Assembly: GCF_037975245.1 (NCBI RefSeq)
Contig: NC_092576.1
Span: 23,869,611-23,933,610 of the forward strand
Source: Apostichopus japonicus
Taxonomy: Eukaryota; Echinodermata; Holothuroidea; Aspidochirotida; Stichopodidae
Reading direction: 5' to 3'
Length of the DNA: 64,000 nucleotides
Under the pieces are notes generated by a model. It was given only the letters and a program-made list of their open reading frames with translations, was not told where the DNA came from and searched no databases. Positions 1-64,000 of the stretch are shown here, one piece after another (position 1 is the first letter of the stretch; each line of letters begins with the position of its first letter). A program made the translations under genes and the position numbers.

Positions 1-374
1 AGAGCCGAACTCTCCTCAAAATCTATCATGCCAAAATCAAACCTAATCTTTTGTATGGTAGTTTCGCCTTTATTAGCTCTCCAAATATTAAAAAAAAAAT
101 AGATAGCATACATAATTCTGCCTACCATATCTGCCTCAAAACCCCAAGGTTTACTTTCAATAAACAACTCTACGAAATTGGCAAAACATCCAGCATCATT
201 ATAACTGTTAAACACTTTAACACCAAACTTCTCAAAAATAACTTAATACATGACCATCTAATAAAAAATCTGCTCCTTGATTATATAATTTCTACTACCC
301 ATTCTAAGCAAACAGAACCAGAAGTACCATGGATATCCTCAAGTTTTAACTCGTGGAGAAAGCCTCGGCCTTAG
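1..374 (+). mobile_element. Non-LTR retrotransposon fragment (3' end of reverse transcriptase ORF)
   Basis: An open frame runs from the left edge (frame starting at base 3) to a stop at 372-374, so the fragment continues outside the window. The residues have the pattern found after the catalytic part of jockey/CR1-type LINE reverse transcriptases: a LLYGSF-like segment, then a KKKID-x-IHNSA-x2 stretch corresponding to the usual 'lqriQN-aaR' helix, then a basic tail. No RT catalytic motif is inside the window. A short LINE remnant is far more likely than a host gene. Family assignment is by motif shape only. Confidence 0.6.
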
Positions 375-3300
375 CAGAGGGGGGATTGGGGACTGGTGAC
401 CCCTAAACCCTATAGAAAAACTAGGAAACCGGTGGCCAGGGTGCTTGTGAGCTATACAGCACAGCCACCGGGAGGATTCTGAATGCTCCTAATCTTAAAA
501 GTACTCCAGCCAGTGCAGGGGCAGCCTTCCACTTCCGCCTGCCCACAAATTCTCTTATTATTACTTCTAAAAACAAAAATGAAAAAAAAAACGTCTTCAA
601 CACAAAATCATTCCTGTCTACTCTACTTAGCATTCTTTAAAGTTCTATAGTTAATTTCCCAAATTCTGCAGGAGCTGGTCTCCGCCAAGTTTGATCAGAA
701 TACACACATTTTTCACGACGACTCCTTGTCACTTTCGGTGATCACGCACTGACGAAGGGTTAGTTTTGCTCGAGAGCTCTGCAAAAACCAAGTAAATAGT
801 TTTTCCGCTATTCCTTTCTGGTTCTATAATGGTATGCTAATAGTTTGATCGATAACTTTGAGCTGCTTGGTCTAAAACTTTCTTCTCTTGTTCAAAAAAT
901 AAAGAGCTTTCCATGCTACTTGGATGCATGTGCTTCATATATACAACTCGCTGATTTATGTCAGAGTTTGCTGATCTCACATTTCATCGTCTTAAACATT
1001 CAATTAAACTGTGTTTTCATATCATGGCACCTACACAATACTGTGGATTATGCTCGAATCCGTCGGTATCTCTCCTAACGGTTACGGCTGCTTGCATCTT
1101 CTTGGTATCGTTGTCCTCCACCGTCCATTCTCCGAACAAGTTTTTATAAAAAAGGAGAGTGATTGCAGATGCGTCTTGTCGGTGGTTCCCTTTGTTTGAA
1201 CCTGTAGGCACGATACATTCTTTTTCCAGAACATGGCCTCTCACCACGCATTTATTTACCCAATTTTATTTCATTATATTCAAGAAGTCGTTTACCCTAT
1301 CAACTTCCTTACCCATCACAGTCTTGAGGAAACCAGTTATTAATAAAGCCGTTATTCTTGCAGTTCTGTCGAGTGGTCAGAGGGGAAACCAAAATTACTC
1401 CCAAGTACTGATAAAACTTCAAAAAAGCAATAAGTCCTATCAACAATTTGAGCACGTATTTTTGCTATTTGGGTAAAACTGAGTACTAAAAATGCACTCT
1501 GAAATTCTTATTTAGACTATTGACGCATACGCCAATCAAAGAGCATCATTGTCACAAGTTGTATGGAAATTTAAATCTCCCGTAGGTTGACTATTAAAAG
1601 TTGATGGCTTGTTAAACTCTCCGTAGTTATAGATGTACAAGGTAATGTATTACAATATGTTATGTACACAAAGTAGGGCCACGTAGATATAACATAACTT
1701 CAATAGGGACATGCTTGACGATGAAATAACTTGCTTGTATCTGAATTTCAAAGTTGAATAAGTTGTATAGAAACACATGTTGGAGGCATGGTATCAATTT
1801 CAGTGAATAACTGTTGGTGTTCATTTGAAAGGAAAAACCATGTTTGGTTGTCAGCAGTTGTCATACAGACTTCTTGACTGTGTATAGTTTTCTATCTACT
1901 TTATTATAGTTATGCTTCCAACGCTATTTCGTTGAGCAAGTGGCGTCATTGAATTGGGGAATAGGTTACAAGGTCTAGAATGAGTAATTTACACTAGTGT
2001 TGTCAGTACATCCTCTATGCCAGTCCTACCGTCTGTTTTCTGAGGATATTGGTTTCCATTTGAAATGGTAAGATTTCTATTTGTAAATGTAATTTCTAGA
2101 ACGACTCGCAGTGGATAATTTTCTAGTATTGGTAATAATGATTATTGTTGGTTGTGACATTAAGTAAATTAGGGGTGTCGAAACTTGTTCGAAGTATATT
2201 CAAACATATTGAAATGTTTTGAAAGAAACGTAAGGTAATGCAATGTTAATGGGTGGGACAAGTTATTTAGTGAAGCGTTATGAGTTGTTAATTGATTTGA
2301 TAAAATATATATGGAGGATTCATTAATGTTGGCGTATCATTAGTTGGTTAACTAATTATGTGTATTTCATGAATAAGTTATATGAAATGCGTGTATATTG
2401 TTTATTTTAGAAAGTGTTGATTTCTGGCAAATTCACTTAAGTTTGATAACTTAATTTTCAGGCAAGCAGCCTGGGTTCCTAGCCAATTGAGACCAAAGAG
2501 CAGTGAGGGCTCCTAGATAATAGACCCCACATGCAGTTAAGGCTACTAATATGTATCCAGTCCCTGGTAGGACTCATAGACAACAAAACCTACACCAAGT
2601 CAGACCCAGTGATCCCAACTGAACCGGGCAAGTAAACTGCTCTGTTGTGAATGTGTGGATCCTGGTCACTCCAGAAGTTTTCTTCCGGAAGTGAATACCG
2701 TATAATTACTGCAATTGGTCTGCTAAGCCGACAGGTTTGTCCCACACGGTCTCTGGAGGTTTGGGCAGATTTTAGCTTCTTCAACAGTACACTATAGTAA
2801 TTTGTGCAAAGCTGACATTAACATTGTAATAACAGTTAACATCACGTTGTTACGATTATTGAATGACCTTATTAGCTGAACCTAAATCCAAGTATTTTAT
2901 CATTAAGTAATGGAAGTAATGATGTTGCTATAATTTTATAAATCCAAAATTATTATTGATCATTAAATTCGTCATTGCAATATCTAATAATTGTTCTTTT
3001 GTTTAATTGTTGCATCTTTCATTGTACAGGCGTAAACACCCTAGTATTCAGGAAATTCAACGGACCCAAAATTGTCACAGGAGTTATCTCTGACAATTAT
3101 TACTGTCACATAATGATCACACCAACGAACTCATAACCAGTTAACACAGGCTTCACGTTCGAAAAAGTTATGTAAGATGTTATTGCATAAAGTAAGTTCA
3201 TTTGTCAGCCCAGCTTTACAAAGCTGATAGACGCGTTGCTATTATACAATTATTCAACCAAGGGGGGGGGGGTATCTGTCAGTATTACATTTGATAAAGA

Positions 3301-5349
3301 TGAAATCACTTTTCAAAGTTTCGCTCTTGGAGCATGGATCATGTAACAACATGCATAGGCACTAGCTAATACTACTTTCGCGAAGATGTTGAAGCTAGTC
3401 GATTCATTAGGGCTTGTCGCATTTACTGGCATTCGTACTTAGTATTTGACAAAATTAAGTAATATCGCGATTCGTCTTGTAGCCATCTGGCTGCGGCCAA
3501 AACATCATACTAGACTTGACCCTCATATTAGGTTGTGTTGACCCATTTCATTCAGTATCGTTTCTCACTCAATTATTGGGATTTTGTGGATGTTAAGCCG
3601 ACGTATAAGAAAGCCCTAATTGCCACCGAAAATAATTTATTATGATTAATTCGTGATAACGAGTTGTTAGTACGAATTATTATTTTGCTGTAATGAAGTA
3701 CTTGTTCACTATAATGAAATATTACTTGGTAAAGATGAGTTATTACGTCATAATGATGAAATATTAATTTTTTACAATTAATGTCTTATTAATAAATACC
3801 ACACATGAAGAATTTGTACATGCAAATAGATACAAAGTTTTATTTCATCATAACGAATTGTAATTTCTTAAAATTATATTGATTTGTTCATACAAATTAT
3901 TTGATTTAATGAAATACTAGTACGTTTATAACGAGACGTCACTTGGTATCGCTGAATTTACTTATTCATAATAAGGAATCATTAATTGTTTACAATGTTT
4001 AGTAAATTTGTAACAGCTAGTGGAATCACTATAGTTTAAATATGAATTATGCCTATGGTATTCCACGGTTACAATTTTAACATTTATGTTAAAATTCCTT
4101 TCTCAGAGTTACTGCAAATTCGGAGTTTTTAAAGGTCGGATAAGGTGTTACTTTTACACCCAATGCTCGTCATAAAGTATTTCCTCTCGCGCCAAAGAAG
4201 AAATGAAATGTAAACAGTACAGACTAGAAATTGATACCAATTACTTCCGATTAATATTATTAATAGAAAGTAACATTTACATCGGCTAGGATGTTAAACT
4301 AAGACTGTATAACTATAGCGTTGATAATCGGGAAGGTTTTATGTTACGTTTGATTATCCAACACGGAAACGAAGTTCTTTTAACTATATTAAACTAATGA
4401 CAGCATAACTTGTATACTCTTGCCTTTACAAATAGTAAAAAAAAAACATCATGGGGGTTAAACAAACTCGTACTAGCAATTTATGATTTTTTTATGGCAT
4501 TTTCTGTAGATGAAATAATACTAATGAAGTTGGATTACGAACGTCTGACTGTATAGAGCGATATAAAGGTGTTAGACTGTCACAGGCGGCACCAAACGTT
4601 TATAAAGCAGGAGGGATTGTAGTCTCGGGGTTGTTGAAATGCACCACATACAGGAAGAATCGTGGGAATCCTCCTCCATACAATTGTGACATGGACTGCT
4701 TTTAATAATACCTGTGGGTATATATCTATTTACAAACATGAATCACTCAGTCGCTATGCTCAGGTTGTCTGATCACACACGTTATTGTCAATGCGTTCCT
4801 GTTTCCTCAGTTATTCAGAAAGTAATAATTACTGGTGTTGACATGCATACCTGAGGTCACTGATTCATCACAGAAACAATCCATGCATGCTTAACTTAAA
4901 GAAAACATGATATAGACAAATAGTTTTGTTTATATGATGTAATGATGTTACTAAAATTGCAGTCAAACATTCGACTTCTACAGTGAGCTGTGAAAGACGT
5001 CATCATCTGAAAGGGCATAAGTCTCGATGGGAAGTTGGAATATCACGAATGTAATTCAAAACCTTTTCACAGAGTGGAACCAATCTGAAGTCTTTACCAC
5101 ACGTTCCAGTATTTGATTTTTTTTTCAAAAGCAAGTAAAATCCAAGAGGTTGCAAACAAGTCTTTATCTAGCCAAGCCAGCACTAGATTTGCTTCCTCTG
5201 AATTGTGACAAGTGAGTTTACATTCACAGAAGAATTGCCATCCTCAGACTAAATAACCACCACTGTCTCTGGTTGTATTCACAGCGAATTCTACTAACTG
5301 TTTGAATGTATGTATTTTAGATCCTCCTGCAAGCAGGAATTCGCGAAGA
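375..5349. other. Gene-free AT-rich stretch
   Basis: I see no ORF with recognisable protein similarity and no convincing exon. 2,460-2,790 is less AT-rich than its surroundings and may be an old repeat, but I cannot name it. 3,630-4,000 is very AT-rich with loosely recurring TAATGAAATATTA-like and ATAACGAGTT-like words. A poly-G run lies near 3,262-3,271. Confidence 0.6.
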
Positions 5350-5543
5350 AGCCATCATTGGTTTACCAAAGCCGCAAGCTGACCGAAATCAGTCTCTTAG
5401 ATTCATATTTAACGTCGATAGTTTGAATTGTCAATTGTCAACAACTCTGTAACTGGACGACATACATTAATCTTGGAGTGTCTCGAAATCTGGACCTTAT
5501 GATTGAAAGTCGCCGGCGTTAACCACTGAGCTAACACTCCTTG
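5350..5543 (-). mobile_element. tRNA-derived SINE, copy 1
   Basis: Read on the minus strand the element starts with a tRNA-like head (about 5,543 down to 5,474). It contains an A-box-like TAGCTCAGTGG and a decayed B box, followed by a tRNA-unrelated body. A clearly homologous copy lies at 59,388-59,569 in the same orientation, and its B box is nearly canonical (GGTTCGAGTC). The two copies match over about 190 bp, which shows a dispersed repeat rather than a functional tRNA gene. Anticodon-stem pairing is poor in both. Confidence 0.8.
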
Positions 5544-6958
5544 TTTCGAGGTTTTGAGACAACAGGACCTTCCTTTTGTGCCGTGGAAACAACCTCATCT
5601 TATGTATCCAGAAGTGACACTTTTGAAGGTATTTCACAATGTGGGAAGAGTACACACTATCTGCGTACATGTGCTTTGATAACGTTACATATTATATACA
5701 GTTATGATGCGTACCTGTATCACACAGTTCTTGCTGTCCTTTGTTTCCGTGTTGGCTGTGCATGAACGTTAAACACTGAGGTCGCGTCCAAATAATGACG
5801 TCACCATTGTGTCTGACTCGAGACCAAGTCATGATTTTGACACTAGTCAGCCATATTTTTTACTTTTGATTTGATTTTACTTGACGATAACTGACTCTTG
5901 ACTTGTCATGATAAGAATGGACTGTGACTTGACTTCTCGTGCGGATAAAATGTGTTGCGAGTTGGCTTGAACACATTCCAACAAATGTCAATTTGGTATT
6001 ATCTACAAACTTGGTATTGATATGAAGTCAACTGCCATTGATACCAACACGTCATCTGGTAACCGTTGACTTTACAAGAATTTGCAACTGAATGTATAAT
6101 TAATACTTTAGTGTTACAATGTTTTACTTTTTACTTCTTGAGTAGGATCTGTTTCGAAGAGTCATTGGTATGTGTCTTACTATTCTACATAAGGACTTGT
6201 CACTATTAGCACAAAAAAATACATCAAAGTATATCTTCTTTTGGGGACACGAGGTATAGGATATTGTAATAACTGTGATCAGTCAAGCTATAATAAATAT
6301 TGTATTGTAGTGTTTCATGATTTCACTGTCCTTGCCGAACAGAGTGACGTCAAAGTCGAAACCTGTTTTCATTATATTGTATTTACTTATGCTAATGATT
6401 CGTATAACATGAACGCCATTGAAATTTATCTTTGAATGAATGACTGTCACATATTCCTTTAAAATCCTCTTATGGGATTAGAAGCTTGTAAATTCTTCCT
6501 TTTATACCAGTACTACGTTTATTTAATTGTTATAACGGCACTACTGGGTCAGCAGTTAAGGAGTTTTTGACATTCTCAACAAGTCTATCATCTTTGTCCA
6601 TTGAGGTTGTGGGAGAATGGATTTTAAGATTGTATCTTTTGTATCTTCTATTGTACTGGGATTTAGGTTGTAATGTTTTGACCGTTATTAGGAATATAGG
6701 GAATCTTGTCTTCACTAAACGGTGTGCAAATTCAGTTCAGTTGTACTTCACCTCTCTGAGAGAGGACACGTATAAGTGTACACGGAGGTCACATTGACCA
6801 ATGGACCTAATGTTTGAAACCAGGTGTATGAAGAGTTTGAGTAAGTAAGCATTAATGCTAATCTAATAGATTCAATTAAGCCTGTTAGTTTCAGTTAAGG
6901 GTAGTTGGGGCGTATAAGACAGGGTTAAAAATATATTTATGAAAAGGTTAACAAAAAG
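5544..6958. other. Gene-free stretch
   Basis: Nothing recognisable. Small open frames at 5,541-5,765, 6,241-6,435 and 6,567-6,797 have no domain signature and are the size expected by chance. Confidence 0.55.
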
Positions 6959-7600
6959 ATGAGTAGACTAAATAAAGCTTGCACCCGAAAATCAAACGAT
7001 ATCATACAAGATATGGCAACCGTACTACATGCGTCTGCTATACCTCATCAAAACAGGAAAGATGGATATAAAAGAGCTGGTAAGCATTGGAAAAGGAATG
7101 GAGTTAGATGGAAAAGATCTTGCACAATTTTAATAGAAGAGAGTGAAAAAGAGGAGAAACAAAGGAAAGAGACGATAGGTTCAAAGAGCGGTAACAAAAA
7201 CAAAAGAACGTAAACAACAATCAAAAATGAAAGAAATAGGAGCTAATACTTTATTGCTGAAAAGGAGAACGTTGGGGATGAAATAGCTGTAGAGGATCGC
7301 TGGATGTCTTCAGGCCAAAGTGTACCCAAATTGCCGCCTTTTTGAGAAGGAAAAGATGAAATTGACGTCTGTCTATGTATGCAACTGTAATGGGATGGTC
7401 AGAGAAAAATGGGCGACACTTCTGTCTGCACTACTCACAGGAAAATCTTTAGAACTTTATTCGAGACTACCTGATGATCGTGCAATAAACTTTAAGAACT
7501 TAAAAGAGGCATGATAACGGAGGTATGAACTTCATGATTAGGTATTTAGACGCTGATTGTATGTCCAGAGGTTCAAAACCGGTAAGGAAGGTCGTAATTC
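6959..7600 (+). mobile_element. Ty3/gypsy-like gag remnant (frameshifted)
   Basis: Two open pieces in different frames (6,959-7,213, rich in Lys/Arg/Glu, and 7,320-7,514) are joined by a region that in another frame reads PKLPPF followed by an acidic stretch. The second piece has the gag capsid pattern EKWATLLSALLTGKSLELYSRL, then a KNLKEA and RYEL block, as found in invertebrate gypsy Gag proteins. Stops and frame changes show it is dead. No protease or RT follows it directly, so it is a truncated copy. Confidence 0.65.
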
Positions 7601-7977
7601 CACTGTAGGCGTTTGTCACCTGTATCGAACAATACTAGTTCTGTTTTTGGTGACATATTTTGCCTTACTCTAAAGATCAAACATGATGCTAACCAACTCG
7701 AAATCATTTGTGATTCCTAAAGCCGGATCTCGAAAGAGATATTTTGAACAGACTTTATGTTAATGCAATGGAGGTAAACGACAAAGGCAAATGAATATAT
7801 ATATAAATTAAAATCGTAATGAGTTGGCAAATCAAGAACAGTGAAAAAACTTTCAGCCTCCACCGGGAAACCTGCAAGGAAGGTCGTAATTCACTGTCAG
7901 ACAACTCAAAAGAGTTGTCTGGCGATCGCTAAAACGCGTGAAACTCCGAGTTACAACTACTAGTGTTCCACTAGTCT

Positions 7978-7981
<4 letters not shown>

Positions 7982-8031
<50 letters not shown>
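7982..8031. repeat. (TA)n microsatellite
   Basis: About 50 bp of uninterrupted TA dinucleotide, directly before a Penelope-like remnant. Confidence 0.95.
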
Positions 8032-8033
<2 letters not shown>

Positions 8034-8149
8034 TGAATTCCACCATACTGAAAATCACCGTCATTGCATTTAAAAGACCCGGTAACCTACGGGATATTTT
8101 AGTTGTGCATCCTTTCAGGTTGGCACCCCATTAGGGGAAAGCAAAACAG

Positions 8150-8525
8150 AAACTACAGGACGATGTCCCTGTACACAAACCTGCAAAATGTGCTTTCTTG
8201 TCGATTCGACTTGGGCCTTTCAGAGCAACCAAACCAAACGCACGTTCCAAATTCGGCATAAAATAAACTGCCTATCCAAATTACCTCATCTAATTCAATA
8301 TTTGCCACTTACAATACGTTGGAGAGTAAAAAACACTCTAAGAATGAGACTGACCCAACATGTTGCTAATCACTTCAATCTCCCAAATCATTAAATTGAG
8401 ATATTGCGGGTGATTGCTATTGACCAAAACGATTCTTGGATAGATAAATCTAAAAAAGGAAAAGAAAGGTTCTGGGAACTAAATTTAAAGACCACGGCAC
8501 CATTTGGTATAAACAGCATAAACGT
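8150..8525 (+). mobile_element. Penelope-like retroelement remnant with GIY-YIG endonuclease tail
   Basis: Across two or three frames the translation shows, in order: a Cys-containing segment (TCKMC); a stretch resembling the 'F-S-T-k-y-I-...-C-S-LI-C' approach to a GIY-YIG domain; CHLQYVGE, the YVGET-type GIY-YIG core; an HVANHFNLPNH block; and a KERFW-x2-NL-x-TTAPFGIN tail. This order matches the C-terminal GIY-YIG region of Penelope-like and related retroelement polyproteins. A stop follows the core at about 8,310 and frame changes are needed at several points, so it is non-functional. The RT part is not visible upstream. Confidence 0.65.
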
Positions 8526-8974
8526 TTAAAACCAATCAATTCCTTTGAAATTACGACGGAATCGGACTTAAATAATCCATCACGGATTAAAAAAAATCCG
8601 ATTTCCAAAACTTTTGCTAAATCCAGCAGAAATCAGTAAGTCGCTTTTGACGTCACAATCATGCTGACACTCTTCTCTATAAAATAGTTTCGACTCCTGC
8701 TACTCCATAACGTGCGGTTTCTTTGCAACCCTGCTTTTGGTTCTCGTTCCGTTGTCATGGTTACTTGGAATGCTTGGAATGTTGCTGTTCTAGCTTTATC
8801 AAGTTCAAGTTCAAGGGAAGACTAAAACCGTTTTTAAACGGTACAATTTTCATATTGTTTTCTAGCTGGAGAGCCTGTCGATCTTCTAAGGTAAGACCAG
8901 CAAACACTCATTTATTTGGAAGCTTCTAACTTTTTCCCATCTCCTCAGCCTGCTACGGCAGAGCTGCCCACCAA

Positions 8975-10530
8975 ATGGCTAATATACCACTCCCTCCGTC
9001 CTCTTCTGACCCTGACCTAACTAAATGGCAATCTTTCACCAAGAAATGCTTTAGAACTTATGACAATGACATCTTACCCCCAAAACAAGACAAGGTTAAA
9101 AAATTGTTTTAACTGGCATACCATAAGAAATAATAATTGCAATGTCTAAACTCATCAAGAAGGCTAAACCAAATGCTCTTATAACATCGATAAGAACCCT
9201 AAGAAACTCGACCACCGAAATAAATCTGGCAAACCCCAAATCAACAAACTCTCTTCTGAAACCATGGCTACAAACAATTGATCTAGGTAGACCAATAGCT
9301 AAACTTGATCCACTTCCACCGAAATACTTTTCCGCTGTTGTCCGCCGCAAACAAAAAACAAACAAAAAACGACTAAATGTCTGCGATGTGGAGAAAACCA
9401 CAGAGTCAAAGACTGTGACAAAAATAGAGAAGACAAAAAGTGTGCCAACTGCGACGGTAATCATGTTGCAATATACAAAGGATGCCTAAAATATCAAGAG
9501 ATAAAACTGACTAAACCTGAACAAAATCTAAAACGGCTCTCATATGCTCTTATAACTACCCCCCCCCCCTAATCTGACTAACTGGACCATATTTAGGAAC
9601 GACATAGACAAACTATTGACCTACCATAACTACATTTACTTCTAAAAACTTGATTCTACCAACAAACTAGACAACTTGGCTGAATCTCTCTCCCGGGCAA
9701 TCTCCACTATTTTTAACTGTAATAATAATAATAATAATTGCCCTCTCAAAAGAACTAAAAGAAAGAAATGGACACTAACAAATAATATATTATGCCTTAT
9801 CAAGGCCAGGAGAAAACTTAGGAGAGAGTTCTGTCTGACTAGAGACCCTAGACTTAAGACTCAAATTAATAAGATTAGGAAAGAAATCAACTATCTCATT
9901 CAACATCAAGCAATAAATAAAATAAAGACAACTTGTAGTGAGATGGCCGGCGAAAAAGAACCCCGTACCTTCTGGAGGAAAATTAATAATCTTCTAAAGC
10001 CAAAACTAGAACCAAATGTGGGTAACAAAATCAGCTACATGATAAATACTACAAGAGACCGTATTAATAATCCCTCAGACAAACTTGATTTGCTTGTAAA
10101 ATCGTTTACAAATATGTTTGACAACCCAAAAGGTCCTAACTATGATAGTGATTTTAAAACGTATATCGAAAACTTTATCGACACTAACATAACCAGTTCA
10201 CTTCTAATTTAACGACAATACTGATATTAACCAGGAAAATGAAATAACCGGTCCCACAACAACCATAGACCGAAAACTAGCTCTAGCTAAAACAATTAAC
10301 TATTATTCTCCGGGTCACGACGGTGTTACCTATCTAATGCTCAAAAATGACCAAGCTAGCCTCACCGTACTAATAAAATAGATTATTTCCCTTTTCCCTG
10401 GAAAATGGCAATCGCCGTTCTTATTCCAAAACCAAATAAATTCCATTTGAATCGAAGCAATTATAGACCAAATAGTCTACTCCCAATTTTAGGAAAAGCT
10501 TTGAAAAATTTCTTAATGGTCAAATTAGTC
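8975..10530 (+). mobile_element. Jockey-like LINE, 5' part, degraded
   Basis: Reading across frames, a Met-initiated ORF1-like start lies at 8,975. A Gag-type double zinc knuckle lies at about 9,375-9,500: CLRCGENHRVKDC, then a CANC-x3-H-x6-C finger, typical of jockey-group ORF1. An ORF2 linker is open at 9,676-10,212 (basic, with a TFWRKINNLL segment). RT-like pieces follow: a SPGHDGV block near 10,310 and an IPKPNK...NYRPNSLLPILGKA block at about 10,420-10,510. Similarity ends near 10,530, before the catalytic FADD-type motif. Multiple stops and frameshifts make it a pseudogene. Confidence 0.75.
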
Positions 10531-10947
10531 GCTTCCTCGTCTGGAAATCCATCGTCAAATGTATAGAGAACAATGTAGGTTGTTAACAAGCTCTTTGTCA
10601 GTGCTCGCAGAACTTACTATGTGAGTAAACTAACAATGTCGTGGAGACACGAAGGGCATATATAGGGTTGCCCGACATTTGTTGGGTGAACAGTGATCCG
10701 TCCTACTTCCGAGTTATACATCAGCTAGAGAGCTTGCCAACCAATTTGGTGAGTTTATGTCAACAAAATATCATCTATCCATGACAATTTAATAAACTGC
10801 CATGATACGCCTGGCGAAGCGGACTCAGTTGCCGATAATGTCAGTATCAATCGTCAAATTTTGATCCAGCAAAAACCGATGATGAGATTAGAAACATAAA
10901 CAAATCCGGTAACGCATCCCGTGAAATGGACCTTATACCTACCTAGT

Positions 10948-11090
10948 CAGCCGATACTCATAGCTTGTACAGCGACTACTAGTCATGACCCACAAACGTG
11001 TATCAGTAATTACTACTTTGTGATCGTAACACGGTAACATGTGTTACAGGTGGCACCAGTAGTTACTGTACTAGCTATGCGTATCAGGTG
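10948..11090. mobile_element. MITE, short copy of the family at 18,555-19,016
   Basis: It begins CAGCCGATACTCATAGCTTGTAC and ends GTACTAGCTATGCGTATCAGGTG, so the two termini are imperfect inverted repeats. The interior shares the GATCGTAACACGGTAACATG block with the larger copy. It looks like one terminal arm closed by the opposite terminus. I cannot define a target-site duplication. Confidence 0.6.
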
Positions 11091-13309
11091 CTCGAAACGA
11101 TTTTGCGCTCTCCTCTTCTCGATCTAGCTAATGTAACAGCTCCACAACATTGGGCGCAAGGCCATTTGTGGTACATATTCCCATTCGAACGGTATCATCA
11201 TGCTCACACCGTTACCGTCTCCCTGTTAGCGAAACATGAGTTGAGGGTCGATCACGTTTTACATTCCTATATGCTGTTTCCTAATTGACTTTTCATTCAA
11301 AAGAATAGGACTCCATCTGAAACGTATGACCTACTTTAAAGATCTCTGTGATGCTATGTCAGTGAAACCATGAAATTGTTTGTGAATACAAACACTGACT
11401 GGATTGTTAATGACATACCGAGCATTACAGCTAATTCCTGTGTTGACTTTCGAAAACGTTTGATGCTGTTCTATAATAAAAGCTCAAATAAATAGAGCTC
11501 ATTAACATGACTATAACCAAGCTTCATTAAAAGTTAGTCGTAAATTAAATGTTCTGAAATTGTCATGATATTGCAATGACAGTGTTTTTCTTAAAACAAA
11601 ACAGTGTTTTTACTGGAATGTATCCGCACGACATAAATGTTTAGGATTAAAGCAAGTGATCAACTGTCTCATTCTTAGAAATATTTGGGAGGTTTGGTGC
11701 AAAAAACTGCAAAAAAAAAATACAGGAAAGGTGATAAAAAGAGGATATAACCATTACTTTTGTACTAGTTTGCTACTAGTACGTACTTCATTCGTAAGAA
11801 GGACCTTTGAAGGAACATCCGATATGGAAACAATGTGACACATACGGAAATATTTAAAAATCGTAGTTTAAACCCTCACTATCTTGTCCCCATCTTCAAA
11901 TATGGATGATTGAATTAACACTCCATCCTAACCCTTCCACCCCATCGACTATGGTTTAAACATAACAATCATTGATTTTTGTTCTCAAATTCTAGTAAAT
12001 TAAATACAAATTATGCATTTAACTTGTGCATATTAACGACGTGATCACCTTTGAATGACACTCATGCAACACCATATTTCCTTGACAAATTGTAATCAAA
12101 TGTTTATATTACCCATTTTGTGTGGCATCTGATAAACTGATCTAATTGTCTGTGCATTATACTAAATCACTAAATCATTCAGTCACTTTATTTGATGCAC
12201 CTCAGTTATTACAAGTGTTATTTCTCATAAATTACAAGTGTTCTAATGATAAGATAACAGTGTTTTAAAACTGTCAACAACATATCAACATTACTTTTCG
12301 TGCCTCAAGATATCCTTTAAGGATATATATTTTATGACCAAGAGAATATATTACCTTGTATTTCCAAGGGCACCCTTATTGACCCCTGACCCCGAGACCG
12401 TAGCCACCGGACACATTCCTCATCTTAGTCATCTTAGTCTTTTGTTGTTGTTTTCAGATGAAACAGTGGAGAGAAAAAAGAAACCCTGTTATGCACCATT
12501 ATAGAAAAATGGTAACAACGATAACAAATTTAAGACAAAACTTCGGAATTAAGTCAACACTTTTGATAAAATAGTCTGAAAGTACAGAAATGAGAACCTT
12601 ATTTCGAGAAGATAGTGAAATACCGAAAAAGAAAGTCGAAATTCGTGACAGACATGCTCAAGGTTTGAGAGTATAGTTGAAAATATGAAAGAGAAATTAG
12701 ACATTCGAATGTAACATAGTCATGATCCCCAATGTGCCATTTTGGTCAAACTAATATTATCTTAGGTAAGACAACATCATCGGTTCCTCCAATCTACTCC
12801 TAACCCCACCCTCTAGTCTTTGATAGCTTTTAAGTGATAAAATGGTAAATGTAAAGATAACGGAGGGAACGTTCAATGTCCGGGGTGGCGACTATAGTCT
12901 CGTACGAAATGAGTACAGGACTTTCCACGTATACGGCCTTTTTTTTTGGAAGTGGGAAGGGCGGAACAGAAAACCATGGTCTTTGCAAATGTATGCTTCC
13001 GACATGCGAATTCTCGCAGCCCTTGTCTTTCAATACCATGGCAACTTTCGACACGTCATTCAAATATATTCAGAAGGGTTCTCTTAATTAAATGTTGCTA
13101 TTTTTGTATCCAAACTCTACTGTTTCCTCAGCGTTTTAATTTGTCCTATATAATACTGCTTGATCGCTATCTCCAAATCTCGACCTTTTTCTGGGTTTAT
13201 TTTCTTATCAAAGATATATTTCGATTACTTTTTTAAATGATTTATTAGATGACAACTATTCTTTCTTATCACACTCGTCGTTTAATAAAACTTATAACTT
13301 TAATTGTCC
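11091..13309. other. Gene-free stretch
   Basis: I find no recognisable coding, RNA or mobile element. Overlapping open frames around 12,830-13,240 lie in several frames of both strands and have no domain pattern. Confidence 0.5.
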
Positions 13310-13990
13310 TCTTACAATGTATTATGTTGTTATCCACGCAATTTCCAGTCATTGGAAAGAGTTATTTACCCAGGGTGATAACATTGGGGTGTCTTTACTA
13401 TATTATATTCATAACATGTCATTCCTTTCACGTTATATATATAATCAGCTTATCCAGAAATTCGTAACACAACCGAAGTCAATCTCTAAATGGAACTTGC
13501 ATTCAATATAGGTGAGCTTCGGTGGAGAGATAATTTTTAGAGATACTAAGATTCAATACTTTCAGTTTCGCTGTATACATCGTATTTTAGGTACTAATTA
13601 TTTAGTTTTTTTAATGAATAAGGAGGATAATCCACGTTGTACGTTCTGTGGTGAAAGATATTAAACGTTAGTTCATTTATTTTGGGAATGTAATATTACC
13701 TCCAACTTTATTTTAAATGTTGAGCAGAAAATTTGAAATAGACAATTTGTTTTCTCTAAGCAAGATAAATGTTTTGGTTATCGTCTTCAAGTCAAACACC
13801 CTATGAATTTCCTGATCTTTCATATGAAGAATTATATTTATCAGGAAAAATGAAGAGTGGTATTCCAAATACAAATGCATGTTTCAATAAGTTTAAATTC
13901 TCACCACAGGTGGAGAAATATTTTCATAATTGCGAAACGCGCTCTCCCATTTCTTACAATAACTTTTACGCAACATTTTCTAGTTGTTCT
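13310..13990 (+). mobile_element. LINE ORF2 C-terminus with zf-RVT-type zinc finger
   Basis: The translation passes through frames but shows a run typical of the end of LINE ORF2: an FRCIHRILGTN segment at about 13,565-13,600, then CTFCGE and LVHLFWEC at about 13,640-13,690. These correspond to the reverse-transcriptase zinc-binding (zf-RVT) domain. A further piece resembling the stretch after this finger reaches about 13,990. Stop codons interrupt it. It is probably a CR1/L2-group relative. Confidence 0.6.
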
Positions 13991-14829
13991 CATTTTTTTG
14001 ATGTTTAGGTTTTCGGAGTCACTATTTATTTGTCCTAATTCAGTTATACCTTTATTATCTGCTACGTGGGAATGTTTATTATATATTTCGAAATTCGTAT
14101 TAATCTTATATACTTTGTTAATCGATCACTTTAATTTTCACAATTATTTAAGAAATAGCTACTTTTTTATTTACGAAAATGGAAAAACAAAATCGTACAT
14201 GGAACTCAAAGTTTAAATAAAAGATGGCCAAAAAAAAAGAAGAAAAAAAGATATATTTCGAAATTTATTATGCTTCTTCAAAATTCAATATCTCGACTTT
14301 TTTCTATTTAAAATGTCGTCTGTATTCTCCATCTTCCTTTTTATTTCCTGGATATTTCCAACATTATATCTAAACGTATCGATTCGTTCCTCAAAAGTGC
14401 TACTTGTAATATCAAATTTTGACTGTCGTCGCAAGCTTTGGGTGTCGTATTGTCAGGATCTTATTTACTTCATCCCCATACCTTCCAGTTTATCCTGCAA
14501 TTATTTGATAGGTATATTTCGACTTATTCGTGGCATTGCAAGTTTTATCTCACATGTTCTTTTATTTTTTAAATCTCAAGATGAGCCATTTGGGTCCCTA
14601 AATATGATTCGTCTTATACACTTCACGTGTTTGTTCCTGCAAAGGGTCCCCCCTGCCTGATTTGAAGAGACAAGTGCATATGTATTGTTCGTTTAATGTT
14701 AGAGCTTCTGCAAGTCTCCGTCTGAATCGAGTTGAACGGTTGTAAGGTGGTTGATTTCTTCTGATCAAAGTCTCTCTTGCTAGCGTAAGCAATTTAGAAG
14801 CATGGCGTACATCATCATCGGCTGTTTTA

Positions 14830-15130
14830 GTGTCACCATTTCACATAAGTGAATTCCATTGTAATATTTTTGCAATATATATTTGCTATTTGTTTTATGC
14901 TATTATTGATTCTGTATATTGTAAAATAGTTATATAGTTATTTTAGTAATTTTTCACATATTTGATGTAGTTTTACACTGTATTTTTAACATTTCCTCTA
15001 TTTTACATTGTGTAATTTTATCTTTGTTAGGTGTATTGGTTTTGCATCAATGTTTTACGACTTTATTTTTATGCATTATGTTTTATAAAGCGCTTTGAAG
15101 CCTTTGCATATTGCGTTAGATAAGTTGCAG
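14830..15130 (+). mobile_element. Probable LINE 3' UTR ending in a trinucleotide tail
   Basis: An AT-rich stretch ends ATAAAGCGCTTTGAAGCC...GCGTTAGATAAGTTGCAGC and runs straight into (TTA)n. An AAGCGCTTTG-type end followed by a short tandem tail is how CR1/L2-type LINEs terminate. A similar TAGCGCTTTATAAG end is seen at about 47,670. It may be the 3' end of the LINE piece at 13,310-13,990, about 0.9 kb upstream on the same strand, but continuity is not shown. Confidence 0.45.
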
Positions 15131-15381
<251 letters not shown>

Positions 15382-15796
15382 CGTTAACGTAATCCTGTGC
15401 TATTGGTTCGAAGGCTTCAATAGAATTTTAACGTTAGCATTTTGTACATATATGGTTCATCATAACCGACGTTCCCTTTCTTTGTGCTACAATGTAATCA
15501 AAAGCATTGTAACTAATCGAAATATTTTAAATTTTCATTATTCTACCAGCTTCAAAGTCATCAATAGCATTGCAGTGTAAGCTTATTAGTACATATAGAT
15601 CTCTAAAAATAGAACATTACTCTTTTTGATGTAATGAATTAACATTTTAACCTTATTGTACATCCATTATGCTAATGTGATGAAGGTTGTTTGGAAGGCG
15701 GTTTTGCTGAAAGTAGTAGCGGGATCTATTGCAACGAACACACATTGTCCAATTGTCAAGCTAAATTTAAGCTAATTTGAAAATTAACTAGTAAGG

Positions 15797-16150
15797 TGGC
15801 TTGGTGGGCACAGCTTTGGATTGGTAACATGGTGTTCAGGGCTCGAATCCATCTGTAGTTAGTTTATACAATACTTCTTTTCCATTTTGCATACTCCACT
15901 CTGGGGACAACATATATTAATCCAAACATATATTTAACAGCTGACGTGATGGCCAACGTGATAGAGACTGGTGAAAGACCCATGTCTTGTTGGTTTCATG
16001 TAAACCGTTCTACGGTTCAAGGCACACCAGAGTTCATAACGCTCCATTAGTGGTATGGCACTTTCTATGGCCTAGGATCCCGTGTCAATGTCTCCCTTGA
16101 TGTCATCCGGGAGGATGCAAAGAAGTGTAATGTAGTATGTAGTTATATCC
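15797..16150 (+). mobile_element. Probable tRNA-derived SINE (second family)
   Basis: The head has an A-box-like TGGCTTGGTGG and a good B box (GGCTCGAATCC) about 45 bp later at 15,840-15,850. The body ends in a GGGAGGATGCAAAGAAGTGTAATG segment, and the tail resembles ends of other invertebrate tRNA-SINEs. No second copy of this family is visible in the window, so the boundaries are approximate. Confidence 0.5.
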
Positions 16151-16620
16151 CCATTATATTACTTTAAACATTTGCTTCCATGCTTCTTTGTCTTAAGAGT
16201 AACTACTTGCTTCCTGTTCAAGACTTATGCACCCCTACACCCACATCATATTCGTAAAAGCCCCCTTTGTCTTAATTCCATGAACTATTCATGCTGAACC
16301 ACAGATGACAACCTGTTGCATCTCATGTGATTTCGAATATGGTTAGTCATAGCACTCTCCTATGTGCCTTAGAAATTATAAGTAAGACCAATAGTTTATG
16401 TCACAGAGAGGTTATCTCCCCCTCACAGGAAGTTGTAATGACTTAAATACTGTAGTTTTTTAATATGTGAAAGACTAAGATTCCAGACTTCAGAGAGTGT
16501 AGTTCAGATACACTCCAGCAATAAAGCTTATACTCTACAATTATATCTATGTCTGGAGTTTCTCTTTATCTGTTGTTCATTGTACCTATTTAATAACGGA
16601 GCCCAAACTAATTGAGCCGG
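16150..16620 (+). mobile_element. Possible solo LTR or LTR-like sequence
   Basis: Features that suggest an LTR are an AATAAAG signal at about 16,520 followed by a short R/U5-like tract, and a GGAGCCC tract after the presumed end. I cannot pair it with a second LTR or a target-site duplication, so this is a weak call. Confidence 0.25.
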
Positions 16621-18554
16621 AGCACCCCAGCGTAACAGAGGTTGGTCAAATCGACCAGAAGAGTTCTAGGTGGAGTGCGTGAATCCTTGCCTATGACCAG
16701 AGGGTTGAAAAACTCTTTGCAACCGGCATGTGCAGCCACAGTCCAGTGTCAAGTTATCTTCTTGGATGGTTACAGCTCAGTTGAAACATTGTAAGTGGAC
16801 ATTAGATTAAGACATTATCTATTGTTGTCGAGAAAAAACAATTAAACTGTCACTGTATATGCACAGGAGTGTATTAAATTAATTTATTCGACATAGACAA
16901 GCTGGTGAATTTATGTACCATACACTACGGAATAACCCCATCCTAAGTCACTTCACATTCCCCATTCCTTCTTCCCGAAAAAAAGACAGAGGTATTCATT
17001 TTCGTTCAAAATAATATATTTCTAATTCAAAGATTGTACTAGTGTAAGGGTTTACTCCATGAACCCATATAGTACATAGAGTAAAACGTGTATCAAAGAT
17101 TCCTTTATATCTTGTTGACTAGCAAAACTGTCTGTCGACGATATAGACTGGGGATGCTTTCAATTTTTCAAAGTATGCGGTCAACCTGTTGTTGTACACG
17201 TCAGTGATCAAATATTGACAGAATGCGACTGACTTCTTGGTGCATTTGTATTAATTCTGCAAGTAACAGGGATTACATTCTGCTGAACAATGAAAAGCTA
17301 CCATTAATGGAATTTCAATTGGCACAGGATATTTCCAACACCTAGCCTAATCGGTACTAAAAATTATGTAGTCAAAAGGTCTTTTATTATTGACAGGAAT
17401 TGTATTCATTGCTATTTTTACTTCAAACTGACGAATCAAAACAATACGTATCACACAAGTAGTTGTTGTTGATATGGACACTGTTCATATCCTGTCATAT
17501 TACTACATATTGTTCAGACTTTGTTCAGTATTTCGCTACAAGTACTACAGAACTCACACTGATAAGTTCATGTTAAAATGGCTTTCATTAACAATCATAA
17601 TAATTTTAATGCATGTTAAGAAAAGGGAGGCAGATTTGATTCTTCTTCCTTCAAGTATGTTTGCGATTCCATTTGCATGCTAACAACTGTTATTTGTGTT
17701 GAATTTGTAGCAATATATGTATACAACGCAGGTCCTCTGAAAAAAGGGGTAATATGAAACATTACCATAAAATGTTATTTCATCGAAAAGGGACTAGGAC
17801 ACTTGATGAATAGACATCTTTCAAAATGAAAAATAGAAGAAACAAAGGTTGTATGTACTGCACTACACGAATAATAACTCGTGATAATATTATGGGTAGT
17901 CATGTTGTTGTAACCGAATAAATCTAATGTATTTCCACGAATGTGCCAGTACTACATTGCTTGGTAAAAGTGATGCACAATTACCAAACAAGGAACAATT
18001 GCATAATTAAATTCATCATCACAATACAACTTTGATCAAATGTCATCGTGAGTGCAAATTCTTAATCTATACTGTATATTAAAAGAATGGAATGACACAC
18101 TGTACGAAGTAATTTGCAATAAAGCTGTTCTTCTTGGAAAATTGCTGTCTTTGTGATTGTTACCTGAAGAAGCTGTCACCAATGGTCTGATTAGGTACAA
18201 TGTTATCAACCCGTTCCAGTTCTGGTCTTGTAACCGTAAGAAGAATGCAAATAACATTACACACTCAGCGCACTTTGTTGTAACATAAATCTACCATTGT
18301 TCAAAACCATTAGGCATAAATGAACTAAATTTGTTTGGACATTAGTTTACCAATTCTTATATAATGACCCAGCTAGGAATTTGTGATTAACTGAAGGAGC
18401 AGGTAATAAATTATCCCACTATGTTGTAAACGTTTCTTGGCCCAGACAAATTTTCGCATTAGCATTTCGTGATATGCAGTGTTATAAGTGTATATTCCAA
18501 ACTTTTCCACAATAGCCTACTACTACGACTTTGGCCCCATGATGTAAAAGTATG
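16621..18554. other. Gene-free stretch
   Basis: No recognisable gene or repeat. The small frames at 17,474-17,683 and 18,036-18,257 have no domain pattern. Confidence 0.5.
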
Positions 18555-19016
18555 CACCCGATACTCATTGCTAGTAGGCTATAGTAACTACTGTTCATGT
18601 TGCACAACCGTGCATCAGTAACTACTGCGCTGTGTTCGTAACACGGTAACATGTTCAACAGGTAGCACAGTAATTACTGCAAAGAAGAATGTTTCAATCA
18701 AATGGATTTACTAATACGATTAGAGAAATGTTAAGCTACCATCTGAATCTCGCATGCAGTATAAAATAACCGCCGCAGTGTGTTGGCTACGTATTGTGCC
18801 AGCGCCGACCATGCACTCCGTACTGTACGGCTAGGGAGGTCTTCGTTACCCAGCCGCCGCGCATTTTCACCTTTCGGACTCGTATTTCAATGTGTAACAG
18901 CTTTGCAGTAATAACTGTGCCACCTGCTACCGTGTTGCGAACACAGCGCAGTAGTTACTGGTGCACGGTTGTGGAACATGAACAGTAAATACTGTACTAG
19001 CTATGAGTATCGGGTG
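18555..19016. mobile_element. MITE with about 130-bp terminal inverted repeats
   Basis: The left end CACCCGATACTCATTGCTAG and the right end CTAGCTATGAGTATCGGGTG are inverted copies. The similarity continues inward for about 130 bp on each side, including GTAACTACTGCGCTGTGTTCG. The flanks AAGTATG (18,548-18,554) and AAGCATG (19,017-19,023) differ at one base and may be an old target-site duplication. There is no ORF of note. A shortened relative lies at 10,948-11,090. Confidence 0.75.
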
Positions 19017-19126
19017 AAGCATGACACTCTAATCGTTAAGGGAGAGGCATGCGTTCTGATAGCTCTGTGGAAAATACTCCAATGATGTTTCTCATGAAAT
19101 CCAGACTGGCCCTGCTAGGTCTAATC

Positions 19127-21310
19127 TATGGAACGCCAAAAGCGCAACGCATTTCGTTGCCTCGATCGATTTCGCCTCCTTCTATTTCGTTGCCTCCCTT
19201 TATTTCGTTGCCTCCTTTGATTTCGTTTCCTCCTTCTATTTCGTTGCTTCGTTCTATTTCGTTGTCTCATTCTATTTTGCTGCCTCGTTCTATTTCGTTG
19301 TCTCCTTCTACTTTGCTGCCTCGTTCTATTTCGTTGTTTCCTTTGATTTCATTGTCTCCTTCTATTTCGTTGCCTCGTTCTAATTCATTGTCTCCTTCGA
19401 TTTCGCTTCTTCGTTCTATTTCGTTGCCTCCTTTGGTTTTGTTGCCTCGTTTGATATCGTTGCCTCCTTTTATTTCGTCGCCTCCTTCTAATTCGTTGTC
19501 TCCTTTGATTTCGTTGCCTCCTTTGATTTCGTTGCCTCGTTCTATTATCTACTATCGGTAAAAAAATGATTTCTTGACCAAAAGTGGCCTTAAAGTTTTA
19601 ACCCCGATACGGACATCTCTAAACGCGCTATACGTTATGTGTAATGATCCAAAAGATGATTTTTTTTTCTCGCTGTATATACATAATGTGTAATAATCAG
19701 AAAAATGTAGGCTCCATAACTAAAGTTAATCGATTTTGAAAAGAAAAAAAAACAGTTTTCTGATCATTACACATTACGTATATACAGCGCGTTTAAAGAT
19801 GTCGGGGTTAGAACTTTGAGGCCACTTTTGGTAAAGAAATCATTTTTATTATCGATAGTAGAGATATACCACGTGAAAGATGAACCTGTCTACTTTAATG
19901 TGGTGCTAACCTGACATCTCAATAGGCTCCATAACTCAACTTAATCGATTTTGAAGAATAAAAAAATTAATCAATATTTTAAAACATTTAGGCCACTTTT
20001 GGTAAAAAAAAATCGGCTTTGTTACCGATAGTAGGTATAACACGTGAAAGAAGAAATTTTATTCTTTGATGTGATGCTAACCGAACCTCCTAACTAGGTC
20101 GATAACTCAAATTAATCGATTTTGAAATAATAATACGTTTGGATCATAACACATTACCGCGCGTTTCGAGCTAATTTTCCCATTTGCATCCCACTCCTGT
20201 TAGGATCGAACGGTTTGTAGCCATCGAATTTCAATAAATCAAAGTGATACTGACTGTTCTTTCATACCACGTGTAAGAGGAATAACTTATCATCGCCATT
20301 GTACCTCTCTTGACTGTTTTATATTCTCATAAATTAATTGTTTAGACATTTGAGAAAAAAAATGGTATAAAAATTGTCGCAATTTACGCCTTTCTCCACA
20401 AGATTTGGTAGGATCACAAGTTTCAGTTCAATATGGATGCAGAAATCGTCCACCATTTAATTCCAAAATTATAACACATGAAAGAGCAACATCTTCTCTC
20501 TCATATGGTGCAATTATTGGCATTTTACAGTATTCATAGCGTTAATTATTATCGCTTTAAAACAGGTACGAAAAAGTAACAGTCTTGTTATTGTCCGCTA
20601 ATTTAGGCTGCCCTTAGTGGCTGCTGGGGATCCACTTTTCCGCCACAGCGTACCCAGCGCTCGTCACAGTGTACAAACATCAGTGGCCAACGGCGTGTAA
20701 CGTTGATGTATACACTAGTGGCTGCTCTTAGTGGCTGCTACGTTCAAACAAGTGCTAGGCTGCTCAGTACGTGCTAGGCACTGTGATCGACCAGGTAACG
20801 TTCGCGTTAACCGGCCGGTCGCGACCGAAGGAGAAAAAAGCTCCGCCCACCAATGCATGCCTGCAATACCTAATTAACATAACCAGGCGAATTCAATCGA
20901 GGCAACGAAATCGAACGAGGCAACGATGTAGAACGAGGCAACGAAATAGGTGGAGGCAGCAAAATAGAAGAAGGCAACGAAATCGAAGGAGTCAACGAAA
21001 TAGAAGGAGGCAACGAAATAGAAGGAGGCAACGAAATAAAAGGAGGCAACAAAATAGAAGGAGGCAGCAAAATAGAAGGAGACAACGAAATAGAACGAAG
21101 CAACGAAATAGAAGGAGGCAACGAAACCGAAGGAGTCAACGAAATAGAAGGAGGCAACGAAATAGAAGGAGGCAGCAAAATAGAAAGAAGCAACGAAATA
21201 GAAGAAGGCAACGAAATAAAAGGAGGCAACGAAATAAAGGGAGGCAACGAAATAGAAGGAGGCGAAATCGATCGAGGCAACGAAATGCGTTGCGCTTTTG
21301 GCGTTCCATA
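19127..21310. mobile_element. Foldback-type transposon with minisatellite inverted ends
   Basis: The ends are inverted copies starting TATGGAACGCCAAAAGCG. I read about 90 bp as identical before the first mismatch. Each arm (19,127 to about 19,555 and about 20,880 to 21,310) continues as an imperfect 18-bp tandem repeat of the TCTATTTCGTTGCCTCCT type. The 6-bp sequence CTAATC flanks both sides (19,121-19,126 and 21,311-21,316), consistent with a target-site duplication. The interior of about 1.3 kb contains a second inverted repeat (about 19,548-19,640 against 19,790-19,870) and no transposase-like frame. Open frames through the arms (Arg/Gln/Asn or Ser/Leu/Pro hexapeptide repeats) follow from a repeat length divisible by three. 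Confidence 0.85.
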
Positions 21311-21519
21311 CTAATCAACATGATCAAAGCGAGGGTGGTTGGTGAGATGAGTGTTCCGACGCAACGCTGGAAACGATTCGCAAAGACACAGTGGATCGGG
21401 AAAAGAATCGTGATTTTGTTAGTAGTTGTGTTACTTGAATTTACAGTCCGTACCGTTACGGAGAGCCAAACGTTCCATAAATGTCGAAAAAGAAAGTGAA
21501 GTGTCCAAGTTAATGTATA

Positions 21520-21830
21520 TATATATATGTCCAATTCGATATCAACATGTTACAATTCCATATGAACATGTCGAAACAAAATACCAATATGTCATTACGT
21601 CTATCAACATGTCAAATTCAACATCAGCATGTCGAAAACTTGTAACAGCATGCCACTACTACATTGGTCATGTCAACATTGCTTGCTAGATACAATAATG
21701 ACGTCATGCAACTATGTTGGCACATCGGCGCGCGCCATCGTTTCGTTAATGCCCCAAACTGTATATATATGTCGAGATTTATATGAGAATGTCCAAAACT
21801 TGTGTCAGCATGTTGAGAGAAGGAAATAAA
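21520..21830. repeat. Degenerate CATGT-type tandem repeat
   Basis: Phrases such as ATCAACATGTCAAATTC and AACATGTCGAAA recur every 25 bp or so with many substitutions. No coding pattern is seen. Confidence 0.5.
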
Positions 21831-21894
21831 ATATTCAAGCCACAGGGATCGCGTTGATGCCTTAGTGCAATTTTTGGGCCCTTTGTCTAATTTC

Positions 21895-22215
21895 ACATGA
21901 TTAATTCCTGTGTGGGCAATTGGGCGTTTGAGGTTGCTGCATGGGCCCCGTTACAGTTAAAAAATGAAGTCGTTGGTATCTTTAGATACCGCAATGTCCA
22001 ATAGGGCCAACACCTCTAAAAGAAATTATCCTGCTTTTTGTTAACATAATCAAATCATGTGTGGGCCATGGGCCCTTTATGGCTGTTGCCTGGGGCCCGG
22101 TACAGATAAAAGTCGTAGATGGTATATTTTGGTTTCTCCAATGTATAAAGGGTCCAATGCAACTACAGGAATTATCCTTGTGTCTTTGCACATGATTAAA
22201 TCACGTGTGGGCCAT
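21895..22215. repeat. About 147-bp tandem repeat, just over two copies
   Basis: CATGATTAATTCCTGTGTGGGC (about 21,896), CATAATCAAATCATGTGTGGGCC (about 22,046) and CATGATTAAATCACGTGTGGGCC (about 22,190) mark successive unit starts. The material between them is recognisably similar (a GGGGCCC block, then an AATTATCCT block). Confidence 0.65.
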
Positions 22216-24254
22216 TATATAAGAGAGATTACATTTCTGGGTAATGAAAAGATTAACACACACCCTTAAAATCACTGGATAACATATCTAGTGTAAGTGG
22301 CTATATACTGAAGTGCCTTCTACTTAAAGGCAATAACAGATTAAAAAAGTGATTCCAGGTAGCTATCTGTTTTCTTGATGGAATTTATTTATTGTAATTT
22401 TTTTTTTAGTACAAACACACCAAACGTACTGTTTTCATTGTCATGTATGAATCGTAGAAATAGAAACGTCAGAAAATATAAATAGTGTCCCAATATAATA
22501 GCATAAAAAATTACACTATGTTATTGGATGACAAAAGACCTCTACAAAGGCAGGAAGAAAGAAAGCGAGGAGAAGTCGAATAACAGGGAAGAATTTGCGC
22601 CATGTCTTGACCAGTGCAGGTTGATTGAGACGTAACAGGAATACGGTGTGCTGACAAAACAAATGTGATTCGGCAGGATGTTTCTCTTCTCTTCAAATTG
22701 ATTTGTTTTGAAAAACATTTTTCCTTTTCAACACGATTTTAAATACCTAACGGATATTTCAGTGAGAAAAAATGTAAATATCTTTCAGAGAAAGACATTC
22801 CACACTGTTATTTGAAAAGCCCATCTCCATAACTTGTCCCAAACTCGAGATATCGTTGATTGAATGTAACCTATTTCGAATGGTTAAGCCTCCCCTGACA
22901 CCAGCAAGGAGATCTCTGAGGGGTGATCTGTGATCAAAAGCCTTCTTTTCTTTACTAATCCTCTGTTAGCTTATCCTTAAAACGTGGAATGTATGTTTAG
23001 CTACCGATATTCTCCGCATTTAGATTTTAATCAAAAGAAAAACATTTTCACTTTAGATGAATACTACTAAAGTTTGTTATCAATTAAGATATATTAGGTT
23101 GAGTAATACTGTAAAAGTTTGACAAAATAACAGTGATTGATGACCAGATCTTATTAATCGACTTTATGCCATCTTGTACAATGAGTAGGAAACTTATTTA
23201 GACAAAACAAATATGAAATAACACAAAATGTAACTGAAATGAAAACAAAATATATATAAAAATAGAACTTGCCAGTACCAAACAATATCAAAAAGTTTGT
23301 GCATATTTTTATTTTTTAGGAAGTAGAAGATGTAAGAAAAAAAGAATAAAATAATTTTGATGACAGAAATTTAAATGTTGATGAGCTATACTAAAGAAAA
23401 CAGAGGGACAGTGCTTTACTGCTACTAACCAACACATTGAAGTCGTTTTGGCACAGCTAGTTTTTCTTAATATGCTCAATATACGTACCAAGTTTAGCTA
23501 TATACTGAGATAATTAAGCCATTCTTTTAATAAGCAATTAATCTACAAACATTTCAGAGTACAATAATATAAGTCAGCTAACTCATATTGATGCCAAATT
23601 GATATAAAAAAAGAAAATAATCCATCCATATATAGCAATTGATACAAATACTTAAGAAAAAATAGATAGACTACTTAATTGAGGTACTGTGACATTTGGT
23701 AGATTCTAGCATTAATTTCCAGGATTAATTGCAACCAAACGATTGCAGAGAACAATTAAACGTCTAGTGAACTATATCCTGAGTTCGCATAGCATATTTG
23801 ATGGTTTACCTTGTTTGTAATATATATATAAATACAAAATAATATCTAAATCTCCGTTTACAAAATACTAATTTACATCTAAGGACTTTTAGGTAGTGAC
23901 ATTTTGCTTATCTAAAATCAGAAATATTATTCGTGATCTTGCCATCAAAGTTACTTACATAAATGCATGAAACCTGTTTATTGGTATTTTGTTCTTTTTA
24001 TGGGGGAGGGGGTCCGAGTAGTGTTGGGCTGGTATGTCTTTATTGTCAGCGCTGCCAAACAAAAGAAATTCTGTCACCTTCAGAGCTAAACTTTTCGATG
24101 TATGATCATGTAATTTATGATCACGTGAAGAGGCCTGTATACGAATCGCCACCATATATTTCTTAAGTTTATTCTTGAAATACAGAAGATTTTGATTCCA
24201 TGTGGAGGCTAACAATGCTAGGAAATAATTTCAAACAAAATACACAAACCACGA

Positions 24255-24535
24255 AAGCCTAATCATGATTGCAATTCAACATTCAAATAACCTAAAATCG
24301 GCATCAAATATTCCAATATGGGCAGTCAAATACTCCTAAAACTACATTCTGCAATCAAATCTTCCACAAACTTCAATAAAATACTCGAATATCTACATTC
24401 AAGTACTTCAATATGAGCAATCAAACACTACAATCAACCAATATGCGCAGTCAAATATTCCAATAGTATTTCCAACCAAATATTCCAATAAGTTCAATCA
24501 AATACTAGAATATATGCAATCAAATACTGATACAG
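24255..24535. repeat. Degenerate AATCAAATATTCCAATA minisatellite
   Basis: The phrase CAATCAAATA(T/C)TCCAATAT recurs at roughly 24-29-bp spacing with many substitutions. Confidence 0.65.
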
Positions 24536-25619
24536 TGTAAAGTGTTAAGTAAGTAACTTAAGTGTATTGCAAAAAAAAAACCTTATGAGCGATACAAAAT
24601 ACTCCACCTTCAGTGAGCAGGGGTACAGTAGGTACCTACACAATTTTCCTACAGTTTAAAGGCATTAAAGACTCGCGCACAAAGAAACGTCTCATGCCGG
24701 TAATCTGACCTAGTTTCGAATGAGGTGTAACAGAAGTGTTAGACACCACCATCGATCCCAGAAAATACACACACAGCTTGCTACCCTCAGCAATTAGACA
24801 CTAGTGCACAGTCAATTCACACAGCTATGGTCAATACCCACAACACAGTGTACATAGCAGCGATGGACATCTCAGGTCTTGATAAAAGATAACAAGGTAT
24901 CACGTTTCATTACTGTCTGCATTTTGTAGCGACACGAAAATAAATCCCTGACAAACAATGGAAAGTCAACTTTTTCAGATGGCGGCATGCGGTCTGGGGC
25001 GAGTCTTCAATGCCTTTAAGAATTACACAATAGTTGTCAGCTGACCGATAATTCATGAAACAATCATAGAGGTGGAAACGGTAGTCTTTACGGTCCACAT
25101 ATTTAACAATCATTCAGACATTCGATATTTTACAGTTAAACAGTGTACCTTTTCCTGTTCTTGTGTTTGTATAGTACTTGTAACTCCCGAAAATGCACTT
25201 CACTTTCTAACTGAGAATTATCTGTAACTGATGATCATCTGATTCACAAAACTTGAATGTAACTCCACATTGTTTTCTTTCTGGCTACATACCATCTATT
25301 ATCTAGATTCTAACATCAGTTCACTGCACCCATTGTCAGCATTATTTTTGCTACTTTTCCATTATATCATCATTCCTTTCTCCACTCATGCTTCATGGAT
25401 CCTAAGAACATTTTTTATGGCACAGATCTCTCCATTACACCACTGTACCATAATATTGCTACCTCAATAATCGTTTTAACTGACTCTGAACAAAAGTTCA
25501 AGCATTACTTCAGAGTATCTGAGTAGTGCTTGTGATGTCATAAACATATGTCCAAAACTAACCACCAGGTAACGATAGGAGAGATTCCTGACTGCAGACA
25601 TCAAACTACATGCTTCCAC

Positions 25620-25625
25620 TTTAAT
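25620..25625 (-). terminator. Candidate PLK1 polyadenylation signal (ATTAAA)
   Basis: TTTAAT on the plus strand is ATTAAA on the PLK1 strand, about 165 nt after the stop codon. It is the closest signal I see. The match is weak by itself and the cleavage site is not known. Confidence 0.3.
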
Positions 25626-25790
25626 AAACAATCACGGATACGCGGAACGTTTAGTGATTATACAGCAGAGATGGCCTTTGACTAATGAACCACATGGTAA
25701 TAATGCTATGGAATTCAATTGCAAACCAATGTTATGTATCCTTTGACACGTTCGCTTCAAACATTCACACCCTCCTTCCACCAAACTGTG

Positions 25791-40972
<15,182 letters not shown>

Positions 40973-41394
40973 TTTGACTTGAGTTGTAACGCGATTGATA
41001 GCAGGTTATCAGCCCTAAAGGAATGTATGTACGCAAACTTGTATATCCTACTCAATATGCTGTATTGTATACCTTTGCTTTTAGAATCAAACGCAGCTAG
41101 CCTATTTCCTTCGCGCAACCGGTCCTTGTACAGTATATGTGGTCGTTTCTCTGTCACGTAGAACACCTAAGCGTACTAATAATTCTGTAGTCTAAAGTTA
41201 GAGGTATGTTTTTAAATGAATACAACTAAACAACATGATGGTATGATTCTATGGAAGATGTCTGAACATTTTGCAGATATTGTTATCACAACGAAATCTC
41301 TTTGAACCAAACGGTAAGCCTACTACACACGAACCTCAATACACCTAGCGAGATACTTCTACAATACATGATTGGTGGCGGTTTAAGCGATGTT

Positions 41395-41470
41395 TACATC
41401 GTTTGAAACACCGCTCAATGCGCTGATTGGCCAATGGTAGCAAGACAACTCCGTATGATTGGTCAATGTG
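41395..41470 (-). promoter_or_regulatory. PLK1: PLK1 promoter elements: two CCAAT boxes and a CHR-like site
   Basis: On the PLK1 strand, CCAAT pentamers lie at 41,462-41,458 and 41,430-41,426, exactly 32 bp apart. A third CCAAT is on the plus strand at 41,431-41,435. Downstream in the direction of transcription is GAGCGGTGTTTCAAAC, whose reverse strand contains TTTGAA (41,402-41,407), the CHR hexamer. Known G2/M genes, including vertebrate PLK1, combine NF-Y sites 31-33 bp apart with a CDE/CHR bound by DREAM/MuvB. The transcription start is not determinable here. Confidence 0.6.
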
Positions 41471-42704
41471 AGAATAACCAAATTATAATTTGGTATTTTA
41501 AACTACGTGTGTAGTCTGCACAAATTTGAAATCAAAATTAAGATGGACCATCGAGTTACACAAGAACGAAACTGAGAAATATATTCTGGGAAAAGTGTTT
41601 TCCTACATTTTATCTGTTTGTGACTGAGAAAGCTAACAATTCAAATTGGATTAGAGCCATATCTAAGCAATAGTCAGACAGGCATATACTTACACGCACT
41701 AGGCTTATGAATCGCCGGGGACTCATAGACCAATTAGAATTACGTACTCATGTATATCAGTGTAATCCTCCCATTATACCCGAAATAACTGCTCAGACTC
41801 CGATCGATATCGAGCGCACCTCACTTTATTTACCTATTATGAAGTAACCTAACCCAAAATAAATCAAATTGAACTAGTGGAATAGAAAAAGTAATATTAT
41901 TCTGACTGAATATTAGTAAAAATAAGGTTGGGCGAAATGACCAACACGGTTGGGCGAAATGACCATGCTGGTTGGGCGAAATGACTATGATGGTTGGCAG
42001 TGGCGTAGCTACGGGGGGGGGGGGGGCCTGGGGGGCCGGGGCCCCCCATGAAAACGGCTGCCCCCCCACTGCCCCCCCCCACTGGGAATGGGGTAAAAAA
42101 AATTGTAAAAAAAAAAATGTAAAAAAAAAAAAAAAAAAACTCATCAGTGGGATTCACTAATATTTTTTGTTCAATAATTTGGGAAATAGAGTTACACAAT
42201 TTTCTCGTCTGCATCTGGCAGAATAAGAATAATACAATATCTGTAGTAATCATGAGAATGGTCATACAGCATGGCATGGCAATGGTCGATGCGACGGTTG
42301 TGACCATACACCACGAACCTTGTGCATGTGCTGCGCGATATCGATATCTACCAATACATGTTATCGGTCATCGATTGGCACAAAAACCCAGATTCTGATG
42401 ACAGCTGCCTCAAGAAACCCAATAAATGGCCTAATTAGCACCGAGCCACCAATGTGGACCATTACCGAAACATCGATGCGTGTTAGTCTTCCATCCCCTT
42501 CCTCTAATGCTATTTAAGTCCACATGTGGGCATTTCCTGCAAACCTATACCGGTAGCCCACAGGGGTTTGAGTTGGGAGAAAGGCCTTGACACCTTGAAA
42601 CAACAAATGATGCCAACCATAGGCGTACGAGGCGGGGGGTGCAGGGGAGGCAGACTGCCCCCTAAATTTCCAGAGGACAAGAAATTCGGGCAAAGGTCCT
42701 GAAA

Positions 42705-42727
42705 AATTCGGGCAGCCTAAGAGGAGA

Positions 42728-42808
<81 letters not shown>

Positions 42809-42828
42809 TCTCCTCTTAGGCTGCCCGA

Positions 42829-42900
<72 letters not shown>
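42705..42900. repeat. (TA)n tracts with a perfect inverted repeat
   Basis: AATTCGGGCAGCCTAAGAGG (from about 42,709) and its reverse complement (ending at about 42,831) enclose a (TA)n tract of about 70 bp. A second (TA)n tract of about 70 bp follows. The stem could extrude as a cruciform. Confidence 0.9.
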
Positions 42901-42904
<4 letters not shown>

Positions 42905-43041
42905 CCATGATTTTCTTTATTTAGCATCATGATGCCCGAATATCTCCGTGTAACACCACCGTAAGCGCAGTTCATCTGGGCTACCACGCTTTTTGCACGA
43001 TCAATTTTTTTTCTTCTAACTAGTCAATTGTATACCTGGAC

Positions 43042-43699
43042 CAAGGGCGGCGGAACCGGGGGGAAAAAGGGGGCACGTGCCCCTCCCCCACTTTTCCTCA
43101 GGTTAGAAATGTGCCTTTTTTATACATAAAAATTGAGGTGCCTCAAGTTAGCAAGAGGCCAGGGAACCAGAATGAACACTCGGGAAGGGCCGTTTCCGGC
43201 CATCTGAGGGGTTTGTAAAACCAAAAATTTTCTAAAAGTACGCTCCGCGCCAACCGATGGTGGCGCTCCGCTCAGATAGCCGTGCATACAACTTTGCAAA
43301 TCCTGGCTAAGCCCGTGACTTTTAACGAATTTCTGTGAGTCAAACTCAAAGCATTTTCGAATGGAAAAAATTTGTTAAGATATTAACAAGAAAAAAAAAC
43401 TCTAATTCGGAAGATTCCTATACATTAGCAACTAGCATGATTTCACCTCATTTTGTCTCAAAAGAAAACTTGTTCCTTGTTTCCCAATTTGCGCATTGGA
43501 TATTGCAGTGCTAGTATGCATATTTTCCTTGAGGGGGGGGGGGGGGACGTTGATGGAGTGATGTGTATACACAAATAAGATAATACAATAAGAGTTATAA
43601 AGGGTACTGAATATAACGCTGCATCATTCCAATCGAATTTCTGCAAAGTGCCCTTTGATGTCGGTGCCCCCCAGATTAAAAGTGCTTCCGCCGCCCTTG
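43042..43699. mobile_element. hAT-type element, innermost of the nest
   Basis: Ends CAAGGGCGGCGGAACCGGGG and GCTTCCGCCGCCCTTG. The flanks ACCTGGAC (43,034-43,041) and ACCTGGAT (43,700-43,707) match at 7 of 8 bases. It carries the conserved GCGCCAACCGATGGTGGCGC block at about 43,239-43,279. Confidence 0.8.
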
Positions 43700-44879
43700 A
43701 CCTGGATATCCCCGACATGAGTGTATAAAAGAAACATTTTCTTTTTCATGGATGGTGGGGGGAGGGGGGAGTGTTTACAAGCCTAGAAGTACAGGTTTAT
43801 CATATTCTTTGTTATATTTTATACTTTTTTGTGAGACAAATTGCAGTCTCACCCGACACAGCGACATTATCCCGCCTACGTGTCGTTGAACAATGTTTTT
43901 CTGGAGGTAGCTGAGTACTGTGTTAAAATAATAAATAAGGTAACTAAATATAGCAGCTTAAAAAATATACTGTCCCATTTTTCCCCTTCAAAGTGATGTT
44001 ACCATTTTTTCTTCTTCTAATTTACCAAATTTTTGGGGAACTGTAAATTTCTAAAACGTGAGATTATAAAATAAAGAATGTTTAGATGCAACTTGCAAGG
44101 CCTCAGAAGTGCCGTTTCCGGCAATCTGAGAGGCATTGCGTGCCAAAAATTTTCTTGTTCGCTACGCGCCAACCGATGGTGGCGCTCCGCTTAGATAGTG
44201 TCACGGGAACTTTCGGGCACAAAAAGTTCTGCCCCCCCCAAACTGAAATGGTCCCGTACGCCTTTGATGTCAACTTCACTCAAGTTAAAAGTCTGGCTGA
44301 GTTGACAAGGCCAGTCAGCATGAAAGAGAAATTTTTTTTTTGCATTTCTGTCACCAAAGTTGCACATCTTTTTGGTTGCTATTTTGCCTCACAGGTGCCA
44401 TCTCCTGCGATCTGGGGGGTGCTGAAATCTCAAATTTTCTCTGTACGCTCCGCGCCAACCAAGGTGGTGCTCCGCTCAGATAGTAACCTCCGGCCCCCCC
44501 CCACAAGAAAGAACAGCCCCCCCATGGCCCCCCCACTCAAAAAATCCTAGCTACGCCACTGATGGTTGGGCGAAATGACCATGCTGGTTGGGCGAAATGA
44601 CCATGCTGGTTGGGCGAAATGACCAGCCTGGTTGGGCGAAATGACCAGCCTGGTTGGGCGAAATGGTTGTTGGGCGAAGTGACTAGAAAGCTGTCAGTTG
44701 ATACCAAAATTTACCGACAGTGAGTTTGGTTTATTTCCTTCTTAGCACGGTTGGCGCCACTAAATTGCCCCCAAAAAAGTGCCTCTTTACCAAGAAACTC
44801 ATGTACGTGGAAGAGTCTGTTAAAGTTTCGCTCGTGTGGAAATGTCTCATCAAAGCACTGAAACTTACTGGCATTTCAC

Positions 44880-45255
44880 CAAGGGCGTAGGAACCGGGGG
44901 GCTGGGGGGGGGGGCGCCAGCCCCCCCAATGAAAAATATGGGGGGCGGAAGTATCATTCCGCCCCCCCCCCCCCCTCTCCGCAAGTCAGAAAACCCCTTT
45001 TTCATTTCTCAAAATCTCATTTGGAGCACCAAATTGCATCTAAGGCCAGGTGAAAATGCAAAATTCTTTACAAAATGGAGTGAGTGTTGAAGTGTGCTTT
45101 ATTGCACCAAATTGCATCTGAGGCCACCTGGAAATGCAAAAAAAAATCCAAAGGGGAAGGGGACACCCCCTCCCCTTAGACCCCTCCCCCAGGCCGGCCA
45201 TCAGTCCTCAGCCCCCCCCCCCCCCCCCACTCAAAAGTACCTTCCTACGCCACTG
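44880..45255. mobile_element. Non-autonomous hAT-type element
   Basis: 376 bp, ends CAAGGGCGTAGGAACC and CTTCCTACGCCACTG. The perfect 8-bp duplication CATTTCAC lies at 44,872-44,879 and 45,256-45,263. Long G and C runs are close to the ends. Its C-rich part (GACCCCTCCCCCAGG) also occurs as fragments at about 28,470-28,530 and 48,060-48,175. Confidence 0.88.
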
Positions 45256-45533
45256 CATTTCACAGCACCATCTTGATGAAACTTCGAATAAGAAAGTCTA
45301 AAGTTCTGATGGGATGCAGTATAGTCTGTATATAGGCCCCAAATTAGAGCACGCTATAATTTCAAGATGTTTTCAAAAAGTGCTTTCCTGGAGGATTTTA
45401 TTCTCCAAATTGTTCTCAAACAGAACACACAAGGTCTTGACTGCATGCCCCAATGAGGTGGTAATAAAAATAGTTTAAGAATTTTGATAACAGGTGACCA
45501 TATTTGAGTATCTAGCATATTTGGGGCCAATAC

Positions 45534-46790
45534 CAGGCGCGTATCCAGGGGGGGGTTGGGGGCGCACGCCCCCGGTAAGAAAAATAGGAGAGAGAAAAAG
45601 AGGGGGAAAAGAGGAGGAGGAGAGGAAGGAAGGAAGGGAAAAGAAAAAGAAGAAAGAGAGAAAGAAAAGGAGGGAGTAGAAGAAAAACGCCAAGACACCG
45701 GGAAGAGAAGAGGAACAGTGACATAATTACAGCGCTGATCCCTATTATATTGTAATATTGTGACGAGCCCGGCTCCTCCGATAGTAATACTATATCGGGA
45801 CTCGCGATAGAACGGTACTGGGGTTATCTTGATGCCGTATTTTATGCTTCTTCAGGAGATGTCTCGAAGGGGCGATAGAGGAAAACAATGAGTTCTCAGA
45901 AAAACAAGTTGACGAAATATGATTTGATTATTGATTCGGTATAATTTCTTCTCTGTCGATTCTCTTACAAACAAAATTACAATGATTTGACTCCGTCAAT
46001 TACGCAATTAGAAGGAGTGATGAAATGGTGACGAAGCAATGACGAAGCGACGAACTGATGACGGAATGCAGAACATGCGAAACCATGCCGCCTTTTATAC
46101 CTTACTCTACCGAGAATCCCTCTGCGCACAATCAGAAGGCAGCCAATAACCTGACCATCCTGTATTAGCTAACGATATAAAAATTAGTCTAGCAAACACT
46201 GATCTGCCCTGATTGGTTGGGAGTTTGGAAGTCCACCCCTTTCTATGGAAACTTCCATACCACGTGAGAAGAAGCTTCTCGAATGTTCTACAGACACAAT
46301 GGAATCTATTTTGGGAAAAGGCCCTGTGACACGATTCAATAAGATAGTTAAAACTTCTCGTGGGAAAACTGAATCCATGACCTAGATAAATATATAAGGG
46401 GCCTGTAAGGTGTCTCGATGGAGTGTTTCGGGAACATCAAGAGGCAGTATTACTATTTCATAACAATATACACGGTAGCCAGTGACGGATCGAGGATTTC
46501 GAGAGGGGCGTGCGCCTCACCCTACCCCTTACACCGACAACCCCATTTTGACGTTTCCATTTTCCTCTCTCACTAATGTGTATATACCATAAGTGGTATA
46601 TCATAACGCGTGTGTGTGTATGGACGAGTCGTCGGGGAACATGACGCATTTCGGTATTAGACCAGGATCTATATGCGAACTGCACTAGACCTATGTCCTT
46701 CGATGTAGCACTGCCATCCAGAGATAAAATGTTAGACACTCCGACCTGAATGCTAAATGTTACCGGCCCAATCCTAGTACCGTACCTCGT
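45534..46790. mobile_element. Left part of a long-inverted-repeat element, interrupted by a solo LTR
   Basis: It starts CAGGCGCGTATCCAGGGG at 45,534 and follows the sequence of the left arm of the element at 60,496-63,201. Shared phrases include a purine-rich tract, CGCCAAGACA, GTGACATAATTACAG, CAGTGACGGA and CGTCGGGGAACATGACGC. The match stops near 46,790. A 707-bp LTR interrupts it at 45,759-46,465. Confidence 0.75.
45759..46465. mobile_element. Solo LTR (LTR retrotransposon)
   Basis: It begins TGTGACGAGCCCGG and ends TTTCATAACA (TG...CA). ATAT lies on both sides (45,755-45,758 and 46,466-46,469), consistent with a 4-bp (or 5-bp AATAT) target duplication. An uninterrupted homologous site exists near 60,690-60,715 (CCCTATTATATACACAGGGTAGCC). 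No coding sequence. Gypsy-type is likely from the duplication length. Confidence 0.75.
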
Positions 46791-46850
46791 AAAATCATAG
46801 GCGTAGGAGCCCAATTTTATTTGTGGGGGCGGGGGGGGGGGGGGCTGTAA

Positions 46851-47690
46851 GTCCGCAACCTCGGGGTTATTTTCGACAAACACATGAAAATGGATAAACA
46901 TATCAGTAAAGTTTGCATGACTGGTTTCTATTTTAAATCTAAAGAAGATTAGGAAACATATGTCTTCTAGAACTATGAGCACATTGGATCATTCATTCAT
47001 TCACAGCCATTTGGATTATTGCAATAGTTTGCTCCATGGTATTCCAGGGTATCTGATTCAGAGACTGCAACGTCTGCAGAACAGCGCAGCCAGGCTTGTT
47101 GTAGACTGCTATGACTTCAACACACCATCGTTGAGTATCCTCCATTCTTTGCACTGGTTTCCTAGTGTTGAATTCCGAATTAAGTTCAAAGTACTGCTCC
47201 TGGTGTATAAGTGCATTCATGAAATGGCACCCGCCTATTTGTCAGACGATCTGTCCTTCCAGGTCAATACTCGTTATACCTTGCGTTCTAGCAATACACT
47301 CACTCTCACTGTTCCCAGAACTAAACTGAAAACCTATGGCGACCGCGCGTGCCTTTCCATCAGCCGGGCCCAAGCTCTGGAATGGTCTGCCCATATCTGT
47401 GCGGAGTTTTCGTTTCGTTTCGTTTCGTTTATTTCACTTTTTTTTCTTTTTTTTACAATTACATTCACAATAATGTATAATACCAATGTCAAAGAAAGAA
47501 AAAAAGCATGGAAAATCTGAAAAAGCTACGCTTGTACACTCATAAAGTGCAGATTCACCCACTCTCAGTCAGTTCAAGTCTTGCTTGAAGACTCATTTTT
47601 TCAAGTTGGCGTTCTATTAGGGTTGTACAGCGCTATTGAATACTTCGTAGATTTTAGCGCTTTATAAGTTCATTTATACTTGCCCAAAAA
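46851..47690 (+). mobile_element. CR1/L2-like LINE, 3' end
   Basis: From 46,851 the translation shows an RNLGVIFDKHM segment, then in the frame of 46,960-47,408 an LDYCNSLLHGIP stretch, LQRLQNSAARLV, LHWFPSVEFRIKFKVLLLVYK, APAYLSDDL and KTYGDRAC. These are typical of the end of CR1/L2-group reverse transcriptase ORFs. The last codons resume after an insertion at 47,409-47,550, and the 3' UTR ends TAGCGCTTTATAAG. It is 5' truncated and frameshifted near 46,940. Confidence 0.85.
47409..47550 (-). mobile_element. Short retroposon insertion inside the LINE tail
   Basis: The LINE reading frame is interrupted after GTGCGGAGTT and continues at AGATTCACCC. The inserted segment of about 140 bp starts TTTCGTTTCGTTTCG on the plus strand, so in minus orientation it ends in an (AAACG)n tail. 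It is probably a 5'-truncated non-LTR or SINE copy. Confidence 0.55.
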
Positions 47691-49704
47691 CTAACCAAAA
47701 TGTTTCGCACGCTCCGCGCGCGTTCAACTGCAATGTACAGAACATATTAGGCATGCATCGGTTATTACATCGCAGGCCAATTACATACAATCATTTGCCG
47801 TGTTATTACCCTTTCATATTGGTTATCATTTTGAAAAATGTCCCACATACAGTAGGGTGTTTGGTTATCAAATTAGACGAATGTTAGTCGACGACTTTGA
47901 GTATTTGTCCCCGGTTTACCGATTTCGAGAACTAGATCCCCACACTAATTGAATAGTGCGACAAAAGGGTGTGTAAGTATATGGGACTACCATCAATAGT
48001 TCCTAGTATAGAATGTGTTGCAAATGTTGCTTCTGTAGTTTTTTTTTAAAGGATTATTGTAACCTACAAAATTGAGAAATTTGGCACCATTTTGCATCTA
48101 TAGGCATTCCTTAACTTCCAAAAAATCTCAGGGGACACCCCTCCCCATGAACCCCTCCCCCAGGACGGCGATCACTATGTAAGTAATATATCAATGAATA
48201 ATTGGCCGGTCTAGGTGAAAAATGCCCGGGCCGGTTTTAAGCTCCTCCACACGCAGCGCTGACACGCGGCTGCATATGTATATATGTGTCAAGTATCATT
48301 TATCTACGGCCGGATGCATGCATAAAAGTTTGGGCACTAACGACCCATACATAATTTACTTGTTAACCGTATAGTGGTAGGTCTATAATGTTTAAAACTT
48401 ACAGACATATACGCACACATCGGTATAGTGTTACTCGTCTGGATGCGGCAATGTCATTTCGATCACTCGAAACGATAATTTTCAAAATTTCCAAATGTTT
48501 CTTCATATTCTTTTATTTAAACATGTACAGACGGTTACTTAGTTCAGATGTACACTATTTGCATTAGTATTGCTGTTTTTATTTTTAAATCAGGGACGGA
48601 GACGATTAATCTTGCTGGGTCCCAATTAAGTTTGTACCCAATCCGAGGGCAACAATTAACGTTGTTCCTGACTCCCAGTGACTCTCCTGTACACGTGCTG
48701 TACATTCCTACACGTGCTGTACATATGTGATCATGGTGAAGTATCATGTCACAAAGAGCTGTTTAACGTTCCATTTTCAAAATCATCCATGCTGTGGGGT
48801 GGGGGATTTTTGAAAGGTCCTTCCGACTGACTTAGGATCAAGGGCATGAACCTTTAAGGAAGGGGCATGAACCATGAAGGAAGGGGCAGAGGCGAATGAA
48901 GAATGCTATGAAAGAACTTATATGCGGCATCTGGAGTCGTTGCCGACTCGAAATTGGTGGAGGGGGGGGGGTGGGGGGCACTCCGCTGCAGTACTTAATT
49001 TGTGGGAGGCTTAAAATGAGGGAAGGGTGGGTTTACAGCCCGGCTGAAGGTAAACAATCCCCACTCATCGAACCATTTCCCGACTAACGATGGGACTGAG
49101 TTGGGGTAGATCACCGGCTCCCGGGCATTTGCGCCCGCCACAGGAGCAGGTCACCAGAATATAGGGGAGTACCTATTACCTATAGGGATGGTGGTGTTTA
49201 TACTTCCATTCTGCAGCTTACGCAGCTATAAACTATGGTGTATAGCTATCAACTTACTTCTGTAGAAATAAGGATATCTGGAATTTGCTGATTGTTGTTA
49301 ATAACGTGCCGTAATCGTATTTTTCTCTTCAACTTATCAAATCAGCGGCAGACTGCAAATAGCTCCTATTTTCAAATCGACTAGACCTCCAAATAGCTTT
49401 ATATTGTCTTATAAGCAATACACTGTGTCCGCGTTCTTCTTAGTTCAATTTCTATGATCACCAGAGCCGTATATTGCTCTGATGATCACAGTGTAGTAGC
49501 GCCACCCTTTCATATGAGTTTGAAAACGACTTCCAGTAAGTAGAGTCGACACATGTTCGTGTTACGCAATTCTAGACGTGTCCGAAATTCCATATGTGTG
49601 AATAGCTAGCCAATAATGTACTGTACGCGTATAGAGAGGTATTGGTCGGGTACGCATTATAGTAGAGAAATATTTACTACGAAGATCTTAAATTCTGAAC
49701 GAAA
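47691..49704. other. Intergenic stretch before PINX1
   Basis: No gene recognised. Old transposon pieces are present (for example 48,060-48,175, similar to the C-rich part of 44,880-45,255). 48,780-49,080 has G-rich runs. A minus-strand CCAAT word lies near 49,640, about 60 bp before the PINX1 start, but a promoter is not otherwise defined. Confidence 0.45.
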
Positions 49705-49771
49705 ATGCTCGCTGGCCCGAGGAAAAAACAGAAGATATCAGTGGACCCTAGGAATAAAAATTGGATCGAGG
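49705..49771 (+). CDS. PINX1: PINX1 coding exon 1
   Basis: 22 codons plus one base (MLAGPRKKQKISVDPRNKNW). The donor is G|GTAGGC. The next codon is completed as Asp from exon 2. Confidence 0.92.
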
Positions 49772-52700
49772 GTAGGCTGTGCTAAGTTACAATGCCCCAG
49801 TTACTGTAGTGTATGCATAACGTCACATTCACAGCAGGCAGTATCATGCGGTTCTAGGCTAGGCGTAAGACTAACCGGTAATACACGAGCCTACCCTATC
49901 AATTATCATAGACCTGCATGCATAACTTTTTTTTCTGCAGATGAATTTTTCACCAGTAACTTTGGACTCCGCTGTAGGGTAGCCTAGGTCTAACTTAGGT
50001 AAACTGTATTTACACAATTACTTATGAACGTGTGGCAAGCATGTTATATAACTTGTTATAAAGCAAAGTAGATTGATCAATTCAAGACCCTGGTACTACT
50101 ACTACTACAGTAGTAGTAGTAGTAGAACTAGTACGTACAGTAGTGGTAATAGTAAAGGCTTCATAATTGATGCACCTTTGTAATTGACGCACCTTTAAAT
50201 ATTACTAGCAACGAAACAGCAGGCAACTTTAACTTCTTGCAGTCAAGCAGAGTTACATAATTGATATGTTTTAATCCATTTCATTTTCAGGTAAATGCTG
50301 ATCAAATTGTGTTTTTTTTATAAGCTTTTAACACCCTCCCCCCAGTTTTGCAGAATTTCTTTTGGCATTTGGAAATCTTACTCTCTAAAAATAACCAAAA
50401 TTACCTCAATATAATACCACTACTCTCTGGAACCTGACCTGTCTTGCCTTAGAGGCTCAGAGCATAGCAAACAGCATCCAAAGTCAATGGATGTATACTA
50501 AGGCCTACACTGCAGTTAGCTTATCGACGAATGTGTCAATTTAAGGTTATGAAAGAACTTGACGTTTTGAGGTCTAGCTCTGCTCAATTGTAAGTTGCAT
50601 ATAGGCACAGAACCGTAACTATTTTGAGATCATTACATTTCTGAGGCACTACACATATGAAAAAGGAATACATTTGAGGGTGATTTCGTTTTTTCGTAAT
50701 CAAATTAATCAATCAAATTCTAAAGTGTGCCAATTATGAGCCCACCATGCTGCTAGACCTAGTATTACAAAAATCATTGTGAAATGACGTTACTGCACCC
50801 TACCATTCTACATGGAAAAATTATCAGTCTTTGAATGCTGTGTCAAGATATACTGTAGCCTATAGTCTAACGCAAAACAGTCATGGTTTGATTCAAATAT
50901 TTTTTTTTTTTTTTTTTTTAGTTTTTTCAAAAACTCACAATGCTGTGCAGTGACTGTGTAGGGTCCTAGCTTGTTTATCCTATCTAAGGCTAGTCTATTT
51001 TACTTGCTGGCATACAGTAGACTATTCTGGTCACTGTTAGTGCTAGTTTACTGAGGATAGCCATCTATGGCATTGTTGGTATTCTATCTATTGTTTACAC
51101 TGTAGCTTGAGTTATGTTTGGAAGCTTTTATGGCCAGGTCAATTGGAGAGTACCCAGGTGCACATACACTGGTGTGATCCCATGTTATACAGGTGTAGAT
51201 GTTTGTGAGAGGTGGAATGACCTAGTGGGAGTGGTCAGTGGTCTTCCACCTACCAATAGGGTTGTGTGTTGTACTAGGGTGTTGGTTTATGTTAGTGTTA
51301 ATTTGTTATGTATGTTGGAGATGATGTTACAAGAGAATAATATAGAGCAGAGCTCCTCCAGCCTCCAAGCTGTCAACTTGTCTTGTGTCATTCTTTGTTG
51401 ATTGCATATGTTTTAGTTTGTTCTGTTACTGCTCCGTCACTACAACTACACTGAGCACTCTGAGAAATATCAAACATATCGTTTCTCTTTGCATGGTATG
51501 TGCATTTGTTTAGATGAACCTTAGCTGTACACATACTGTACATGTACACATGTCATTGTTAAGGGGCTGCTTTATTGGTTCCAATTGTACTGTAGCAAGC
51601 TATAACTAGGAAAGATTTGTGATTATGTAATCGACCGGCCATGGTCGTCAATTGACCTCGCGCTCAACAATATGCCTGCATAGCTTCTTAACACCATTAG
51701 GCTCTTTGTGTTAATAACACTGTGTGGGAATATTTTCATGTTTATGTGTGTAGTTTATCATACCCTCAAACGAGAAAAAATATGTGGCAAGCATTGCAGA
51801 CTAATTGGTAAACAGAGGTCATGTTACGACCAAGGCAAGTCGATTAAATGTAATCTCAAGAAACTTTTCCATAATAGCGTGCTATAGTTGTGGTCTATAC
51901 AGCAGACCTTTAAACTGTATATGCTGCTATATACTGTATGCCAGAAGCAGAAATGGAAGATGTTGCAGACATTTACAGTACTTAGTTACTTTTTGAACAT
52001 AAAAAGAGATAACTAATAGGAAAAACAGGTGAAAACTTAAGATCTGCATGGTTTTAAAATGAGATAAGCCTATTTAAGAAATAACTCGATTTAAGGTCTA
52101 CTGTACATAATAATGTTTTGAAAGAATATTGTTGATCAATTGATACATAAAATATGTTACTATTACAATGTTGTTAATGGTAGAGTCAGTAAAATGATAT
52201 GGGTTGTATGGCCAAAAATTGCTGACCCCCAATGTCAGTGAAGAGTTAAAGGTCAATAGTGACCAACTGTACTGTATATATGCAATACCATTTTACCACA
52301 GTGACGGGTAATACCATATATATGTGCTAAAGATATTTTCATCAAGTGCGACTACTGTATTGTATTCACAAGATTCAGCAATGAAAGAGTTTGATGCATT
52401 CATCAGCCTTTACAACTGTTTGGTGACATATTTATGTGTGTGTATAAACAGTCGCTATTAACATGTTACTGGGCAGGTCCAAGCTATTGTATCCCTAGAA
52501 GCCAAATTTCAAACTTTACTGAAGCACCCTAAATGTGGTGTCATGTTAAAGCTGAATTATTGAAGTTTCAGATTTTTATAATTTTTTTAATTGTTTTGCC
52601 TATTCGAACAATTACAGCCGGCTAATTTGCATAAATTCAAATTGCAGTGTGACGTACGGGACATTTGGAATCCTATTTCCCTGCCAGCAATATGAACTTA

Positions 52701-55700
52701 TTGAATATTAGTTATGTGGGACATGATACACCCTTCCTTCCAATAATTTTGACATATTATGTTTGGGGGTTCATTAATTAAATATGCTAATTAGCTAGTG
52801 TCCAAATACTGATGTCCCGTACGTCACAATTTTCAGCACTTTTTTTCAAGTTTTGATATGGAGGAACAATTTTTTTTGGGTGATATTCTGTAAAGTTCTA
52901 ATTAAGAACATTGTTCAACAAAATCCATCCCAAAAAAATTGAAATAATATTCACAGCAAATCTAATTATCAAAATTAAAAATGTGACGTACGGGACAAAA
53001 TGTGACGTACGGGACATAGTGTTGGGGAAACCCTGTACTTATACATAATAAACATGCATGGGCTCCAATGGGGACCTCTATTGGTATGGAAACCTTCCAA
53101 TGCTTACAAATTTATTTTGTTGAAAGCTGGTAGTTGCAACTAATAATCCCTGCATGCCTGAAGAGCACATCATGGCTTCAAATAAACTATTGACCGATGA
53201 CCACCAACAGCCCAAGTGTTGTTCAATAAACTATCGGGAAGACAATTGTGTGTGTGTGTGGGATACAGAATCATCTACAATGCTATTCAACATTGACATT
53301 GAATGAGGACGACTTCAAGAATGTTGAGTTTGCATTTCAACTTTTCTTAGGCCTATTGTGAACTTAGTGTGACTATCATGACTGCGCAACAATGTTCTTG
53401 TGTCCTGAACTTAGTTAGTAGACATTGAGATTTTTAGTTACAAGTGTAGAGTTTCGCTAGCCCAATTTTTGCAGAGGACAATCACTCATGAGTTTGTTCA
53501 ATATTCAGTATTAAGTCTATAGAGTTTTCTTTGTTGTACTAGTGTCATAGATGGACATTACGTTGATGTTACTGTGGAGATTTTGATATGTTTTGAATGG
53601 GATGGATCATATTTCAACTTCAGGGTCAATAGTGGGGAGTATGATACAGTGTTGTACAGTATATACCAAAACAGTTTTGCACCAAAACTTTGCATCTTGA
53701 ATCATTTGTGGTCTAACAAAGCTAGAATTGATGTTATGAGTATTTGGTCTGGTAACCAGTATTAGGTCTATAGAGTTTTCATAGATGGACATTATGTGGA
53801 CGTTACTGTGGACATTTTGGTATGTTTTGAATGGGATGGATCATATTTCAACTTCAGGGTCAATAGTGGGGAGTATGATACAGTGTTGTACAGTATATAC
53901 CGAAACAGTTTTGCATCAAAACTTTGCATCTTGGATCATTTGTGGTCTAACGAGGCTAGAATTGATGTATTGAGTATTTGGTCTGGTAACCAGTATTAGG
54001 TCTATAGAGTTTTCTTTCTTGTACTAGTTTCATAGATGGACATTATGTGGACGTTACTGTGGACATTTTGGTATGTTTTGAATGGGATGGATCATATTTC
54101 AACTTCAGGGTCAATAGTGGGGAGTATGATACAGTGTTGTACGTTATGTACCAAAACAGTTTTGCACCAAAAACTTTGCATCTTGGATCATTTGTGGTCT
54201 AACAAAGCTAAAATTGATGTTATGAGTATTTGATGAATGTGTAGAGTAGATTTATACTTTACGCATTCCATGTTTTATGTAGTGGAATGATCTCACAAGT
54301 ACAGTCACTGCTCTTTTCGATCCCAGAAAGAAGGAAATATGGCATGAAATTACCAATGACATTGTTCTGGCATATCCAAATTAATGTTTTTATGTAGAAA
54401 TCAGCTTGTTATGGTATATTCAGGAATAAAAATATGAGTTTTCATAGTCAATTTTTATTTGGACAAATTGTCCCGTACGTCACTTGTCCCATACGTCACA
54501 GGACAATTTTCATTTGTGTAATCACTGAACTGGAATGGCTTCATATTTTTTTCTAATATGTTACAACTTAGCCCTTGGAAGGTTAGGCTATTCACTAGTT
54601 ATAACAGCTTGATCACTGCCCTCCTACTTTCAGAGGGATTTCAGCTTTGCTCTTTAGTAAAAAAAACACAAAATTCTCTGGTCCCGTACGTCACACTGTA
54701 CATTAATTAAGATGGGACCTAATTAAAGCAAGTGTAGGAAATCTTCATGAGTTTGTAATACAGTAGCAGCAATAACAAATATTAAAACCTAAAAAAGTTT
54801 CTGGAAAATAGATTTTTTATAACTTTTAGAAACATTTAAGTCTCTGAAATGTCCCGTACGTCACAGTGCAAATAGCTTGGACCTGCCCTACTATGTACAT
54901 TACTCAGCCTTCAAGATCTGGAAATGACTTGTACAGTCTCTTTTGGTTGATGTTATTCTCACAGATCCCAACCAGTTTGGACGTCGGTTGATGGAGAGGA
55001 TGGGATGGAGCGATGGTAAAGGATTGGGATCAAAAGAAGATGGAGAGAAAGACTTTGTGCGGGTATCGGTGAAGGGAAACACCAAAGGTAATTGGTTAGA
55101 ATCAATATAATATAATATCTATGAGTGTTTGCACGGGGTATCCGGGTACCTGGTTAGCCACCTGACACTTATACTACCCGGCTTTATATATTACCCGAAT
55201 CCTACGCAAAGTGTGATATTTTTGTTTTTGGCAAACCGATGGGTAGGCAAGATTTCTCATTGACTACTGTACAGTAAGTGTGATATTAGGCTACCATGTG
55301 GTCAAAGATAACAGCAATAATGAAAGTATTCCATGGATATCTTATAACTGCGTCACAATTTCAGCGAATAAACAGATGGTGGTTAGGCTAGATTTCCCCA
55401 TTGACTTAGTGAAGTTAGTGTGGTGTTAGGCTACCATGTGGAAGAAATTGAAAGAATTCTCACAATTATGATTTTTTTCATTTGTTTACTTCATAGAAGG
55501 AAAGACTGACAAGGAAATTTACGAGATGTTACTAATGGATTATAGACGGGATAACTAGTGGCTTTATAGTAAATGTTTAAATTTCAAATGCGATCAAATT
55601 TCAGGAATCGTGCAATCCCATGGCTAATGCGAACCCTGGGCCTGCATAATAAATAGTAGTAGTAAAAACTGTCTAAGAGCTAAATTGGATATTAATATGG

Positions 55701-58700
55701 TCTAGCAAACATAAGCAATGGCGGCAGTGCGATGTTAGTAGTCGTGCTAATTATATGAAGTTATTATTATTAAGTTAATGAAAGAAATAAAAGCAAATAG
55801 AAGGTTTACACCTTATCTTACACCTATTTGAATGTGAAAATATTGTCAGTGGAGAATATAACTCATTTAGTATAGCATCGAATATGTAATACTCTTAAGA
55901 TTCAAATGTCCCTCTCCCTTCCCTCTCCAATCTACCCCTCTCCCTCCCTTTCACTTCCCCTCTCCCTCTCTCACTCTCTACGCCCACTTTCTCCTTCATT
56001 TTCTCATATCCTGCCTTCAACTTCCCTCTCCCTGTCCCCTCCCCATTTTTTTTTTCAGCACCACTAGTACTAGCGTCTAACAGTATGGTCTCATTTTTTT
56101 CCAGGTCTCGGTTTCAACCGTAACGAGGAAGAGAACTGGATTTCACATCAGGATGATTTCAACGACCTCTTATCTCAGCTCCACCATGAACACAGCAGCC
56201 AGGGGGAAGAGGTATCAGACAACCCTAAAAGCATTGAAGAAAAATCCAAGAATTCAAGAAAACGGGTCCAGTGAGTCATGTGTACATGTTTTAAATGGTA
56301 GAGTAACTAGAGTTGTATCAGCCACCACTCCCTCCCCCAAATTATGTAAATTGTGATCAACACAGACAAAGCAGAACATACAGTAGTTCTGAGAATGGGC
56401 CGAGAGGCAGCAATATAGAGAGTTTTATATATAGATTTGATGAAATTTGGAAAGAACCTTACTTATATTATATATTTGTGGGTCATGCATGACTTGTCAA
56501 ATCACGGATAGCTGTCGCTGGACCCTCTGCAAAATGACCACCCTCATTTCATGTTTAGAGCACCAAGAAATAAGCATATTCTGAAAATATCAGTTGCGTT
56601 GCTTCAAACTTGGCCACCATGGCATTTGAGCATATTCTTGATTATGTTAGGTCCGATTTCTCAGCAATTAAGCATCCTACTACCTTTCTATTACAGCCTA
56701 TAAATTCTTTCCCATAGAATGGAAAATGAACAAAATATTAGATTATAATTAAAGGCCCAGATTCGCCCCAAGCCGCTTGCCGCGCTCTGAAAAAGTTAAC
56801 ACACCCTTTAAGCATTGTCTTGTGAAGTTAAATCAACTTAAAGATGCCAAAATATTCAACTTTTACATTTTTTGCTAAATATGTGCTATTCATGTTATAC
56901 AAGGGAAGTCTGGTCATCTTTTGGGAATTGCTGTTAATTTTGTTTTATTAAAAGAAAAAGTACAAAGACAATATTATGTTTTTGTTTTGTTTGTCATTTT
57001 AATAATGCAATAATAATTACAACTCACCATTAACACTCAGAATATATTCATGGGTGCTAACAGACAGTTGTGATCTTCTTTTATATCTTTACTCCAGTTA
57101 CAAGAAGTTTACCCGCGGAAAGGATTTAGCCAATCGCAGTGTCGATGACATGAACTGTATCTTAGGGAAACGATCGGGCTCGTCAACTCCCCAAAATCTA
57201 TCAGTAAGTCTAACGTCCTGTATGCGACAATGTTTTTCTTGGCAAAAAGTGGATGGCTATAATGTTTGAGTGCAGGTTGTTTCTCTTGGCAAGAAATCGG
57301 ACAAGGACAGGCATGATTCAGTTTGTCCTTGGAAAACAATGTTAGAAAGTAATGTGTGAATCCAGTGATAACACAGAGACCAGATTCAGTGGTTGTACTC
57401 GAGTCAGGTCATGTGCTGGCAATGACTCTCGTCCGCCTGAAAATGAAATGACAAGGTTCTGACTCCCAACTCGTACATACCTGTTTTTGGGTACTGTATA
57501 TGGGTGAGAAAGTTACATAGCTATGAAACAGTATATGCTTCTTTAGCTAAGCATTTGGGAATCATTTATACTAAGAGGACAATGATATTCTTACAACCTT
57601 TTTTATCCATTCTGATTAAAAGTTTATAGCAAGAGTGCATTGTCAGAAAAGCAAACAGATAAAATTGTGCCATGTTTGCAAGAAGAAGTCAAGAAGGTTA
57701 TCTCATGTCAAAAAAGCTGTTGAAAGTTATTAACCTTCCTAGTATCACATATTAACTACTGTACAGTTTACCTGGAAGTAGTAAAAACTGTCAATGGTAA
57801 AACCGAGTCTTTCTTTTGCAGTTTTCGTGGAACTAACAAGGGCTGTCAAATGACAAAAAAAATCTTTCAGCAGCTACATGATTTCTAGTACCATGAAGGC
57901 ATGTTTGTTGTTATTGTGTTATGAGCAGCATCATGTGCCCCCAACCTTACCATAAACCTAACAAGTGTCACTTTTCATACAAAAGTGCACCCATTGTGCA
58001 ATGAAGAATACCTCTTTCCCATTTTTTCCCATTAAAAAGTGCCCTTTAATTGAAAACTTGAAATACCCTCTTGTTGAAAATTAAGAAAATGTTATTGATA
58101 AGTGCCAATTATTCTAAAGTATGAGGGCTTAGTGGGGGGTTGGATACACAGGATACCTTTTTCAGGACGTTTTGTGAATACCTGGCCCAGGAAAAATATG
58201 AAGAAATGGTCCAAGGCCTAATCAAGATAAAAGAGTAGGTGATTGTTGGTACTGCAGAGAGAGAGCCCCTGGCCCACCATAAAGATTGTACCCCCTTCAC
58301 CCGCCACGGTCTTTCACTTAAGGAAAGGATCCATATAGCTTGACTTTCAATGCTTCCAATTTGTTTCAGGCTCCAACTTCTGACAACGAGGGTGACAACC
58401 ATGGAGTGAAAACTGTAACAAACACCACCAGTGTGCAGGAATACTTTGCGCAGAAGATGAGGAAGATGAAAGAGGCGAGGAGGGTGAATGATGACCAGGC
58501 GAAGGATTCGGACATGCAGGCGGACTCCCCACCTGATCAAGAAGATGGACGCAAGGGTGTCGGCAGTGATGTGGATGAGCAGAAGAAGAGAAAGAAGAAA
58601 AAGACCAAGAAGAAGAATAAAAGGAAGTTAGATGCAGCAGACACAGGAGGGAGTCAGGAGGGAGATGTTGGAGGAAGTGAGGACTGTGAAGATGTTGGTA

Positions 58701-58933
58701 TGGTGGGGTTTATAGGGTTTAAGAATACTACTAACAATGAGGATGGGTCGGTAGAACAACAAGAGGAGGTCGGAGAGGATCGAATGGGAGTGTCCAGGAG
58801 AGATGTAGGAGCAAATCAGTCTGAAGTTGGAAGTAATGCCTGTGACGATGATGATGTAGATGATGAGACACCGATGAAAAAGAAGAAAAAGAAAAGAAGG
58901 AAAAAGAATAACAAAGAGGTTAATATAGTATGA
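49705..58933 (+). CDS. PINX1: PIN2/TERF1-interacting telomerase inhibitor 1 (5 coding exons, whole gene span)
   Basis: Nucleolar/telomeric G-patch protein. In vertebrates it binds TERF1 and TERT and inhibits telomerase; its yeast counterpart acts with the RNA helicase Prp43 in ribosome and snoRNA maturation. Coding exons are 49705-49771, 54965-55087, 56105-56270, 57098-57203 and 58370-58933. All splice sites are GT-AG, the phases agree, and the joined length is 1,026 nt (341 residues; human 328). Visible in order: N-terminal RRKQK-type start (PRKKQKISVDP); G-patch at about residues 27-72, with MGWSDGKGLG and TKGLGFN; HYKKFTRGKDL at 119-129; CILGKR; SVQEYFAQKM at 175-184; and two Lys-rich tracts (226-240 and 324-336), which are probable nucleolar signals. 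An in-frame TGA (49,696-49,698) lies two codons before the Met, which fixes the start. Other G-patch proteins lack the VHYKKFTKGKDL-type motif. Confidence 0.96.
50156..50757 (+). repeat. About 600-bp dispersed repeat, copy in PINX1 intron 1
   Basis: Inverted partner of 38,700-39,295 in PLK1 intron 1. The similarity runs from AAAGGCTTCATAATTGATGC to ATGAGCCCACCATGCTGC with small gaps. Confidence 0.8.
52471..54888. mobile_element. DNA transposon-like element with 18-bp inverted ends and TACT duplication
   Basis: Left end GGGCAGGTCCAAGCTATT and right end AATAGCTTGGACCTGCCC are perfect inverted copies. TACT flanks both sides (52,467-52,470 and 54,889-54,892). Eight copies of GTCCCGTACGTCAC, on either strand and one with a single mismatch, lie at 52649, 52814, 52983, 53002, 54470, 54486, 54681 and 54851, four toward each end. 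The middle is a tandem repeat (53,516-54,240). No transposase frame is seen. The superfamily is undecided; a 4-bp duplication would fit Chapaev-like elements among others. Confidence 0.8.
53516..54240. repeat. Three tandem units of about 235-250 bp
   Basis: Unit starts near 53,516, 53,766 and 53,999 share GTCTATAGAGTTTTC and the whole following block (CATAGATGGACATTA, ATGGGATGGATCATATTTC, GTGGGGAGTATGATACAG). The repeated open frames across the units are not under recognisable coding constraint. Confidence 0.9.
54965..55087 (+). CDS. PINX1: PINX1 coding exon 2 (G-patch)
   Basis: Carries FGRRLMERMGWSDGKGLGSK. The acceptor is TTCTCACAG|AT and the donor AAAG|GTAATT. It starts 77 bp after the end of the transposon at 52,471-54,888. 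Confidence 0.96.
56105..56270 (+). CDS. PINX1: PINX1 coding exon 3
   Basis: Completes the G-patch (GLGFNRNEEENWISHQDDF) and continues into a charged linker. The donor is CCA|GTGAGT. Confidence 0.96.
57098..57203 (+). CDS. PINX1: PINX1 coding exon 4
   Basis: Carries YKKFTRGKDLANRSVDDM and CILGKRSG, the most diagnostic non-G-patch block of PINX1. Ends in phase 0 (TCA|GTAAGT). Confidence 0.96.
58198..58270 (+). repeat. Direct repeat flanking PINX1 last exon, copy 1
   Basis: ATGAAGAAATGGTCCAAGGC...GATTGTTGGTACTGCAGAGAG also occurs at 59,163-59,236 after the stop codon, with a few indels. The second copy lies in an open frame rich in Lys that includes Cys pairs. Confidence 0.7.
58370..58933 (+). 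CDS. PINX1: PINX1 coding exon 5 (C-terminal region)
   Basis: 187 codons plus stop. It starts APTSDNEGDN. SVQEYFAQKMRKMKEAR matches the conserved QEYF helix. The rest is low-complexity, with acidic and Lys-rich tracts, and ends NKEVNIV. The telomerase-inhibitory function of the human C-terminus cannot be judged from this sequence. Confidence 0.94.
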   Translation, partial: APTSDNEGDNHGVKTVTNTTSVQEYFAQKMRKMKEARRVNDDQAKDSDMQADSPPDQEDGRKGVGSDVDEQKKRKKKKTKKKNKRKLDAADTGGSQEGDVGGSEDCEDVGMVGFIGFKNTTNNEDGSVEQQEEVGEDRMGVSRRDVGANQSEVGSNACDDDDVDDETPMKKKKKKRRKKNNKEVNIV

Positions 58934-59162
58934 GTTGAACAGGGAGGGATAACAGATGGATATGTTTGTGCTGCAAGGATAAATGATGATGATGATGGTA
59001 CTTTGTGGATGATGTTTGGAACTGTCCATACTGTAAGTTCTGTAGCCCAGAGAGAGAGAGAGTTGATGTGTATTGTGTGGAGGAAGAGAGATATGCAGTA
59101 GAGGATGCTACATGTGAAGAAAGGATTTCTGATGAGAGTAACTCTTTGATGAGAAAAAGTAA

Positions 59163-59236
59163 GAAGAAATGGTCCAAGGCCAATCAAGATAAAGAGTAGG
59201 TGATGAATGATTGTTGGTACTGCAGAGGGAGAGAGA
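59163..59236 (+). repeat. Direct repeat flanking PINX1 last exon, copy 2
   Basis: Second copy of the 58,198-58,270 repeat, in the presumed PINX1 3' UTR. Confidence 0.7.
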
Positions 59237-59387
59237 GAGAGAGGTATGGTAAAGCATGTTATAATTAATGGACAGATTTGTGGTGAAATAGGGAGAGGCA
59301 ACGGGTCATGGCCTGTGTAGATGGACAGTAGGTGATGAAGGAGTGACATGTTGGTTCTGTAAAGAAAGAGAAAGAGACCATCATTGG

Positions 59388-59569
59388 CTTATCAACGCCG
59401 CAAGCTGACCGAAGTCAGTCTCTAACATTCATATTTAACGTCCATGAGTATGAATTGTCAATTGTCAACAACTCTGTAACTGGACGACATACATTGGTCT
59501 TGGAGTGACTCGAACCGGGGACCTAATGATTGGAAGGCACCGGCGTTAACCACTGAGCTAACACTCCTT
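59388..59569 (-). mobile_element. tRNA-derived SINE, copy 2 (in presumed PINX1 3' UTR)
   Basis: On the minus strand it starts AAGGAGTGTTAGCTCAGTGG (A box) and has the B box GGTTCGAGTCACTCC, followed by a body matching 5,350-5,543. The better B box marks this as the less decayed copy. Its orientation is antisense to PINX1. Confidence 0.85.
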
Positions 59570-59736
59570 AGATTGTTAGGAAATGAATGTCATATGTGCG
59601 TTACCGGTAACTAATTTGTATACTATGGAATGGTTTACCTTTCATAGACTAATTTACTTTTCTACCTTCTGTTTTGAATGAACAAGTGTGCATTTATTGA
59701 ATATCAGAAATATGGAGATTCATCGTCTAGATCAGA

Positions 59737-59742
59737 AATAAA
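59737..59742 (+). terminator. Candidate PINX1 polyadenylation signal (AATAAA)
   Basis: A clear AATAAA after the stop codon and after the SINE. The 3' UTR would be about 800 nt. Not confirmed by any transcript. Confidence 0.4.
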
Positions 59743-60809
59743 TACCTATAGATCAAAGGTCTTATCTTGCTAACAGTGGTTATTGAAACAATATAACAAT
59801 TTAAATATGTGAAGGTAACCAACAATCGTGAACTTGTCCCATAAATTAGGACTTTCCAAGCCTAATTTTCGAGATCCGTTGTCGGTATGTCTGGGGATTT
59901 TAGTAGTTTGCGATTTCTTCAGTTTGGGGTGTCAGTGTAATTCTTAGTACTCGTTGCAACTTAGTTCACCAGCGAATTTAATGTCCATGTTTTAATAAAC
60001 TATGTGAAATGCAGTAAAAATTAACATAAGTCGCTGCAATTGGAGACCAAGCGAAGTCAACAGTATACTAAAATAATTGCTCTTGCAACCTCTACTGCGA
60101 ATCTTTGTTGTATTTTGTCTTTGCGCAAATATGATGACTCGACGATGCGTGGGGTATACGAAGATGGGGATAAGTGGAAACTGGTACACCCCGAATCAAT
60201 TGTTATTTGTTTATTTATTTATTTATTTTTTTTTTGGGGGGGGGGAGGTCTGTAACTCCGAGTGGGAAATTTGTTAAATTCCAAAACGGTATAGCCAGAT
60301 TACGTAGCTAATAATAAATTTGTTCATTTGATATTCAATGCTTGCTAGTGGTGAGAAGTGCAACTCTGTGGATTGCCCTCTTTTTATAGATAGCACCCAT
60401 ACTGGAGTCCTAACAGTGGTCCAATGTGACGAAATACATTAAATCGTCAATGTCGTGTGGTGTTTATACTGTGGTTTTTATACTGTATCCCAATGCAGGC
60501 ACCTATCCAGGGTGGGGAGGGGGGTTGGGGCGCACGCCCCTCGGGTAAGAAAAAGAGGAGAAAAAAAAAGAGAAGAAGGAAGGGGAAAAAGAGGGAAAGG
60601 AACGGAAAAACTAAAGAGGAGAAGGATTGGTAGAAGAAAAACGCCAAGACATTGGGGAGAGAAAGAGAACAGTGACATAATTACAGTGCTGATCCCTATT
60701 ATATACACAGGGTAGCCAGTGACGGAACAAGGATTTCGGAGGGGGCGTGTGCCTCACCATACCCCTTACACCGACAACTCCATTTTTGACGTTTCCATTT
60801 TCCATCTCT

Positions 60810-60811
60810 CA

Positions 60812-60870
<59 letters not shown>
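60810..60870. repeat. (TA)n microsatellite
   Basis: About 60 bp of TA inside the left arm of the long-inverted-repeat element. The right arm has a much shorter AT tract at the corresponding place. Confidence 0.9.
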
Positions 60871-60873
<3 letters not shown>

Positions 60874-62141
60874 TAAACTCTATATATTGTCTATCATAAC
60901 GCGTGTGTGTGTATGGACGCCTTTAACAATTGTGCTATGAAAACAACTGTGGCTGGTCTCGAACTCGACCGAGTCGTCGGGGAACATGACGCATTTCGGT
61001 ATTAGACCAGGCTCTATATGCGAACTGCACTTGACATATGTCCTTCGATGTAACACTGCCATCCACAGATACAATGTTATACACTTCGACCTGAATGCTA
61101 ATTGTTACCCCAAACCGTACAATAAATCTAAAAATAAATTCCGCATGCGATTGGAGAATTTAGCACATCTCCTAAGGATATTATGCGTTGGATCAAAGGG
61201 CGTGTCATGGGCAGGGGGGGGGGGAGGAGGGGCGATGGCGGAAGCACCAATCACTTCTTGAGATTGTCCAATCTGCATGAAAACGCACGCCCCACAACCC
61301 TACGCCCCACCCCTCTAATCGCTTCCCGATGAGTTACGAAAACCTTCGCCCGTAGTACCAAGAACTTGACAAAATCCGGCAACACACCACTTTATCATAA
61401 GCAAGTGATCGGGTTGTGTATTAGTGACGTCTAGAGGTCGTGCACTGACCTACATGCATGGAGTGTGCAACTCCCGATTTTGCAATTTCCCCAAATCAGG
61501 CCCCGAAACCCCCAAGAAATCCCAAGGACACTGTACTGTATGGATATCTAGCAATATCTAGGGATGAAAATCCCAAGATCTTCCCTAAACTGAAAGCAGG
61601 GAGAGAATTACAGCCCCCAGTATGTAATAAACTTATAACTGTGCGTCTTTTGAAATGAAAAAGAATGTGAGGCATTGCACAATAAAAAGATAAAAGTAAT
61701 TTATTTCAGTCTCATTTCAGTTATTCGATATCACATATCAGTGAGCAAAATAGCGTTCCAGGATGAACAGCCTCCAAACTGTCTATGTGTGTAGTGCTTT
61801 CGGTTCGGAAGTATCTGGTATTTTTGCATTTCTTTCAACGAAGTTTCATAGTAGCCGTTAGAAACGGTTTAATATTTACACACCAATAAATTAACTGTGT
61901 CTGAATTTTCGAAAATTCCCTGACCAACATTCTACATCATACTTCCCTCTACTCGTGCAATTTTGACCGGTCTGTTAGGGTTGAAGGAGGTTTTTCTATA
62001 TTGGTTGTCCATAGGTGAAATTTTGTGCAACATTATGGGTATCTTTTGAAGTGAATTTATTCACGAGAAATGTGAATTTTTAAATTCTGAATAAATAATG
62101 GGCTTAAAACCTTGAAAAGTGGGGCTGACGGGTATTGTGGG

Positions 62142-62592
62142 CCGCGACGTAGAATCACTTATACAAAAGCAATGATTCACAGGAGATGCGATGAGGTCGA
62201 ACATGTCGTGTGACAATCTTCAAAAGTAATGTCTGAAAAAACAACTATTGGGAAACACTTGGTTCTCAGGCAAAGGTGTACCTATCAGGGGCGTATACAG
62301 GATTTTCTAACCCGGGGGGCGCGAATTACTATCTAAGCGGAGCGCCACCATCGGTTGGCGCGCACCGTACAAGAAAATTTCTGGTTTTGATACTACCCAG
62401 ATCACCGGAAATGGTACTTCTCGGGCTTGAAAATGACCGACCAGATGTACACCTTTTGCCTGAGAACCAAGTATTTCCCAATAGTTTTTTTTTCCATCCA
62501 TAAACTTTTTGAAGATTGTCACCAGTCACAAATCATGTTCGACCTCATCGCATGTCCTGTGGATCATTGCTTTTGTAGGTGATTCTACGTGA
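62142..62592. repeat. Large imperfect palindrome
   Basis: GTAGAATCACTTATACAAAAGCAATGATTCACAGG...TTCTCAGGCAAAGGTGTAC (62,142-62,281) is inverted at about 62,428-62,592. The loop of about 150 bp holds a hAT-like end (CAGGGGCGTATACAGG at 62,286) and the GCGCCAACCGATGG block. Confidence 0.8.
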
Positions 62593-63382
62593 TTCCAGGC
62601 CTTGTAAGTTGCATCTAAGCACTTTCTATTTTGAAATTACTAGCAATATCATATAAAAAAATATGCTGAAGGGGGGGGGGGGGCGGTCGCCCCCTTCCCG
62701 AAATGCGTCATGTTCCCCGACGACATGGTCGAGTTCGAGACCAGCCACAGTTGGTTTCATAGCACAATTCTACAATTGTTTAAGGCGTTTAAACACACCC
62801 GCGTTATGGTAGACCATATAAAGTATATGTATATATAGATCATGAGTGAGAGAGGAAAAATGGAACTTCAAAAATGGAGTTGTCGGTGTAAGGGGTAGGG
62901 TGAGGCACACGCCCCTTCCGAAATCCTTGACCCGTCACTGGCTACCCTGTGTATATAAAAGGGATCAGCGCTGTAATGATTCATTGTTCCAAAGATCTTT
63001 CTCTTCCCGGTGTCTTGGCGTTTTTCTTTTACTCCCTCCCTTTCTCCTTTTTCTCTCTTTCTTCTTTTTCTTTTCCCTTCCTTCCTCTCCTCCACCTCTT
63101 TTTTCCCCTCTTTTTTCCTTTTTTTCTTCTCTTTTTTTTTCTCTCCTCTTTTTCTTACCCAGGGGGCGCGCGCCCCCAACGCCCCCCTGGATACGCGCCT
63201 GCATATGGTTGGTCATTTTCAAGCCCGAGAAGTGCCATTTCCGGTGATCTGGAGGGGGAGAGGGGGGGGGGGGGGGGTATCAGCACCAGAAATGTTCTTG
63301 TACGCTGCGCGCCAACCGATGGTGGCGCTCCGCTTAGTAATAATTTACTCCCCTGGGTTACAGAATCTTGGATACGCGCCTG
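62286..63382. mobile_element. Second inverted-end pair overlapping the long-inverted-repeat element
   Basis: CAGGGGCGTATACAGGATT at 62,286 and AATCTTGGATACGCGCCTG ending at 63,382 are inverted, with about 170 bp of similarity each. This pair overlaps the 60,496-63,201 pair without being nested in it, so the region has been rearranged after insertion. Confidence 0.5.
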
Positions 63383-64000
63383 GTTAACACGTTAACGTTT
63401 CAGAAACTTGAGGGAAATTGGGCAGTCGAGTATTTAGTTAAATTTATTAATTTTTAAACGTTTATTGTAAATCTCGTATTAGCCCCCCCCCCTCCATAAA
63501 AAAAAATAAACCCATTGACTCAAAACGAAATCAACATATATGCATACAGGTGTTTGGCATTCCGTATTGTATCTATTAGAAATTAATGTTTACACTGAGC
63601 GATAATAACCAAAAATGCATTGTCAAACTGCACACTCACGGATGTGATATTAAATGCAGTACATGGAAAGCACATAACACGAGTGGCGTAGAGAAACGGG
63701 TAGCCATTTTCCATCGAGAATTGGAACCTACATTGGCTTTAGAACAACGGAAAGAATTTGTCTTGATACTGGCTTTACATCACAAAGGTAACACGTTAAC
63801 GTTTGTAACGGATGTACTGATTGATTCAGTTATCTTTGCTCGAGAAGCTAGAGGAGAATAAGGGAATCGAGTATTAGGTAATACGTTAAATATTGTAGTT
63901 TTTCAAACGTTATTGTTAATATTAAAATAACTTAGTATAAACACCTGGAGATTAAAGAATGCTCTGAGTGATAACATATATTACACATTGCATACCCTAT
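63383..64000. other. Gene-free right edge with a direct repeat
   Basis: TAACACGTTAACGTTT occurs at about 63,385 and 63,788. In both places it is followed by a loosely similar stretch of about 110 bp containing TCGAGTATTAG and AAACGTT. No gene recognised. Confidence 0.5.

Follow-up and report, generated by a model that had tools for sequence, protein, structure and literature searches.

Transposon families of Apostichopus japonicus suggest that end-site spacing is kept while site sequence changes by family

The window analysed here, a stretch of 64,000 nucleotides of contig NC_092576.1 of the sea cucumber Apostichopus japonicus, contains an insertion that carries eight copies of a 14-bp motif near its ends and is followed by sequence encoding a G-patch domain, as in PINX1. 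This raises the question of what kind of element was inserted and what its motifs might serve. We read the window element as a cut-and-paste DNA transposon that deletion has reduced to a non-autonomous derivative. Set beside four sister families, its sequence suggests that in transposons of this kind the end sites hold their spacing while the sequence of the sites changes by family, and we consider it quite likely that the sites are transposase docking sites with selected geometry, on a deletion derivative of a transposon with a DDD-type signature.

The window element and its family

The first-pass annotation had described perfect 18-bp inverted ends and a TACT duplication, and both are borne out (Table 1), the distal end having its exact inverse at the proximal end and the flanks matching over 4 bp only. 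A motif scan also confirmed the eight motifs, four per end, with starts at 52649, 52814, 52983, 53002, 54470, 54486, 54681 and 54851; seven are exact, and the one at 54486 has a single mismatch, a CG to CA change. With up to three mismatches allowed, the motif has 14 matches in the window vs 1.70 expected (sd 1.31), the largest count in 100 shuffles being 5; eight of these matches lie in the window element, three in a fragment in a PLK1 intron and three elsewhere. The motif core is best given as the 16-mer TGTGACGTACGGGACA, which is exact at five of the eight window sites and has one mismatch at each of the three others, all proximal. Genome-wide, the exact 16-mer occurs 636 times (307 + 329) and its reversed control 0 times.

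Table 1. Features of the window element and of a related fragment (positions in the window)
Feature	Position	Strand	Remark
Older 5'-truncated related fragment, proximal end only, in intron of PLK1-like gene	33290..33741	+	last 6 bases extrapolated
TACT target-site duplication, left copy	52467..52470	.	flank reading
18-bp terminal inverted repeat, distal (5') end, GGGCAGGTCCAAGCTATT	52471..52488	+	common to fetched copies
Distal site 1, TGTGACGTACGGGACA	52648..52663	+	offset 178 from end
Distal site 2, inverted	52813..52828	-	offset 343
Distal site 3	52982..52997	+	offset 512
Distal site 4	53001..53016	+	offset 531
20-codon stretch, possible last scrap of transposase gene	53299..53358	+	90% identity to query from copies
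Internal tandem repeat with a 234-bp unit, 2.9 units	53545..54232	+	unit counts differ among copies
Proximal site 4	54469..54484	-	offset 405
Proximal site 3, one CG to CA change	54485..54500	-	offset 389
Proximal site 2	54680..54695	-	offset 194
Proximal site 1	54850..54865	-	offset 24
18-bp terminal inverted repeat, proximal (3') end	54871..54888	-	inverse of distal end
TACT target-site duplication, right copy	54889..54892	.	flank reading

As had been proposed, the element belongs to a family (family A): apart from the genome-wide 16-mer matches, 18 copies were fetched, and in 16 of them each end is present with no more than 2 mismatches. The printed flanks show perfect 4-bp duplications in 13 of these 16 copies, or 14 of 17 with the window included; L143 and L144 match at 3/4 bases, and L140 has no duplication in register. 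The copies share their ends but not TACT itself, the duplications differing per copy (TACT, TTAT, TAGA, TAGT, ATAA, TGTA, ACCA and others). Some sites are shifted in L136, L137 and L139. A private insertion within the left inverted repeat of the window copy was rejected, the spacer being common to the fetched left-ended copies.

The internal tandem repeat has 1-6 units among copies, with a unit of about 251 bp in several. Although its reading frame is open in places, we rejected a coding origin because of this ~251 bp period, the 0 Pfam families found for the frames and solved-structure matches no better than E 0.15 and 1. Such a repeat might be expected if the 18-bp ends were a chance finding and the array a satellite or segmental repeat, a reading that is hardly conceivable given the perfect, differing duplications around 13 two-ended copies at different places and the contrast between motif and reversed control. 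Inverted ends, 4-bp duplications and the multi-copy family together bear out the transposon insertion.

Copy L144 corresponds to the window element apart from a segment of ~1.09 kb, which includes a broken transposase and takes the place of window-element bases 600-817; the window element is therefore a deletion derivative. The broken transposase carries the signature DF.EN / SDG / KG..DG, and the 20-codon stretch of Table 1 is also found downstream of it, there in another frame. As for an autonomous copy, a transposase-bearing one thus exists, but its transposase is broken, and no intact family A transposase was found among the best candidates scored (L144 at 100%, one decayed fragment at 66%/49%).

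The decayed relative reported in a PLK1 intron, the identity of the host gene being judged by eye, was recovered by blastn, with identities of 72% over 33526-33735 and 89% over 33290-33334. Three motifs are left in it, at 33322, 33528 and 33704, and their distances from the extrapolated end are 24, 200 and 406 bp (computed by hand). Elsewhere, a 14-mer scan of genome contigs gave, among the matches listed, scattered bacterial and archaeal ones that look like chance; scans of viral contigs returned 0, 2 and 51 stretches with no relative among them, and a search of phage records led to nothing. The motif letters of the window were not found in the literature searched, and the matches listed for six end or motif strings were all unrelated, from which absence from print cannot be claimed; further literature searches gave no relevant paper among the matches listed.

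Sister families and their transposases

Four sister families (B, C, D and E) have the same type of transposase as family A; like it, they end in GGGC, are flanked by 4-bp duplications and have sites clustered at each end, but each of the five families has a distinct motif of its own. For the pairs A-E, B-C, B-E and C-E motif similarity is no greater than that of shuffled motifs. GGGC ends and 4-bp duplications occur together in 4/4 copies of family B and in 7/7 copies of family C with both ends in view, while D and E are represented by one good element each, with the duplications ATTT (read by eye) and AAAG, respectively. The inverted ends measure 18 bp in A, 13-15 bp in B, 11 bp in C and E, and only 9/10 bp in D. 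A search scoring best candidates gave 46 transposase matches, 18 of which were left unread; of the 27 transposase loci that were read, 11 showed no such site array, several of these being seen with short flanks.

Alignment of nine transposases revealed the conserved blocks DF.EN(Y), SDG..Q(FY)K and HGKG..DG, with at most one row deviating per column. The family D transposase is encoded by an open frame of 737 aa at C10:16062353-16064564. Three conserved D columns, in DF.EN, SDG and HGKG..DG, provide putative catalytic residues, and this signature points to a DDD-type transposase. Pfam and solved-structure searches with the sister transposases gave chance-level matches only.

The first-pass annotation had suggested that the motif could respond to host bZIP proteins. 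Docking of a host bZIP/CREB-type protein, for transcription or silencing and in place of a transposase, would account for the TGACG half-site within the window motif, and the array at the promoter side of the transposase could play a part in transcription. However, TGACG is found in the motifs of A and D and is absent from those of B, C and E, which have arrays of the same kind, and the window element has as many sites at its 3' end as at its 5' end. A single host protein cannot account for words specific to each family, since the motif differs between families that all face the same host proteins. A host bZIP/CRE response is thus not supported, and we regard this reading as quite improbable. 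The other suggestion, that a transposase binds the subterminal array, is probably correct as judged from the sequences, with its weight coming from the comparison of the sister families.

Spacing of the sites and a proposed mechanism

The family A offsets (Table 1) recur in the family B copy L156 (distal 181, 346, 516, 535; proximal 27, 194, 391, 405), with the same site orientations and all eight positions within 4 bp, although the spacer DNA between the sites no longer aligns; between-family spacer alignment scores fall inside the shuffled range. Proximal offsets of A, C and E agree within 12 bp and distal offsets of C and E within 17 bp. In a random model with four sites in 600 bp an equally close match had P 3.75e-5 to 2.2e-4 for four pairs chosen post hoc; for A-B distal, a pair chosen after the offsets had been seen, 0/400,000 were as close, and with the inner pair fixed P was 1.75e-5 to 1.75e-4, again for pairs picked after seeing the offsets. 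The second end of family B was predicted beforehand and found near the prediction in 3/4 copies. Spacing is not rigid between copies, as L151, L155 and L157 of family B deviate by 9-43 bp from L156. Moreover, the distal site near 180 is present in A and B and absent from C, D and E, where site orientation is not conserved either.

Array positions might also be inherited from one ancestor and decay slowly with no selection on spacing, in line with five families of one transposase lineage and with the within-family indels just mentioned. We consider this unlikely: A and L156 still agree at eight sites despite spacers diverged to shuffled level, neutral decay so deep should bring many indels, and copies of one family have nearly the same site core but different adjoining bases.

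In the preferred reading, docking of a transposase with selected geometry, the protein would be supplied in trans from a copy lost or not seen, bind the sites at each end, pair the two ends and cut at GGGC. Spacing would be kept by selection because the shape of the end complex sets the site-to-end distances, and site sequence would change in step with the part of the transposase that binds DNA. The site-to-site steps of about 155-197 bp are near one nucleosome repeat, suggesting that the complex may form on nucleosomal or looped DNA, which is a guess. Going further, we tentatively raise the possibility, itself rather doubtful, that the conserved end signal of the lineage is a ruler, not a word, with two unlike ends, sites about one nucleosome repeat apart and every copy of the recognition word replaced in concert in each new family. 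If so, chromatin-sized loops would be the scaffold for transposase assembly, and a change of word alone could hide families from one another, with no cross-mobilisation. Subterminal repeats have been described in several groups of transposons; in this one genome, five families that share a transposase lineage combine closely matched distances with changed site and spacer sequence. They would represent a natural experiment in which transposase specificity shifts without breaking the end complex, and five motif/transposase sets are now to hand for binding tests.

Comparison with known superfamilies

CACTA/EnSpm elements have CACTA-type termini, En/Spm has the TnpA motif, and hAT elements make an 8-bp duplication. 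In the available excerpts on Kat1 and Hermes (hAT) subterminal repeats are bound by the element's own protein, and the binding proposed here would be a likeness to CACTA/EnSpm and hAT (Ac/Ds, Hermes, Kat1) as far as those excerpts go. CACTA/EnSpm was rejected as families A-E end in GGGC, and hAT as flanks match over 4 bp only, for example in the window.

According to excerpts of one source, Kolobok has 4-bp and KolobokP 3-5-bp duplications, with RR...YY ends (PMC9587614), and duplication length and RR...YY ends are likenesses to the families described here. Kolobok was rejected since it is TTAA-specific in these excerpts and targets are variable here; reading the transposase block by eye from the second to the third conserved D turned up no Kolobok-type C/DxxH, and unlike Kolobok/KolobokP the window element has no long terminal direct repeats. 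piggyBac was rejected as well, its TTAA-specific duplication not being found. Ginger, with 4-6-bp duplications in the excerpt available (PMC10741241), overlaps in duplication length at 4 bp but has TG...CA ends and an integrase-like protein, neither of which was seen here; it was rejected because the termini here are GGGC and a Pfam search gave the sister transposases no integrase match.

The superfamily is probably Sola, the DDD-type signature and the 4-bp duplications being set beside Sola by description only. The subterminal array present here is unmentioned in the excerpted Sola descriptions. These give Sola (Sola1/2/3) a DDD transposase, duplications of 4 bp that are AT-rich in Sola2, a length of mostly 2-9 kb and inverted ends of at least 11 bp (PMC10741241, PMC3627910). 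Compared with these excerpts, 4-bp duplications were found in A (14/17), B, C, D and E, and inverted ends of at least 11 bp in A, B, C and E, those of D being shorter.

The window element and its family

Re-checking the window sequence reproduced the inverted ends, the TACT duplication and the eight subterminal motifs, read as putative transposase docking sites, that the first-pass annotation had described for the element in PINX1 intron 1 (52471..54888). The core motif of its family, family A, is best given as the 16-mer TGTGACGTACGGGACA, which is exact at five of the eight sites and has one mismatch at each of the other three, all proximal. TGTGACGTACGGGACA is an imperfect palindrome with 6/8 symmetric pairs (P 0.0042 for at least 6 in a random 16-mer), and the sites are oriented + - + + at the distal (left, 5') end and - - - - at the proximal (right, 3') end. 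No functional gene remains in the window copy, in which a 20-codon stretch is possibly the final remnant of a transposase.

The view that the element belongs to a repeated family was borne out genome-wide, the exact 16-mer occurring 636 times in the 671.6-Mb, 35-contig assembly and its reversed control not at all. Contig 35 of this assembly (16,099 bp) translates as mitochondrial DNA under the echinoderm code. We fetched 18 family A copies, those discernible among the matches listed on contigs 1-4, and the ends proved to be shared: both are present with at most 2 mismatches in 16 copies, L127 lacking the right and L132 the left end. Judged from the flanks, perfect 4-bp duplications accompany 13 of these 16 (14 of 17 counting the window element); in L143 and L144 three of four bases match, and the flanks of L140 do not match. 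Divergence from the majority sequence is about 1-5% for 17 left and 17 right ends (the two values of L144 being discounted) and 1.9% for the window element, making this a young family. An internal 234/251-bp tandem repeat (window 53545-54232) has 1 to 6 units across its insertions.

The decayed relative noted in a PLK1 intron (33290..33741, 5'-truncated, proximal end only) is indeed an older copy, with 72% identity to the window element (blastn, main piece) and 79% across ungapped positions in a looser alignment. Three sites remain, 24, 200 and 406 bp from the extrapolated end, so that the site geometry is also found in an older copy.

Other repeats were observed alongside. Family A copy L142 contains a foreign insert at about 1030-1600 with a 154-aa frame that by eye resembles the terminal part of a LINE reverse transcriptase (Pfam, 0 families). 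A second element, window 19127-21310, has 413-bp inverted arms (85%) made mostly of 18-bp tandem units, the outer end TATGGAACGCC and, by eye, 6-bp CTAATC flanks (19121-19126 and 21311-21316); it resembles a foldback DNA transposon whose ends are satellite-like. The window has two stretches of a 22-bp minisatellite (GGTTGGGCGAAATGACC...), at 41926-41997 and 44563-44665, and, judged from translation, this minisatellite recurs in an insert of family A copy L127.

The transposase and its relatives

A family A copy with a transposase, as sought by the first-pass annotation, exists in L144, but its open frame is broken. L144 aligns with the window element on either side of a ~1.09-kb stretch that occupies the position of window-element bases 600-817 and encodes DFSENYS, YWSDGAGSQFKN and KGAVDGIGGTVKR. 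Searching the genome with 104 residues of this transposase gave at least 46 matches. One is L144 itself (100%), two are adjoining contig 3 pieces (66% and 49%), and the remaining 43 listed lie at 31-41%, several of them within open frames of 674-881 aa.

In an alignment of nine proteins, with at most one row differing per conserved column, DF.EN(Y), Q.E.QS, SD..H, SDG..Q(FY)K, HGKG..DG and a K are conserved, and we infer that three conserved D form a putative catalytic triad. The family A transposase is 35-39% identical at aligned positions to the rows of sister families B, C and D, the C row being L172, a C-like protein itself without array. Pfam, NCBIfam and solved structures gave chance-level matches only (best E 0.011, 0.028 and 0.028), with scores far under the families' cut-offs where cut-offs exist. 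Judged from strands, the transposase runs from distal to proximal in families A, B, C, D and E.

We read 28 of the 46 listed matches, in 27 loci. An array is present in 16 of these, degenerate in L144 and L180, and many loci beyond family A have a repeated word of their own near both ends. No array was seen in 11 (L152, L153, L154, L163, L165, L166, L169, L170, L171, L172 and L181), several viewed with 1.5 kb per side and some containing other repeats. L154, L165, L169, L170 and L171, near which no eight-site array was seen, represent one or more other transposase branches. Their open frames span 776-866 aa, L154 having two, and HGKGxxDGE is present in L165, L169, L170 and L171; these frames may be either active elements or host genes. 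An 866-aa frame belonging to the transposase lineage is present at both L165 (contig 5) and L166 (contig 15), within a ~7-kb stretch that is 99.5% identical between the two, the shared part extending to the limits of the fetched sequence.

Ends and site positions in five families

Scanning array flanks for a 4-bp duplication adjoining inverted ends identified GGGCAATTCCA ends in 6/6 family C copies and the family E element, with an alternative end shifted by one base in L164 and L175, and gave no result for family D. In a whole-locus scan the GGGCAATTCCA end was the sole match in L182 and L173; L180 yielded a pair within its motifs, L172 AT runs only and L181 none. The family D ends, read by eye, are GGGCAATTCC and GGGCAGTTCC with ATTT on either side. 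All four family B copies have GGGCCAAAGCC ends and 4-bp duplications, which in L155 and L157 can also be placed one or two bases away.

Motifs of the sister families and site offsets (bp from element end to site)
Family	Feature	Motif or offsets	Copies
A	proximal	24, 194, 389, 405	
A	distal	178, 343, 512, 531	
B	motif	GCGAGGGACGGAATT	four loci: L151, L155, L156, L157
B	proximal	27, 194, 391, 405	L155, L156
B	proximal	27, 192, 387, 401	L151
B	proximal	27, 151, 348, 362	L157
B	distal	181, 346, 516, 535	L156; L157 at most 1 bp off
B	distal	relative to L156	L155, three sites with offsets smaller by 9-10 bp; L151, offsets larger by 22-26 bp
C	motif	TGTAACGTGAGTAACC	eight loci: L158, L159, L161 (one end only in view), L162, L164, L174, L175, L182
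C	proximal	13, 191, 379, 394	6/6 copies
C	distal	360, 525, 542, 562	L162; other five at most 3 bp off
D	motif	TGTGACGGACGTACA	good element C10:16061461-16066077 (737-aa open frame); degenerate copy L180
D	proximal	182, 371, 392, 428; degenerate site (11/15) at 13	
D	distal	363, 518, 539, 552, 567	
E	motif	TGGTTACAGTGTGACA	one element, L173
E	proximal	12, 192, 389, 403	
E	distal	373, 539, 557, 579	

The comparison covers one genome and five families, D and E being single good elements. All eight sites of B copy L156 lie within 4 bp of those of the window element, in identical orientations. The distal site near 180 is present in A and B and absent from C, D and E, whose inner distal clusters are richer in sites. 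Spacing varies among copies, as the shifted sites of B copies and of A copies L136, L137 and L139 indicate.

For the second end of family B we fixed the ranges 12-24, 182-194, 371-389 and 391-405 before fetching; only the inner pair was known by then, its end distance and the two outer sites being new. Two sites fell within the ranges and two 2-3 bp outside in L155 and L156, three of four fell within in L151, and none did in L157, where one lies at 27 and the other three undershoot by 23-31 bp, the pattern that a ~43-bp deletion would leave. With four sites placed randomly in 600 bp, a match as close as the distal A-B one arose in 0/400,000 placements, and four further pairs gave P between 3.75e-5 and 2.2e-4; holding the inner tandem pair fixed gave 1.75e-5 to 1.75e-4 in four pairs. 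All these pairs were chosen once the offsets were known, with family D omitted.

Spacer DNA with motifs masked scored inside the range of 200 shuffles in 16/16 comparisons between families, the strongest being distal D-E (reached by 1/200) and proximal A-D (8/200); the proximal A-B score was reached by 220/300. The words are partly related, with best ungapped matches of 10 for A-C and A-D (P 0.009 and 0.007) and 9 for A-B, B-D and C-D (P 0.05, 0.03 and 0.03), uncorrected for ten comparisons; A-E, B-C, B-E, C-E and D-E were not clearly above shuffles. A GTNAC core can be read post hoc in the A, C, D and E words.

A proposed model of the transposon ends

What appears unusual, from sequence comparison, is that site positions are kept while site sequences change together. 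In the cheapest account, the end complex would be under selection for its shape, which would keep the spacing, and the site word would follow the DNA-binding domain of the transposase. The steps of ~155-197 bp between sites may each correspond to one nucleosome. In its anatomy the element is a cut-and-paste transposon with several sites per end, putatively bound by its own transposase; hAT and CACTA elements are alike in this, their own transposase binding multiple sites at each end.
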